Assembly: GCA_014860745.1 (NCBI GenBank)
Contig: JACZJC010000042.1
Coordinates: 1 to 54,586 of the forward strand
From: Anaerolineales bacterium
GTDB taxonomy: Bacteria; Chloroflexota; Anaerolineae; Anaerolineales; Villigracilaceae
Direction of reading: 5' to 3'
DNA length: 54,586 nucleotides
Positions within the stretch are counted from its first letter, which is position 1. Every line of letters starts with the position of its first letter. This document shows positions 1-54,586 of the stretch, one piece after another. The notes under the pieces are model-generated. The model worked only from the letters and a program-made list of their open reading frames with translations, did not search any database and was not told the origin of the DNA. A program made the translations under genes and the position numbers.

Positions 1-2
1 AC

Positions 3-617
3 CCACGCCCCATCATCAATGAGATCCTGCCCCGCCCCGGCTTCGACTGGAATCAGGACGGCCGGGTAAACGTCTTCGATGAGTTCATCGAAATCAAGAA
101 CCTCACCTCCATCGATATCACCCTCAACGGCTGGAAACTGGATACGGTCAGCGGCGGCTCGTTCTCCCTGCCCAATGTCACCTTGAAACCCGGCGAACGC
201 ATCGCTTTCTACAGCCTCGAAACCAACCTGCTGCTCAGCGACGGCGGCGAAACCGTCCGCCTGATCGACGCCAGCGGAAAAATTTACGACGCCTATACCT
301 ACACCATCGCAAAGGTCGAAGACCGCTCCATTTGCCGCCTGCCCGATGGAAACGTCTTCAACGGCTGGTATGACGACTGCATCCCCACTCCCAACCTTTC
401 CAACACACGCGAAGGCGCCGTTCCATCCATGCCGGACGAGGGCTTTGAATCCCCGGTCTGCCAGCTCCCCGATACCCTGCCCGCCGATTTCCTTTTTGCC
501 GAATGTCATGGCTACGGAGCCAACATCTGGAATGCCTATTATTGGGACCAACTGGGCATGCAAGGCTCATGGCATCTCCCGCAGAACACAAGCAAGTGGG
601 AAGCGATCATCGAATAA
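3..617 (+). CDS. Lamin-tail-domain protein, C-terminal part (5' end outside window)
   Basis: Open from the first complete codon of the window to TAA at 615-617, so only the last 204 residues are visible. Residues about 5-90 look like a lamin tail domain (LTD): an opening INEILPRPG, then EFIEIKN, LNGWKL and a KPGERIAF strand pattern, as in beta-sandwich LTDs of secreted bacterial proteins. A DWNQDGRVNVFDE stretch resembles an EF-hand/dockerin-like calcium loop inserted in the domain. A short Cys-containing tail follows. Such domains usually belong to large exported surface or nuclease-like proteins. The N-terminus and any catalytic part are upstream and cannot be judged. Confidence 0.75.
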   Translation, partial: PRPIINEILPRPGFDWNQDGRVNVFDEFIEIKNLTSIDITLNGWKLDTVSGGSFSLPNVTLKPGERIAFYSLETNLLLSDGGETVRLIDASGKIYDAYTYTIAKVEDRSICRLPDGNVFNGWYDDCIPTPNLSNTREGAVPSMPDEGFESPVCQLPDTLPADFLFAECHGYGANIWNAYYWDQLGMQGSWHLPQNTSKWEAIIE

Positions 618-623
618 GAAACA

Positions 624-671
624 GACCCCAAAGGTTTCACATTGTCCCTGAAGGGGAAAACCTTTAGGGTC
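624..671 (+). terminator. Hairpin of the ACCCTAAAGGT repeat family
   Basis: GACCCCAAAGGTTT (624-637) pairs with AAACCTTTAGGGTC (658-671) apart from one G-T type change. The arms lie just after the stop of the lamin-tail gene and 22 nt before pyrF. There is only a weak T-run after it, so it may be a terminator, a processing site or a dispersed palindromic repeat. The same arm sequence recurs at 26786-26847. Confidence 0.6.
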
Positions 672-693
672 TTAATAGAAACAAGGAAACTTC

Positions 694-1536
694 ATGGAAA
701 CCTTTTTCACTTTTTTAGAGAAACGAGTCGACGATTCATCCTCCCTTTTATGCATCGGACTCGACCCCCACATCCCCGACCTGAAGGAACCTACCGCCGC
801 CTCCGCCCTCGACTTTTGCCTGACTCTTGTTAAAGCGACAGCTCCCTTCGCTGCGGCATTCAAACCCAACGCCGCCTTCTTTGAAGTCTTCGGCGCGGAA
901 GGGTGGACGGCACTCAAGCAGGTCATCGAAGCCATCCGCGAAGAATCAAACCGCATGGGGTCGCGCATCCCCATCATCCTGGACGCGAAGCGCGGCGACA
1001 TTGCCTCCACGGCAGAGGCCTACGCCCAATCCACATTTGAATCCCTCGGCGTGGATTGCATCACATTGAATCCATATCTCGGCAAAGACTCAATCGACCC
1101 GTTCATTCAAAATCCTGAGAAAGGTGTTTTCCTGTTATGCAAAACATCCAACGCAGGCTCGATGGATTTGCAGAATTTACTTGTCATGCCGATGGGCTCC
1201 GATATGCCCATGCCTTTGTATATTTATGTCGCGAAACTTGCCGCACAGTGGAATGAAAAAAATAACATCGGCGTGGTCGTCGGCGCCACCCATCCGCAGA
1301 TCATGGAAATGATCCGTGCCGCTGTGCCCGATCTATGGTTCCTCGCGCCCGGTGTGGGGGCGCAAGGCGGCGAACTGGAAATGACCCTCAAATCCGGCCT
1401 GCGCGCGGACGGGAAAGGCTTGCTCATCCCCATCTCCCGCGCCATCTCACGCGCCGCCGAAGGCCCGGTCAAAGCCGCCGCCGATTTCCGCGACCAGATC
1501 GTGAATATCAAAAGAAATATTTTCGGACACGGATAA
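694..1536 (+). CDS. pyrF: Orotidine 5'-phosphate decarboxylase, subfamily 2
   Basis: 280 residues. It decarboxylates OMP to UMP, the last step of de novo pyrimidine synthesis, in the cytoplasm. The N-terminal CIGLDPHIPDL and the catalytic LDAKRGDIASTA segment (about residues 92-103, with the Lys and Asp of the DxKxxD active site) mark the longer subfamily 2 form. LAPGVGAQGG near residue 222 is the phosphate-binding loop. The ATG at 694 follows a weak AAGGAAA Shine-Dalgarno. pyrE follows 59 nt downstream, so the two are probably co-transcribed. The stop codon lies inside a small ATCCGTG-type repeat. Confidence 0.96.
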   Translation: METFFTFLEKRVDDSSSLLCIGLDPHIPDLKEPTAASALDFCLTLVKATAPFAAAFKPNAAFFEVFGAEGWTALKQVIEAIREESNRMGSRIPIILDAKRGDIASTAEAYAQSTFESLGVDCITLNPYLGKDSIDPFIQNPEKGVFLLCKTSNAGSMDLQNLLVMPMGSDMPMPLYIYVAKLAAQWNEKNNIGVVVGATHPQIMEMIRAAVPDLWFLAPGVGAQGGELEMTLKSGLRADGKGLLIPISRAISRAAEGPVKAAADFRDQIVNIKRNIFGHG

Positions 1537-1579
1537 CACGGAAGGAACGGAGTATTATTTAAATCCGTGCAATCCGTGT
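1527..1579. repeat. Imperfect inverted repeat of the ATCCGTG family
   Basis: ACACGGAT at the pyrF stop codon is matched by ATCCGTGT at 1572-1579, with an extra internal ATCCGTG copy. A related element lies at 19178-19243 downstream of dnaN. This looks like a dispersed intergenic repeat rather than a gene-specific signal. Confidence 0.5.
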
Positions 1580-1595
1580 ACAGAAAGAAATCAAA

Positions 1596-2201
1596 ATGAT
1601 ACAACTCAACACCAACCTTGCTTCCCTTGCCGACGATCTCCTTTCCGCAGGCTGTATCAAATTCGGCGAGTTCACCCTCAAGTCCGGGCTCAAATCCCCC
1701 ATTTATATTGACCTGCGGCAGATCATTTCGCATCCAAAACTTCTCGCAGATGTTGCGCAAGCCTATCTTCCCATAGTCTCCAGTCTCAAGTTCTCTCGCA
1801 TCGCGGGTTTGCCTTACGCGGCCATCCCCATCGCCACCGCCATCAGCCTGGCAGGGAATTACCCGATGATCTATCCGCGCAAGGAGGCCAAAGCTTATGG
1901 CACGAAAGCCGAGATCGAAGGCGAATACCACGCAGGCGAGACCGCCGTCATCATCGATGATCTTGCCACAACGGGTGGAAGCAAATTTGAAGCCATCGAA
2001 AAACTGACAGGCGCAGGCTTGCTTGTAAAGGATGTTGTTGTGCTGGTGGACCGTCAATCCGGCGCAAGGGAATCCCTTGAACAGGCGGGGTATTCCATGC
2101 ACGCGGTGTTGACCATCGCTCAATTGCTCGATCATTGGGAAGGGAATGGAAAGGTGGATATGGAAAAGATAGTAGAGACAAGGAAGTTTTTGAATGGATA
2201 A
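1596..2201 (+). CDS. pyrE: Orotate phosphoribosyltransferase
   Basis: 201 residues. It joins orotate and PRPP to give OMP, the substrate of the PyrF encoded just upstream. The type I phosphoribosyltransferase PRPP motif is clear at AVIIDDLATTGGSKFEA (about residues 115-131). The N-terminal FTLKSGLKSPIYIDLR binds orotate. An IYPRKEAKAYG segment fits the catalytic loop region. Length is normal for the family. Its last 8 nt overlap the start of the following lipoprotein gene, suggesting one transcript pyrF-pyrE-lipoprotein. Confidence 0.96.
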   Translation: MIQLNTNLASLADDLLSAGCIKFGEFTLKSGLKSPIYIDLRQIISHPKLLADVAQAYLPIVSSLKFSRIAGLPYAAIPIATAISLAGNYPMIYPRKEAKAYGTKAEIEGEYHAGETAVIIDDLATTGGSKFEAIEKLTGAGLLVKDVVVLVDRQSGARESLEQAGYSMHAVLTIAQLLDHWEGNGKVDMEKIVETRKFLNG

Positions 2202-2925
2202 AAAAATGAGACGGATGTCTTTTGTTATGGGGGTTTTATTAAGCGCGATACTGGCATGCGGCCCAGGCGTAACAACCAAGGATGTTAGTGTCACTACATT
2301 TGTGGATGAGAGTGGAAAAGGAATACTTCCCGAAACCTACCAACCCTTTCCAAATACATTGGTTGTCGCAAGGTGGAATCATCATGGAGTCATGTATCGG
2401 GAAGTTAAGCTGACAGATCAAAACGGGCAGGTAAATTTTTCCGTTGGGTATACACATTTTTTCGATGTCAGCGTGGTTCCTCCCTGCGGGTATTACTCCA
2501 CCACCTCGATTTTTCGGGATATGACAAACGCCGAAAAAACTGAGTTTGGTTTCTGGCCCGCCACCCCGCACAATCGGTTATCTCGGGTAAAAGTTTTAGC
2601 GTGGACGGACCTGAATTCGAACGGGACGCGCGACCCTCAGGAAGAGGTGATAGACGGAAAGGTAACTGTCACGTTTAAAACCCCCGGAGAGGCGGAAGGC
2701 AATGTTTTCGATGAAGATAATTTCGTCAAGGAATCCGATAATGGCTGGTTTGATATTAACCTGGGGAATTCATGCGGGACCATTTACGTGCTTTGGCTAA
2801 ACGACGCTCTCGCAACCAATTCGGTTAGTGAACCGGGAATAATCCGCGATGATGAACATGGGAATAACGCGATAGAAATCCCGTACAACCCTGGAGAAAC
2901 CATAATCTATTGGGAGATAAAATAA
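2194..2925 (+). CDS. Predicted lipoprotein of unknown function
   Basis: 243 residues with an N-terminal signal peptide ending in a lipobox-like SAILAC, so probably exported and lipid-anchored. The ATG at 2194 overlaps pyrE by 8 nt; a second ATG at 2206 is also possible. The body is beta-rich and contains TDLNSNGTRDPQEE, a calcium-loop-like stretch seen in SdrD/dockerin-type repeats. Codon use is more AT-rich than in pyrE, hinting at later acquisition. I do not recognise a specific family. Confidence 0.75.
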   Translation: MDKKMRRMSFVMGVLLSAILACGPGVTTKDVSVTTFVDESGKGILPETYQPFPNTLVVARWNHHGVMYREVKLTDQNGQVNFSVGYTHFFDVSVVPPCGYYSTTSIFRDMTNAEKTEFGFWPATPHNRLSRVKVLAWTDLNSNGTRDPQEEVIDGKVTVTFKTPGEAEGNVFDEDNFVKESDNGWFDINLGNSCGTIYVLWLNDALATNSVSEPGIIRDDEHGNNAIEIPYNPGETIIYWEIK

Positions 2926-2979
2926 GGGCGGTGAAGAAGCGAATATATCCGAATGAGATGTTGAAAAAAGAGGATAAAT

Positions 2980-3543
2980 ATGTCCGGAGTTGCTGTCAAT
3001 GTAGCAATTATTCATGATGGAAAGATACTGCTGACAAAGAGGGAAGATTTTGAAATATGGATTTTGCCAAGTGGGGGTGTCGAAGATGGGGAAAGCATTG
3101 CCCAGGCTGCAATCCGTGAGACAAAAGAGGAAACAGGTTTGGATGTGGAATTGACGAGATTGGTGGGCGTGTATTCCCGTTTGAGCAATATGTCTCCCGT
3201 CCATGCCATTTTGTTTACTGCAAGACCCATTGGAGGAGAGATAAAACGTCAGGAGGGTGAAACGATAGCTGTGGAGTGGTTTGCTTTTGACGAGATTCCA
3301 AGTCCGCTTTCGGCGGGGCACAAAAGGCGGATCGAGGATGCGATCTCGGGGGTGAGCGGCGCAGCAGTTTTACAGGAATTCCACTTACCTGAAATGCCGC
3401 AGGAGGTAACAAGAAAAGAATTAATTACACTCCGCGATAATTCAGGGTTGTCCCGTCAGGATTTTTACCTGCGTATGTTTGAACATGCGGAATTGATAGA
3501 AACGACCGAAGTTCCAGGTATCCTAAAAACGCACGACCAATAA
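2980..3543 (+). CDS. Nudix hydrolase
   Basis: 187 residues. The Nudix box runs from GGVEDGE through REtkEEtGL (about residues 31-53) and fits GX5EX7REUXEEXGU fully. Mg-dependent hydrolysis of a nucleoside diphosphate linked to another moiety is expected; the substrate cannot be told. The Nudix fold fills about residues 1-125. The last 60 residues (SRQDFYLRMFEHAELIE) are an extra helical tail. Like the preceding lipoprotein gene it is relatively AT-rich. Confidence 0.88.
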   Translation: MSGVAVNVAIIHDGKILLTKREDFEIWILPSGGVEDGESIAQAAIRETKEETGLDVELTRLVGVYSRLSNMSPVHAILFTARPIGGEIKRQEGETIAVEWFAFDEIPSPLSAGHKRRIEDAISGVSGAAVLQEFHLPEMPQEVTRKELITLRDNSGLSRQDFYLRMFEHAELIETTEVPGILKTHDQ

Positions 3544-3617
3544 ATAGAGACTCTTGATGAGTTGGAAAACCCTCGAATCCCAAGCCCCTGAGATTTTACA
3601 TATCTCCAAGTTTTTCA

Positions 3618-3923
3618 TTAAGCCGCCGTCGACTTTACTTGCACGACATCCCAAAGCACTTCTGGATGTTTTGCCGCAACTTGAAGCAGCACGCGCGCAG
3701 CCCCTTCTGGTTCGCGGCGTCCCTGCTCCCAATTTTGCAGGGTTTTGACGCTGATCCCCATCAACGCCGCAAACTCATTTTGCGAAAGTTTATAGCCCGT
3801 CCGTATCTTTTTGACGTTTGGGGTCTTGATCACAAATGTGCGGGAAGGCTTTTTCTTTCCTTGCAGAATTTTTCCACCTTCGCGGATACTGGCAGCCAAC
3901 TCGTTGAATAATTCATCTTTCAT
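3618..3923 (-). CDS. HigA/NadS-type antitoxin, XRE helix-turn-helix
   Basis: 101 residues. The second half holds an XRE helix-turn-helix: LSQNEFAALMGISVKTLQNW followed by EQGRREPEG. The N-terminal MKDELFNELAASIREGG helix is typical of HigA/NadS antitoxins that bind a RelE-like toxin. Its ATG overlaps the toxin stop by 4 nt (ATGA), and toxin-first order is the HigBA arrangement. It should neutralise the toxin and repress the promoter at 4248-4276. Confidence 0.85.
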   Translation of the reverse strand: MKDELFNELAASIREGGKILQGKKKPSRTFVIKTPNVKKIRTGYKLSQNEFAALMGISVKTLQNWEQGRREPEGAARVLLQVAAKHPEVLWDVVQVKSTAA

Positions 3924-4237
3924 TTGAACTCCTTTTCGACGATCTCACGTAAAACTTTAAGCTGTTGTGCTGTGAGATCATCCTTTTCATTCTTTGGATA
4001 CATGAAAAGCATTAAAATTTGATCCTCTAATGTAACCCAGTAATATATTGCTCTTAATCCGCCGCGTTTTCCCCTTCCGCCCATAGACCAGCGGATTTTT
4101 CTCAGCCCGCCGCTTTGTGAAATAATGGCCCCTGCATCAGGATGAGCAGACAAGGCAACTTGTAATTGACTGTATTCATCATCTGAGAGCAGTGATGTGA
4201 CCTGACGGGTAAAGATACTGGTTTCGATGAACTGCAT
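3920..4237 (-). CDS. RelE/HigB-family toxin
   Basis: 105 residues. A RelE/ParE-superfamily toxin is suggested by the core LRKIRWSMGGRGKRGGLRAIYY and the terminal LMLFMYPKNEKDDLTAQQ, followed by LREIVEKEF. This is the HigB/RelE-2 pattern, and such toxins cleave ribosome-bound mRNA. It is the first gene of a two-gene operon. Its start codon lies only about 10 nt after a strong -10 box, so the mRNA may be nearly leaderless. The assignment rests on motif memory plus the partner gene. Confidence 0.85.
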   Translation of the reverse strand: MQFIETSIFTRQVTSLLSDDEYSQLQVALSAHPDAGAIISQSGGLRKIRWSMGGRGKRGGLRAIYYWVTLEDQILMLFMYPKNEKDDLTAQQLKVLREIVEKEFK

Positions 4238-4247
4238 GGTTAAAGTG

Positions 4248-4276
4248 AGTATACGCCATTGGCGTATTTACGTCAA
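4248..4276 (-). promoter_or_regulatory. Toxin-antitoxin promoter with palindromic operator
   Basis: Read on the minus strand: TTGACG, a 17-nt spacer, then TATACT. The palindrome ATACGCC-ATT-GGCGTAT (4251-4267) fills the spacer and touches the -10 box, so a bound antitoxin would block RNA polymerase. The expected transcription start is about 3-4 nt before the toxin ATG. Confidence 0.8.
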
Positions 4277-4344
4277 GGGAGTCTCTTTTCTCACATGTTA
4301 GAATTTGTGTTCACGGCCACCATTTGTACCCTTTGGAGTGAAAT

Positions 4345-4809
4345 ATGCCCAAAAAAAACACCTTCACAGCTACCATTCAAAATGCAGGCGGGGGCGGCGC
4401 ATTTGTGAAAGTACCATTCGATGTGGAAAAAGCCTTTGGCTCGAAAAAGCCAAAGGTCAAGGCCATGATCGAGGGAGTGCCCTATCGCGGCGTATTGGTG
4501 CGGATGGGAACAGAGCATCATATACTCATCATTCTCAAGGCAATCCGCGAGCAGATCGGCAAAACCTTCGGCGATAAAATCAACATCACCGTGGAAGCGG
4601 ATTCCGAGCCGCGCCTGGTGGAGGTCCCCGCGGAGTTGAAGCAGGCTTTCAAAGCCGAGAAGGAAGCAAAATCCTTTTTTGAAAAGCTGGCTTACACTCA
4701 TCAACGGGAATATGTGAAATGGATCAACGAAGCCAAACGAGATGAAACGCGGCAGGCGCGCATCCTGAAAACGATTGAAATGCTGAAGAAGGGCAAAAAG
4801 ACAAAATAA
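4345..4809 (+). CDS. YdeI/OmpD-associated family protein with DUF1905 domain
   Basis: 154 residues. The N-terminal half (FTATIQNAGGGGAFVKVPFD, then GVPYRGVLVRMG) is a DUF1905 beta-barrel. The C-terminal part (ELKQAFKAEKEAKSFFEKL, then YVKWINEAKRDETRQARI) is the YdeI/OmdA-type helical domain. The biochemical role of this family is not settled; some members are linked to bacteriocin protection. A GGAG Shine-Dalgarno lies 6 nt before ATG. Its TAA is directly followed by the ATG of pyrD. Confidence 0.85.
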   Translation: MPKKNTFTATIQNAGGGGAFVKVPFDVEKAFGSKKPKVKAMIEGVPYRGVLVRMGTEHHILIILKAIREQIGKTFGDKINITVEADSEPRLVEVPAELKQAFKAEKEAKSFFEKLAYTHQREYVKWINEAKRDETRQARILKTIEMLKKGKKTK

Positions 4810-5889
4810 ATGTATTCTCTTCTGCGCTCTGTTCTCTTCCGGCTCGACCCCGAACGCGCACATGCCCTAACCCTCTCCGCATTACGGATTACGGGTTCAT
4901 TTGCCCCGCTGCGCTGGATTGTTTCACAGCAGTTCAAAACGCCCCCCAAACCTGTGCATGTGTTCGGTTTGGATTTCAAGAACGCGGTGGGATTGGCAGC
5001 CGGATACGACAAGGACGGCATCGCCATCAAGGGACTCTCCGCGTTGGGATTTGGTCATGTGGAAATTGGAACGGTCACGCCCAAGCCCCAGCCTGGGAAT
5101 CCGTCCCCGCGCGTGTTTCGCCTTTTGGAGGATGAGGCGGTCATCAACCGCATGGGGTTTCCATCACGGGGCGCTGAATTTGTGCAAACGCAATTAAATC
5201 CAAAACTGCACATGAATTTGGTCGAGCGGGCTGTTGGGTTTTCACCGCGAAAGAAAGTTGCTGACCAGTGGAAATGGAATACCATCCTTGGGGTAAACCT
5301 TGGGAAGAACAAAGATACGCCCAATGAAGAAGCTGTGCTGGATTATCTTGCCCTACTGCAGAACTTTGCAGGTCTGGCCGATTACTTGACGATCAACGTC
5401 AGTTCGCCGAATACGGTGGGACTCCGCAATTTGCAGGGCAGGGAAGCGCTGGAGAGATTGTTGATGCAATTGAATCAACAGCGCTTGATCGAACAGACGC
5501 AGCACAAGAAAAGAATTCCCATTCTCGTAAAACTTGCACCCGATCTCAGTGCTGTGGAATTGGATGAAGCCATCGAAGCCATCCTCCGCGCGAAGATGGA
5601 TGGGATCATTGTGACGAATACGACGCTTGGGCGCGAGGGGCTACGGTCAAACCAAAGGGGAGAATCAGGCGGGTTGAGCGGCAGCCCGCTGACGGTTAAG
5701 AGCGAAGCGGTTCTTCATCAAACGATTAAACGGGTTAATGGGGAAATTCCTGTGGTGAGCGCGGGTGGCATCATGAGTCCCGAAGACGCAAAACGCCGCC
5801 TTGATATGGGGGCGGCGCTGGTGCAGGTTTATACGGGGTTGATCTATCGCGGGCCGGGTCTGGTGAAGGAGATCGTGAAGGCGCTTTGA
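4810..5889 (+). CDS. pyrD: Dihydroorotate dehydrogenase (quinone), class 2
   Basis: 359 residues. It oxidises dihydroorotate to orotate at the membrane and passes electrons to quinone. The N-terminal helices (RSVLFRLDPERAHALTLSAL) are the class 2 membrane-association segment. FGHVEIGTVTPKPQPGNPSPR and INVSSPNT (catalytic Ser) are class 2 signatures, and VSAGGIMSPEDA plus VQVYTGLIYRGP bind FMN phosphate. It starts one codon after the previous gene. Its stop directly abuts the stop of the convergent kinase gene, so there is no room for a terminator between them. Confidence 0.96.
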   Translation: MYSLLRSVLFRLDPERAHALTLSALRITGSFAPLRWIVSQQFKTPPKPVHVFGLDFKNAVGLAAGYDKDGIAIKGLSALGFGHVEIGTVTPKPQPGNPSPRVFRLLEDEAVINRMGFPSRGAEFVQTQLNPKLHMNLVERAVGFSPRKKVADQWKWNTILGVNLGKNKDTPNEEAVLDYLALLQNFAGLADYLTINVSSPNTVGLRNLQGREALERLLMQLNQQRLIEQTQHKKRIPILVKLAPDLSAVELDEAIEAILRAKMDGIIVTNTTLGREGLRSNQRGESGGLSGSPLTVKSEAVLHQTIKRVNGEIPVVSAGGIMSPEDAKRRLDMGAALVQVYTGLIYRGPGLVKEIVKAL

Positions 5890-7962
5890 TTAAGGCTGGG
5901 CCGGCCGCAGAACGGGCATGGGGGCATCATCACGGTGGGTGAAGAAGTCATCGGGCAAAGGCAGAGGTTCCAGGACGCGCTGTGAAGAAAGGGTATCGGC
6001 GGGGATGAGGTAGAGATGGGTGGGGCTTTCACTGCCGAGGCGGATATCCTGAAATGCGAAGATGACATGTGTGCCGTCAGGGCTGAAGGAGGCATCGCGG
6101 TAACAGCAATTGCCTTCGTAGGGAGCCACTTCTTCGAATTTGTGGGTGAAGGAATTGTAGAACACAAGGTCGCCGAAGCCGCCGTTGCGGACATTGCTGT
6201 TGATGAAGAAAAGCAGGTCGCCGTCAAATTCGAAGTTGACGATGTCGTTGGGGAATTTGAAACGACCACCAGGAAACTCGTCCATGCGGCTGGGCGGCAA
6301 ATCGTTGCATCTTTGAATATCGATGATGCGGATGGAGTCGGCAAATTTACCGTTGACGTTGGCCATGTATTTGATGGCAAGGCGTGTGCCGTCGTCGGAC
6401 CATTTGGCTCCCTTCACTGAGAGTTCGTTATAGAAGAGACAGCCTTTCATGTCGAGCAGGTGGCTCTTCCGGCTGACATTGCCGAGTTTATCGAGGTCAT
6501 AGGGAACCACATAAAGTTCGCGGTTTGCGGAAAGGGCAACCTGCGTGCCGTCGGGGGAAACGCTGAACGACTCGAAGTATTCCGCAGAGATGTAGGTGAA
6601 TATTACTTCTTCACGCAGGGTTTCGATATCCACGGTTTTGACAGTTTTGCCGGTCATGTAAAGCAGGGTCTTGCCGCCGGGCAGCCATTGGAGGTTGAAC
6701 TTTTCGACCCCGTCGGTGGTGACCTGCACGAGGTCGCTGGCATCCACATTCATAACCCAAATGTCGTTGTTGCGTTGGAAGGCTATCTTATCCGCGCCGC
6801 CAATGGTGGGCAGGGCGAAGGAAGACGGAGTCTCGGTTGCAGTCATATCGAGCGGCGCTGCGGTGGAGGTATCAAGAAGGATGGCCGTTTCTGTAGCTGC
6901 GCTGACGGGCGCTGACGTGGCGTCCTGAAGCGTGGCGGAAGTTGTCGGCGCTTCATTTACAAACGGAAGCAGGTTGCTGCTCCATAAAAAGAATCCGCCG
7001 CCGATTCCGAGCACGGCAATAATGAATAATCCTGCCGCGATCCACCCCAAAGGGCTGCGGCGTTCTTTTTTACTAATGAAGGTTTTGTTATATGGCGAGG
7101 CTTTAAGGGTTGCCGGGTCTTTTTTCTTGACCAGCGTTGGCGTTTCGCCGCGCAGAAACGCCTTGATCGTTTCCACCATTTCGACAGCAGTGGAGAAACG
7201 CTCGTCGCGGTTCTTTGCCATTGCTGTCGAAATGACCTTTTCCATCCACACCGGCAGATTTGGGTTTGCATCCAAAATGCGCGGGACGGGTTCCGTCATG
7301 TGCTTGATCGCAACCGCAAGGGGCGTATCGGCATGATAGGGCTGCTGGCCGGTCAACATTTCATACAGGATAACGCCCAGCGCATAAATATCGGCGCGCC
7401 CATCCACCATTTCCCCGCCCGCCTGTTCGGGGGCCATGTAGGCCGGAGTGCCGATGATGGCGCTGCCGGTCACATTGCCGGATTCTGCCTGCGTGAATTT
7501 TGCGATCCCAAAATCTGAAATAAGGGCAACGCCCCGGTTGGTAAATAGAATATTTCCCGGCTTAAGATCCCTGTGAACGATTCCCTTGGAATGGGCTTCA
7601 TCCATACCCGGCGCGACCTGGTCAAGGATCTTGATTGCCTCGGTGACACTGAACAAGCCGGTCTTAATCTTGTCCGAAAGCGAGCCCCCGCTCATATAAC
7701 GCATCACGAAATAGGGCTGCCCATTTTCCTCGCCGACATCATAGACTGGCACAATGGACGGGTGCTCCAACTGTGCAATGATCTTGGCCTCCCGCTCGAA
7801 CCTCAGCCTGAATTGCGGGTCGGAGTGAATCAGCTCGGGCGGCAGGAACTTGATGGCGACTTCGCGTTCAAAGCGCGGATCATACCCGCGATAAACGGTC
7901 GCCATACCTCCGCGGCCAAGCTCTCCTTTGATTTCGTAGCGGCCAATTTTGTCGATGTGCAT
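5890..7962 (-). CDS. Membrane serine/threonine protein kinase with C-terminal beta-propeller sensor
   Basis: 690 residues from the ATG at 7962, chosen because the kinase domain starts at once (MHIDKIGRYEIKGELGRGG). The kinase domain (about 8-270) has the glycine loop GRGGMATVY, the ATP Lys in VAIKF, catalytic HRDLKPGN, SDFGIAK and YMAPEQ. A transmembrane helix (PLGWIAAGLFIIAVLGIGG) follows a basic linker. The exterior part starts with a Ser/Thr/Ala-rich linker and then has WD40/TolB-like blades (IAFQRNNDIWVMNVDAS, FSVSPDGTQVALS). It is likely a PknB-like receptor reading an outside signal. The substrate is unknown. Confidence 0.92.
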   Translation of the reverse strand: MHIDKIGRYEIKGELGRGGMATVYRGYDPRFEREVAIKFLPPELIHSDPQFRLRFEREAKIIAQLEHPSIVPVYDVGEENGQPYFVMRYMSGGSLSDKIKTGLFSVTEAIKILDQVAPGMDEAHSKGIVHRDLKPGNILFTNRGVALISDFGIAKFTQAESGNVTGSAIIGTPAYMAPEQAGGEMVDGRADIYALGVILYEMLTGQQPYHADTPLAVAIKHMTEPVPRILDANPNLPVWMEKVISTAMAKNRDERFSTAVEMVETIKAFLRGETPTLVKKKDPATLKASPYNKTFISKKERRSPLGWIAAGLFIIAVLGIGGGFFLWSSNLLPFVNEAPTTSATLQDATSAPVSAATETAILLDTSTAAPLDMTATETPSSFALPTIGGADKIAFQRNNDIWVMNVDASDLVQVTTDGVEKFNLQWLPGGKTLLYMTGKTVKTVDIETLREEVIFTYISAEYFESFSVSPDGTQVALSANRELYVVPYDLDKLGNVSRKSHLLDMKGCLFYNELSVKGAKWSDDGTRLAIKYMANVNGKFADSIRIIDIQRCNDLPPSRMDEFPGGRFKFPNDIVNFEFDGDLLFFINSNVRNGGFGDLVFYNSFTHKFEEVAPYEGNCCYRDASFSPDGTHVIFAFQDIRLGSESPTHLYLIPADTLSSQRVLEPLPLPDDFFTHRDDAPMPVLRPAQP

Positions 7963-7969
7963 GGGGCCA

Positions 7970-7998
7970 AGTATACCTATCCAATAGAACGAGTGCAA
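7970..7998 (-). promoter_or_regulatory. Promoter of the kinase gene, probably leaderless
   Basis: Minus strand: TTGCAC, a 17-nt spacer, TATACT, then 7 nt to the kinase ATG at 7962. The predicted transcription start coincides with the start codon, and no Shine-Dalgarno is present. Confidence 0.65.
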
Positions 7999-8205
7999 GA
8001 AAAAACAGTTGCAATATTGCGGGAGCGGGGCTATTCTCCCCTGCAATGATTAAGACATAAACATCCACCCAGTGACTTTGGACATGCCGCCGATCATATT
8101 CCCTGGGCTTCAAAATGCCCCATCCGTCCTGTTACGGAATTCTAATGAAATTCTGAAACGATTCAACGCCGAGGGTGTGGTATATTCCGCCGTACAGGTA
8201 ATCTT

Positions 8206-8568
8206 ATGGACGATAAAATCACAATCATCGAAGGACCGCCCCCAGTCTTTGAGCACGTGAATGATGGCTGGGCAATGGGCTTGAACGAAAGCCCTTCACT
8301 CTCCGTCCCTGCGCTGACGCGGCTGCGAACTTTTAACGGTCCCGCGCTCGTGCAGAGATGCTACACCGCCTGGCATAGCAAGGCATCCATCCACCTGCAT
8401 TATCGCAACGACCTGGGGCTCGAACAGACCGCGCCCATTCTCGCCGCCCGCAACGTGGAAACCCCCGAAGGCCACGTTTTACTTTTGTGGGTGTACCTCG
8501 ATGGCGATGGCGTGGAATACGAGCTGGATGCCGACGACGACCAGATGGACGATTTCCCCGACGAATAG
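8206..8568 (+). CDS. Conserved-looking hypothetical protein with acidic tail
   Basis: 120 residues, no signal peptide or membrane helix. A globular part (RLRTFNGPALVQRCYTAWHS, then HVLLLWVYLDGDGV) is followed by an acidic tail ending DADDDQMDDFPDE. An AGGT Shine-Dalgarno lies 6 nt before ATG. A perfect intrinsic terminator follows the stop, so it is probably monocistronic. I do not recognise the family. Confidence 0.7.
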   Translation: MDDKITIIEGPPPVFEHVNDGWAMGLNESPSLSVPALTRLRTFNGPALVQRCYTAWHSKASIHLHYRNDLGLEQTAPILAARNVETPEGHVLLLWVYLDGDGVEYELDADDDQMDDFPDE

Positions 8569-8577
8569 AAAGGAATC

Positions 8578-8616
8578 AGATGACAGTCATTTTGGAAATG
8601 ACTGTCATCTTTTTTT
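8578..8616 (+). terminator. Perfect intrinsic terminator
   Basis: AGATGACAGTCATTT and AAATGACTGTCATCT form a perfect 15-bp stem with a 3-nt TGG loop, followed by seven T. The start codon of the next gene is only about 7 nt beyond the T-run. Confidence 0.92.
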
Positions 8617-8622
8617 AACTCC

Positions 8623-9393
8623 ATGACATCGCTTCTCTCCTCGACGCAGGCTGGCTCCGTTATTCTGACACTTAATCGTCCCGAACGCGCAAACGCCTTC
8701 AACTTTGAAATGACGACCGCCCTGCAACGCGCCCTCGCTGAAGCGGAGAATGACTCCAAAGTGCGGTGTGTGGTCATCACTGGTGGAGGGAATGTTTTTA
8801 GCGCAGGGCAGGATATCGGCGAAATGAAAACGGTCGGGGATGAAATTTCCTATCGCGAACATTTGAACAAAACCTACAACCCGTTGATTCTCCAGATCAG
8901 AAATATGGGAAAGCCCGTCATTGCCGCGGTGAATGGAGCGTGTGCCGGCGCGGCCTTTGGCATTGCCCTGGCCTGTGATTTGCGGATTGCAAAATCAAGC
9001 GCCTATTTCGTGGTGGGATTCAGCGGCATCGGACTCGCACCCGACTCGGGTATTTCATTATTTTTGCCGAAATACATCGGCCTGGGCCGCGCGCAGGAAT
9101 ATTTTTATTCCAACAAAAGGATACCGGCACAGCTGGCTTATGAATGGGGCATGGTCAACCGGGTGGGTGGATTCAACTATCAGCGGATGGTCATGCAGGT
9201 TGCGGAGGAGCTGGCCACAGGTCCGCGTGAGGCGTTTGCAGCAGGGAAGAAAGCGTTCAATCAGGCGATCCTTCCCAATTTGGAAGAAGTGCTCGACTAC
9301 GAGGGAATCCTCCAGGATGCAGCCGGCAAATCGATGGAGCATCGTGAAGGAGTGGCGGCGTTTATTGAAAAACGCCCCCCAAAATTTGGGTAG
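8623..9393 (+). CDS. Enoyl-CoA hydratase/isomerase (crotonase) family, PaaG-like
   Basis: 256 residues. Crotonase fold: LTLNRPERANAFN at the N-terminus, oxyanion-hole segments FSAGQDIGEM (about 66-75) and GACAGAAFGIALACD (about 106-120), and GIGLAPDSGISLFLP with an Asp at the place used by PaaG/enoyl-CoA isomerases. It probably acts in fatty-acid or aromatic acyl-CoA degradation; the exact substrate is uncertain. It agrees in theme with the glutaryl-CoA dehydrogenase-like gene 1.7 kb downstream. No Shine-Dalgarno is visible, and the ATG lies immediately after a terminator. Confidence 0.9.
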   Translation: MTSLLSSTQAGSVILTLNRPERANAFNFEMTTALQRALAEAENDSKVRCVVITGGGNVFSAGQDIGEMKTVGDEISYREHLNKTYNPLILQIRNMGKPVIAAVNGACAGAAFGIALACDLRIAKSSAYFVVGFSGIGLAPDSGISLFLPKYIGLGRAQEYFYSNKRIPAQLAYEWGMVNRVGGFNYQRMVMQVAEELATGPREAFAAGKKAFNQAILPNLEEVLDYEGILQDAAGKSMEHREGVAAFIEKRPPKFG

Positions 9394-9573
9394 CGTATCT
9401 TTTCACTATGAGGAAGGGTTATTAAGAATATTCAAAATCAGTCATTTTCTACCGAAGATAATCGGATTTTTGTCATATTGACGCTGGGTTGATAATCGTG
9501 TAAAGTTCGAAGGCAATTGTGATTTATTGGATTAATCGTATGCCCCAATGTTCTTACATACACTGTGTTTAAT

Positions 9574-9612
9574 GCGGGCAACCCCGTCCGGGGTGCCCGC
9601 TTATATTTTCTC
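9574..9612 (+). terminator. GC-rich hairpin with T-rich tail upstream of gdhA
   Basis: GCGGGC-A-ACCCC pairs with GGGGT-GCCCGC around a GTCC loop (9574-9600) and is followed by TTATATTTTCTCT. It sits about 35 nt before the gdhA start and about 90 nt after a TTGACG-N17-TAAAGT promoter-like stretch near 9480. It is either a terminator of upstream transcription or an attenuator in the gdhA leader. Confidence 0.6.
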
Positions 9613-9635
9613 TAACACCTTCTTAGGAGAATAAC

Positions 9636-10934
9636 ATGTCAGGACAGATCAACGCTTTTGAAATGGCGCAGAAACAGTTCGATGCTGTAGCCAAGCAATT
9701 GAAACTCGATTCCGGCGTGGCAGAAGTGCTGCGCTGGCCAATGCGCGAGTATTCCTTCCGCATTCCCGTACGTTTGGATGATGGTTCGCTCAAGGTCTTT
9801 CAGGGATTTCGCGTTCAGCACAATGATGCGCGCGGCCCCAACAAGGGCGGCATTCGCTTCCACCCCGCGGAGACGATGGACACCGTCCGCGCACTGGCCA
9901 CATGGATGACCTGGAAATGCGCTGTGGCGGATATTCCGCTGGGCGGCGGCAAGGGCGGCATTATCGTCGACCCATCCACCCTTTCCGTGGGTGAAAAGGA
10001 AGAACTCTGCCGCGGATGGGTGCGCGCCATGTGGAAGAATATCGGCCCGCGCAATGATGTTCCTGCTCCTGACGTGGGGACAACTCCTCAAATGATGGGC
10101 TGGATGATGGATGAATATTCCCGCCTCGTCGGTCAATATACTCCCGGCGTCTTCACCGGCAAACCTCTCGGCGGCGGCGGTTCATTGGGACGCACCGAAG
10201 CGACCGGCTACGGCGTCATCTACACTGTGCGCGAAGCGATGAAACACCTCGGCATGGATCCCAAGAAAGGCGTTGCGATTCTTCAGGGCTTTGGCAATGT
10301 GTCACAATATGCGGCTATTGGTTTCGTCGAAATCCTCGGCGGCTCTGTGGCCTGCGTCTCCTGCTATGACCGCCACGACAAAAAAGCCTATACCTACAGC
10401 AAAAAAGGCGGCATCGACCCGCGCTTCCTGCTTTCGATTGTGGACGAGTACGGAACCATCGACAAGAAAAAGGCCATGGACTCCGGTTATCAGGTGGATG
10501 ACGGCGACAAGTGGATCGAATTCGAAGGCGATGTTTTAATCCCTGCCGCGCTCGAAGGACAGGTCAATGGCGATACTATTAAAAAGATGTCCAAGGGCAT
10601 CAAGATCGTTGCCGAAGGCGCGAACGGACCCACCACACCTGAAGCCGACGACTTCTTAAAGAAAAACAACATCTTCAACATCCCTGATTTTCTCTGCAAC
10701 GCAGGCGGCGTGACCACCTCCTACTTCGAACAGGTTCAGAACGATATGAACTTCTACTGGAGCAAGGACGAAGTGCTCGAAAGACTTGACCAGAAAATGA
10801 CCTCCGCTTTCCACGGCGTGCTCGAACGCAGTGAAAAGGAAAAAGTCTATATGCGCGATGCCGCCTACATGGTCGCCATCGACCGCGTGGTGAAAGCAAT
10901 GGAATTGCGCGGCTGGTTGACGGGTGCAGCGTAG
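9636..10934 (+). CDS. gdhA: Glu/Leu/Phe/Val dehydrogenase, glutamate dehydrogenase type
   Basis: 432 residues. It interconverts glutamate and 2-oxoglutarate plus ammonia. The N-terminal dimerisation/substrate domain shows VQHNDARGPNKGGIRFHP and catalytic ADIPLGGGKGG (Lys). VPAPDVGTTPQMMGWMMDE is typical. The dinucleotide domain begins near VAILQGFGNVSQYAA, and ITAANG-type EGANGPTTPEAD follows. Hexameric GDH length (about 420-430). A strong TTAGGAG Shine-Dalgarno lies 8 nt before ATG, and a terminator follows at 10961. Cofactor preference is not clear from sequence alone. Confidence 0.93.
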   Translation: MSGQINAFEMAQKQFDAVAKQLKLDSGVAEVLRWPMREYSFRIPVRLDDGSLKVFQGFRVQHNDARGPNKGGIRFHPAETMDTVRALATWMTWKCAVADIPLGGGKGGIIVDPSTLSVGEKEELCRGWVRAMWKNIGPRNDVPAPDVGTTPQMMGWMMDEYSRLVGQYTPGVFTGKPLGGGGSLGRTEATGYGVIYTVREAMKHLGMDPKKGVAILQGFGNVSQYAAIGFVEILGGSVACVSCYDRHDKKAYTYSKKGGIDPRFLLSIVDEYGTIDKKKAMDSGYQVDDGDKWIEFEGDVLIPAALEGQVNGDTIKKMSKGIKIVAEGANGPTTPEADDFLKKNNIFNIPDFLCNAGGVTTSYFEQVQNDMNFYWSKDEVLERLDQKMTSAFHGVLERSEKEKVYMRDAAYMVAIDRVVKAMELRGWLTGAA

Positions 10935-10960
10935 TTTAGCGGTTAGCTTTTAGCGATTGG

Positions 10961-10994
10961 AAAAGAGGATGTGCTGTGGCATGTCCTCTTTTTT
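10961..10994 (+). terminator. Intrinsic terminator after gdhA
   Basis: AAAAGAGGA (10961-10969) pairs with TCCTCTTTT (10984-10992), and the T-run continues. A TTTAGCGGTTAGCTTTTAGC stretch of the same type as the repeat at 26143 lies between the gdhA stop and this hairpin. Confidence 0.8.
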
Positions 10995-11118
10995 GTTTCC
11001 CGCACCCTGCTTAACTGATGTTTGGTTCTGTTTTCTGAAACATTTCCATCGCCCAGACATTTGATACAATCACCATGCAACCAATACCAATCACTAATTA
11101 CCATCCCCAGAGGAATCC

Positions 11119-12294
11119 ATGGCCAAACAATCTTTCAAATGGGAAGACCCCTTCCTTTTCAACGACCAACTGACCGACGAAGAACGCATGATCCGCGACA
11201 CGGCAAGAAAGTATTGCCAGGATAAGTTAATGCCGCGCATCCTCGAAGCGAATCGCAAAGAGATCTTCCATCGCGAGATCATGAATGAAATGGGCAGCAT
11301 GGGACTGCTCGGCTGCACCCTGCCCGAAGAATACGGCGGAGCGGGGTTGAACTACGTTTCGTACGGATTGATCGCCCGCGAAGTGGAACGTATGGACAGC
11401 GGGTATCGCAGCGCGATGAGCGTGCAAAGTTCGCTGGTGATGCATCCCATTTATACCTATGGCACAGAAGAACAACGTAAAAAATATTTACCCAAACTCG
11501 CCAGCGGAGAACTCGTCGGCTGTTTCGGGCTGACCGAGCCGAATCATGGCAGTGACCCCGGCAGCATGGAGGCCCGCGCCAAAAAAGCAGACGGCGGATA
11601 TATTGTGCATGGCAATAAAATGTGGATCACCAACTCGCCGATTGCAGATGTGTTCATCGTGTGGGCAAAGTTGGATGGCGAAATCAGAGGTTTCATTCTC
11701 GAAAAAGGAATGAAAGGCTTGAGCGCCCCGAAGATCGAAGGCAAGTTCAGCCTGCGCGCCAGTTCCACGGGAGAGATCGTGATGGAGGAAGTTTTTGTGC
11801 CCGAAAAAAACATCTTCCCTGAGGTCAAGGGGTTGAAAGGTCCGTTCGGGTGTTTGAACAAGGCTCGTTATGGAATTGCATGGGGAGCATTGGGCGCAGC
11901 GGAATTCTGCTGGCATGCGGCGAGACAATACACCTTGGACCGTCCGCAGTTCGGCAGACCGCTGGCTGCAAATCAATTGATCCAACTAAAGCTGGCGAAT
12001 ATGATGACGGAGATAACTTTGGGATTGCAAAGCGTTCTGCGCGTTGGCCGCTTGATGGATGAAGATAAGTCCACACCTGAGATGGTTTCACTCGTCAAAC
12101 GCAATTCCTGCGGCAAGGCGCTGGAGATCGCGCGTCACTCACGCGATATGCACGGAGGCAATGGTGTTTCGGATGAATATCATGTCATTCGGCACGTGAT
12201 GAATCTGGAAGCGGTCAACACTTATGAAGGCACGCACGACATTCATGCGTTGATCTTGGGAAGAGCACAAACGGGGTTACAGGCCTTTTCGTAA
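11119..12294 (+). CDS. Acyl-CoA dehydrogenase, glutaryl-CoA dehydrogenase-like
   Basis: 391 residues. FAD acyl-CoA dehydrogenase fold: [13 protein letters not shown] and [14 protein letters not shown] line the flavin site, and the catalytic base is the Glu in [20 protein letters not shown] (about residue 370). That last motif, together with [20 protein letters not shown], is closest to GcdH, which converts glutaryl-CoA to crotonyl-CoA. It may pair functionally with the crotonase upstream. No ETF genes are in the window. An AGAGGAA Shine-Dalgarno precedes ATG. Confidence 0.88.
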
Positions 12295-12327
12295 GTACAG
12301 ACGATAGACCGTTGACGATGGACGATA

Positions 12328-12364
12328 AAAACAGCGGCTTGCTTTTTTGGCAAGCCGCTGTTTT
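12328..12364. terminator. Bidirectional intrinsic terminator
   Basis: AAAACAGCGGCTTGC and GCAAGCCGCTGTTTT form a perfect 15-bp stem around a TTTTTTG loop. A-rich and T-rich flanks let it serve both the plus-strand acyl-CoA dehydrogenase and the minus-strand VOC operon. A CGATAGACCGTTGACGATGG stretch just before it resembles a common short intergenic repeat. Confidence 0.85.
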
Positions 12365-12456
12365 ATACTTCACGTTTTACGCTTTACTTTTCATTCATAG
12401 CGCCGACCGTGTCTGTGGCTCAGAATCAGGCCAGAGTGAGAGAAGAGGCGGGTTTG

Positions 12457-12822
12457 TCATTGTTTTTCCATCAGTTCAATTCGATTCCCAAACGGATCAA
12501 AAATATGCGCACGAATGTATCCGTCAAGAGGAGGTTGGGATGTATCGGTTTCATAACCAGCCTTTTGGGTTTTTGAGACAAATCCCATCAAGTCGTCGAC
12601 TATAAAAGTAGGATGTGCCTTGCGTGCGGATCGAAAATCAGTTTCAATGCCTAGGTGTAGCCGCACGGATTCTGATTCAAACCAGACTCCGCCGCGTTTG
12701 ACCAACTCAGCGGGTTTAGGAATTTCGGTAAAGCCCAGCAGGTTAACGTAAAAAGCGCGAGCCTTATCCTCTTCGCCCGTAGGCATCGCAATCTGAATGT
12801 GGTCAATCGATAGGATTTTCAT
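12457..12822 (-). CDS. VOC (glyoxalase/bleomycin resistance) family protein
   Basis: 121 residues from ATG at 12822. The single VOC module begins ILSIDHIQIAMPTGEEDKAR and ends IRAHIFDPFGNRIELME, whose Glu is a usual metal ligand. The His in IDHIQIA is another. This resembles small dioxygenase/glyoxalase-like proteins; the substrate is unknown. Its ATG overlaps the stop of the upstream rhodanese gene by ATGA only if that gene is read through its internal UGA. The two are therefore probably translationally coupled. Confidence 0.88.
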   Translation of the reverse strand: MKILSIDHIQIAMPTGEEDKARAFYVNLLGFTEIPKPAELVKRGGVWFESESVRLHLGIETDFRSARKAHPTFIVDDLMGFVSKTQKAGYETDTSQPPLDGYIRAHIFDPFGNRIELMEKQ

Positions 12823-13286
12823 GGTTCGAGGGGATATCCAGCATCGCTCCAGGCAGCCAGTCCGCCGAGAAGAGCTTCCGCTTTTGTGTATCCGTTTTGC
12901 AGGAGGAGGAACGCCGCACGGGCGCTCGTATGTTCGTTCGGTCAGGTACAGTAGGTGATGATCCACTTGTCTTTTTCGAGTGAAAGGCTGCCAATGTTGG
13001 TCTCGAAATTTTCCAGGGGAATCGAGATCGCTCCGGCGGCGTGGGCCGACTTGTAAGAGTCTGCGCTTCGCACATCCACAAGGATGGCTTGCCCGGAGTC
13101 CAATGCGGCTTTGGCATCTTTCACGCTTATGCGCGGGACTTGATCCTCGGTTTGCGGAGCATTGCCGTTTTGGTTTTGCGGCTGGGTCGGGATGGCAGTG
13201 GGAGTTGCCTGCGGTAAAAATGAGTTGCAGGCGAGGGCGGCAAGTGTAAGAATTGAAAATGCCAGGAGTAGTTTATATTTTTTCAT
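12819..13286 (-). CDS. Rhodanese-like lipoprotein, predicted selenoprotein (UGA = Sec)
   Basis: 155 residues if UGA at 12942-12944 is read as selenocysteine; 114 if it stops there. The N-terminus MKKYKLLLAFS with LAALAC is a lipoprotein signal, then a Pro/Thr/Gln linker, then a rhodanese domain (ISVKDAKAALDSGQAILVDV, SADSYKSAHAAGAISIPL). The stop falls inside the active-site loop, in WIITYCT-U-PNEHTSARAA. Many rhodanese relatives have Cys at this place (CTCPNE). Beyond the UGA the frame continues for 40 codons with a normal end (LLQNGYTKAEALLGGLAAW) and stops overlapping the next ATG. A SECIS-like hairpin follows the UGA. A sequencing error or a true nonsense mutation is the alternative. Confidence 0.82.
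12909..12927 (-). promoter_or_regulatory. Candidate bacterial SECIS hairpin
   Basis: On the minus strand GAGCGCC (12927-12921), loop CGUGC, GGCGUUC (12915-12909): 7 base pairs including one G-U. The apical loop starts 21 nt after the UGA and has G in its second place. Both fit the usual bacterial rules (loop 16-37 nt downstream, G among the first two loop bases). It is coding sequence at the same time, as bacterial SECIS elements are. Confidence 0.7.
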
Positions 13287-13310
13287 CTCTCTCCTTGAAA
13301 GATTTAACCA

Positions 13311-13368
13311 TAGGGACACAGCGAGTTGATCCATGATTTTGACTATAAATTGTTTCGCTGTGTCCCTA
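13311..13368. repeat. 14-bp inverted repeat TAGGGACACAGCGA
   Basis: TAGGGACACAGCGA (13311-13324) and TCGCTGTGTCCCTA (13355-13368) are perfect inverted copies separated by 30 nt. It lies between pepF and the rhodanese gene. It looks like a small palindromic dispersed element; no ORF lies inside. Confidence 0.7.
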
Positions 13369-13384
13369 CTTTTCAGACGCTCTT

Positions 13385-15187
13385 TTACAACTGGCAATAC
13401 CGATCCACACGTTTGCCAATGATGGCGAGGCTGTCGGCCCAGAATTTTTTGGTACGGATGTTGATGCCGAATTTATCAGCCAGGTCGGCTGCGCGGGCTT
13501 CACCGGTGGAGGCGAGCAGTGCCTTGTACGCAGGGACAAAATCCGCGCCGCGTTTTTGGTAGATGGCATACAGGCCGGTAGCGAAGAGCAGGCCGAACGT
13601 GTAGGGATAATTATAGAAGGAGAAGCCGCTGGAATAGTAGTGAGGCTTCCACGTCCACATGAATTTTTGCAGGTACTTTTCATCCAGACCTTCGCCGTAG
13701 GAAGCTTTTTGCGCGCGTTCCATGATGTCGTTGAGGTCGTCGGCTGAAAGTTCGGATTTTGCGCGGCGTTCGAAGACTTCCTTCTCGAAGAGATAGCGGG
13801 AATAAATATCCACAACCACCTGAGAAGCGTTATTCATCTGTGCTTCGAGCACAGCCAGAATTTCCTGCGGATCGGTAACCTGTTCCAACACTGCTTCAGT
13901 GACGATTGTCTCGCACATGATGGAGGCTGTTTCGGCCAGCGTCATGGGTGTAGCTTGCTGTAATTCGGTTTTATTGGCCTGATAGGCACATTCGTTGTGA
14001 AAGGCATGTCCCAGCTCATGTGCCAGCGTGCCAACCTGATCCAGCGAGCCGTCAAAGTTTGCGAGAATGCGGCTTTCCTTTACCCTGGAAACGCCCATGC
14101 AAAATGCGCCGCCGCGCTTGCCTTCGCGCTGTTCGGCATCGATCCAGTTATTGTCGAAGGCGCGTTTGGCAAAGGTGCCAAGTTCAGGCGAGAACTTGTT
14201 GAAGTTGGTGACGATGAAATCGCGGGCTTCGTCCCATGAATAGACTTTATCGGTCCTGCCCATCGGGGCGAAGAGATCCCACCATGCCAGTTTGTCCTTG
14301 CCGATGAGTTTGGCTTTGTGCTTGAAATATTTCTGGAACATCGGGAATGAATCTTCCATCGCGCCGAGCATGGCATCGAGGGTGGCGCGGTCGATGCGGG
14401 CGAAATCGAGCGAGGCGTGGACGGCATCTTCACGTCCGCGTTTTTTATCGAGGATGAGCGTCTCTCCCTTGACCCCGTTCATGCAGGCCGCCAATGGTTC
14501 CTTGACTCCCTCCCAGGCCGCATTCTCCGCTTCGTATCCGCGGCGGCGGGTGGCTTCGTCGGGATGCGAGCGCAGGTTGATGAGGGCTGGCATGGGCATT
14601 TTCTGCGCCTTGCCGTCCAGTTCAAAGTCCACGGTCATTTGCGAGGTCACTGTCCCTTGCAATTTGCCAAAGGCGTTGCCCCCGCTCAAGGTCAGTTCTG
14701 CGGCGAGCACTTCCTCGGCTTCACTCATCAAATATTTGGATTGTTCCACGGCTTCGTTGAGGGCGAATTCATGCACTTTGGCAGAGTCGTTTGTCTTTGC
14801 GGCTTTTTTGACGGCGGCCTTGCCCAACGTCCCCACCCAGGCCTGGAATTTGGTGTTGAGCACGCTGGCCCGCACCGAAATTTGCTCGAACTCCGAGAGG
14901 ATGCGCATGGCCTCCTGGTTGCGGGAGTCGGTGGTAACGAAAGAATAGATGTAGGGTTGGATGGTGCCTGAAAGTTCAAAAAGCGCGTTGAAGCGGTCCA
15001 CCGATTCACCAAGCAGTTTGCCGAGTTTCTTCGGCTCGGTCTTTGAATCCTCCTTGCTGGCTTTCTTGAAGAATACTTCCATTTCATCCAGCGCGGACTT
15101 GTATTTCTTGAGGGCGTTCTTGAATTCCTTTGAATCAAGCGATGGATAGACGTTTGTCATATCCCAGCGGGTTGCGGAAACGGTCAT
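13385..15187 (-). CDS. pepF: Oligoendopeptidase F, M3 family zinc metallopeptidase
   Basis: 600 residues. Cytoplasmic oligopeptide hydrolase. The zinc site HELGH is in TLAHELGHAFHNE (about residue 395), with the third ligand region in MTLAETASIMCETIV. The N-terminal helical part (YPSLDSKEFKNALKKYKSAL) and the C-terminal FYNYPYTFGLLFATGLYAIY are typical of PepF. ATG at 15187 is chosen over an upstream ATG because AGGAG lies 8 nt before it. The product lacks a signal peptide. Length is normal for the family. Confidence 0.93.
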   Translation of the reverse strand: MTVSATRWDMTNVYPSLDSKEFKNALKKYKSALDEMEVFFKKASKEDSKTEPKKLGKLLGESVDRFNALFELSGTIQPYIYSFVTTDSRNQEAMRILSEFEQISVRASVLNTKFQAWVGTLGKAAVKKAAKTNDSAKVHEFALNEAVEQSKYLMSEAEEVLAAELTLSGGNAFGKLQGTVTSQMTVDFELDGKAQKMPMPALINLRSHPDEATRRRGYEAENAAWEGVKEPLAACMNGVKGETLILDKKRGREDAVHASLDFARIDRATLDAMLGAMEDSFPMFQKYFKHKAKLIGKDKLAWWDLFAPMGRTDKVYSWDEARDFIVTNFNKFSPELGTFAKRAFDNNWIDAEQREGKRGGAFCMGVSRVKESRILANFDGSLDQVGTLAHELGHAFHNECAYQANKTELQQATPMTLAETASIMCETIVTEAVLEQVTDPQEILAVLEAQMNNASQVVVDIYSRYLFEKEVFERRAKSELSADDLNDIMERAQKASYGEGLDEKYLQKFMWTWKPHYYSSGFSFYNYPYTFGLLFATGLYAIYQKRGADFVPAYKALLASTGEARAADLADKFGINIRTKKFWADSLAIIGKRVDRYCQL

Positions 15188-15336
15188 GGATGATCTCCTG
15201 GAAAAAAGATGGGGCAAGTATACCGTGAGTTAGTTACGGGCAAAACCTTCCAGGGGAGGGCCTGCTTCATGGAACTTTCGGGTGAACATTTCAGTCTTTT
15301 TTGAGGTACAGTTAATATGACAAACGGAGGTGCTTT

Positions 15337-15810
15337 ATGAAACAGGATAAATTTCTGACTGGCATTTTGATCGGGATCGGCGTGCTCATCCTGCTGGCGC
15401 TGGGACTTTTCTTCACGCGGCAGGACAAGCGCGAGTATGTTGCAGATACCACACCCGATGGCGTAGTCCATAACTATGTGCTGGCTGTCTTGAACAAGGA
15501 TTACCAGAAAGCCTACGGCTACCTGGCGGATATCGAGCACAAACCCACTTATGAAGAATTCCGTCAATCCTTTTTTAATGGTATGGTCAACCCCGGTGAT
15601 GTAGGTGTGGATGTTGGAGCGGTGGAAATCAATGAGGACGAAGCGGTGGTTACCCTGGCCATCTATTATTCCAATACCGACCCATTCTCCAGCCGCTATT
15701 CCAGCGAGGACCGCGCTTTGCTGGTGAAGCAGAACGGCGATTGGAAGTTGAATTCCATGCCCTATAATTTCTGGGATTACAACTGGTACCAGGAACTGTA
15801 CAAGCCGTAA
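15337..15810 (+). CDS. Membrane-anchored small protein, NTF2/DUF4878-like fold suspected
   Basis: 157 residues. One N-terminal membrane helix (LTGILIGIGVLILLALGLFF), then a soluble domain outside the membrane. TPDGVVHNYVLAVLNKDYQKAYGYL, plus the later VVTLAIYYSN and LLVKQNGDWKLNSMP, resembles the cone-shaped NTF2/DUF4878 proteins often found as lipoprotein-like bacterial exports. A strong CGGAGGTG Shine-Dalgarno precedes ATG. Function unknown. Confidence 0.78.
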   Translation: MKQDKFLTGILIGIGVLILLALGLFFTRQDKREYVADTTPDGVVHNYVLAVLNKDYQKAYGYLADIEHKPTYEEFRQSFFNGMVNPGDVGVDVGAVEINEDEAVVTLAIYYSNTDPFSSRYSSEDRALLVKQNGDWKLNSMPYNFWDYNWYQELYKP

Positions 15811-15817
15811 TAGTTAT

Positions 15818-15885
15818 GTCATTGCTTCGTCGCGCACCGCCCTGCATTCGGTACAGGGAAGAACAATAGCGTTCCTCGCAATGAC
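15818..15885. repeat. TCATTGCGAGG-type palindromic repeat, copy 1
   Basis: TCATTGC near 15819 is mirrored by TCGCAATGA at 15876-15884. It lies between two plus-strand genes and ends shortly before the next ATG. Related copies are at 40709-40799 and 51664-51703. Confidence 0.6.
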
Positions 15886-15897
15886 GGAGTGTAAACC

Positions 15898-17817
15898 ATG
15901 AAAACCATTAGACGACTTTACTTTTACGCCGTGGCCGCCATCAGTGTTGAAGTGGTGCTGTGGGGCATCATCAGCCTGCTGCGTTCTATCTTCAATGCCG
16001 GCAAAGTGGTGGATAGCGCATCCACACTGGCGCAGGCTCTGTCGCTCATCCTTGTCGGAGTGCCTATTTTTTTGGTGCACTGGCTGTGGGCGCAGCGTGT
16101 TTCTGCAAAGGATGACGAGGAAAAGACAGCCAGTGTCCGCGCGATATTTTTCTACGGAATATTGCTTGGCACGCTGATTCCCGCCGTGCAAAATTTGCTC
16201 GCGCTGATCGACCGCACGTTCCTCTCCGCTGCAAATCTGTACGCCTACCGCGCCATTGTCGGCGGCACACAAACCTGGGTTGATAATCTGATCGCCATCG
16301 TCATCAACCTGCTGCTCGCCGCTTACTTCTGGAATATCCTCAAAGCGGAATGGCACACGTTAACCGAAACTGAAAACTTTTCCGAAATCCGCCGCCTGTA
16401 CCGTTTTATCTGGATGCTTTACGGCCTGCTCATGGTGGTCTTCGGCGCACAACAGGCGTTGGATTACGCCTTCACATTGTCCACAGAAAATGTCCTTGGG
16501 ATGATTGGGCGCGAAACCGTGGTAAATGCGATTGCGTTGCTCGTGATCGGTTCTCCCATTTGGTTCTTTGCGTGGCGCATCTTGCAGGACGTTTTGCCTG
16601 ATCCTGCTGAAAGAGAATCTTATCTACGCCTCGGCATTCTCTACCTACTCTCTCTCAGCGGCGTGATCGTGGTGCTGACGGCCGGCGGCAGTTTGATCTA
16701 CATGATCCTGATGTATGCCTTTGGCGATGGCAAAAGTCTCACAGAGTTCGTGCAGGATATTGGCGGTCCCATTTCCATTGGCCTGCCGTTCGGGGTCATC
16801 TGGGCATATTTTGGAAACTGGCTTAGCCGTCAATTCGCATTTGACAAAGACTCTCCGCGCCGCGCGGGCAAGCAAAGATTGTATCGCTACATCCTTTCCT
16901 TCCTCGGTTTGGGGGCAACCTTCTTTGCGGTCGAATCTCTGTTTTCGGTCATCATCGACCTGGCCACAGCCAAAACCTACTTAAGCAGCGGCGGCTTCGC
17001 CTCTCCTGTTTCTGGCGCATTGGCAGCCCTTGTTGTGGGACTCCCGCTCTGGTTGATGACCTGGCGCCCCATGCAGGCCGAAGCGCTTGAAGAAGGTTCC
17101 GTTGGAGACCACGCCCGGCGTTCGATCATCCGCAAAACATATTTATATATCGTGTTATTCATTTCCGTCATCGGCGGCATGGTTGCGGCTGGCGGTTTGA
17201 TTTTTACCCTGATCAATACCGCCCTCGGCGGCGAAACAGGCGATTTTTCTAATTCCATTCTCAACAGGTTACAGGCATTGATATTGTTCGGGGTGCTGCT
17301 GTTGTATCACCTGTCCGCTTTGCGGAAGGATGGCGCTGCGCGGGCTGATGTGTTGGAATCCAAACAGGAAGGTTTCAAGCTTGTGGTATTGGATAATAGC
17401 GACGGCAAATTTGGGGAGGCCGTGAAAGCCGCCTTTGCCAAGCGCGCGCCGAAGATCCCTGTGAATGTGGTGAATGTCAAAGATGGAATTCCTGCCGGCA
17501 TAAAAGCAGATGCCATGGTGTTACCGGGTTCGCTGTCAGTGAATCCGCCGGAGAATGTGTCGGCGTGGATTCGGTCCTTTGGCGGGAGCAGGCTTATCGT
17601 CCCGGATGAAGCGACGGCCATTTTCTGGCTGAATGATTTTGGGCAGGCGGCTGATTCAGCGAAGGCCTTGGCCGAAGGGCAGGAGCTCCGCCCGCAATCC
17701 GCAAGCCGGGCCACCTCGGTATGGACGTATGTGGCGTATGTGTTCGCCGCGCTGTTTGCCTGTCAGTTACTTTTCGGGTTAATCGCATTCGGTGTTTCTA
17801 TGGTGACTGGGTTCTAG
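15898..17817 (+). CDS. Multi-spanning membrane protein with repeated DUF5671-like units
   Basis: 639 residues. Many membrane helices are arranged in repeated units beginning with an Arg-Xaa-Tyr pair: RLYFYAVAAISVE, RLYRFIWMLYGLLM, LRLGILYLLSLSG, RLYRYILSFLGLG and KTYLYIVLFISVIGG. This recalls DUF5671 modules in tandem, about five copies. Residues about 490-600 form a soluble segment (FKLVVLDNSDGKFGEAVKAA, SLSVNPPENVSAWIRSFGG), and a final helix follows. Function unknown. A TCATTGCGAGG repeat precedes it. Confidence 0.75.
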   Translation: MKTIRRLYFYAVAAISVEVVLWGIISLLRSIFNAGKVVDSASTLAQALSLILVGVPIFLVHWLWAQRVSAKDDEEKTASVRAIFFYGILLGTLIPAVQNLLALIDRTFLSAANLYAYRAIVGGTQTWVDNLIAIVINLLLAAYFWNILKAEWHTLTETENFSEIRRLYRFIWMLYGLLMVVFGAQQALDYAFTLSTENVLGMIGRETVVNAIALLVIGSPIWFFAWRILQDVLPDPAERESYLRLGILYLLSLSGVIVVLTAGGSLIYMILMYAFGDGKSLTEFVQDIGGPISIGLPFGVIWAYFGNWLSRQFAFDKDSPRRAGKQRLYRYILSFLGLGATFFAVESLFSVIIDLATAKTYLSSGGFASPVSGALAALVVGLPLWLMTWRPMQAEALEEGSVGDHARRSIIRKTYLYIVLFISVIGGMVAAGGLIFTLINTALGGETGDFSNSILNRLQALILFGVLLLYHLSALRKDGAARADVLESKQEGFKLVVLDNSDGKFGEAVKAAFAKRAPKIPVNVVNVKDGIPAGIKADAMVLPGSLSVNPPENVSAWIRSFGGSRLIVPDEATAIFWLNDFGQAADSAKALAEGQELRPQSASRATSVWTYVAYVFAALFACQLLFGLIAFGVSMVTGF

Positions 17818-17824
17818 TTACTGG

Positions 17825-17911
17825 GTGCGTCGCACTAGACGGGTGGGATTTTTCTGTTAACAGGCCGAGTCTTTTCGGTTGAAGAATCCAATTAAGTCTG
17901 GTGCGACGCAC
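17825..17911. repeat. 16-bp inverted repeat GTGCGTCGCACTAGAC upstream of dnaN
   Basis: GTGCGTCGCACTAGAC (17825-17840) and GTCTGGTGCGACGCAC (17896-17911) are inverted copies with one mismatch, 55 nt apart. Each arm carries the self-complementary core GTGCGTCGCAC or its complement. The element lies between the membrane protein and dnaN and could be a small transposable relic or a structured leader. Confidence 0.7.
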
Positions 17912-17972
17912 TCTCTGCAAACTTAATGATATACTTTTGAAAATTATTCAAAGGAAACCGAGGGCGAACACC

Positions 17973-19106
17973 ATGAAAGTCACTGTCCTTCAAGAAAATC
18001 TTGCGCGCGGTTTGAGCGTGGTGTCACGCGCTGTGTCGCCACGCAGTACCCTTCCCGTTTTATCGAATATTTTAATTGCGACCGATGAAGGCCGCTTGAG
18101 GCTTTCTGCAACCAATCTTGAATTGGGTATTACCTGCTGGATCGCGGCGCGCATCGATGAAGACGGCTCGACCACCGTGCCTTCTCGCACCTTCTCTGAC
18201 CTGGTGAGTTCGATGCCAAGCGACCAGGTGCAGTTGACCCTCGACTTGAAAACACAGAACCTGCACGTGAAGGGCGGCGCTTCGAATAACGACATCAAGT
18301 GCATCGATGCGCAGGAATTCCCGCCCCTGCCCACACCGGAAATGAAGGATGCCGTGCAATTAAACGTGGCGGATTTCAAAGAGATGATCCACCAGGTGGC
18401 GTTTGCCGCTTCGACGGATGAAGCCCGCCCGGTGTTGATGGGGGTGCTGATGAATGTGGAAAAAGACAAGGTGACGATGGCCGCGGCGGACGGCTTCCGC
18501 CTTTCGGTGCGCAAGGCGCAGCTTTCACAAAGCGTTTCCCAGCCGATCAATGTCATTATTCCTGCGCGCGCGTTGAACGAGCTGGCGCGGGTCGCCAGTG
18601 ACGGCGAGGAACCTATTTACATGGTGGTGCCAAAAAACCGCGGACAGGTTCTCTTCCGCGTGAAGGATGTGGAAGTCGTTTCGCAGTTGATCGACGGAAC
18701 CTTCCCCGATTATCATCAGATCATCCCGCGCAATTACAAATCCCGAACACTTGTATCCACAGCTTCGTTGTTGAAAGCCTGTAAACAGGCGGAGATTTTC
18801 GCGCGCGAAGGTTCGAATGTGGCGCGTTTGGATATCAAGGAATCCAAAGGCGAGATGCAGCCCAGTGAAGTTGAAATTTCCGCCACCTCTGAAGAGACCG
18901 GCAAGAATGAGACCATCGTCGAAGCCACGGTGGACGGAGGCAGCGTGTTGATCGCGTTCAATGTCAAATTCCTGCGCGAGGCGTTGGAAGTGATCAAGAC
19001 TCCGAACGTTGCGCTGGAGACGTCCGCTGCAAATGCGCCCGGCGTTGTCCGTCCGGTGGGCGACGATAATTTCCTGCATGTCATTATGCCGATGCATTTG
19101 GGATAA
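17973..19106 (+). CDS. dnaN: DNA polymerase III beta subunit (sliding clamp)
   Basis: 377 residues from ATG at 17973 (MKVTVLQENLARGL), the usual clamp start; an ATG 72 nt upstream would add an unconserved tail. Three clamp domains are readable: PRSTLPVLSNILI, then AASTDEARPVLMGVLMN, and the C-terminal NAPGVVRPVGDDNFLHVIMPM, which ends as clamps do. The ring tethers Pol III to DNA. dnaA, recF and gyrB are not adjacent, which is unusual compared with classical oriC regions. A terminator follows at 19120. Confidence 0.96.
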   Translation: MKVTVLQENLARGLSVVSRAVSPRSTLPVLSNILIATDEGRLRLSATNLELGITCWIAARIDEDGSTTVPSRTFSDLVSSMPSDQVQLTLDLKTQNLHVKGGASNNDIKCIDAQEFPPLPTPEMKDAVQLNVADFKEMIHQVAFAASTDEARPVLMGVLMNVEKDKVTMAAADGFRLSVRKAQLSQSVSQPINVIIPARALNELARVASDGEEPIYMVVPKNRGQVLFRVKDVEVVSQLIDGTFPDYHQIIPRNYKSRTLVSTASLLKACKQAEIFAREGSNVARLDIKESKGEMQPSEVEISATSEETGKNETIVEATVDGGSVLIAFNVKFLREALEVIKTPNVALETSAANAPGVVRPVGDDNFLHVIMPMHLG

Positions 19107-19119
19107 TCATTTTCAAGAC

Positions 19120-19153
19120 AAATCCGCCAGAGCAGATGCCTGGCGGATTTTTT
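19120..19153 (+). terminator. Intrinsic terminator after dnaN
   Basis: AAATCCGCCAG (19120-19130) pairs with CTGGCGGATTT (19140-19150) around a 9-nt loop; the T-run continues. Confidence 0.9.
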
Positions 19154-19177
19154 GTTATCATTGCGACAACGCTTTTG

Positions 19178-19243
19178 TGCACGGATTTAACGGATCGGAC
19201 GGAATTTTTAGGAACAGCAGTGATATTCCGTGAGGTCCGTGTA
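19178..19243. repeat. ATCCGTG-family repeat, copy 2
   Basis: TGCACGGAT...GGACGGAAT is mirrored by ATTCCGTGAGGTCCGTGTAC. It is related to the element at the end of pyrF (1527-1579). It lies 21 nt before the PEP-binding protein gene. Confidence 0.5.
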
Positions 19244-19264
19244 CAAAAAACGAACAGGTGATAT

Positions 19265-21616
19265 ATGACCTTCCCCAGCATTTCCATGGACAATGTGATC
19301 AAGATATTACTGGCGCTCAGTCAATATCCCATCCTCAGCTCGCGAATCCGTCACCAGATGCGGAAGGCGTTATTTACACGCGGCATCATTACGAAGGCCA
19401 CGTTTGATGAAGAGGCGCGGGTTAAGGCGGTCGAGACGCAGCAGCGCGAGGGGCTTCATAATCCGTATGTAGAGGAGAAGACCGATGTGTGGGAGACGCG
19501 TCTTGCCCGCGTGCGCGACTCGCTTACCGATTTTTATTTTGCCTACAACCTGCCGTATGCCGAGTTCGAGAATGTGGTCCGCGAGGTGTTGACCGAACGC
19601 GGCAGTGTTGATTCCGACTTCATCTGGTTCAACCCCGAACTGGCTCCGCGCGAACTGCTCTTTGAACAGGCGGAAATCATTGAGTCCATGCCGCCGCAGG
19701 AAAGAAAAAAATATGAAGCGCGGTTGAAGGAAATCATCGTAGTGCTCATCCGCACCATGGTCAGCGACCAGTTGAAATACATCAAGATGGCACGCCAGTG
19801 GTTCACCGTGGGGGATTTGCAGGAGATCCGCAGGCGCAAGATCGGCGGTGGAAAGATTGGCGGGAAAGCGGCGGGCATGTTGCTGGCCATGCGCATAATT
19901 AAGGAAACCGCCCCGCCGGAAATCCGTGACAGTTTTAGAATCCCCGTTTCCTATTACCTTGGCTCGGATGTTTTTTACAACTTTCTGACCTTCAATGGGC
20001 TGGTGCATTGGAACGACCAAAAATATAAAACCGAGGAGCAGATGAGGGCTGATTACCCCACACTGTGCGGGGATTTTTTGAAAGGACAGTTCCCCTCCGA
20101 GATCATCGAACGCCTCGATGAGATTTTGACGGAAGCCGGCAACACGCCTCTGATCGTCCGCTCTTCCAGCCTGCTCGAGGATAACTTTGGCACATCCTTT
20201 GCTGGAAAATATGAAAGTATCTTCCTGCCGAATCAAGGGACGGCGGATGAAAAACTGTCCGCGTTGACCAATGCCATTTCGAGGATTTATGCCAGCGTCA
20301 TGGACCCCGATGCGCTGCTTTATCGTCACCTGAAGGAACTGGCCGATTACGATGAACGCATCGGCATCCTCATTCAATTTGTGGAAGGTAAAAAGGTCGG
20401 GCGGTATTACTTCCCGCAGGCGGCGGGAGTCGCATTCAGCCGCAATTTATACCGCTGGTCGCCGCAGATCAAACAAGAGGATGGCTTTCTGCGCCTCGTG
20501 TGGGGACTGGGCACCCGCGCCGTAGACTTGGTGGCAGATGATTATCCGCGCCTCGTTGCGCTCAGCCATCCGAGTTTGCAATCCTCGTCCGATGTCCGCA
20601 CAACGAAGCGTTATTCCCAACACAACGTGGACGTGATCGACCTCGAAAGCAACACCTTCACGACCGTTCCCGTCCGCGAGATCATCCATGCTGATTACGA
20701 CCCGATCCGTTACATTGCCCAGGTGGAAGAAGACAACTATCTGGCCACGATCCGTTCCAAGCTTGCATCGCCGGAAAAAATGGTCATTACCTTTGACGGC
20801 TTGCTGTCCCGCACATCCTTTGCGGCGAATATTCGAGAGGCGTTGAAATTATTAGAAAACCATTACGACTCGCCCGTGGATACCGAATTTACGGTCGAAA
20901 TTCTCAATCCCGATGAACAGCGCCCAAATGTCCGCATCACCCTATTGCAGTGCCGTCCGCAAAGCCATATTCAGGAATCCAATGAAGTGCAAATCCCGAT
21001 TGAATTGCGAAATGAAGATATCGTCTTCTCCACGCAACGCATGGTTCCACAGGGTGTGGTGCAAAATATTCGTTATATTCTATTCGTTCCTTCCGAGGGA
21101 TATTTCAATCTCACCTCCCAGGCCGAACGCTCCCAGCTTGAGAGGACGATTGGGCGGCTCAATGCGGCCTTGATGGGCCAAACATTTATCGCAGTAGGTC
21201 CCGGCCGCTGGGGCACGTCCACGCCTGATCTTGGAGTCCACGTTTCATACAGCGATATCTATAACGCCCGCGCGCTGGTTGAACTTGCGGGCGAAGCCAT
21301 TGGCGCATCACCTGAACCGTCTTTCGGAACCCATTTCTTTCAGGATTTGATGGAGGCGCAAATTTATCCCGTCGCCGTTTTTTTGGATGACGCCGACTCC
21401 ATCTTCAACAGGGATTTTTTCTATGCCACGCCGAATCATCTTGAAGAATTCGTCCCAGTAGAAAATCCGCGCGTTCTTGAATCCCTGCGCCTGATCGCTG
21501 TCAGCGATTATCGTCCCAATCATCATATGGATTTGATTATGGATGCGAACAAAAGCCGCGCTGTTGCTTTTTTTGTAAAAGACGGGTTAATAAAAGCGAA
21601 CCCAAAAAAACAATAG
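19265..21616 (+). CDS. PEP/pyruvate-binding-domain protein without phosphohistidine domain
   Basis: 783 residues. The central part (about residues 190-480) matches the ATP-grasp PEP/pyruvate-binding domain: GGGKIGGKAAGMLLAMRII, then TPLIVRSSSLLEDNFGTSFAGKYES (with the conserved Arg-Ser-Ser-Ser), and IGILIQFVEGKKVGRYYFPQ. No Thr-His-Gly-Gly phosphohistidine motif or PEP-mobilising domain follows. The C-terminus instead has a GPGRWGTSTPDLGVHVSY module ending GTHFFQDLMEAQIYPVAV. A helical N-terminal 180 residues has no recognised fold. It is thus unlikely to be a PEP synthase. AGGTGATAT Shine-Dalgarno before ATG. Confidence 0.85.
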   Translation: MTFPSISMDNVIKILLALSQYPILSSRIRHQMRKALFTRGIITKATFDEEARVKAVETQQREGLHNPYVEEKTDVWETRLARVRDSLTDFYFAYNLPYAEFENVVREVLTERGSVDSDFIWFNPELAPRELLFEQAEIIESMPPQERKKYEARLKEIIVVLIRTMVSDQLKYIKMARQWFTVGDLQEIRRRKIGGGKIGGKAAGMLLAMRIIKETAPPEIRDSFRIPVSYYLGSDVFYNFLTFNGLVHWNDQKYKTEEQMRADYPTLCGDFLKGQFPSEIIERLDEILTEAGNTPLIVRSSSLLEDNFGTSFAGKYESIFLPNQGTADEKLSALTNAISRIYASVMDPDALLYRHLKELADYDERIGILIQFVEGKKVGRYYFPQAAGVAFSRNLYRWSPQIKQEDGFLRLVWGLGTRAVDLVADDYPRLVALSHPSLQSSSDVRTTKRYSQHNVDVIDLESNTFTTVPVREIIHADYDPIRYIAQVEEDNYLATIRSKLASPEKMVITFDGLLSRTSFAANIREALKLLENHYDSPVDTEFTVEILNPDEQRPNVRITLLQCRPQSHIQESNEVQIPIELRNEDIVFSTQRMVPQGVVQNIRYILFVPSEGYFNLTSQAERSQLERTIGRLNAALMGQTFIAVGPGRWGTSTPDLGVHVSYSDIYNARALVELAGEAIGASPEPSFGTHFFQDLMEAQIYPVAVFLDDADSIFNRDFFYATPNHLEEFVPVENPRVLESLRLIAVSDYRPNHHMDLIMDANKSRAVAFFVKDGLIKANPKKQ

Positions 21617-21685
21617 ATCATCACCGGCACAACTGGTATAAAAACGGGCGATTTGTCGCCGCCTATTTTTATCGACCTATAAAAC

Positions 21686-21699
21686 AGAACATATGTTCT
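21686..21699. promoter_or_regulatory. Perfect palindrome AGAACATATGTTCT
   Basis: 14-bp perfect palindrome fitting GAAC-N4-GTTC, between two convergent genes. The same pattern lies in the promoter at 48235-48263. No promoter is obvious here, so binding may have another purpose or the match may be chance. A weak GGCGA-TTTG-TCGCC hairpin at 21647-21660 just before it may end the upstream gene. Confidence 0.4.
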
Positions 21700-21717
21700 A
21701 TTTGGTTCCGCCTCTTT

Positions 21718-22614
21718 CTACCCGACGCCTGCTCCTGTTTCCTCCACTTGACTCTGCAACGGGAGTCGTTTTGTCCACACCAACCATCCGATGAATAAAA
21801 TCATTCCGATCCATGCAGGTGGTGTTGCAATCGTTCCTCCAAATGCCATGTTGAAATCCGGTTGAAAGAAAAGGATCGGCAGCCCGGCAACTGCATTGAC
21901 AGATCCATGCGCCAACGCTGCCACCCAGGGACTCTTTGTATTCAAATACATCCACGAAAAGATTGTGCCAAGCAATATACAAAAAATTATCATCATAAAC
22001 ACGCCAAGGACCGGATAGCCTGGGTAGTTATGTCCCTGCATGATGGCAGGAGCATGCCAAATTCCCCAAATGGCGCCGCTGATTAAAATAGCTTTCCATT
22101 GGCCAAGTGGCATCAAATTAGGAAGAAGAAATCCACGCCAGCCCAATTCCTCGCCAAGTGCGAACAAAACATTGATGAATGGCGCCAGGACGATGGCAAA
22201 TAGAATTTGGATCAACACAATCAATCCTGCCGGAACTCCACCGCCACCAGGGGCAGAGGCCATTGCTTCGCGGATCATGGTGAAATTCATATCCAATTTT
22301 GCGATGCCAAATAAGAGGGTCAACAGTCCGCCAACGATGGTTAATACAACAGGCAGGAACCATGCCCAAAGATAAAAACGCTTTGGCCCTAATGTGTTCA
22401 ATTTCAGGCTGCTGAACGGTTTTTTTGCAACGAATAAAGTTGTGATGATGGCTGCTATGCCAGGACCCCACATGGCAAGCGCCCATAACCCTTGCGTTGT
22501 CAGTTGTTTTGTGACCGCATCCATTTCGCCGAGGGCAAGCGGAGCGACGAACAGGGGCCATGAAATTAGGAATGTAATACCCAGAAACCTTGAAAGAGAT
22601 TTTCTATCAAACAT
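21718..22614 (-). CDS. CPBP (CAAX-type) intramembrane metalloprotease
   Basis: 298 residues, about 8 membrane helices. CPBP motifs: EELGWRGFLLP (motif 1, Glu-Glu and Arg, about residues 168-178), WGIWHAPAIM (motif 2 His) and LAHGSVNAVAG (motif 3 His). Such proteases cleave prenylated or peptide substrates in the membrane and several give bacteriocin self-immunity. It is the last gene of the GntR-SPFH-SdpI-DUF4177 operon. GGAGTAAAA precedes ATG. Confidence 0.92.
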   Translation of the reverse strand: MFDRKSLSRFLGITFLISWPLFVAPLALGEMDAVTKQLTTQGLWALAMWGPGIAAIITTLFVAKKPFSSLKLNTLGPKRFYLWAWFLPVVLTIVGGLLTLLFGIAKLDMNFTMIREAMASAPGGGGVPAGLIVLIQILFAIVLAPFINVLFALGEELGWRGFLLPNLMPLGQWKAILISGAIWGIWHAPAIMQGHNYPGYPVLGVFMMIIFCILLGTIFSWMYLNTKSPWVAALAHGSVNAVAGLPILFFQPDFNMAFGGTIATPPAWIGMILFIGWLVWTKRLPLQSQVEETGAGVG

Positions 22615-22626
22615 TTTTACTCCAAC

Positions 22627-22851
22627 TTAAACTGACGGCATTGAACGCCGTCGGATCGTCTCGCGGGTTAGCGGGCGCTTTGCGATTACGTTGATCTTGT
22701 TCGCGTTCTCAATAATGTGCGTGGAAACGACTTCCCAACCTTCCTCTCCCCAGTCGTTGAGCAGTTGTTCCAATTCCTCTGCCTTTACCCCGGACCAAAA
22801 TGCTCCAACCGTTTGTACGCGGTATTCCCATTTTGACATTTCATTGTTCAT
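22627..22851 (-). CDS. DUF4177 small protein
   Basis: 74 residues from ATG at 22851, preceded by AAGGAAAAATC. KWEYRVQTVG, then LEQLLNDWGEEGWEVVSTHI is the DUF4177 pattern. Function unknown. It lies 12 nt upstream of the CPBP gene and downstream of sdpI-like. A parS-like palindrome sits 13 nt before its start. Confidence 0.82.
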   Translation of the reverse strand: MNNEMSKWEYRVQTVGAFWSGVKAEELEQLLNDWGEEGWEVVSTHIIENANKINVIAKRPLTRETIRRRSMPSV

Positions 22852-22864
22852 GATTTTTCCTTTC

Positions 22865-22878
22865 GTTTCACGTGAAAC
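22865..22878. promoter_or_regulatory. parS-like site 1
   Basis: GTTTCACGTGAAAC, perfect 14-bp palindrome. With its flank (CGTTTCACGTGAAACA) it matches 15 of 16 bases of the consensus ParB site TGTTTCACGTGAAACA. It is intergenic and about 4 kb from the end of dnaN. Confidence 0.8.
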
Positions 22879-22921
22879 AAAAATGCATGATCTGTCTGTT
22901 TTACGGGTCATGCTTTACGAA

Positions 22922-23572
22922 TTACAAATTTGTCTCATTCCTGTATAGCACATACGAGTAGACCACTAATAACAGCGTAGAACCAATCAGTGGAACAAAG
23001 GTGAACCAGAAGGCTGCAACACCGCCCAGTAATCCTCCAAGGAGGGTAATTGCTCCTGAAATCATGAACAAGACTGAGCCGAGTTGATGCGTCTTGTCCC
23101 AGACCGAGTCGCTGGAAAGAGTCCAAGGAGTCCGAATCCCAATGAAGAAATTACGCCTTGCTTTTTTCAGTAAATACCCAATGGCAATGAACAGGACGCC
23201 CATAAATGGCAGCATGGCGGCGCTCATCTTGAAACCTTGATATCCGAGGCTCCATGCCAGCGTCAGCCCGTGGGTGTAGAGCATGAAGGCTACGATCAGT
23301 ACAATGAAAACATTGAAGGTTTCGCGGAACTGCGCAATATTTGCCTTCAGCGGGTCAATGCCAGGGATCACAAGGAATAATACAAGCATTCCAAGCGTTA
23401 TGAGCGGCATCAGGAACACGCCCCAGAATTTGGGCATATAGCCATCCACCTGATTGTTGATGTTCCAATGAGATGCCATTAGATCGGGGAGTTGATTCCA
23501 AAGTGCCAGGCCGGCGATCAATGCAATGGCAATCAGGGTCAATACAATAACGGATGTGAGTTTGGTAGTCAT
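22922..23572 (-). CDS. SdpI-family membrane protein with DUF1648 domain
   Basis: 216 residues, about six membrane helices. The N-terminal DUF1648 signature is LPDLMASHWNINNQVDGYMPK. The C-terminal SdpI signature is NFFIGIRTPWTLSSDSVWDKTHQLG. SdpI protects Bacillus against the SdpC killing peptide and titrates its repressor; homologues elsewhere are often paired with small regulators. Here the GntR and SPFH genes lie upstream on the same strand. The role in immunity is an inference from the family. Confidence 0.9.
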   Translation of the reverse strand: MTTKLTSVIVLTLIAIALIAGLALWNQLPDLMASHWNINNQVDGYMPKFWGVFLMPLITLGMLVLFLVIPGIDPLKANIAQFRETFNVFIVLIVAFMLYTHGLTLAWSLGYQGFKMSAAMLPFMGVLFIAIGYLLKKARRNFFIGIRTPWTLSSDSVWDKTHQLGSVLFMISGAITLLGGLLGGVAAFWFTFVPLIGSTLLLVVYSYVLYRNETNL

Positions 23573-23591
23573 TCTGTTTCCTTTCTACGCC

Positions 23592-23605
23592 GTTTCACGT
23601 GAAAC
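23592..23605. promoter_or_regulatory. parS-like site 2
   Basis: Identical 14-bp core GTTTCACGTGAAAC, 727 bp from site 1, between the SPFH and sdpI-like genes. It matches 14 of 16 bases of the ParB consensus. Two exact copies so close, and near dnaN, make chance unlikely. Confidence 0.78.
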
Positions 23606-23639
23606 GGCATTGTGGGGGCGGGGTTTATCCCTGCCAAAG

Positions 23640-24572
23640 TTATGGTTCCTTCGGCAGGTTATTCTGGGCAAGCGAAACCATACCGCTCAAGCCGCCGAGA
23701 TTCATCGTGTCCACCGCGGAAGATGGGACGATCACAAGCGCGCCTTTTTCCTTCAGACCTTCAAAGAGCATATTCATCGCACGCAAGTGCAACGCTGTAG
23801 GATTATTGATGTACGCCTGTGAAGCCTCTGCGAAGGAAGCGGCAATCTGCTTTTCAGATTCACCAAGGATCACGCGTGCCTGGCGTTCACGTTCAGCCTG
23901 CGCCTGGCGGGACATGGCATCTTCCAAATCCTGTGGGATGACAATGTCGCGGATTTCCACGGATTGCACAGTGACTCCCCAAGGCGTCGTGCGTTCATCG
24001 ATCACCGCCTGCAACTCTTTATCAATTGCGCTTCGGCCAACCAGAATATCAGCGAGCATCTTTTTGCCGATGATATCGCGCAGGGCTGTTTGAGCGGCCC
24101 AGTCCACGGCGGCGCGGTAATTTTCCACTTCGAGCGCGGCTTTTTCAGCATCCCACACGACCCAAAACAACACCGCGTCTACGTCCACGGGCACAGTGTC
24201 TTTTGTCAGTGTTTTCTGCGCGGCAAACGGCGTGACCATTACACGATGATCGATCCATGTATTGGCGCTGTCGACAATTGGAATGATCCAGAACAAGCCT
24301 GGGCCTTTCAACCCCACGAATTTACCAAGCCTCAGCACAATAACCTTTTCCCATTGCGACGCGACCTTCACCGCGAAAAGCAAATAGATGCCGATCAACA
24401 TCCAAACCAATACCCAACCGCCCAGCACTGCATCGGGATATTTTCCTCCACCAAGTATGGCGCCCAACGTTGCTATGACAAGGAATACGCCAAAAAGTGT
24501 ACCTGCGATCGGCGGGATGTGTTGGTCGTCTTTTTTCTTGTTAATTGCTGATTTTTGAAATCTTGTGTTCAT
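23640..24572 (-). CDS. SPFH-domain protein (slipin/stomatin-like)
   Basis: 310 residues from ATG at 24572, chosen because AGGAG lies 7 nt before it; other ATGs lie up to 42 nt upstream. Two N-terminal hydrophobic helices are followed by the SPFH core: KVIVLRLGKFVGLKGPGLFW, DTVPVDVDAVLFWVV, TLRDIIGKKMLADIL and VQSVEIRDIVIPQDLEDAMS. An Ala/Glu/Arg-rich coiled-coil follows. Slipins scaffold membrane microdomains, often with NfeD proteases; an NfeD gene lies far away at 40801. Operon with GntR upstream and sdpI-like downstream. Confidence 0.92.
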   Translation of the reverse strand: MNTRFQKSAINKKKDDQHIPPIAGTLFGVFLVIATLGAILGGGKYPDAVLGGWVLVWMLIGIYLLFAVKVASQWEKVIVLRLGKFVGLKGPGLFWIIPIVDSANTWIDHRVMVTPFAAQKTLTKDTVPVDVDAVLFWVVWDAEKAALEVENYRAAVDWAAQTALRDIIGKKMLADILVGRSAIDKELQAVIDERTTPWGVTVQSVEIRDIVIPQDLEDAMSRQAQAERERQARVILGESEKQIAASFAEASQAYINNPTALHLRAMNMLFEGLKEKGALVIVPSSAVDTMNLGGLSGMVSLAQNNLPKEP

Positions 24573-24591
24573 TTTCATTCTCCTGGGTTCG

Positions 24592-25014
24592 TTACTTTTC
24601 ATTCTCTTTGACATTCGCTTCTTTCCACGACTTGAGGCTGTCTCTCACCATTTGGCTGATTTCGCGCTCTGAGAAACCCAACCGAAACGCCTCACTGATG
24701 AATCGATTTGTAAGTGCGGCCAGCGATTCATTCCTCAACTTTTCACTAACTTCCGGGGGCGGGATCTCAGTGATGTACGTGCCGCGCCCTTGCTGTGTGG
24801 ATATGATCCTTGCTTCATCCAATATACGATAAGCACGTGCAACCGTATTGAAGTTAACCCTCAACTCCGAAGCCAGCGCGCGGACCGTAGGCAGCTGATC
24901 GCCGGGTGCGAGAATGCCGTTCGCCAATTGGCTTTGGATCTGATTAACGATCTGGGTATAGATGGGTAAGCCGGAACGAAAATCAAGCTGGAGCGTGAGT
25001 TTTTTCTCGGTCAT
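24592..25014 (-). CDS. GntR-family transcriptional regulator, YtrA-like
   Basis: 140 residues. The winged helix-turn-helix covers residues 12-85: SGLPIYTQIVNQIQSQLANG, then LPTVRALASELRVNFNTVAR and GRGTYITE. The short C-terminal tail without an effector domain is the YtrA subfamily, whose members repress neighbouring transport or envelope-stress genes. It is first in the operon and has two direct repeats over its own promoter. Its end lies 19 nt before the SPFH start. Confidence 0.93.
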   Translation of the reverse strand: MTEKKLTLQLDFRSGLPIYTQIVNQIQSQLANGILAPGDQLPTVRALASELRVNFNTVARAYRILDEARIISTQQGRGTYITEIPPPEVSEKLRNESLAALTNRFISEAFRLGFSEREISQMVRDSLKSWKEANVKENEK

Positions 25015-25028
25015 AAGTAACCTTTCTA

Positions 25029-25081
25029 TTGTACTAAATGTATCATTGTACTAATTGTAACTATTTAATTGATTTTGTCAA
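25029..25081 (-). promoter_or_regulatory. Promoter and operator repeats of the GntR operon
   Basis: Minus strand: TTGACA (25076-25081), 16-nt spacer, TACAAT (25054-25059). Direct repeats TTGTACTAA (plus strand) at 25029-25037 and 25046-25054 are 17 nt apart and cover the -10 box and the predicted start. This placement fits autorepression by the YtrA-type regulator. Confidence 0.75.
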
Positions 25082-25247
25082 GCCCCCTCGAAGCGTTGAC
25101 CCTCCGCTGCTTCAGATTGGACTATGCCTGATTCGCAGAGTCAACTTTCAGTTACGAAAGAGGCGTTTGGTGTTTACAGTCCTCTTATCATATTAAGATA
25201 ATCTGCATGGTAGAATTTATTTGCAATCAATAAAGGAGTATATAAAA

Positions 25248-26135
25248 ATGGAAGCAAAGACTGGTACATGGACTGAGAAAAAAGGTTTAGCGCAGATGCT
25301 CAAAGGCGGCGTCATCATGGATGTGGTGAATGCCGAGCAGGCCAGGATCGCAGAAGATGCAGGCGCATGCGCTGTGATGGCGTTGGAGCGCGTGCCCGCC
25401 GATATTCGCGCGGATGGCGGCGTGGCGCGCATGTCTGACCCCGATATGATCCTGAAGATCATGGATGCGGTCAGCATTCCGGTGATGGCGAAGTGCCGCA
25501 TTGGTCACTTTGTGGAAGCGCAGATTTTGGAAGCCATCGGTGTGGATTATATCGATGAGTCTGAAGTGCTGACGCCCGCGGATGAAGAACATCATATCTT
25601 GAAGCACAATTTCAAAGTTCCGTTTGTTTGCGGCTGCCGCAATATTGGTGAAGCATTACGCCGCATTGGCGAAGGCGCTGCGATGATCCGCACGAAGGGT
25701 GAGGCTGGGACCGGCGATGTGGTGGAAGCAGTGCGCCATGCGCGCAGTGTGATCGGTTCGATCAAGCAACTGCAAACCATGAATGAGGAAGAGTTGATGA
25801 CCTTTGCCAGGAACAATGGCGCGCCGTATGAATGGGTGAAGGAGACCAAGGAACTTGGCCGCATGCCCGTGGTCAACTTTGCGGCGGGCGGAGTCGCTAC
25901 GCCTGCCGATGCGGCGTTGATGATGCAGCTCGGCGTGGATGGTGTGTTCGTCGGTTCCGGTATTTTCAAATCCGGCGACCCGGCCAAACGCGCTGCGGCC
26001 ATCGTCAAATCGGTGACCCATTATCAGGATGCCTCCATTCTTGCGGAGGTGAGCAAGAACCTCGGCGAGGCGATGGTGGGACGCAATGCCGCGCATATGC
26101 CCGAAAGTGAAAAACTCGCGGTACGTGGTTGGTAA
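25248..26135 (+). CDS. pdxS: Pyridoxal 5'-phosphate synthase, synthase subunit
   Basis: 295 residues from ATG at 25248 (AAGGAG 9 nt before it). It builds PLP from ribose 5-phosphate, glyceraldehyde 3-phosphate and ammonia passed from PdxT. The catalytic lysines lie in VMAKCRIGH and [20 protein letters not shown] carries the catalytic Asp. [19 protein letters not shown] and FVGSGIFKS bind phosphate. (Beta-alpha)8 barrel, dodecamer in relatives. pdxT follows 66 nt downstream. Confidence 0.97.
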
Positions 26136-26142
26136 TTCACAT

Positions 26143-26185
26143 TTAGCGATTAGCTATTAACTGATAGTGAATGGCTAATTGCTAA
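26143..26185. repeat. TTAGCGATTAGC inverted repeat
   Basis: TTAGCGATTAGCTATT (26143-26158) pairs with AATGGCTAATTGCTAA (26170-26185), 14 of 16 positions complementary. It lies between pdxS and pdxT and might tune PdxS:PdxT ratio or simply be a dispersed repeat; a related stretch follows gdhA. Confidence 0.55.
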
Positions 26186-26201
26186 CAGCCAAAAATAAAC
26201 T

Positions 26202-26780
26202 ATGAAAATTGGAGTCCTCGCCTTGCAAGGCGATTTTGCGGAACATATCTCCATGCTGAAACGAATCGGCGTGGAGACGGCGGAAGTGCGTTTGCCGAAA
26301 CACCTTGATGGGTTGGACGGGTTGATCATGCCCGGCGGTGAATCCACCACGTTTGGAAAACTGGCAGTGGCGTATGGTTTGATGGAACCATTGCAGGAAT
26401 TTGGAAAAAGCCATGCCGTATGGGGAACCTGTGCCGGCGCGATCTTTCTTTCCAAGGATATCGGGCGTGACCAGCCCCTGCTGGGGTTGATGGATATTAA
26501 AGTCCAGCGCAATGCGTTTGGGCGGCAGGTGGATTCGTTCGAGACCGATCTTGAAATCGATGAGTTGTTCAAAGCCACCGGTACAAAGCATCCCTATCAT
26601 GCGGTATTCATCCGAGCGCCCATTATCGAATCGGTTCACGGAAAAGCGAGGGTGCTTTCCTCCTTGGAAGATGGCCGCATTGTGGCTGCACAGGAAGGCC
26701 ATTTGCTGGCAACCTCCTTCCATCCGGAGTTGACAGGCGATACACGCTTTCACGAGTATTTTATTTCTCTCGCAAGTTAA
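26202..26780 (+). CDS. pdxT: Pyridoxal 5'-phosphate synthase, glutaminase subunit
   Basis: 192 residues. Class I glutamine amidotransferase that frees ammonia for PdxS. Gly-rich MPGGESTTFGKL, nucleophile Cys in WGTCAGAIFLS (about residue 79) and the His/Glu of SFHPELTGD (about 170-172) form the triad. The opening KIGVLALQGDFAEH is typical of PdxT. A strong terminator follows. Confidence 0.97.
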   Translation: MKIGVLALQGDFAEHISMLKRIGVETAEVRLPKHLDGLDGLIMPGGESTTFGKLAVAYGLMEPLQEFGKSHAVWGTCAGAIFLSKDIGRDQPLLGLMDIKVQRNAFGRQVDSFETDLEIDELFKATGTKHPYHAVFIRAPIIESVHGKARVLSSLEDGRIVAAQEGHLLATSFHPELTGDTRFHEYFISLAS

Positions 26781-26785
26781 TAACG

Positions 26786-26855
26786 AGACCCTAAAGGTTT
26801 CTTCAATTAATTGTGGTTACGATTAATCACAAAAACCTTTAGGGTCTTTTTTTTC
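26786..26855 (+). terminator. Strong terminator of the ACCCTAAAGGT family
   Basis: AGACCCTAAAGGTTT (26786-26800) and AAACCTTTAGGGTCT (26833-26847) form a perfect 15-bp stem, with an inner TTGTG/CACAA pairing and a run of T after it. It has the same arms as the hairpin at 624-671. The next gene starts about 4-5 nt after the T-run. Confidence 0.88.
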
Positions 26856-26858
26856 AAT

Positions 26859-27776
26859 ATGACCATTCGCTCTCTCGACCTGCTCGATATTCCCACCATT
26901 GCACGTTATCGAAATGATGTGTTGACCCTCGATAGCGCGCGTGCCCTCACGCGTGGTCATCCGTTGGGAGCCATGGGGCTGCTGGCATACATCAACCCGG
27001 CTCGGCATTTGTACGCGGCAATTGACAACAGCGGCGAGTCCGCTTTGCTGGGGGGTATTATTCACACACGCGGCGATACCTTCGCGAAGTTGTTATACCT
27101 TGCACCATCCTCTCAATTGAATGACCCGCAGCTGCCCGCGTTGATCGAGCATCTCTCCGGGCAGGCCGGCGAATGGCAGGCGTTTCATGTCATTGCGGAA
27201 GTGGATGAAACCAGCGAAGTTTTCCCGGCCCTGCGGATGGCAGGCTTCTCCGTCTATGCATGGCAAAGGGTTTGGGATGTGAGTCAGCTGGAGAAAACCG
27301 AAACCGGTCACGGCGGGGGATGGAGGCGCCTGCAATCCATTGATCTGCCTGCGGTGCAGAGCCTTCATTATCAAATCGTGCCGCAGTTGCTGCATCCCAT
27401 TGAACCGGCGCCAAATCGTGTGGTTGGGTTTGTGCATCCATCGGCAAAGTGTTTTGCAAATGTGTCGGCCGGTATGTACGGCATTGTGCTGACCCCGCTC
27501 ATCCATCCCGAGGAAGAAAACGTCAGTGACAAAATCAACTCGCTTGTAACGAACCTGTTGGACCGCCGCGGACGACCCGTTTACTTGAACGTGCGTTCCT
27601 ACCAGGCCTGGCTCGAGCCGGCGCTGGAAGACCTGGGCGCAAAGGCAACTGCGCGGCAGGCGGTGATGGTGAAGCACCTTGCGCGATTGGCAAAGAATGG
27701 TCAGGCCGCACTTGCTGTTCACCCGAATGTGGGGGTCCAGCCATCGAACATGAGCAGGATGGATGTGGATGAGTAA
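26859..27776 (+). CDS. GNAT-type acetyltransferase-like protein
   Basis: 305 residues from ATG at 26859; the earlier ATG would run through the terminator. MTIRSLDLLDIPTIARYRND is a typical GNAT opening, and the later AFHVIAEVDETSEVFPALRM, plus GFSVYAWQRVW, recall the acetyl-CoA-binding half. A second GNAT-like half may lie in SLVTNLLDRRGRPVYLNVRS. The substrate is unknown. It overlaps the next gene by 8 nt. Confidence 0.65.
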   Translation: MTIRSLDLLDIPTIARYRNDVLTLDSARALTRGHPLGAMGLLAYINPARHLYAAIDNSGESALLGGIIHTRGDTFAKLLYLAPSSQLNDPQLPALIEHLSGQAGEWQAFHVIAEVDETSEVFPALRMAGFSVYAWQRVWDVSQLEKTETGHGGGWRRLQSIDLPAVQSLHYQIVPQLLHPIEPAPNRVVGFVHPSAKCFANVSAGMYGIVLTPLIHPEEENVSDKINSLVTNLLDRRGRPVYLNVRSYQAWLEPALEDLGAKATARQAVMVKHLARLAKNGQAALAVHPNVGVQPSNMSRMDVDE

Positions 27777-28089
27777 TTGGTTTGCCTTCGATGACGGCCG
27801 CAGTATTGGCAAGATCAGCGCCGAAGGCGGCGTGATCCTGCGCGACGACGAACATCCGGGCGGCGCGCGCATCATATTGAAACGCGGCAGCGGATATATC
27901 TCCGTCTCCTGCAACCTCTACGGATGGATGGATCACACCCGTTTTTTTGGCACGGTCTCCGATGCCCAGCGCGAATATGTGGAGATGAAAACAGCTCTTG
28001 TTTCCGTGCTCGAGGTGATCGGCACAAAAAATTTAAAGGAAATAAAAGTTTGGGAAGCGCTCTCCGAATTTGTAAGGCGGTTTCCGTAA
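27769..28089 (+). CDS. Hypothetical protein
   Basis: 106 residues starting MSNWFAFDDGRSIG at ATG 27769, overlapping the GNAT gene; ATG 27763 would add two residues. GGVILRDDEHPGGARIILKR and YISVSCNLYGWMDHTRFF suggest a small beta-sheet protein. No signal peptide, membrane helix or known motif seen. The overlap suggests translational coupling to the GNAT gene. Confidence 0.7.
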   Translation: MSNWFAFDDGRSIGKISAEGGVILRDDEHPGGARIILKRGSGYISVSCNLYGWMDHTRFFGTVSDAQREYVEMKTALVSVLEVIGTKNLKEIKVWEALSEFVRRFP

Positions 28090-28165
28090 ATGAAATATCG
28101 TTCCGCCTGAATAACCAAACGGGAATTATGTTATTACTCCTTTCTTCCAGAAAGCTTGATAAATT

Positions 28166-28837
28166 ATGCTGCAATCGGTAAAAGCACTTATCTTTGATTT
28201 CGACGGGCTCATCCTCGATACCGAGACGCCTGAGGTTTTGGTATGGCAGTCCATTTATCGCGAGCATGGATTCAACCTGCCGGTACATGAGTGGGAAAAG
28301 ACCATCGGCGGATACGGCATCTCGACTTTTGATGCCGCCGAACATCTCTCGCTTCTCTCGTCGGGACGGCTGGATCCTGTTTCAATGCGCACCCGCTACC
28401 GAAGAGAATCAGACATGCTCATCCATGCCAGCCCGGTTATGCCGGGCGTGATCAACATGATCGAACAGGCACGCGAGCAGGGGATTCAAGTTGTCATCGG
28501 TTCCAGCTCGCCGCATTCCTGGGTGGATGCCCATGCAAAGAGACTCGGCATCTTTCATTACTTCAAGCATATTATTTGCCAGGAAGATGTTCCGCCCGGC
28601 AGGACAAAGCCCAACCCGGATATCTACCTGAAGGCGCTGGATATGCTCAAGGTCCGGAATACGGAGGCGGTGGTCTTCGAAGATTCGCTCAATGGTGTGG
28701 AAGCGGCGCGCCGGGCAAAGATCTTCGTGGTGGCTGTTCCAAATCCATTGACTGCAAAGATGGGTGTCAGCGGCGACCTGACGGTTGCGTCGCTGGCGGA
28801 TCTGTCTTTGCAGGAATTGATGGGGAAAGTTAGCTGA
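28166..28837 (+). CDS. HAD-superfamily hydrolase, beta-phosphoglucomutase-like
   Basis: 223 residues. All four HAD motifs are present: I FDFDGLILDTE (nucleophile Asp), II VIGSSSPHSW, III Lys in KPNPDIYL, IV VVFEDSLNGVEAA. The helical cap lies between motifs I and II (subclass IA). Likely a sugar-phosphate phosphatase or mutase; the substrate is not determinable. It ends 6 nt before the next gene. Confidence 0.93.
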   Translation: MLQSVKALIFDFDGLILDTETPEVLVWQSIYREHGFNLPVHEWEKTIGGYGISTFDAAEHLSLLSSGRLDPVSMRTRYRRESDMLIHASPVMPGVINMIEQAREQGIQVVIGSSSPHSWVDAHAKRLGIFHYFKHIICQEDVPPGRTKPNPDIYLKALDMLKVRNTEAVVFEDSLNGVEAARRAKIFVVAVPNPLTAKMGVSGDLTVASLADLSLQELMGKVS

Positions 28838-28843
28838 AACCAT

Positions 28844-30064
28844 ATGCCGAAAAAAATCGTCCTTATCGTTGTGAGCGTGCTTGCTTTGGCAGGCACAACT
28901 TTTTTTTGGACGCAGGGCAGCCGACCTTCTGAAATTGCGACACCTGTTTCGAGCCTGCCGTCGACGCCAACATTTACTCCAGCGCTTGTGCCTGAAACGA
29001 TCGCGGTCGAAGACAGCCCGCTCCGGGATTCGATCATTGCCGCCGGTGATTATCTCGTTCGCCAGCAACTGGTGAACGGCCAGCTTTCTTACCAGGTCGA
29101 TTTTTTGACCGGCGAACGTTCATATACACCTTCCGAAATTCGCCTGATTTCGGGGGCTGGTTCGCTTTTTACTGTGTGCCGCATTTCCGGCGACTCAAAA
29201 TATTGTGAGGCGGGAGACCGCGCCCTCGGCCATTATCTTGAGAATCTGATCAGTGACCCGCAAAATTTTACGGGCACCTGCCTGTATACGAATGGAGGCT
29301 GTCCACTTGGCGGTGCGGCATTGACGGTGGACGCGGTCTACAAACGCTGGCAGGCCGGCCGCGGATTCATCCTTGGAGAACACAACCTGCAAGCAACCGC
29401 CATCGATTTGGGCTATTTCATTGTTTCGATGCGCAAACCGCAGGGCGGTTTTTATCATTCCTTCGACCCGCATTTCAACGGCATGGTGGATGCGGATTAT
29501 TTCGCCGCTAATTTTCCGGGCGAAAGTTTGTCCGCGCTTTTGGAATTGCATGAAATGACCGGCAATGAATTCTGGCTGGAACAGGCGCGCGAAGTGAATG
29601 ATTTTATGGTCACACAACCCGTGACAGAGGATCACTGGCATGGGTACGCCTTTGCCCTGTTTGCCCGCCTGGATAAACTCAGCAAGTCTGATGGAGAATA
29701 TGCCGTGAACATCGCAGAAACGATCATTGAGGGAGAGGTGCGTTCGTTGAACAAGGCTAACAGCAGCGTTTCCACAGCTACGAAGATCAAAGGGCTGGCG
29801 GCACTGGCCCAGGCGTTTTTTCTTTCCGATGCCGAGCATGCGTGGCTGGACCGCGAGATCATCACCTTCATCACTTTTGTACGCGCGCGGCAGCTGCCCA
29901 ATAACGACTGTGCCTTCGAACTCAGCGATGAAATTATATTAAAGTACGCGGGCGGAATATTCAGCATCTGCGAAGACCCTTCGATTCGGATCGACGGGGT
30001 GCAGCATTGGATCGACGGGGTGACGATGTATTTGGAATATCAGAGTATGATAGGTGTAAAGTAG
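28844..30064 (+). CDS. Exported protein with predicted alpha/alpha-toroid fold
   Basis: 406 residues. An N-terminal signal anchor (KKIVLIVVSVLALAGTTFFW) and Thr/Pro/Ser linker lead to a helical body. Repeated motifs such as DYLVRQQLVNGQLSYQVD, QGGFYHSFDPHFNGMVDADY and LLELHEMTGNEFWLEQAREV resemble six-hairpin glycosidase or glucuronyl-epimerase-like proteins. Several Cys (VCRISGDSKYC, GTCLYTNGGC) may form disulfides. Likely an envelope carbohydrate enzyme, but unproven. Confidence 0.6.
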   Translation: MPKKIVLIVVSVLALAGTTFFWTQGSRPSEIATPVSSLPSTPTFTPALVPETIAVEDSPLRDSIIAAGDYLVRQQLVNGQLSYQVDFLTGERSYTPSEIRLISGAGSLFTVCRISGDSKYCEAGDRALGHYLENLISDPQNFTGTCLYTNGGCPLGGAALTVDAVYKRWQAGRGFILGEHNLQATAIDLGYFIVSMRKPQGGFYHSFDPHFNGMVDADYFAANFPGESLSALLELHEMTGNEFWLEQAREVNDFMVTQPVTEDHWHGYAFALFARLDKLSKSDGEYAVNIAETIIEGEVRSLNKANSSVSTATKIKGLAALAQAFFLSDAEHAWLDREIITFITFVRARQLPNNDCAFELSDEIILKYAGGIFSICEDPSIRIDGVQHWIDGVTMYLEYQSMIGVK

Positions 30065-30115
30065 TATCGTCGACACGGAAGCGGTGTTGTTGTTGATAAA
30101 GAAATGGAGAGCCTT

Positions 30116-31129
30116 ATGAGTATTGGAAAAATAAAATGGCAGGCAATTGTTTCACGATACGCCTACCCGGAAACATGGCGCAGTTTATGGCAGGTATTAA
30201 ACTCAGTCATTCCCTTTTTCGTGTTATGGTATCTGGCCTATCGCAGCCTTGAAGTTGGCTACTGGCTGGCCTTCCTGCTGACCATTCCCGCGGCAGGATT
30301 CATGGTGCGGATGTTCATCATCTTCCATGACTGCTGCCATGGTTCATTCTTTCGGACCCCGCTGGCAAACAACCGCCTGGGACTTTTGCTCGGCGTAGCG
30401 GTCTGGACTCCCTATTTTGCCTGGAAACATTCCCATGCGATCCACCACGCCACTGCCGGTGACCTGGACCGCCGCGGCATCGGCGACGTCTATACCATGA
30501 CAGTGGAGGAATATCTTGCCGCGCCCTGGTATAAAAAAATCGGCTACCGCGTGATGCGCAATCCGCTCATCCTGTTCACCGTTGGCGCGTTGATCGTCTT
30601 TGTATTCGGGCATCGCTTTTGGGAAAAGAACGCGGGCAAACGCGAAAAGAACAGCGTGGTCTGGACGAACATCGCCCTATTCGCTTTTGTCGGCTGGACG
30701 ATCTATCATATCGGCTGGCAGGCCTATCTGTTGGTCGAGATCCCCATTTTACTCATGGCATGCGGCGCCGGTGTTTGGTTGTTTTACGTCCAGCACAATT
30801 TCGAGCCGACATATTGGGAACGCCATCAGAATTGGGAATTCTTCAAAGCGGGTATGGATGGCAGTTCATTTTATAAACTCCCCAAGATTTTACAGTGGTT
30901 CACGGGCAATATCGGTTTTCATCACATCCATCACCTTAGCCCGAAGATCCCAAATTACAAGCTGGAGGAATGCCACAATGAGAATCCGATCTTCCAGATC
31001 GAGCCGCTTACTTTTCGGGATAGTTTGAAATCACTTTATTTTCGCCTGTGGGACGAGAAGGAAAAAATGCTTGTTGGCTGGCGCGCAATAAAAAAATATA
31101 AGATGCAAATACAGGGCGATAAAATGTAA
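30116..31129 (+). CDS. Membrane fatty-acid desaturase
   Basis: 337 residues from ATG at 30116 (GGAGA 7 nt before it). Three His boxes of membrane desaturases are present: HDCCHGSFF, HSHAIHHA and HHIHHL (about residues 69, 106 and 270). At least four hydrophobic helices. It introduces double bonds in acyl lipids with O2 and an electron donor, so the organism meets oxygen at least at times. Terminator follows at once. Confidence 0.93.
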   Translation: MSIGKIKWQAIVSRYAYPETWRSLWQVLNSVIPFFVLWYLAYRSLEVGYWLAFLLTIPAAGFMVRMFIIFHDCCHGSFFRTPLANNRLGLLLGVAVWTPYFAWKHSHAIHHATAGDLDRRGIGDVYTMTVEEYLAAPWYKKIGYRVMRNPLILFTVGALIVFVFGHRFWEKNAGKREKNSVVWTNIALFAFVGWTIYHIGWQAYLLVEIPILLMACGAGVWLFYVQHNFEPTYWERHQNWEFFKAGMDGSSFYKLPKILQWFTGNIGFHHIHHLSPKIPNYKLEECHNENPIFQIEPLTFRDSLKSLYFRLWDEKEKMLVGWRAIKKYKMQIQGDKM

Positions 31130-31167
31130 ACAAAAAGGACTGGTTTTTAGGAGCCAGTCCTTTTTGT
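31130..31167. terminator. Bidirectional terminator between desaturase and phnE
   Basis: ACAAAAAGGACTGG and CCAGTCCTTTTTGT form a perfect 14-bp stem with a TTTTTAGGAG loop. Its position between convergent genes and symmetrical A/T runs fit use from both sides. Confidence 0.9.
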
Positions 31168-31171
31168 TACA

Positions 31172-33016
31172 CTATATGGCCTTTTCACGCAAGATAGAGC
31201 TGATATAGTCCATTGTTGCCACTACGATGGCAATGGCAAACATCTGGGCGCTTGCAGCGCGGTAGTTGAGCAGGTTGATATTTTGCTGGAGCAGGAAGCC
31301 GATACCGCCTCCGCCCACGAAACCGATGATGGTGGACATGCGTACGTTGATGTCCCAGCGGTACATGGTGTAGGAAATGTAGGGCGGGACGATCTGCGGG
31401 ATGACGGCGTAGATGATGGTTTGCAGACGGTTCGCGCCGGTGGCCTGGATGGCCTCGAGCGGGCCCGCCATGATGCTTTCAACCTGTTCCGAGTAAAGTT
31501 TGGCAAGGCTGACGATGGTGTGCAGGCCGAGCGCCATCATGCCCGCAAATGGGCCGATGCCAACCGCGATCACGAATACAATCGCCATAACGAGCGCTTC
31601 GATGGAACGCAGGCCGTTCAGGAAAGTTCGTGTGATGTAGTAGATTACCATGCCTGTGGGCAAGGTAGCTTTAGCCCTGGTAAAGATTGCCAGCGCAAGG
31701 CCCAACAGGGATCCGGTTAACACAGGCCCCCACAGGGTGTAAAAGGGTTGGCCGATTTGATACAGCCACTCCACCAATTGCCCGATCAACCCAAATGTGA
31801 CGGCGCCGGCCAGTGTTGAAAAAATGAGGTTGAAGATTTTCATGCCGCTGGGCGATAATTTTTCCGTGGTTTGCTGGCCCAAGCGGCCCATGAAACTGCT
31901 TAACGCTCCGCCAGCCGCCAGGCTTCCCAACGCGGGGGTTATGATGATGACAATATCCCCGGTCTGGAACAGGAAGTTGCCGAGGAAGGCAAGCGGCCCC
32001 AACGTGGATATGCCCAGCATGCCCAGGTTCCTTGCAAGGCTTGCAAGTTGAAAGAGACCAAAGAAGCAGACCAGTATTGTCAGGAGTAAAACGCCTAGTC
32101 GTCCCAATGCCAGGGCTGTGGCCGGTTTGGAGATTTCCTCCTGTGGCAAAGCCCAACGGATACCCGACCATACCAGAATGGGCGTCAGGATGATGGAGAT
32201 CAGGTTGACTGCAATATTTTCCGTAAAGGGCGTGCTTAATCCCTCCACCCCGCGGACGATGAGATAGCCCAGCGCGATCCCGATTGGCCAGCCTAGAACG
32301 GATAAGGCGATGCTGGCTAATGGGCTTTTGACAGGCTTCATCAGGTTGCGGGCGGCGATGAAGCTAAGGGGAATAGCTAGAATGGTGCCGAAGGTGGTTG
32401 CCAGAAAGGCCATGAATACGGTCTCGACGATTTTTTCCCAGGTGTCGCGCGCGGTCTTTGTAAGGTGCGGCGTGCCAACATTACGGCGAAGGGTGGCGCG
32501 GATATATTGCACATCATCGCTAAGACGCTCGGGGAGAGTCATTTCAAAGACGAAGTGCCCTGCATCGTCGGTTTCCACGTTGTCGCGCCCAATCGCGACC
32601 ACATTGGTTGGGTCGCTACCGGGAATAAAGCGGAGCGGACCGGTGGTGTTGGGAGCGAAGTTAAACCCTTCCACTTGCACCGTTTCGCCAGCATTGGCGC
32701 AGGCGGGGGTGATCACAAGGTACGGCCCGGTCTGATTGGGTTCCGGTATTGACGGGACGCCATTTGCCGGGCAGGGCACGTAAACCGGATAGTTGATGAT
32801 CTCTTCTTCCTGTTCGTATGCAATAATTTCGGGCTTGGCAAGCGCGCGCATCACGCGTGTCAGGCTTTGTTGCCGCGTTTCACTGCGCAAATCTTCCAGA
32901 TCCACCCGCGTTATCTGAAACCCGTAGGCATAGACGAGCAGGCCCGCGAGGATTGAAAGCCCCAATTGTATGGATTTCCAAGGGGAGGCCTTTTTCTGGT
33001 TGTGATTAGCTTTCAT
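31172..33016 (-). CDS. phnE: Phosphonate ABC transporter permease PhnE, enlarged
   Basis: 614 residues, about twice a usual PhnE. After an N-terminal helix comes a roughly 120-residue IPT/TIG-like exterior domain (VITPACANAGETVQVEGFNF, GHFVFEMTLPERL). The permease domain then begins (WEKIVETVFMAFLATTFGTI, SFIAARNLM). It is interrupted by about 230 residues with extra membrane helices, and resumes at TFLNGLRSIEALVMAIVFVI. The last part, with EAIQATGANRLQTIIYAVIP as the EAA loop contacting PhnC, is typical. Encoded directly after phnC. Confidence 0.88.
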   Translation of the reverse strand: MKANHNQKKASPWKSIQLGLSILAGLLVYAYGFQITRVDLEDLRSETRQQSLTRVMRALAKPEIIAYEQEEEIINYPVYVPCPANGVPSIPEPNQTGPYLVITPACANAGETVQVEGFNFAPNTTGPLRFIPGSDPTNVVAIGRDNVETDDAGHFVFEMTLPERLSDDVQYIRATLRRNVGTPHLTKTARDTWEKIVETVFMAFLATTFGTILAIPLSFIAARNLMKPVKSPLASIALSVLGWPIGIALGYLIVRGVEGLSTPFTENIAVNLISIILTPILVWSGIRWALPQEEISKPATALALGRLGVLLLTILVCFFGLFQLASLARNLGMLGISTLGPLAFLGNFLFQTGDIVIIITPALGSLAAGGALSSFMGRLGQQTTEKLSPSGMKIFNLIFSTLAGAVTFGLIGQLVEWLYQIGQPFYTLWGPVLTGSLLGLALAIFTRAKATLPTGMVIYYITRTFLNGLRSIEALVMAIVFVIAVGIGPFAGMMALGLHTIVSLAKLYSEQVESIMAGPLEAIQATGANRLQTIIYAVIPQIVPPYISYTMYRWDINVRMSTIIGFVGGGGIGFLLQQNINLLNYRAASAQMFAIAIVVATMDYISSILREKAI

Positions 33017-33023
33017 TGCATTC

Positions 33024-33776
33024 TCATCCTATCCGCTCGGCATCGCGGCCATAGATGTCTTTGAATTTTTGATCGTCAATCTCACTGGGCAGACCCTCAA
33101 AGACCAGCTTCCCCTCATTCAAGGCAACCACCCGGTCGGCGTAACGATGGACCAGGTCAAGGAAATGCAGACTGCATAATATCGTAACGCCGTCTTTATC
33201 GTTGATGTCTTCCAAGTGTTTCATGATACTGTGCGCAAGGACAGGGTCCAGGCTGGCAACCGGTTCGTCCGCCAGGATTATTTCTGGATCCTGCATCAAA
33301 GCACGGGCAATGCCCACACGCTGCTGCTGCCCGCCGCTCAGCTCATCCGCGCGTTCATTGGCCTTTTCGGCAATGCCCACACGTTCCAATTGTTTGATGG
33401 CTTTTTCCATATCCGCCTTCGGGAAACGATTCACCAAACTCCAGGCCGGGTTGATGTAGCCCAACCGGCCTGCCAATACATTGGTAATTACTTTTGAACG
33501 ATGGACAAGGTTGAACTGCTGGAAGACCATGCCGATTTTGCGGCGGATGCGGCGCATTTCCTCCGGAGAGGCTTTGGTGACGTCCTCGCCATTCCAAAGG
33601 ATTTGTCCATCGGTTGGTTCGATCAGACGATTGATGCAGCGCAACAGGGTGGATTTGCCCGATCCGCTTAAGCCAATGACTGCCAGGAACTGGCCTTCCG
33701 GGACTTCAAAGCTGACGTTGTCGAGCGCCTTGACGCCGCCCTCATAAATTTTGGTCAGATTTTTTATCTGCAACAT
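33024..33776 (-). CDS. phnC: Phosphonate ABC transporter ATP-binding protein
   Basis: 250 residues. Walker A GLSGSGKSTLLRCIN, Q-loop VFQQFNLV, signature LSGGQQQRVGIARAL, Walker B EIILADEPVASLDP. Order and close spacing with phnE (7 nt) and phnD upstream support the phosphonate/phosphite importer assignment. No C-P lyase or other phosphonate catabolic genes are in the window. Confidence 0.95.
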   Translation of the reverse strand: MLQIKNLTKIYEGGVKALDNVSFEVPEGQFLAVIGLSGSGKSTLLRCINRLIEPTDGQILWNGEDVTKASPEEMRRIRRKIGMVFQQFNLVHRSKVITNVLAGRLGYINPAWSLVNRFPKADMEKAIKQLERVGIAEKANERADELSGGQQQRVGIARALMQDPEIILADEPVASLDPVLAHSIMKHLEDINDKDGVTILCSLHFLDLVHRYADRVVALNEGKLVFEGLPSEIDDQKFKDIYGRDAERIG

Positions 33777-33879
33777 AGTGGATATCCTGAAAACGAGGAT
33801 GCCAGCGCGCAGCGGCGCGGAGGGACTTCACAGGTATTATAAAAGAAATCTGTCCCCATTCTGTGTTTTTTCGAAATTG

Positions 33880-33974
33880 AACCCTAAAGGTCTTCCCTGC
33901 AAAGAACGAGGCGTTACCTGGTGGAAGCCCTGAATGGGTACGCGCTTTTGATTGTAAAAGAGACCTTTTGGTTT
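33880..33974. repeat. Diverged ACCCTAAAGGT-family arms
   Basis: AACCCTAAAGGTCT (33880-33893) and AGACCTTTTGGTTT (33961-33974) are inverted with a one-base slip and lie 67 nt apart in the phnD-phnC gap. A related but diverged member of the family at 624 and 26786. Confidence 0.5.
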
Positions 33975-33986
33975 TTTATCGTTATG

Positions 33987-34027
33987 AAAAATGTGGGGCA
34001 GGGATTTTGGCCCTGCCCCACATTTTT
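33987..34027. terminator. Hairpin between phnD and phnC
   Basis: AAAAATGTGGGGCAGGG (33987-34003) and CCCTGCCCCACATTTTT (34011-34027) form a perfect 17-bp stem, with A/T runs on both sides. Placed 16 nt after the phnD stop, it would end most transcripts there and let fewer reach phnC and phnE, giving extra binding protein. Confidence 0.85.
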
Positions 34028-34043
34028 TTACGGAGATTAAAGC

Positions 34044-35108
34044 TTATTCGGGAAGTGTGTAGCCGGTGGCTTCGACCATGGCGCGTACCATGTCATATTC
34101 GGCGTCGGTGGCAGGCGCAATGCCGGACCAGCCGTAGAAGTCGGCGGAGCCGATGGAGGTATCCCAGGCTTCGGTCTCGGCGAAGGCAAGCAGAGCTTCT
34201 TCGATTTGAGCGCGAACATCAGCGGGGAAGTCGGGTCCGAAGGACAGGGTGTCGTTCGGGATGGCGGCGGAAACTGCGAGGACACGGACCTTCTGCATCA
34301 CATCGGGTGCTTCGGTGCGGATGTTGGCGCGGGCATCGAGAACGCGGTAACCGTCGCAGAGCAATTTCTTGCCTTCAGCATCGGGGGCGCAGTTCGGGAT
34401 CACTTCAGCGGGGATTTCATACTGTTCGAGAGATGTGATCGTGCCTGCCAGATAGTCATCATAGGTGAACAGCGGATCGCCTTCGGGGTTCAAAGGAACG
34501 CTATAGAAGACGGTGCCGAAATCAACTTCTCCGTTGTATACAGCAGTGACGGTCTGGTTGTGGCCGCCGGTCTGCACCTGTTCGCCGGGGGTGATGCCAG
34601 CTTCGGCCAATTCCACTGCGGGAACCATGTAACCGGAGGTTGAGCCCAGATCGCCATAACCCCAGGTTGCTCCTTCGAGGTCGGCAAGGGTCTGGAATTC
34701 ACTGTCGCGGGCGACGATATACTCAGCCCAATAGACGGGATATCCGAAGCGGATGGCCTTGAAGGCTACATCCACGCCGCACAACTGGCTGGCGATGGCA
34801 TACCCGAGGCCGGGGATGAAGGCCATGGTGTCTGTTGGGGAAGCGCACATTTCTTCGATGGTGGCGGCGTAGGAGGTCGGGACGGTCACTTCGAAGGTCA
34901 GGCCGGTGGCTTCATTCAATGCGGTGGCCATTACTTCACCGCCGCTCACGATGATGTTCGCATCCACGGAGGGGACGAACAACACTTTGATGGGGCGTTC
35001 AGGTGTGCCGAGTTTTGCTTGGAAAAGCGAACCAGCGCCACACGCTGACAGGAACAATGAAGCAACTATAGTGAGCGTCAGCAAAACAAAGAACAAACGT
35101 TTATTCAT
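34044..35108 (-). CDS. phnD: Phosphonate/phosphate ABC transporter substrate-binding lipoprotein
   Basis: 354 residues from ATG at 35108, preceded by GAGGAG. The signal peptide ends in the lipobox LSACGAGS. The body is a PhnD-type periplasmic-binding fold: RPIKVLFVPSVDANIIVSGG, then MAFIPGLGYAIA, ATWGYGDLGSTSGYMVPA and GEVDFGTVFYS. The binding protein hands ligand to PhnE. The leading gene of the phn set. The ligand (phosphonate, phosphite or another small anion) is not certain. Confidence 0.92.
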   Translation of the reverse strand: MNKRLFFVLLTLTIVASLFLSACGAGSLFQAKLGTPERPIKVLFVPSVDANIIVSGGEVMATALNEATGLTFEVTVPTSYAATIEEMCASPTDTMAFIPGLGYAIASQLCGVDVAFKAIRFGYPVYWAEYIVARDSEFQTLADLEGATWGYGDLGSTSGYMVPAVELAEAGITPGEQVQTGGHNQTVTAVYNGEVDFGTVFYSVPLNPEGDPLFTYDDYLAGTITSLEQYEIPAEVIPNCAPDAEGKKLLCDGYRVLDARANIRTEAPDVMQKVRVLAVSAAIPNDTLSFGPDFPADVRAQIEEALLAFAETEAWDTSIGSADFYGWSGIAPATDAEYDMVRAMVEATGYTLPE

Positions 35109-35305
35109 ATCTTCTCCTCTTAAGAGATATATAAGGTTTTTTGGGGTGAGAGTCACCCCTGACTTAATGATGATAACGCATATATCGGTCATGAACAAGT
35201 ACGCTTTTCTTAAAAAATAAATATCCATTACACTTGCCCCCATGAGTTCCATCCTTTCCATTCAAGGATGGGGACGGATCGATACAACAACCTTCAGTAT
35301 CCTCG

Positions 35306-35515
35306 ATGAATAAACTATTCGCCCTTTGGAAACAGCAGGCCAGAAAGCTCAACCTTGAGGTGTATGCCCTGTATCTTGCGTGTCGAGACCCAAGAGTCTC
35401 CTGGCAGGCGCGGATCTTCGCCGCCGCTGTGGCGGCTTATGCCTTCAGCCCGATCGACTTGATCCCCGATTTCATTCCCATTCTCGGATATCTCGATGAC
35501 CTGGTTCTCATTTGA
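35306..35515 (+). CDS. DUF1232 (YkvA-like) protein, short
   Basis: 69 residues. The DUF1232 core is complete: [20 protein letters not shown], then [22 protein letters not shown]. YkvA-like proteins normally continue with another hydrophobic helix and about 40-60 residues; here TGA comes directly after the core. This may be a truncated copy. No good Shine-Dalgarno is seen; an 8-bp hairpin CCATCCTT/AAGGATGG lies upstream at 35249-35271. Confidence 0.65.
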
Positions 35516-35544
35516 CCTTTTGATCCACGGGAGCGAGTGGAGTT

Positions 35545-37011
35545 TCAATCCAAACCGACGACGGAAGGGGATTTCTCTTTTAGTTCCTGATGAGGGGTGA
35601 AGAAGACAGCCACCAATCCGAGCGCGGCGGAGACGAAGGCAATGACGAAGACGAGGTGAATGGCATTTGCCATTGCAAGGCGCACACCGGCATCGACAAT
35701 CACTTCAACGCCAGGTAAAGGATCGAGGATTTGAGCGACCAGGCTCGGGTCCAGCCCGGAGGCGCTCAGGTTTGAGGCAAGGCGAATGCTCAACGCGGCA
35801 CCCATCACACTCACACCCAAGGTTCCGCCGATCAAGCGGCTGAATTGAAGCATCGAAGTGGCTGTGCCGAGGTTGCGTCGTTCCATGGTCGTTTGCACAG
35901 CCACCAAAAACGCTGGCACGGAAAGGCCCATGCCAATGCCCATCATGGCCACGTAGAGCATCATGACGATCTGGCTCGAACCCGCGCCGATCCACATCAT
36001 GAGGAACGCGCCTGTTACAAATACCGCCGTGCCGACCAGCCCCAGCTTGCGATGGCCGACCGTCATGATCAAACGCATGCCGATGATGCTCGCGGTCACC
36101 CATCCCAACAACATCGGTGTGATGGTGATACCGGCCTGGGTGGCGCTGGTGCCCAACACCGATTGGACGAAAAGCGGGATGTACGAGATGCTGCCAAACA
36201 AAGCCCAGCCCGTGAAAATGCCGTGTGTAATGGCCGTGAGGAAAAGACGGTCGCGGAACAGGGGGAGCGGCAGGATCGGGTCGGCGGAGCGGCTCTCCAC
36301 CCAGACCAATGCCGCAAATAAAACGACAGCGAGCGAGATCAGTGACCAGCTGCCGATGGAACCGAAATCCATTAACCCAAGCAATAACGAGACAATGCTG
36401 GAGGTGAGCAATGCCGCGCCGAGGTAATCCACCTTCGGTCTTTCGTGACTTTGAGCCTGCTCCTGCCATCCGAAAGCGACCAGCGCCGCTGCAAGCAAGC
36501 CCGGCAAAATGTTGATGTAGAAGATCCAGTGCCAGGTGAATTTATCCACGATATAGCCGCCGAGGAGCGGACCCACAATGGACGAGAAGCCCCACACGCC
36601 GGAGAAAAGCCCCTGCATTTTGGCGCGCTGCCGCAGATTGAACATTTCACCGATCAGGATGAACGCGAGCGGCTGGATGCCTCCCGCGCCGAGTCCCTGC
36701 AGGGCGCGGCCAAGGATGAGCTGGGTCATGCTGTTCGCGAGCCCGCACATCACTGAGCCAAGCAAAAAGAGCGCCATCGCGATCACATAGATTCGGCGGC
36801 GGCCATAGATATCCGAGAGTTTTCCGTAGAGCGGGACAAAGGTCGTGGAGGTGAGCATGAAGGCCGAAAAGACCCATGAATAATGTTCCAGCCCGCCGAG
36901 TTGACCGACGATGGTGGGCATGGCGGTTGCAACGACCGTCGATTCCATGGAAGCGAGGAACAGGCTGAGCATGACCCCGATGGTGACGAGGATGATTCTG
37001 TTTTGTGGCAT
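35545..37011 (-). CDS. MFS multidrug transporter, DHA2 (EmrB/QacA) family
   Basis: 488 residues with about 14 membrane helices. Motif C-like and motif A regions are visible: LFLASMESTVVATAMPTIVG in helix 1, YGKLSDIYGRRRIYV (motif A, about 62-76) and LGRALQGLGAGGIQPLAF. Proton-driven drug export is expected. No regulator gene is adjacent. GAAAGG precedes ATG. Confidence 0.92.
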   Translation of the reverse strand: MPQNRIILVTIGVMLSLFLASMESTVVATAMPTIVGQLGGLEHYSWVFSAFMLTSTTFVPLYGKLSDIYGRRRIYVIAMALFLLGSVMCGLANSMTQLILGRALQGLGAGGIQPLAFILIGEMFNLRQRAKMQGLFSGVWGFSSIVGPLLGGYIVDKFTWHWIFYINILPGLLAAALVAFGWQEQAQSHERPKVDYLGAALLTSSIVSLLLGLMDFGSIGSWSLISLAVVLFAALVWVESRSADPILPLPLFRDRLFLTAITHGIFTGWALFGSISYIPLFVQSVLGTSATQAGITITPMLLGWVTASIIGMRLIMTVGHRKLGLVGTAVFVTGAFLMMWIGAGSSQIVMMLYVAMMGIGMGLSVPAFLVAVQTTMERRNLGTATSMLQFSRLIGGTLGVSVMGAALSIRLASNLSASGLDPSLVAQILDPLPGVEVIVDAGVRLAMANAIHLVFVIAFVSAALGLVAVFFTPHQELKEKSPSVVGLD

Positions 37012-37080
37012 AAAAGCCTTTCAAGGTGTTGATGTTCGCGCAATCATACTCCAAAATGATACCGGCGCATTATTCAACTA

Positions 37081-37191
37081 TTAAGAAGCCGCAGGCTCAC
37101 AACCCGTATCTTCTGCTTCAGGTGGAATAATCTTCATTTCAGAAAGTGCATATAATGATGCTCGAGGAATAACAATTTTCACGATTAACAT
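37081..37191 (-). CDS. Possible small ORF
   Basis: 36 codons reading MLIVKIVIPRASLYALSEMK and onward to GCEPAAS, two stops in a row at the end (TAA TAG). A GGGAG lies 10 nt before ATG. It occupies the gap between the MFS gene and the GIY-YIG-like gene. No homology is recognised, and it could be chance or the tail of a lost gene. Confidence 0.25.
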   Translation of the reverse strand: MLIVKIVIPRASLYALSEMKIIPPEAEDTGCEPAAS

Positions 37192-37207
37192 GATGTGACT
37201 ACTCCCT

Positions 37208-37702
37208 ATGAACATTGAAAATATCGCAATGCCACTTAAGCGATTCTTGCTCGTCGAACAATGCCCTGCATCCTGGAAAAGCCTGGATCTATATCTAATT
37301 CGAGATGAAACCGTTGCTTTCTATGCCGGTCAGTCATATCTCGCCTTTGCCCGCGTCTGGGAGCATTTGATCAATGGCTTCAAAGGCCACTCTATTGTTG
37401 GGCGTTTCGTTTGGTGCAATTGGCCAAGATCAATGAGTTTCACAATCGAATTGTTGAGCTCACAATCTGAGCGATTTGGTGTTGTCGGAAATGAATTGAA
37501 TGCTTCTGAGCGGCTGCTTATCCGGCATTGGTCACCTTGCTTCAATTTATCGCAGAACAATCGGCCCACACCTTTACCAAATTCCTATTTCCCGCCAAAT
37601 GCCCCATTCAGACGCAGGCAAAGCTTAAGAATGCTGATCCACGAGGCAGAGCGGGCGGTGAAAGCAGACGATACGAAACTTTGGCTGGAAAATATGGAGT
37701 AG
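37208..37702 (+). CDS. GIY-YIG nuclease-like protein
   Basis: 164 residues. The order of features fits the GIY-YIG fold: DLYLIRDETVAFYAGQSYLA (YLI...YAG), an Arg in FARVWEHLINGF, and a late Glu plus Asn in NASERLLIRHWSPCFN. The N-terminal MPLKRFLLVEQCPASWKSL and the C-terminal tail (APFRRRQSLRMLIHEAERAV) are extra. Base composition is clearly more AT-rich than the flanks, suggesting transfer. Not close to UvrC or homing endonucleases by eye. No good Shine-Dalgarno. Confidence 0.6.
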   Translation: MNIENIAMPLKRFLLVEQCPASWKSLDLYLIRDETVAFYAGQSYLAFARVWEHLINGFKGHSIVGRFVWCNWPRSMSFTIELLSSQSERFGVVGNELNASERLLIRHWSPCFNLSQNNRPTPLPNSYFPPNAPFRRRQSLRMLIHEAERAVKADDTKLWLENME

Positions 37703-37868
37703 TGAAAACACGACAGATCTCAACATGGCATGTAAACCTTCGCTGTGACCAGTCATCCCACCTACCTAGCCAGCGTTGAACCATTTGACAGAACAGCATT
37801 TACACCACATAAAAACAGGTATGTGAAGTCTGTAAATCGACAAACCAAAGACAACTATTCATAAAACT

Positions 37869-37900
37869 CAAACTCCCGTCATGGTTATGACGGGAGTTTG
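37869..37900. terminator. Perfect hairpin CAAACTCCCGTCAT
   Basis: CAAACTCCCGTCAT and ATGACGGGAGTTTG form a 14-bp stem with a GGTT tetraloop, 12 nt beyond the stop of the minus-strand gene. It probably ends the minus-strand sigma-factor operon. The 37703-37868 stretch is AT-rich with no gene seen. Confidence 0.8.
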
Positions 37901-37912
37901 GATTCGTATTAT

Positions 37913-38314
37913 CTATTTCGCCCTCATCCTGTTATTGCGCGGATTATGCTCCACTTCTGCAAGTCCCAGCGCCTCCATCAAAGGCGGGATGTACATTGCG
38001 AAGCGGCCCCTGAATCCCTTCTTCAACCCGTACCAGCCGCCGATCGGATTTTTCGGCGAACGCGCCCAATGTTCCACAGTGCCTTCAATGGTTTCCTGTT
38101 TTTCGTCTTTGCTGCCCAATTCCATCCAGTCGCCATGTTTTTTCAACATGGCATGCAAGTCTGCAAGACAACGATAGTCATAATGCAATACGGTTGTGCC
38201 GACCGTGCATACAATTATTTCCTTCCCGTCTTTCATGTCCACATACATTTCATATTCTGATGTCTGCGGAGGTGTTTTTAATTTCCAGGGTTTGTCTTTG
38301 GTTCTTTTTTCCAT
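37913..38314 (-). CDS. Hypothetical protein in the ECF sigma operon
   Basis: 133 residues. No signal peptide. EYEMYVDMKDGKEIIVCTVG, TVLHYDYRCLADLHAMLKKH and EGTVEHWARSPKNPIGGWYG give it a conserved look; VDMKDGK plus Trp-rich segments are unlike any family I can name. It is the third gene of a minus-strand set: sigma factor, SRPBCC protein, this. Function unknown. Confidence 0.75.
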   Translation of the reverse strand: MEKRTKDKPWKLKTPPQTSEYEMYVDMKDGKEIIVCTVGTTVLHYDYRCLADLHAMLKKHGDWMELGSKDEKQETIEGTVEHWARSPKNPIGGWYGLKKGFRGRFAMYIPPLMEALGLAEVEHNPRNNRMRAK

Positions 38315-38328
38315 GGTTTTCTCCTCGT

Positions 38329-38793
38329 CTACTTTTTGGCCTTTTGGATTTTTTCCGCTTCTTTCTTCAGGTCGGCAGCGAACTGTTCGAAAGATTCATC
38401 GAAAGATGGGATGAAGCTGGCGAATAACGGGAAAAGCGGGCCGCCGATCTTTTCGGACATTGTAAAGTCTGTGCCCCCCATGCTTTTCTCAAGCGAGTAC
38501 ACGCGACTCCCCATATTATCGCCCCAAACCAGGCGTTTTTCGGGCATAAACTCTTTAATTTTCAATTTGAAGACCCGCTTTTCATCCAACGTGGACTTGA
38601 GTTCAATCGTCCCGCCCTCCCTGATCTCGCCGGTCAAGGAAACCACTGTGGAATTCCATCTCGAAAAATCGGATGCGTGCGTGAGTAAGGCCCAAACAAT
38701 AGAAGGATCCGCCTCGATCTTCGCGCGGACGGTTGTCTCCCGGCTGAATATGGTCTTACGGGTGGAAGCTTTTCCTGTCGGTATGCTGTTCAT
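38329..38793 (-). CDS. SRPBCC (START-like) domain protein
   Basis: 154 residues. A lipid/ligand-binding helix-grip fold is suggested by TVRAKIEADPSIVWALLTHA, then FSRWNSTVVSLTGEIREGGT, RLVWGDNMGSRVYSLEKSMG and the C-terminal long helix SFIPSFDESFEQFAADLKKEA. Such proteins bind hydrophobic ligands or modify stress responses. Likely controlled by the neighbouring ECF sigma factor. Confidence 0.85.
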   Translation of the reverse strand: MNSIPTGKASTRKTIFSRETTVRAKIEADPSIVWALLTHASDFSRWNSTVVSLTGEIREGGTIELKSTLDEKRVFKLKIKEFMPEKRLVWGDNMGSRVYSLEKSMGGTDFTMSEKIGGPLFPLFASFIPSFDESFEQFAADLKKEAEKIQKAKK

Positions 38794-38847
38794 TTTTCAT
38801 CTCCTTTTCTTTATTAGACGACCCGCAGAAGAAAAATGATAGGCGGT

Positions 38848-39648
38848 TTACTTGGTTTCCCCAAGGTATTTTTCCATCACTTTTCGGTTGTGCTCCAAAT
38901 GGTAAAGCTGTAAATCCGCCGCCCCCGACTCGAAAGGATCGAGCTCCTGCAGAATCTTCATGCGCAGGTCGAATAACTCCTCCTTGCTTTTATCCTCCGC
39001 ATCCCTCGCCATTTCGATCTTTGCCAGTTCTTCCTGCGCTTTTTGTTTGGGATTAAAGATGCCGTTCAGTTCCGTGCACTGGTGGCAGATTCCCTGCTTG
39101 TTGATCAGCGAACAGCGCTGGTCGAAGATATCGATCATCTGATTGCGGCTCACATGGAGGTAGTATTTCACCATGGCTTCTGATTGTTTCAGGATCTCGG
39201 CGATTTCCCTGAGCTTGAACCCGTACACTTCCTTCAAAAGCAGCGCAAGGTGCTGCTCCAGCGGCAGGGTTTTTGAAACACAAGTAAAACAGAAGGCAAT
39301 ATGTTCCTTGATCTCAAAGTTTCCCTGAGGAGAAGTCTGCCGGATGTTCATGGCCTCCTTAAAAAACTGCGGATTCTTTAGCGATTCTTCCCTGCAAATA
39401 TCGGTCACAGTATCAGGCCAGCGCTTCCTCGACCGCAATTGGTCCATCGCGAGATTCGATCCGATCCGAAAGACCCATGTTTTCAGGGAGGATTCGCCGC
39501 GAAAGGTATTGATCTTTGTAGAAGCCTTGATATAGGTTTCCTGAACGATATCCTCCGCGTCCTGCACGCTGGCGGTGATCCGAAGCAGGAAGGATTTCAA
39601 CTCCCCTTGAAAATTTTCGAATTCTATTGCCAATTGATCTGTGGTCAT
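38848..39648 (-). CDS. ECF-type sigma-70 factor with Cys-rich C-terminal extension
   Basis: 266 residues, longer than the usual 170-200. Region 2: SVQDAEDIVQETYIKASTKI, then TWVFRIGSNLAMDQLRSRKR. Region 4: YGFKLREIAEILKQSEAMVK. Between them is HIAFCFTCVSKTLP, and after region 4 comes GICHQCTELNG; both hold CxxC pairs. A charged helical tail of about 80 residues follows. No anti-sigma factor is adjacent, so the Cys pairs may sense metal or redox directly. It leads the SRPBCC/hypothetical operon. Confidence 0.85.
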   Translation of the reverse strand: MTTDQLAIEFENFQGELKSFLLRITASVQDAEDIVQETYIKASTKINTFRGESSLKTWVFRIGSNLAMDQLRSRKRWPDTVTDICREESLKNPQFFKEAMNIRQTSPQGNFEIKEHIAFCFTCVSKTLPLEQHLALLLKEVYGFKLREIAEILKQSEAMVKYYLHVSRNQMIDIFDQRCSLINKQGICHQCTELNGIFNPKQKAQEELAKIEMARDAEDKSKEELFDLRMKILQELDPFESGAADLQLYHLEHNRKVMEKYLGETK

Positions 39649-39734
39649 ATTGCGTTCATCATTTCTTAAAAGAAACCATCGAAAAAAAACCTCCCAGGAA
39701 TCAGGGTTCGAGGGAGACTTTCATACACATGATT

Positions 39735-40685
39735 TTATTTCACTACTGTCAGCGGTTCCCCATACAACTTACGATGCACCACACTCAGCGCGCGGACTTG
39801 CTCCGCCGCATGATAGGAAGACCGCACCAGCGGATTCGACTCAACCCACTTAAAGCCGATCTCTTTTCCAAAATCGCGCAGTTCGGCGAATTCCTCCATT
39901 GTGTAATAACGCTGCATGGCAAGATGTTTCTTGCTCGGCTGTAAATACTGGCCGATAGTGAGAATATCCACACCCCAACTACGCTGGTCGCGCATCACTT
40001 GCTTTACTTCGTCCATGGTTTCGCCGAGGCCGAGCATGATGCCCGATTTGGTCAGCACATCGGGGTCAAGATTTTTCGCGTTGGAAAGAGTCGCCGCCGC
40101 CCATTCGTAATTATCCTGCGGCTGGACGGTCTTGAACAAACGCGGAACCGTTTCCACATTGTGATTCAAAATTTCCGGGCGCGCGTCCATGACGATCTTC
40201 AAGGCTTCGATACTGCCTTTGAAATCGGGGATCAACACTTCGATGGAACAGCCCGGCAGCACTTCGCGGATGCGTCGAATCACCATCGCGAAGATCGGTG
40301 CGCCGCCGTCACGGCGTTCATCGCGGTTCACCGAAGTGATGACCGCATGTTTCAGGTCCATCGACTTCACGGCTTGCGCCACACGTTCAGCTTCGCCCCA
40401 ATCCAATAAGGCGGGCTTGCCGTGTTTGATGTCACAGAAGGCGCAGGTGCGAGTACACACATCACCGAGCATCAAAAATGTGGCGGTGCCGCTTCCCCAG
40501 CATTCGCCGAGGTTCGGGCACATGGCTTCTTCACAAACGGTGTGCAATTCCTTCGAACGCATCAGTACTTGCAGGCGTTCGTAGGTCTCCCCTGCAGGCG
40601 CGCGCACTTTGATCCAGTCCGGGCGGCGCAGGGGGCGGGATTCTGTTTCGGGTTTGACTCTGTCTCTCGTTGGGGTGGCAGGCAT
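39735..40685 (-). CDS. lipA: Lipoyl synthase
   Basis: 316 residues from ATG at 40685 (AAGGA before it). Radical-SAM enzyme that inserts two sulfurs into octanoyl groups on lipoyl domains. The auxiliary Fe-S cluster motif [12 protein letters not shown] and the radical-SAM CTRTCAFC are both intact. [14 protein letters not shown] and the terminal [11 protein letters not shown] with the Arg-Ser-Ser-Tyr signature are typical of LipA. No lipB, lplA or 2-oxoacid dehydrogenase genes are in the window. Confidence 0.96.
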
Positions 40686-40708
40686 AGGGTCCTTGTGAGG
40701 CGTATCCT

Positions 40709-40799
40709 GTCGTTGCGAGTTTTTGCGAAGCAATCTCATCATCAAACAGGAGATTGCTTCGGGATTTCGACGCTACCGCGTCTCAACCCTCGCAATGAC
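40709..40799. repeat. TCATTGCGAGG-type palindromic repeat, copy 2 (nested)
   Basis: Outer arms GTCGTTGCGAG (40709-40719) and CTCGCAATGAC (40789-40799), inner perfect 12-bp arms CGAAGCAATCTC (40726-40737) and GAGATTGCTTCG (40750-40761). It lies in the lipA-nfeD gap and could serve as an mRNA hairpin. Confidence 0.7.
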
Positions 40800-40800
40800 A

Positions 40801-42105
40801 TCATTTCTTTTTCACGATCAATCTTAATCCGCGTACTTCGACTACTTCTATGAGATCACCCTTACGGATGGATTCCGACTCGTCGGCTTTTTCGGCGCTC
40901 CACAGTTCACTTCCCACTTGAACCTGGCCCGCTTCGTGGCTGAACGATTTGGCTGTCCCTGTTCTTCCGATTAGGGATTCCACGCCGATGCGGACCGGCG
41001 CGCGCTGGGCGCGAATGGCGAACATCAATACCGTGAAGGTCAGCAGGCCAAGGAATATTCCCATCCCCACTACAAGCGGCACGGACACACGCTGGAATTG
41101 CGGAGTGCCGGGTGAATTGAATAATACCAGCGCGCCGATGATAAACGATGCCACGCCCGCAGTGGTGAGCGCGCCATGTGTGGGAGCTTTGATATCGAGA
41201 ATGAACAGCACGAAGGCTATGAGGAGGAAAATCACCCCGAACCAGTTGATGGGCAGAACGCCCATGCCGTACACGGCAAGGGTCAGGCAGACCGTGCCAA
41301 TGAACCCTGCCACCCAACCGCCGGGTGAAGAGATTTCGATCAAAACGGCTTGCACGCCGATGGCAAGCAAAAGGAAGGCGATGTTCGGGTCGGTGAGCAG
41401 CAGTAACAGTTGCTCGATGAAGCTGATGTTAAGATCCTGCGTGCGGATGTTCTCTGTCTTAAAGGTGTGACGGCTGTTTTGCAATTGGACAGTGAATCCA
41501 TTCAGGGCTTGCAGCAGGTCTTCGGTATCGTCGGCAATGAAGTCGATCAATCCAGCATCGAACGCCTCTTTGGCTGTGACGGCTTTGGCATCGTCGATCA
41601 TTGCCTCGGCAAGATTGATGGCCCTTGTACCGCGATCTTCCACCAGGCTGCGCGCGCGGGCTTTTAGAATTTCCTTCACCTTGGTCTGCAGCGTGGATTC
41701 GATATCCGCGCCGCTGGAATCGATGGGGCTGGCCGCGCCAATGGCCGTTTTGGGCGCCATGGCAGAGGCATGCCCGGCCATGGTGATCAACGCGCCCGCG
41801 CTGCCTGCGATCGCATCGTTCGGGGATACATACACAACCACCGGCACCTCGCTGGCGCGCATCTCCTCGATCATGCTCAGCATGGTATCCACACTTCCGC
41901 CGGGCGTGTTCAATTGAATGATGATGACTTCCGCATTTCTTTGCTCCGCGGTTTTGATGCCGCGTTTGAAGTACTCCAGCATCGGCGGCATGATCGGGCC
42001 ATCCGCCGTCATCACAATGGCCAGCGGCGCGTCGCTTTGCGCAAGGGCGGGTTGGAACAATATCAATGCGATCAGAATTAAAACGGGTATGCGGATTATT
42101 TTCAT
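40801..42105 (-). CDS. NfeD-family membrane serine protease (ClpP-like)
   Basis: 434 residues. A signal peptide (IIRIPVLILIALILFQPALA) precedes a ClpP-class protease domain with catalytic Ser in NDAIAGSAGALITMAG and Lys in LQTKVKEILKARARSL. Four to five membrane helices follow (LLLAIGVQAVLIEISSPGG onward). The C-terminal OB-fold NfeD domain ends SEFIRKGDLIEVVEVRGLRL-like. Usually partnered with SPFH proteins; the SPFH gene here is 16 kb away at 23640. Confidence 0.92.
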   Translation of the reverse strand: MKIIRIPVLILIALILFQPALAQSDAPLAIVMTADGPIMPPMLEYFKRGIKTAEQRNAEVIIIQLNTPGGSVDTMLSMIEEMRASEVPVVVYVSPNDAIAGSAGALITMAGHASAMAPKTAIGAASPIDSSGADIESTLQTKVKEILKARARSLVEDRGTRAINLAEAMIDDAKAVTAKEAFDAGLIDFIADDTEDLLQALNGFTVQLQNSRHTFKTENIRTQDLNISFIEQLLLLLTDPNIAFLLLAIGVQAVLIEISSPGGWVAGFIGTVCLTLAVYGMGVLPINWFGVIFLLIAFVLFILDIKAPTHGALTTAGVASFIIGALVLFNSPGTPQFQRVSVPLVVGMGIFLGLLTFTVLMFAIRAQRAPVRIGVESLIGRTGTAKSFSHEAGQVQVGSELWSAEKADESESIRKGDLIEVVEVRGLRLIVKKK

Positions 42106-42107
42106 GG

Positions 42108-42136
42108 TTGTTTCCAGTATTGCTGGTTATTATAAT
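42108..42136 (+). promoter_or_regulatory. Promoter upstream of the methyltransferase gene; overlapping divergent -10
   Basis: Plus strand: TTGTTT, a 17-nt spacer, TATAAT (42131-42136). The palindrome ATTATAAT also gives a TATAAT on the minus strand (42129-42134) facing nfeD, so the two start signals share bases. Confidence 0.5.
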
Positions 42137-42152
42137 GGTTAAGGAGGATGAT

Positions 42153-42851
42153 ATGACCGATACTCAGAAAACCTTCACGTTGCGTGTCGTCATCCAGATG
42201 ATCCTGGTTGTTCTGGTCGCGCCCTTCCTCCCAATGATCGTTTCAGGTCAATGGGATTGGTGGCAGGCCTGGGCGTATGCGGTGGCAAGCATTTCAGCCT
42301 TTATCGTCAGCCGCTTGATCGCCAATCGCCGCCACCCGGACTTGATCAAGGAGCGCGCCCGATTCATGGAAGCGAAGGATACCAAACCCTGGGACAAAGT
42401 CCTTGCACCGCTGTTGGGACTGGGCTCCATTTTGATTCTAGTCGCTGCGGGGCTGGAGAAATATTACGTGCAGACTCCCGCTTCTTCCTTAATCTGGAAC
42501 CTGATTGCGCTCTTTGGCATTCTCCTTGGCTACGGCTTTTCCTCCTGGGCGCTGATCGAGAATCGTTTTTTCTCCGGCACCGTCCGCATCCAAACCGAGC
42601 GGGGACATCATGTCGTTTCCACGGGGCCGTACCGCATCGTCCGCCACCCGGGCTATGCCGGAGGTATGCTTGGCTATTTATTTATCCCTCTTCTTTTGGA
42701 TTCGCTTTGGGCATGGATTCCCACACTTCTCCTTTGCGTTGTGATGGTCGTCCGTACGGCTCTGGAAGATAAAACCCTTCAGGCTGAATTACCCGGCTAC
42801 AAGGAGTTCGCACAGAAAACACGCTATCGCTTGTTGCCGGGGGTTTGGTAA
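42153..42851 (+). CDS. Isoprenylcysteine methyltransferase-like (ICMT/PEMT) membrane protein
   Basis: 232 residues from ATG at 42153 (AAGGAGG 5 nt before it). Five to six membrane helices. The C-terminal half is the ICMT/DUF1295 SAM-binding region: HHVVSTGPYRIVRHPGYAGG, and later EDKTLQAELPGYKEFAQKTR with the RYRLLPGVW end. It probably methylates a lipid or small hydrophobic substrate. Single gene, with its own terminator. Confidence 0.9.
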   Translation: MTDTQKTFTLRVVIQMILVVLVAPFLPMIVSGQWDWWQAWAYAVASISAFIVSRLIANRRHPDLIKERARFMEAKDTKPWDKVLAPLLGLGSILILVAAGLEKYYVQTPASSLIWNLIALFGILLGYGFSSWALIENRFFSGTVRIQTERGHHVVSTGPYRIVRHPGYAGGMLGYLFIPLLLDSLWAWIPTLLLCVVMVVRTALEDKTLQAELPGYKEFAQKTRYRLLPGVW

Positions 42852-42853
42852 AG

Positions 42854-42885
42854 CAAATGCCGCTGTATTGAGACAGCGGCATTTG
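42854..42885. terminator. Bidirectional terminator after the ICMT-like gene and pstB
   Basis: CAAATGCCGCTGT and ACAGCGGCATTTG form a perfect 13-bp stem with a 6-nt loop, between the convergent genes. Confidence 0.88.
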
Positions 42886-42887
42886 TT

Positions 42888-43643
42888 CTAGAATAATCCT
42901 TCAAGGTATTGTTTTGTCCGTTCGTGTTTGGGATTGGTAAATACTTCCCTGGCGGGTCCCGCTTCGATCACTTCACCCAGATACATATAAATGACATAAT
43001 CCGCAAGACGTTTCGCCTGGCGCAGCGTATGTGTGACGATGACAGTGGTGTATTGTTGCTTGAGCTGTAATAATCGGCTTTCGATATTTTGCGAGGAGAT
43101 CGGGTCCAGCGCGGAGGTGGGTTCGTCGCCAAGGATGATTTCGGGTTCAACGGCCAGGCCGCGGGCGAGGCAGAGGCGCTGCTGCTGTCCAATGGAAAGA
43201 CTGGTGGCAGGGTCGTGCAATCGCTTGTGAACTTCCTCCCACAAGCCAGCAATCTCAAGGTAATGCCGCACGGCGGCCTTGTATTCCTTGCGTTCGCTCT
43301 TCATCTTGTGGATGTGCATTCCATAGGCGACGTTATCGTAAATGGACATGGGCAGCGGTGAGGGGCGCTGTGCCAGCAGACCCACCGCCTTGCGGACTTC
43401 GGTCACATCCACTTCGCGGTCGTAGATATTTTGCCCGTCCACCAGCACTTCACCGGAAATTTGTGCGCCATCCAATAACTCGAGGAAGCGGTTGAAGGTT
43501 TTCAAGAGCGTGGTTTTGCCGCATCCCGAAGGCCCCATAATGACAGTGATCTGGTTCTTGGGGATTTCGATGTTGATATTTTTCAAAGCCTGCTGTTTGC
43601 CGTAATAGACGTTGAGATTTTTTACCTGAATATGGGCATCCAT
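42888..43643 (-). CDS. pstB: Phosphate ABC transporter ATP-binding protein
   Basis: 251 residues. Walker A GPSGCGKTTLLKTFN, Q-loop LLAQRPSPLPMSIYDNVAYG (the PstB pattern), signature LSIGQQQRLCLARGL, Walker B EIILGDEPTSALDP. It powers PstCA. Last gene of pstSCAB; no phoU follows in the window. Confidence 0.95.
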   Translation of the reverse strand: MDAHIQVKNLNVYYGKQQALKNINIEIPKNQITVIMGPSGCGKTTLLKTFNRFLELLDGAQISGEVLVDGQNIYDREVDVTEVRKAVGLLAQRPSPLPMSIYDNVAYGMHIHKMKSERKEYKAAVRHYLEIAGLWEEVHKRLHDPATSLSIGQQQRLCLARGLAVEPEIILGDEPTSALDPISSQNIESRLLQLKQQYTTVIVTHTLRQAKRLADYVIYMYLGEVIEAGPAREVFTNPKHERTKQYLEGLF

Positions 43644-43655
43644 GATTTTGCTCCG

Positions 43656-44519
43656 TTACTTGACCGTATATTTGTTGAGGCGTGCCGACAGCCATCTTGA
43701 GCCGAGACTGACAGCCAGGACAATGATGGTAAGAATTAATGCGGCAGCATATCCACGCTGCTGCACTTCGGGATAGGGAGAACCGAGTTGAAAGAAAACC
43801 GCGAGAGGCAGTGACGCTGTAGGGCGCATCAACGAGGTTGGGATTCGGTCGGTGTAGCCCGCGGTAAATAATACCGAGGCCGCATCACCGATGCCGCGGC
43901 CGAAGGCCAGCAAAACAGCGGTGACGATGCCCGGAAGCATTTGCCTCGTTACCACGCGCAGGGCCACTTCAAATTTTGTGGAACCCAATGCAAACGCGGC
44001 ATGTTCCAATTCCGCTGGCATGCGGCGGATGACTTCGTCCATGGCGCGGGTCATGATGGGGAGTTCGATCAAGGCGAGGATGATGATGCCTGCCAGTAAG
44101 GAGGCGCGTAAACCAAGGATGATCATCAATGCGAAGCCAAACGCGCCGTATACGACGGATGGAATCCCCCATAAGACATCCAACGAAAGGCGGACGTATC
44201 CGCCCCATTTTGAGTCGCCGAGATAGGCTTTGAGATACAGGGCAATTGGCAGACTGATCAAAATGGCAAGGAGTGTTCCGCCGCTGGCAAGATAGGCCGA
44301 CCCGATGATGGCGTTGAGAATTCCGCCTTCCTTGCCCATGTAATATCCGCCTTTGGGAACCTGCGAGACCATGTCCCATGAAAGCGCGGGCAAGCCGCGT
44401 GAAATGATGGTCCATAGGATGAGACCCAACGCGCCCGCCACAATGACCAGTGCAATGCGCATGATGGTCTTCATGAACAGCTCAACGATGTGCCTTCTCT
44501 GAAAATATTTCTTCTTCAT
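43656..44519 (-). CDS. pstA: Phosphate ABC transporter permease
   Basis: 287 residues from ATG 44519, whose ATGA overlaps the pstC stop; ATG 44525 two codons upstream is the alternative. About six membrane helices. GGILNAIIGSAYLASGGTLL, GIPSVVYGAFGFALMI and the EAA loop region AFALGSTKFEVALRVVTRQM identify the PstA type. Encoded between pstC and pstB. Confidence 0.94.
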   Translation of the reverse strand: MKKKYFQRRHIVELFMKTIMRIALVIVAGALGLILWTIISRGLPALSWDMVSQVPKGGYYMGKEGGILNAIIGSAYLASGGTLLAILISLPIALYLKAYLGDSKWGGYVRLSLDVLWGIPSVVYGAFGFALMIILGLRASLLAGIIILALIELPIMTRAMDEVIRRMPAELEHAAFALGSTKFEVALRVVTRQMLPGIVTAVLLAFGRGIGDAASVLFTAGYTDRIPTSLMRPTASLPLAVFFQLGSPYPEVQQRGYAAALILTIIVLAVSLGSRWLSARLNKYTVK

Positions 44520-45502
44520 GCCCATTTTCGCCTCAACATTCTTTGGAGCACGAGTGTGGAGAGGATGTTAAAGATCAGAATGACAACCAATAAAACGAGC
44601 GCCGCGCCGAGCAAAGCCGCATCATACAACGGGATGGACATCATCTCGCCGTAGTTGTTTGCGATCAATGCAGGGAGCGGGTAGGCCGAGTCAAAAACGG
44701 AAGTGGGTACATTTGGCACGTTGCCAACCACCATCAACACGGCGATGGTTTCGCCGAGTGCGCGGGATGCGCCCAGCACCACGGCAGCGAGAATACCGGG
44801 AGCCACTTGCGGCAGCACAATATTGCGAATGGTCTGCCATTGAGTAGCACCAACCGCGAGAGACGCATGTCTCAGGTCATGCGGAACAGTGGAGAAAATT
44901 TCGTAGATGACGGAGATGATGAGCGGTGAGATCATCACTGCCAGCACAATGCCCGCGGAGAGGATGCCAAACCCTGTCGGTTGGGTGACGCTGAAGATCG
45001 AAACAGAACCAAGCCAACGGTCGGAGAGAGGCGCGAGCACGTTATCCACAAAAGGGACGATGGCGAGCAGTCCCCAAACGCCATACACAACGGGAGGGAT
45101 CGCGGCCAGCAGATCCAGAATGGGTTTGGCAAGGGAGCGGGTACGTGCGTGGGCGTACTCAGCGAGATAGATGGAAACAAGTAAACATGCGGGAACGGAA
45201 AGTACAACGCCAACGGTAGTGACCCAGACCGTGCCGAGGATGAAAGGCCAAAAACCAAATTGACCGTTATTGGGTCTCCAAACCTCGCCCAATAATAAGT
45301 CGGATAATCCGTAGGCGCTTATTATCGGCCAGGCACGGACCAGTAATGCGACCGTGATCGTGACGATCAGGAATACCGGCAATAACGTGATGATGAAGAA
45401 AGTGCGTTTTGCCGCCTGATCCTGGCGGGTGCGTAGCGCGGCAGAAGACCGGGTTGCCTGGTCCTCTGTTCGCGTGATGTCCTGGGTAATAAATCGGCTC
45501 AT
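44516..45502 (-). CDS. pstC: Phosphate ABC transporter permease
   Basis: 328 residues from ATG 45502, which overlaps the pstS stop as ATGA; upstream ATG would extend into pstS. A cytoplasmic N-terminal 35 residues precedes helix 1 (FFIITLLPVFLIVTITVAL). DLLAAIPPVVYGVWGLLAIV and SLAVGATQWQTIRNIVLPQV are PstC signatures. Partner of PstA. Confidence 0.94.
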   Translation of the reverse strand: MSRFITQDITRTEDQATRSSAALRTRQDQAAKRTFFIITLLPVFLIVTITVALLVRAWPIISAYGLSDLLLGEVWRPNNGQFGFWPFILGTVWVTTVGVVLSVPACLLVSIYLAEYAHARTRSLAKPILDLLAAIPPVVYGVWGLLAIVPFVDNVLAPLSDRWLGSVSIFSVTQPTGFGILSAGIVLAVMISPLIISVIYEIFSTVPHDLRHASLAVGATQWQTIRNIVLPQVAPGILAAVVLGASRALGETIAVLMVVGNVPNVPTSVFDSAYPLPALIANNYGEMMSIPLYDAALLGAALVLLVVILIFNILSTLVLQRMLRRKWA

Positions 45503-46497
45503 TTTAATTTTGCAAGCGATTCGGCCTGCTGCTCGGGAGTCAGCGGCACGTACCCGGCAGATTCGAGATACTGCTGGCCGTCTGTCAAAATCCATTCGAT
45601 GAAAGCCAGGGTTAGACCTTGCGGTTTGCCAAGGGTCGCCAGGTTTTCAAAACGCGCGGGAGGCGATGGGTAAGTCCCGTTTGCAATTGCGTTGAATGCA
45701 TCCTCCTTGGCCTTGAAAGTTTCCTCTGCATCGGCCTGTCCATTTGTGTTGACATCGATTGGCGGGATGACAATGCCAGGTACAAGATCGCCGCTGCTTA
45801 GGTCGAAGATGCTGTTCAAATTGCCATAGCCAATTCCAAGCGGGTCTTTGATGACCGTATCCAAAATCGAAGGTTCGCCGTTTACGCCAATCCCTTTGAG
45901 ATCTTCCTGGGCTGTTCCACCGGAAAACTTCGCCCACTGTTCCGCCGCTCCCGCCGCATCGGAGCGGGTGAAGACGTGGATTTCATCCGTTATGGACGGA
46001 TCGTCTACAACTTCGCCCCAGGTGGTGATCTCCTCAGTAATGTAAATTTTGTTGAAGATTTCCTGTGTAATTCCCCTCTCAAGAATTTGTGCGGCAACAG
46101 GGTTTTCGGAACTGATGATCGGAAAGACCGCATCCTTGGTAACGGAGACCCAGAAGATTCCCTGGGCAGTTTCCTCTTCCTTAATGCTGCGGGAGATCAT
46201 GCCAATGTCCACCGCGCCGGCGATGGTGTCGGTCATCCCTTTGCCTGCGCCGCCGCCTTGTATATCAAAATACACCTTGGGATGGATATTGGAAAATTCC
46301 TCCGCCCAAACGGTCATCATGGGGTAGAGGGCGAAAGCTCCAGAGACGGAGATGGTGCCGCTGAATTGTTCTTGGGATGAAGTGCCCGCCTCATTCGCAG
46401 GGACAGTTGCTGCACCCGGCGCAGCCGAGCCGCACGCTGACAGTGTCACTGCCAGAACCAGAACTGCAGACAGGCAGGTCAAAGTTTGTTTTTGCAT
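45499..46497 (-). CDS. pstS: Phosphate-binding lipoprotein
   Basis: 332 residues. Lipobox LSACGSAAP ends the signal peptide, and a short Gln/Thr linker follows. The binding protein has SGTISVSGAFALYPMMTVWA and FDIQGGGAGKGMTDTIAGAV (phosphate-loop Ser/Gly pattern) and VFTRSDAAGAAEQWAKFSGG. First gene of pstSCAB. TTGGAG Shine-Dalgarno. The promoter has a good -10 but poor -35, so it likely needs an activator or is repressed by Rrf2. Confidence 0.94.
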   Translation of the reverse strand: MQKQTLTCLSAVLVLAVTLSACGSAAPGAATVPANEAGTSSQEQFSGTISVSGAFALYPMMTVWAEEFSNIHPKVYFDIQGGGAGKGMTDTIAGAVDIGMISRSIKEEETAQGIFWVSVTKDAVFPIISSENPVAAQILERGITQEIFNKIYITEEITTWGEVVDDPSITDEIHVFTRSDAAGAAEQWAKFSGGTAQEDLKGIGVNGEPSILDTVIKDPLGIGYGNLNSIFDLSSGDLVPGIVIPPIDVNTNGQADAEETFKAKEDAFNAIANGTYPSPPARFENLATLGKPQGLTLAFIEWILTDGQQYLESAGYVPLTPEQQAESLAKLK

Positions 46498-46523
46498 ATT
46501 TTGTCTCCAATTTGTTTGAATAT

Positions 46524-46547
46524 ATTATAAAGTCCATAGTACTAGTA
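46524..46547 (-). promoter_or_regulatory. pstS promoter -10 and putative Rrf2 operator
   Basis: Minus-strand TATAAT at 46524-46529 abuts the 19-nt motif at 46529-46547 (plus strand AAAGTCCATAGTACTAGTA). Fifteen of 19 positions match the motif at 47070-47088 in the rrf2 leader, read on the opposite strand. Spans the -10 to -35 spacer. Confidence 0.5.
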
Positions 46548-46592
46548 TACTTTTGAGGTAAATAAAAATGCGTTCCCCCACGACGCGATTTG

Positions 46593-47054
46593 TTATTTAC
46601 TTATGCCGAGTTTTTTGCGGACTGCGTTCTGGCGTTTGGTCACATCCGCCAGAGACGTGTTATCCAGGATATCAGCAATGGCGTTGCGTACATCTCCCAT
46701 TGCGAGTCTTAGTCCGCAAGTCTCTTCATCCGGGCAGCCGCATGGCTCATATGCCATCTGGCTGACACACTTGATCGGAGCTACAGGCCCATCCAACACG
46801 CGGAAGATTTGACCAAGGGTGATCTCACTAGCCGACCTGGCCAGGTAATACCCGCCGCCAACACCCATCTTACTGTGAAGCATACCCGCATTCTTGAGAG
46901 TCAGAAGAATCTGCTCGAGGAATTTGGGGGAGATCTGCTCACGAAGAGAGATCTCTTTGATCTGCATCATCTGTGGGGTGTTGCTTTTTTCAGCAGGTTC
47001 CGCCAGAGCGATCATTGCCCGCAGGCCGTATTCGCCGCGCTTGGAAAGTCTCAC
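46593..47054 (-). CDS. Rrf2/IscR-family transcriptional regulator
   Basis: 153 residues. The start is GTG at 47054, because MRLSKRGEYGLRAMIAL is the conserved Rrf2 N-terminus and AGGAG lies 11 nt upstream. Winged helix-turn-helix: ISLREQISPKFLEQILLTLK, then GGGYYLARSASEITLGQIFR. A Cys cluster (CVSQMAYEPCGCPDEETCG) resembles an iron-sulfur-ligating loop as in IscR. No iscS follows; the pst operon does, 95 nt after its stop. Its own promoter is strong. Confidence 0.92.
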   Translation of the reverse strand: MRLSKRGEYGLRAMIALAEPAEKSNTPQMMQIKEISLREQISPKFLEQILLTLKNAGMLHSKMGVGGGYYLARSASEITLGQIFRVLDGPVAPIKCVSQMAYEPCGCPDEETCGLRLAMGDVRNAIADILDNTSLADVTKRQNAVRKKLGISK

Positions 47055-47069
47055 TTTATATGTAACTCC

Positions 47070-47127
47070 TACTAATCCAATAGACTTTATTTACAATAAT
47101 CATAATTCAGCGGGTGAGTTTTGTCAA
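47070..47127 (-). promoter_or_regulatory. rrf2 promoter and putative autoregulatory site
   Basis: Minus strand: TTGACA (47122-47127), 17-nt spacer, TATGAT (47099-47104). The motif AAAGTCTATTGGATTAGTA (47070-47088, minus strand) covers roughly +4 to +22 of the predicted mRNA. This position suits a repressor. Confidence 0.65.
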
Positions 47128-47146
47128 TGGATTCTTGCCTTGATGA

Positions 47147-48118
47147 TTACCCGCCAACCACGCTTAATTTTTTATAGTAGCTGTCCAGCCAAAGATTGGA
47201 CCACCCCCACAGGGTTGAGTCCACCACGATTCGTTTTACTTCTTCGCGTGTGATCTTCGTCTCGCTCCTGAATACTTCCGCGTTATTTCGGCTTATCGCC
47301 AGCGTGCGAATGGCGAACATTAATGGAAAGATACAGCCAAGCCGAATCCCATGCTGCCACCAAGGCAGGGCTTTTACATAGGTCAACGCATTCCTCAGGT
47401 GACGTTCAGCTTTTTCTGTCATTCTGTCCAAAACTTTCAGCGCCTGCTGGCAGTATTCGGGGTCGAAGAGCTGCTCGGCGGAAAGGCCGGTTTCTGCCAG
47501 AAATTTTTTCGGGATGTATACCCAGCCGCGATCATAGTCTCCGCGGATGCCGCGAATGACATTCACTGTTTGAAGCGCCAACCCAAATTCACGCGCGAGC
47601 GGCAAGATATCTTTCAGCTTGAGGCGGATGGCAAGGGAATACCAGGCAAATAACTGAGTTACCAGATAACCAACGCGCCCGGCTACTTCAAACATGTAAT
47701 CGTCGAGGTCGTTTTCATCGTTCACTGCCGGGCCTTGTTGCGTCCAGCGCGCCATTCCCAGCGTGCTGTTAATGACATGATGAACAATGATCTCCTGCAC
47801 TTCATAGGGCAGCGATCGCAAGTGCAGCAGGATCTCCTTTGCGTGCTGCGCCACGATGGCATCGGGATTGGTCGTGTCGGCATCCATTAATTGACTGGTG
47901 AGGTTTTCCACTTGATCCACCTCCCTGAGGATATTCACCCATAAATTCAATAACCTTTCCTTCTCATCGGCATTCATCTCTTCATTGTCTTCGAGATAAT
48001 CCGAAACCCTCAGGAGCAAATAGGCAATGGTGGCTGCATCGCACAGGATGCGCGGCAGGCGTTCGATGCCGATCGCAAAAGTTCGGCTGGTGATGCGGAG
48101 CAGGTCGCGTAGATTCAT
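47147..48118 (-). CDS. Squalene/phytoene synthase family protein
   Basis: 323 residues. Trans-isoprenyl head-to-head fold. The first Asp-rich motif is intact in LLLRVSDYLEDNEE (about residues 34-45). The second, normally NxxRDxxxD, reads NVIRGIRGDYDRGWVYIP, with Gly at the first Asp place. FEVAGRVGYLVTQLF is the central helix. It makes a C30 or C40 isoprenoid, for example hopanoid or carotenoid precursors, or may have altered chemistry. GAGGAGA Shine-Dalgarno. No crtI or shc is in view. Confidence 0.85.
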   Translation of the reverse strand: MNLRDLLRITSRTFAIGIERLPRILCDAATIAYLLLRVSDYLEDNEEMNADEKERLLNLWVNILREVDQVENLTSQLMDADTTNPDAIVAQHAKEILLHLRSLPYEVQEIIVHHVINSTLGMARWTQQGPAVNDENDLDDYMFEVAGRVGYLVTQLFAWYSLAIRLKLKDILPLAREFGLALQTVNVIRGIRGDYDRGWVYIPKKFLAETGLSAEQLFDPEYCQQALKVLDRMTEKAERHLRNALTYVKALPWWQHGIRLGCIFPLMFAIRTLAISRNNAEVFRSETKITREEVKRIVVDSTLWGWSNLWLDSYYKKLSVVGG

Positions 48119-48234
48119 AAAGTTTGTCTCTCCTCGAATGATTATTTATAACCCAGCTTGTTTGATTTTGTAAAAGGATTGGTACCAATGGGGAATATGA
48201 CCCGGGAAGGTAATAAATTTGCAATGAATCCAAC

Positions 48235-48263
48235 TTGACAAATTAGAACAAATGTTCTATATT
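48235..48263 (+). promoter_or_regulatory. Strong promoter with LexA-like operator in the spacer
   Basis: TTGACA, 17-nt spacer, TATATT. TAGAACA-AA-TGTTCTA (48244-48259) is a near-perfect palindrome that fits GAAC-N4-GTTC, the Bacillus/Actinobacteria LexA box type, and fills the spacer up to the -10. The transcript would start near 48270. Confidence 0.7.
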
Positions 48264-48309
48264 AAGGGTTGTTGACCTTTCCCCTTTGGTTCCAAAAAGG
48301 AGTTTTCCC

Positions 48310-49035
48310 ATGAACCGATCCTTCAACATACAATTGATACCGTTCCTCAAGAGTGTTTCGCTCAAACGCGGGGCGATCTTTGGCGCCATTCTCATCAGCG
48401 CCCTGCTTGCCTTCGAAGTGTTTAATTTCGGCACCACTTCGTTCGCCCTGCAGGATGTGCTCGGCGATTTAAAATTTGCAGGGATGCGCTGGTCCGCCAT
48501 CCTGGCGTTTGCCTTCTGCGGAATCGACTTTGCCGGCATAGCCCGTATCTTTACCCCGGAGCAGGGCCGCGACGAACCCGCCGAGGTCTGGTATCTGTTC
48601 GGTGCGTGGCTGCTGGCGGCCGCTTTCAATGCCATGCTAACCTGGTGGGGGGTGGCGGTTGCGATCAGCAATCACGCTGCACTGGGCGGCTCGCTTGTCG
48701 GTCAGGCAACCATGGTAAAAGTCGTTCCGATCTTTGTGGCGGCCATGGTTTGGTTGATACGGGTGCTGATCATTGGAACTTTCTCGGTGGCAGGTGAACG
48801 TCTCTTCACACTCGCGGATGTTCGCAACAACTATTCAAGCTATCGTCCTCAACAGACTTATAATACGCCTCAACCGCGGAACTCGAACACGCCCATCGCA
48901 AATTATCCGCGCCCTGCACCCAAGCCGAGGCCGGCTCCTGCTTCCAGCTATAACGTCAATCATCCCGAGCCAACGTACCATCCTGTTGGCATGAATGCAA
49001 TGAACCACGATCAAAATCCTTCCCCTCGGAGGTAG
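48310..49035 (+). CDS. Four-helix membrane protein with Pro-rich tail
   Basis: 241 residues from ATG 48310 (AAGGAG 7 nt before it). Four membrane helices: AIFGAILISALLAFEVFNF, WSAILAFAFCGIDFAGIARI, WYLFGAWLLAAAFNAMLTWW and VVPIFVAAMVWLIRVLIIGT. The last 60 residues are Pro/Asn/Gln/Thr-rich and probably unstructured in the cytoplasm. No known domain. Promoter carries a GAAC-N4-GTTC palindrome, so it may be damage- or stress-induced. Confidence 0.72.
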   Translation: MNRSFNIQLIPFLKSVSLKRGAIFGAILISALLAFEVFNFGTTSFALQDVLGDLKFAGMRWSAILAFAFCGIDFAGIARIFTPEQGRDEPAEVWYLFGAWLLAAAFNAMLTWWGVAVAISNHAALGGSLVGQATMVKVVPIFVAAMVWLIRVLIIGTFSVAGERLFTLADVRNNYSSYRPQQTYNTPQPRNSNTPIANYPRPAPKPRPAPASSYNVNHPEPTYHPVGMNAMNHDQNPSPRR

Positions 49036-49146
49036 CCCTTGTCGTAACAAGGTTTCGTTTCCTCTCCCCCATGCCCTTTGGGCAAACCGCTGAGACGTCC
49101 GCAAGGGCGTCTCATGCGTTTATAGGGGACAATGCGCCAATGCGTC

Positions 49147-50025
49147 CTACTCGAATTCATCCAATGTGCTTTCGCCGTGCGTTAATACATAAAGCCCGCG
49201 CGGATTACCTTCGTTATTGTCGAAAACAAAATCGGTGACGATGTAACTTGCCTTGAAGGCGGTTTCAAACAGTTCGCGGGTGAAGAAGCGCCAGTCACGC
49301 GCGAGGGCAAAGTCTTTGGATTTTAGCTCAAGAAAATCGACGGGGATTTCCGCCATCAGCAATCGGTCTTCAAAGGCTGGGACATGCTCGGGCGGGCGGG
49401 ACAGGTTATCGGTCGTGTGATGAAGCGTGTAAAAGGGACGAAGACCGGAACGGATGACATGGTCCAATTTGAGGGTGGGCCGTGATTGTTTGCCGATTCT
49501 GCTTTCGACGCGGCGAGTGTTGATCCACCAGTCTACTTGGAAGCGGTCGGAAGGCAAACCCGCATTGAGTCCGTCGCGCATTTCGCCGTATTCCGAGCGG
49601 CGGTATGTGGTGCAGACTGCGCCAAGCTTTGCGACGTTTAGGTAGGCATTGCGGCTGAGCAAGGGGTCGTAGGTCCATGTGATGTGGTCGAGCCCTTGAT
49701 GGCGGACCATTTGCCATTGCGCGCGTTTTAGCGCGAATCCCGCGCCGCCATCGCGGTGTTCTGGAAGAATGCCCATCATGTGCGAGCAATGTTTGGGACG
49801 CGGGCCGTCGGGGGTTTCTTCGAGCCCGGGAAAACCAAATACAAAGCCGATAAGTTTTTTATCCGCGAATGCTCCCAACACCAGTCCGCCGTTGTGAACC
49901 GCGGTGATGAGCAGGTGCATCGGGACGACATCGGTTTCGGAATCAGGCCAGACGGCTCGCTGAAGGTCTTCCACCAGATTCAATTCTTCCGGAGTTTCGA
50001 TCAGTTGGATGTTGAAATTTTTCAT
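49147..50025 (-). CDS. GNAT-superfamily acetyltransferase (COG3375-like)
   Basis: 292 residues from ATG 50025; longer upstream frames are antisense noise. The acetyl-CoA fold shows ETPEELNLVEDLQRAVWPDS, VLGAFADKKLIGFVFGFPGL, SHMMGILPEHRDGGAGFALK (the Q/RxxGxG/A loop) and ITWTYDPLLSRNAYLNVAKL. The C-terminal 130 residues are extra. The substrate is unknown. It lies 8 nt after the NAD-binding gene and is probably co-transcribed. Confidence 0.85.
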   Translation of the reverse strand: MKNFNIQLIETPEELNLVEDLQRAVWPDSETDVVPMHLLITAVHNGGLVLGAFADKKLIGFVFGFPGLEETPDGPRPKHCSHMMGILPEHRDGGAGFALKRAQWQMVRHQGLDHITWTYDPLLSRNAYLNVAKLGAVCTTYRRSEYGEMRDGLNAGLPSDRFQVDWWINTRRVESRIGKQSRPTLKLDHVIRSGLRPFYTLHHTTDNLSRPPEHVPAFEDRLLMAEIPVDFLELKSKDFALARDWRFFTRELFETAFKASYIVTDFVFDNNEGNPRGLYVLTHGESTLDEFE

Positions 50026-50033
50026 GGTCAAAA

Positions 50034-50987
50034 TTATCGCGTTCGGATGGACGCAAAAGATTCGGTTACTCGATTCCATGCGCGCTGATACCAGGGCTTG
50101 CGGAGCAGATAGTCGAGACGATAGGTAAAGCGCGCGGGCATGAGGCCGAAATAACGCGGCATCGAATCGATGGCACAGGTGCGGTTCACAGCGAAGTAAT
50201 CGAGCCAAAAGGAGGAGATCGGGAAGTTTGGCAGGATCCCTTCGAGGAAAACCGTGATCGCGCGCAGCGTGATCGGCGACAATGGAATCAGATAACGATT
50301 CCTGCGGGTCGCTTCCATGATGGTTTCGATGATCTGCTGAAGCGTGAAAAATTCAGTGCCGCCAAGTTCATACACCTGGTTGATGGTGTCGTCTTTTTCA
50401 AGCGACCACAACATGCAGGTGACGATGTCTTCCACCCACACAGGCTGGACCACAGTGCGTCCGCCTGCAGGGATTGGAAACACGCCGAGTGAAGAACGGA
50501 TCAACCGCGCGAGGTTGTTGGTGAAATGATCTTCCGGACCGTATACCAGCGATGAGCGCAGAATGGTATAGGGAACTTTTCCATTGCGGATATGTTCTTC
50601 GGCGATGCCCTTGGCTTTGAAGGCAGGATAGCCCGATGCGCGAGCTGCGCCAATGTGACTGAGATAGACGATTCGATCCACGCCCGCATCGGATGCCGCT
50701 TCGATGAGATTTTCCGTCCCTTGAATATCAGTTGTCAGCAGGCTGCCGCGGCTTCCTTGATTCTCCGCGCTGGCGAGGTGGAAGATGATATCCACATCCC
50801 GCAGGGCGGCGCGCAAACCGCGCTTATCCGCAAGGGATACGACTGCCACTTCCACTGGAACGCCTTTTGGAAGGCGCGGAGTGCGCGGCGAAGGACGGAT
50901 CAATGCGCGCAGGGGATATCCGATGGTGGAAAGCTGGCGTACGAGGGTGCGCCCGATGAAGCCGGTGGCGCCGGTGACGAGGATCAT
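50034..50987 (-). CDS. NAD(P)-dependent epimerase/dehydratase-like SDR
   Basis: 317 residues. Rossmann opening MILVTGATGFIGRTLVRQL (TGxxGxxG). DVDIIFHLASAENQGS and GVDRIVYLSHIG follow; a Tyr-xxx-Lys-type catalytic pair is not clear (YPAFKAKGIAE is the nearest). PYTILRSSLVYGP is typical of the NmrA/NDUFA9-like atypical SDRs. Cofactor-bound but catalysis uncertain. First gene of a two-gene set. Confidence 0.85.
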   Translation of the reverse strand: MILVTGATGFIGRTLVRQLSTIGYPLRALIRPSPRTPRLPKGVPVEVAVVSLADKRGLRAALRDVDIIFHLASAENQGSRGSLLTTDIQGTENLIEAASDAGVDRIVYLSHIGAARASGYPAFKAKGIAEEHIRNGKVPYTILRSSLVYGPEDHFTNNLARLIRSSLGVFPIPAGGRTVVQPVWVEDIVTCMLWSLEKDDTINQVYELGGTEFFTLQQIIETIMEATRRNRYLIPLSPITLRAITVFLEGILPNFPISSFWLDYFAVNRTCAIDSMPRYFGLMPARFTYRLDYLLRKPWYQRAWNRVTESFASIRTR

Positions 50988-50994
50988 GTTTGGG

Positions 50995-51000
50995 ATTATA
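50995..51000 (-). promoter_or_regulatory. -10 box 7 nt from a start codon
   Basis: Minus-strand TATAAT at 50995-51000, 7 nt before the ATG of the SDR gene at 50987. No Shine-Dalgarno. A leaderless mRNA is likely. The -35 match is poor. Confidence 0.5.
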
Positions 51001-51053
51001 GCAGAGGGGATGAAGGGTGCGTATTACGTGACAAGTAAAACATAAAAATAAAA

Positions 51054-51071
51054 ATCCCGCTTTCACGGGAT
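51054..51071 (-). terminator. Terminator after tRNA-Val
   Basis: ATCCCG and CGGGAT pair around CTTTCA and, read on the minus strand, are followed by a TTTTTATTTTTATG run, just after the tRNA-Val 3' end. Confidence 0.8.
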
Positions 51072-51075
51072 CTTG

Positions 51076-51149
51076 TGGGCGCTGAGGGACTCGAACCCCC
51101 GACCCCTTCGGTGTAAACGAAGTGCTCTAACCAACTGAGCTAAGCGCCC
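51076..51149 (-). tRNA. tRNA-Val (anticodon TAC)
   Basis: 74 nt. Acceptor stem GGGCGCT/AGCGCCC, D arm with GCTCAGTTGGTTAGAGC, anticodon stem CTTCG/CGAAG with loop TTTACAC (anticodon TAC, reads GTA), T arm GGGGGTTCGAGTCCC-type. Discriminator A; CCA is not encoded. Confidence 0.97.
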
Positions 51150-51239
51150 GGGAGAACCGCATTATAGCATGTGATTCCCAAAAACAAAAAATATTTTTAT
51201 CCCTGCGTTATAATCCGTTCATCAAACAGGAGAACTCCC

Positions 51240-51662
51240 ATGACCGAATCGAAACCCCTCAATTGGACTTCCGCACCCGGCGTTGGCTATTCCGTCATCC
51301 GCCGGGGTGATGGCGGCATGACTTTTACCTTTACCGATCTTTCCGACGCCACCCTCGCGCACTGGCATGAATTTGCGCTCGAGCATTTGCTTGGCTCCGA
51401 CCGCCGCACACGCAATCTGTATGACTTGCGGACAGTGAAAAATATTCCGGAAAAAGCCGTCCGGATGGCCGTGGATGCGAACAGCGATCCTTCTGCTCGT
51501 AACATCCGCGTGGCGGTGGTGGTGGCAGACGAGGCTGTCGCGGATGCGATCCGCAATGTGGCGGCGCTCGCGGAGACAGGCCTTGCCTCGGCGATAAAAA
51601 TTTTTACAGATATCAACGAAGCGGAAGCCTGGCTGGCTCGCCCATTGGATCAGATACCGTAG
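51240..51662 (+). CDS. STAS/SpoIIAA-like small protein
   Basis: 140 residues from ATG 51240 (GGAGAA before it). WTSAPGVGYSVIRRGDGGMT, LYDLRTVKNIPEKAVRMAVD and IRVAVVVADEAVADAIRNVA suggest a SpoIIAA-like beta-alpha fold, often involved in protein interaction. No enzyme motif seen. A TATAAT lies at 51209-51214. Confidence 0.7.
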   Translation: MTESKPLNWTSAPGVGYSVIRRGDGGMTFTFTDLSDATLAHWHEFALEHLLGSDRRTRNLYDLRTVKNIPEKAVRMAVDANSDPSARNIRVAVVVADEAVADAIRNVAALAETGLASAIKIFTDINEAEAWLARPLDQIP

Positions 51663-51663
51663 G

Positions 51664-51703
51664 TGTCATTGCGAGCAGGGGTTTAACCCTCTTCGCAATG
51701 ACA
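51664..51703. repeat. TCATTGCGAGG-type palindromic repeat, copy 3
   Basis: TGTCATTGCGA (51664-51674) and TCGCAATGACA (51693-51703) are perfect inverted arms with an inner GGGTTTAACCC. It forms a 40-nt hairpin between the STAS-like gene and folP. Confidence 0.75.
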
Positions 51704-51713
51704 TAACCATTGC

Positions 51714-52601
51714 ATGAAATCACCTTCTCTTCAGATCGGGAAGTTCACTTTTGACTGGGGTTCCCGCACGTATGTGATGGGCATTCTGAATGTGACTCCC
51801 GATTCGTTTTCGGGAGATGGGATCATTTCCAAAGGAGATGTCGTTCAGGCCGCGCTTTCCCAGGTGGATCAATTCCTTGCTTCCGGCGCGGATATTTTGG
51901 ATGTGGGCGGCGAATCGACACGACCGGGTTCGGCGCCGGTCAACGTGGAGGAAGAGATGGAACGGGTGATCCCCGTCATCCATGCCATCCACAAAATCTA
52001 TCCAGGTGCTTTAATTTCAATTGATACGTACAAAGCCCAAGTCGCAGAGGAAGCGATCAGAGCGGGCGCGTCTATTGTCAACGACGTCTGGGGGTTGAGA
52101 GCGGATTCTGAGTTGGCATATGTTGCGGCGAAATACAAAACGCCTATCATATTGATGCACAATCGCAGCAACCCTGCCAGCGTGGATGTCCGCGAAAAAC
52201 TTGGGAATGCTTATATCGGTTCGGAGTACCAGAACCTGCTTGAAGATGTGAAACGGGAATTGCTCGAAAGCGTGGTGTTGGCAAAAAATGCCGGGGTGGA
52301 AGAATTGCGCATCGTCCTGGACCCAGGCATCGGCTTTGGAAAGACGCGGGAACATAACCTTGCGCTGATCAACCGCCTCGCTGAGATCCGCTCCTTGGGG
52401 TATCCGATCCTGCTGGGTCCATCCCGAAAATCATTCATCGGTTTTACATTGGATTTGCCGCCCGACCAGCGCGTGGAAGGTACCGCAGCAGCGGTTGCCA
52501 TTGGAATTGCGCGCGGCGCAGATATCATCCGTGTGCATGATGTGAGGGAAATGGCGCGGGTTGCGAAAATGACGGACGCGATTGTAAGAAGTAATTCATA
52601 A
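51714..52601 (+). CDS. folP: Dihydropteroate synthase
   Basis: 295 residues. It condenses p-aminobenzoate with hydroxymethyl-dihydropterin diphosphate in folate synthesis; target of sulfonamides. TIM barrel with loop 1 MGILNVTPDSFSGDG, loop 2 DVGGESTRPGSAPV, IILMHNRSNP and VLDPGIGFGKT. The C-terminal LLGPSRKSFIGFTLDLPPDQ and the RVHDVREM end are typical. Other folate genes are not nearby. Confidence 0.95.
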   Translation: MKSPSLQIGKFTFDWGSRTYVMGILNVTPDSFSGDGIISKGDVVQAALSQVDQFLASGADILDVGGESTRPGSAPVNVEEEMERVIPVIHAIHKIYPGALISIDTYKAQVAEEAIRAGASIVNDVWGLRADSELAYVAAKYKTPIILMHNRSNPASVDVREKLGNAYIGSEYQNLLEDVKRELLESVVLAKNAGVEELRIVLDPGIGFGKTREHNLALINRLAEIRSLGYPILLGPSRKSFIGFTLDLPPDQRVEGTAAAVAIGIARGADIIRVHDVREMARVAKMTDAIVRSNS

Positions 52602-52640
52602 GTTCACGAATACACACCACGCATCGCGAAATGATGGATT

Positions 52641-53963
52641 ATGGATAATTATTCAAAAGACCTTCTGCGAACTGGAATCATCGAAGCGAAAACAGGCGAC
52701 CGCAATGTTGCGCGCCGTTATTTGGACCGCGCCATTTATATGGCCGGCTCGCACGATGTCCTGGCGGAAGCATGGTTTTGGATGGGTGAGATCACGGATG
52801 ACCCGGTTGAAAAACGCAAGGCCCTGGAGAATTGTCTGGCGCATGACCTGCGTCATTCCCGCGCGCGGCGCGCACTTGCCATATTGGAGGGTAAGCTCAA
52901 GGCCGATGATGTGATCAACCCCGATCATAGGCCGGCCGCGCCGGAGGGATTGCGCGCCGCCGATGCGCAGCGGTTTATGTGCCCAAAATGTGGCGGACGC
53001 ATGGCGTTTGCGCCCGATGGGCAATCGCTGGTATGCGAGTATTGCACGCGCAATCAAATGCTGGGCGTCGGGTTGCAATCTGACGAAGAAAAGGATTTCA
53101 TCATTGCGATGGCAACCATGAAGGGACATGGCAGGCCGTTGCAGGAGCAGGTCTTTCATTGCAACGGCTGCGGCGCGGAATTCATTCTGCCGCCCACGCA
53201 AATTTCCGCCAATTGTGTTTATTGCGATTCCCCGCATGTCGTCAGTTTGGAAAAGTCAAAAGACCTGCTCGCGCCGGACGCGATCCTCCCGCATGCTTTC
53301 GATCAAAAAACCGCCACACGTTTTCTAGTCGAATGGGTGGAGACTAACAAGATCAAACCTGAAAAAAAAGTTGACCTGCCGCGCGGTTTGTATTTGCCGC
53401 TTTGGAATTTCGACGTGGGCGGCGCGATTGAATACACCGCTGAAAAAGTGGAATACGAAGAGGATTCATTTATGAATCGCGAACAGCGAAAGGTTGTCCG
53501 TGTGACAGATCAATATCCCGTCATGGTGGATGACCTGCCGCTTCCCGCTTCCCGAAAACTGTCCGCTGTTTTCTTGAAGTTGATTCTAAGCTTTGACTTA
53601 AAGGCCGCCAGGCCATACGACCCGCGCTTTCTGGCAAGCTGGCCTGCCGAGATCTATGACGTGCCGATGGCGGATGCTTCGCTCGACGCCCGCAGCCAGA
53701 CATACAAGGATTATAAAAAGAAACTTCCGCACTTCCTCAACGGGATGAATCTCGTGCACACCTCTTCCGCGAAGCTGGTGGTGGAATCTTTTAAACTGGT
53801 GTTGCTGCCCGTCTGGCTGACAGAACTTCCCTTTGACGGGCGCGAGCATTTGGTTTTGATCAACGGTCAAAGCGGGGTTGTTGCCAGTGATTTACCCGAA
53901 AAGGATGAAGAATCCGATGCAGGCGGGTTATTTAGCTTCCTGTCAGATTTTCTGGAAGAATAA
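52641..53963 (+). CDS. TPR-like and twin zinc-ribbon protein of unknown function
   Basis: 440 residues. Residues 1-75 look TPR-like (AKTGDRNVARRYLDRAIYMA, then AEAWFWMGEITDDPVEKRKA). Two zinc ribbons follow: CPKCGGRM...CEYC and CNGCGAEF...CVYC (about 114-195). The C-terminal 240 residues are a beta-rich region with paired Tyr/Asp motifs (GLYLPLWNFDVGGAIEYTAE). No membrane helix. Possibly a regulatory or assembly factor. Confidence 0.75.
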   Translation: MDNYSKDLLRTGIIEAKTGDRNVARRYLDRAIYMAGSHDVLAEAWFWMGEITDDPVEKRKALENCLAHDLRHSRARRALAILEGKLKADDVINPDHRPAAPEGLRAADAQRFMCPKCGGRMAFAPDGQSLVCEYCTRNQMLGVGLQSDEEKDFIIAMATMKGHGRPLQEQVFHCNGCGAEFILPPTQISANCVYCDSPHVVSLEKSKDLLAPDAILPHAFDQKTATRFLVEWVETNKIKPEKKVDLPRGLYLPLWNFDVGGAIEYTAEKVEYEEDSFMNREQRKVVRVTDQYPVMVDDLPLPASRKLSAVFLKLILSFDLKAARPYDPRFLASWPAEIYDVPMADASLDARSQTYKDYKKKLPHFLNGMNLVHTSSAKLVVESFKLVLLPVWLTELPFDGREHLVLINGQSGVVASDLPEKDEESDAGGLFSFLSDFLEE

Positions 53964-53969
53964 TAGCAC

Positions 53970-54197
53970 TTACCTGCTGCTGAAATACTCCCGCAGAATA
54001 TCCGAATAATTCATAGTGCGGACGGGAATGGGCGCCGGGGTGGGAGGCATTTAGGTTGAATCTATTTCCGGAGCGGGACTCGAAACAATGGGAATGGAAG
54101 TTTGGGTCGGGGTGGAAGCGGGATGGGCACAGGATGGTGTAATTAACGAAATAATCAATATGATGAAACATGGCAGGGAGGAAGACCGGTGGTGCAT
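53970..54197 (-). pseudogene. Small lipoprotein gene interrupted by an in-frame stop
   Basis: From ATG 54197 the frame gives a lipoprotein-like signal (MHHRSSSLPCFIILIISLIT then PSC) and a Thr/Pro/Ser linker. TAA at 54051-54053 stops it after 48 residues, but the same frame continues at once with MPPTPAPIPVRTMNYSDILR and ends at 53970-53972. The composition on both sides of the stop is the same, so one base change (for instance CAA to TAA) is the simplest reading. It could also be two tiny genes. Confidence 0.45.
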
Positions 54198-54235
54198 GGA
54201 TAAATTTTATCCTTTTGTGTATAATCTTGTTCGTC

Positions 54236-54307
54236 GCCCTGATAGTTCAATGGATAGAACAAAGCACTCCTAAGGCTTAGATGTAGGTCCGATTCCTACT
54301 CAGGGCA
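54236..54307 (+). tRNA. tRNA-Arg (anticodon CCT)
   Basis: 72 nt. Acceptor stem GCCCTGA/TCAGGGC, D arm AGTTCAATGGATAGAAC, anticodon loop CTCCTAA (CCT, reads AGG), T arm GTAGGTCCGATTCCTAC. The 31-39 pair of the anticodon stem is A-G rather than Watson-Crick. A TATAAT lies at 54220-54225, and no CCA is encoded. Confidence 0.93.
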
Positions 54308-54353
54308 CAAATAATTCATACAAAAGATTAATATTTTCTCACCTAAAAAGGGC

Positions 54354-54382
54354 TTGCAAAATTTTGGGAGCCGTAGTAATAT
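54354..54382 (+). promoter_or_regulatory. Promoter of the candidate small RNA
   Basis: TTGCAA, 17-nt spacer, TAATAT. The next purine start 7-8 nt on is at 54389/54390, which is the first base of the large hairpin. There is no ORF downstream before the terminator. Confidence 0.65.
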
Positions 54383-54389
54383 TACCAAC

Positions 54390-54486
54390 GATGAGCGCCA
54401 GGGTGCCCCCCTCACCCTGGCGCTCATCATTTAACTTATAGCCGAACCCAACAAAAAAGCGGACGTTTGCAAACGTCCGCTTTTTT
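54390..54486 (+). ncRNA. Candidate small RNA with 5' hairpin and intrinsic terminator
   Basis: Starts with a perfect 16-bp stem GATGAGCGCCAGGGTG (54390-54405) and CACCCTGGCGCTCATC (54413-54428). A single-stranded A/C-rich stretch of about 24 nt follows. It ends with the terminator AAAAAAGCGGACGTTTG and its complement (54453-54486). Length about 95 nt. The terminator also faces the minus-strand gene ending at 54491, so it is bidirectional. No known RNA family is recognised. Confidence 0.6.
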
Positions 54487-54490
54487 GATT

Positions 54491-54586
54491 CTATTTTTTT
54501 GAACCTTTTATCATTTGACGGGCAGTTTGCAGTAATTCATGTGCCGAACGGAGCGTGCCTTCGCCCACCTCGCCAAGCATTTGCGA
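54491..54586 (-). CDS. C-terminal end of an unknown gene
   Basis: The last 31 codons and a TAG stop are visible; the gene continues beyond the window edge. The end reads QMLGEVGEGTLRSAHELLQT then ARQMIKGSKK, helical and basic. The family cannot be named from this piece. It converges on the candidate small RNA. Confidence 0.6.
   Translation of the reverse strand, partial: SQMLGEVGEGTLRSAHELLQTARQMIKGSKK

Follow-up and report, generated by a model that had tools for sequence, protein, structure and literature searches.

Rhodanese domains that contain selenocysteine (Sec, U) have been catalogued before, in an earlier list of rhodanese selenoproteins (PMC9312934) and in a 2026 review which, in the part of its text available to us, sets out five forms (PMC13188914). 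Form 3, which corresponds to the NCBI family NF041203 (rhodanese_LYCAU), has its Sec at the second residue past the loop Cys (C-x-U), and form 5, TsoB (NF045694), is described as DsbD fusion-like with a U-x-x-x-x-U arrangement (PMC13188914). Proteins consisting of a single rhodanese domain, such as GlpE and PspE, offer a further point of comparison, as does BH2092 (PDB 3nhv, 3o3w), in whose loop (CWGPACNGATKAA) a second Cys lies five residues past the first, without Sec. To our knowledge, GlpE and PspE are thiosulfate sulfurtransferases without Sec.

How does a rhodanese gene with an in-frame UGA from the Anaerolineales compare with these systems? The window analysed here spans positions 1 to 54,586 of contig JACZJC010000042.1, from the genome of an uncultured bacterium (hereafter G000; 4.32 Mb in 82 contigs, 98% complete). 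The gene and its surroundings have the following features.

12457..12822, minus strand: glyoxalase/VOC gene, downstream, with an ATG that overlaps the stop of the rhodanese gene (ATGA)
12819..13286, minus strand: predicted Sec-containing rhodanese gene of 155 codons, with UGA115 as Sec and the stop TGA at 12819-12821 (sequence; translation with TGA as U)
12843..13127, minus strand: rhodanese domain PF00581 (Pfam; fold)
12909..12927, minus strand: putative bacterial SECIS hairpin GAGCGCC-CGUGC-GGCGUUC (fold -11.1 kcal/mol; comparative evidence)
12942..12944, minus strand: in-frame UGA, predicted Sec115 of C113-T-U115 (sequence; TGA in 80 of 80 kept loci)
13227..13286, minus strand: signal peptide with a lipobox-like end, ALA-C20, and a predicted lipid-anchored Cys20 (sequence and conservation)
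13291..13296, minus strand: ribosome-binding site AAGGAG (sequence)
13385..15217, minus strand: M3 oligopeptidase gene (PepF type), upstream; conserved neighbour

The start codon is likely the ATG at 13286, behind AAGGAG. From this Met the frame passes in order through WIITYCT, the UGA and PNEHTSARAA, with 40 codons to the TGA stop when TGA is translated as U; without Sec decoding, the same gene appears as a 151-aa open reading frame at 12942-13397. The coordinates and frame given in the initial annotation were thus right, and its placing of the UGA inside the active-site loop, with a normal rhodanese end after it, is confirmed. Its further suggestion of an exported, membrane-anchored product agrees with the lipobox-like pattern ALAC20, in which A19 and C20 are nearly invariant among 30 homologues, and the protein is probably exported and lipid-anchored, as predicted from these features. 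The structure model places a helix at residues 5-18 of this N-terminal region, with low confidence.

The rhodanese domain is recognised by PF00581 at 53.2 bits (gathering threshold 22.2). An AlphaFold2 model built with 41 sequences has a mean pLDDT of 85.4; ten-residue means are at least 90 from residue 41 and about 50 before it, and a low-confidence linker separates the N-terminal signal from the domain. Cys113 follows immediately on the strand formed by residues 108-112 and Sec115 lies two residues further on, within a block that is nearly fixed in the 30 homologues (WIITYCTUxNEHTSARAAF); the YCTU sequence bears out the C-x-U motif first proposed for the active-site loop. The top Foldseek and VIA-align matches are rhodanese-domain structures: 3tp9 (Z 17.3), GlpE (1gmx, aligned over 104 residues, Z 16.0) and BH2092 (Z 15.9), the last also aligning without gaps in the loop at 32-34% identity. 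The nearest profiles include the GlpE, PspE and MoeB rhodanese domains; this, together with the rhodanese fold and a loop Cys where one is expected, speaks for a selenoprotein variant of a classical sulfurtransferase, in which Cys113 would carry the persulfide, Sec115 would tune or resolve it and the acceptor would be of the cyanide or thiol type. The active-site loop, however, exceeds by two residues those of 6mxv and 3tp9, solved rhodaneses with a good sequence match, and the position of Cys113 is itself Sec in the U-x-U relatives described below; we consider this function unlikely.

Among NCBI families, NF041203 is the best-scoring, at 84.3 bits with Cys and 77.4 bits with X at the Sec position, although the protein stays below the curated cut-off of 115 bits (78.4 bits in the genome search), as do all matches in 152 genomes of the same bacterial family. 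The protein has the C-x-U spacing of NF041203 (PMC13188914) but differs in having a lipobox-like N-terminus in front and the conserved Chloroflexota block given above. Judged by sequence, it is clearly related to form 3, is not a member of NF041203 by the NCBI criterion, and probably works like form 3. TsoB likewise has Sec in a rhodanese domain, but the match is weak (26.7 bits against a cut-off of 805) and the window protein, at 155 aa, is predicted to be a single-domain C-x-U protein. The GlpE and PspE profiles, which have cut-offs of 102, score 46.7 and 37.3 bits. As C-x-U rhodaneses are already catalogued and no match in the 152 family genomes passes the NF041203 cut-off, the gene would represent a new branch of a known kind of rhodanese selenoprotein. 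A brief search of the literature pairing rhodanese or selenoproteins with Chloroflexota or Anaerolineae found neither this Chloroflexota branch nor U-x-U rhodaneses, and Haft and Tolstoy (2025) may describe close relatives. Elsewhere in the same genome, two adjoining open frames of 582 and 583 aa (G000:C77:53239-56454) hold eight rhodanese-domain matches in total, with no stop.

Could the TGA be a real stop in a pseudogene, or a misread TGC or TGT? The genome is a draft in 82 contigs and its remaining 19 rhodanese matches have no stop, both of which would fit such a reading. The homologues in practice refute it. When the 152 family genomes were searched (146 with a match), each of the best 101 matches had exactly one internal TGA; the 102nd has none, its contig ending before the site, the 103rd has one, and those ranked lower among the matches listed have none. 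This pattern is far more than chance. A scan over 84,980 species genomes, in which the patterns placed no constraint on codon 115, found 117 relatives, and 80 loci were kept, many of them from the same assemblies as in the family search; TGA stands at codon 115 in all 80 (78 of 78 by motif and the remaining two by eye), and TGC or TGT in none of them. Purifying selection acts on the distal codons, since pN/pS is 0.27 after the UGA and 0.30 before it in 30 orthologues. Two marks of bacterial selenoproteins, a UGA conserved in homologues and coding that continues beyond it, are thus present.

The neighbouring genes bear on the same question. The ATG of the downstream VOC gene overlaps the distal rhodanese stop, so that the two genes could be translationally coupled only if the UGA is read through, again at odds with a truncated pseudogene. 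A VOC homologue was found at 16 of 47 orthologous loci and pepF beside the direct orthologues in 45 of the 47, and acyl-CoA dehydrogenase genes are also syntenic neighbours. Neither this synteny with PepF, VOC and acyl-CoA dehydrogenase genes nor the fusions to Na+/H+ exchangers noted below give a hint of the substrate. Given a TGA at every one of the 80 loci, which come from many assemblies, selection past the UGA, the overlapping VOC start and the conserved hairpin considered next, the probability of a pseudogene or sequencing error is negligible.

What would direct Sec insertion at this codon? The bacterial SECIS model, in the part of the source available to us, calls for a loop of 3-9 nt with a G among its first two nucleotides, a stem of 4-16 bp, a spacing of 16-37 nt and an energy of at most -7.5 (PMC13188914). 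The apical loop of the window hairpin starts 21 nt past the UGA and consists of 5 nt (CGUGC, with G second) on a 7-bp stem, and all of these published constraints hold for it (PMC13188914). Its energy is ordinary (three short stretches give z values of -0.8 to -1.0, and one of 101 nt gives +0.4), and the evidence for a SECIS element is therefore comparative. Among 30 orthologues, pS is 0.117 in codons +6 to +11, about sixfold suppressed relative to 0.69 further downstream and 0.72 upstream, and these codons are the ones that form (G)AGCGCC-CGUGC-GGCGUU(C).

Base pairing was counted over 120 distinct sites. As the pattern used to pick them requires U, it is the family search and the free-codon scan that show the TGA to be invariant; two sites (L185 and L186) were excluded beforehand as noise from another reading frame. 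Pairing at the five core positions is seen in 117, 118, 119, 120 and 120 of the 120 sites; two of these pairs (119 and one of the 120s) are determined by the protein and are uninformative, and for the three free pairs synonymous redraws lead one to expect about 41 of 120. For the two outer pairs the counts are no higher than 76 and 89 (48 and 33 on redrawing). The complete 6-bp stem is intact at 73 of the 120 sites, where 500 redraws gave 3.5 on average and never more than 11. Mean hairpin energy has a z of -1.67 against synonymous redraws. Stem variants include AGU...GGCAUU, UCAGCC...GGCUGA, UCCGCU...AGCGGA, AGCGUC...GACGCU and AGCACC...GGUGCG. A covariation set of 63 of the 117 distinct 48-base sites shows two-sided changes in seven of seven pairs (28 cells, against a shuffled mean of 7.2 and 1-7 in slid controls) and a covariation score of 0.259, against 0.140 when shuffled and at most 0.126 when slid; further pair types, one of five covariation measures, number 13, a value reached in 11 of 500 shuffles. 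Since the sequences are related by descent, none of these pairing and covariation counts represent independent events.

The host genome also encodes the machinery that Sec decoding requires. The initial annotation had proposed a search for sel genes, and all are found over cut-off in G000: tRNA-Sec (selC) at 68.5 bits against a cut-off of 47, SelA at 545.9 bits, SelB at 347.3 bits and two SelD at 360.8 and 357.7 bits, the proteins all above curated cut-offs and each selD with one in-frame TGA. In both selD loci (L018 on G000:C41 and L019 on G000:C2) the TGA lies in ACAGU, and the genes would thus encode two Sec-containing selenophosphate synthetases; the predicted fold of L019 has an AGCGC hairpin after the TGA, and L018 folds otherwise. 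Ordinary read-through of the rhodanese UGA, or its reading as another amino acid such as Trp, is very improbable beside this full set of Sec genes and a SECIS-type hairpin with two-sided changes. The window gene and at least three homologues moreover end in TGA, hence TGA serves as a stop too, and Sec two residues after Cys in a rhodanese loop is already on record (PMC13188914).

SelB is over cut-off in 139 of the 152 family genomes. In a sample of the phylum this holds for 32 of 37 genomes listed with a TGA match against 23 of 31 listed without (p 0.23), and, among genomes at least 90% complete, for 24 of 25 against 20 of 27 (p 0.051); these groups were compiled by hand among the matches listed, not all of which were read, with up to nine candidates scored per genome, and two genomes in the TGA-less group of 31 (G361 and G384) have lower-ranking TGA matches. 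Because SelB occurs in so many family genomes and in most of both phylum groups, its presence or absence is uninformative for the rhodanese UGA. Genome G510, 99% complete, has a rhodanese match with TGA (the match itself was not read), yet SelB is not over cut-off there.

The complete Sec genes, the TGA in 80 of 80 loci, the purifying selection past the UGA and the SECIS hairpin with its two-sided changes together lend strong support to the selenoprotein first predicted. We regard the rhodanese gene as almost certainly a genuine selenoprotein gene, and the fuller description of its product as a C-x-U rhodanese selenoprotein as very probably correct.

The window gene has a range of relatives. 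C-x-U forms extend to a further family of the same order and to other parts of the phylum, and a number of genomes carry, as a second C-x-U gene, a paralogue that is about 50% identical; by eye, paralogues L123-L133 have a hydrophobic N-terminal stretch without a lipobox. A C-x-U rhodanese domain also forms the C-terminus of an Na+/H+ exchanger in L263-L268 (six read; Pfam check on L263 and L265), which would give a cation antiporter a tail that contains selenium. At another locus, L114 (G224:C92), a rhodanese has its TGA at a different loop position, YCTGATUGSS, giving C-x-x-x-x-U.

Six genes from six genomes and four families have TGA at the catalytic Cys as well, giving YUTUP or YUAUP (L098, L099, L100, L101, L102 and L105, from G405, G269, G247, G232, G348 and G293). 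The same type of hairpin lies downstream of their paired TGA codons, and five of these six genomes have a SelB that scores over cut-off. On a tree of 104 columns and 154 rows these U-x-U genes occupy three places, a tentative result because the columns are few and L098, L099 and L101 are long branches. It seems somewhat more probable than its converse that the Chloroflexota C-x-U rhodaneses form a dichalcogenide redox family, that Sec has replaced their catalytic Cys on up to three occasions, and that UGA-x-UGA is decoded with one SECIS hairpin.

Other relatives have no stop in the loop. Thirteen with a long loop, all from family f25 (L104, L108, L109, L112, L120, L222-L227, L229 and L235; for example YGDAxRPESGQRGAQI), are without both Cys and Sec and keep the rest of the domain; as they form one clade, this is perhaps a single loss event. 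The long loops of L231 and L257 keep the first Cys and have neither Cys nor Sec at the Sec place, and about 30 further stop-free loci have ordinary short loops. Taken with the U-x-U genes, the f25 loops show a tendency of the Cys and Sec positions to vary jointly, an argument for a working pair, but the f25 relatives are one clade and L231 and L257 keep Cys alone. The initial annotation had stated that many relatives have Cys at the Sec position; among the stop-free relatives read, a sample confined to Chloroflexota (the 13 from f25, L231, L257 and the roughly 30 with short loops), none was judged to have one, and the statement is not confirmed there. Cys does fall in the Sec column of the alignment in three rows of the form "-xC" and in a single "CxC" row (L121), where an ordinary loop Cys is displaced by gaps. 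Nine relatives (L121, L243, L244, L246, L247, L250, L253, L254 and L256) have short loops with an extra Cys two before the loop Cys (CxC-x-[ST]G-x-RS), and we judge from the motif that the second Cys is the catalytic one. The best plasmid match (H1, Pseudanabaena) has the loop CRSGNRS.

A Sec beside a Cys in a rhodanese loop that probably lies outside the membrane suggests a selenenylsulfide pair acting on sulfane sulfur or disulfides. As we envisage it, SelB with Sec-tRNA would decode the UGA under the direction of the downstream hairpin, whose stem has up to 7 bp. The resulting rhodanese would have one domain and a lengthened loop holding the Cys113/Sec115 pair, and would probably be exported and lipid-anchored. 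The Sec115 selenolate and Cys113 would form a reversible selenenylsulfide; outside the membrane, this pair would accept or reduce sulfane sulfur or disulfides, and once oxidised it would be re-reduced by some donor. This persulfide/disulfide redox function of the C-x-U centre is put forward tentatively. Peroxide reduction is a common role of Sec, and an enzyme of that type on a rhodanese scaffold, in which a hydroperoxide would oxidise Sec and Cys113 would resolve it, would suit the probable export and the closeness of Sec to Cys and would need no sulfur substrate. No peroxidase domain appears among the profile matches, however, no partner is seen, and Anaerolineales are mostly anaerobes; a peroxidase appears quite unlikely.

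The standard code ends the protein at the UGA and its score lies under the NCBI cut-off, so genes of this branch are likely to be annotated as truncated rhodaneses or missed. The selenium-dependent rhodanese family is common in Anaerolineales, and Sec is the sole residue at its position in the kept loci, which suggests that selenium is important for function. The U-x-U relatives offer a direct way to ask what is gained from a second selenium, and in what way SelB handles two UGA codons one codon apart.
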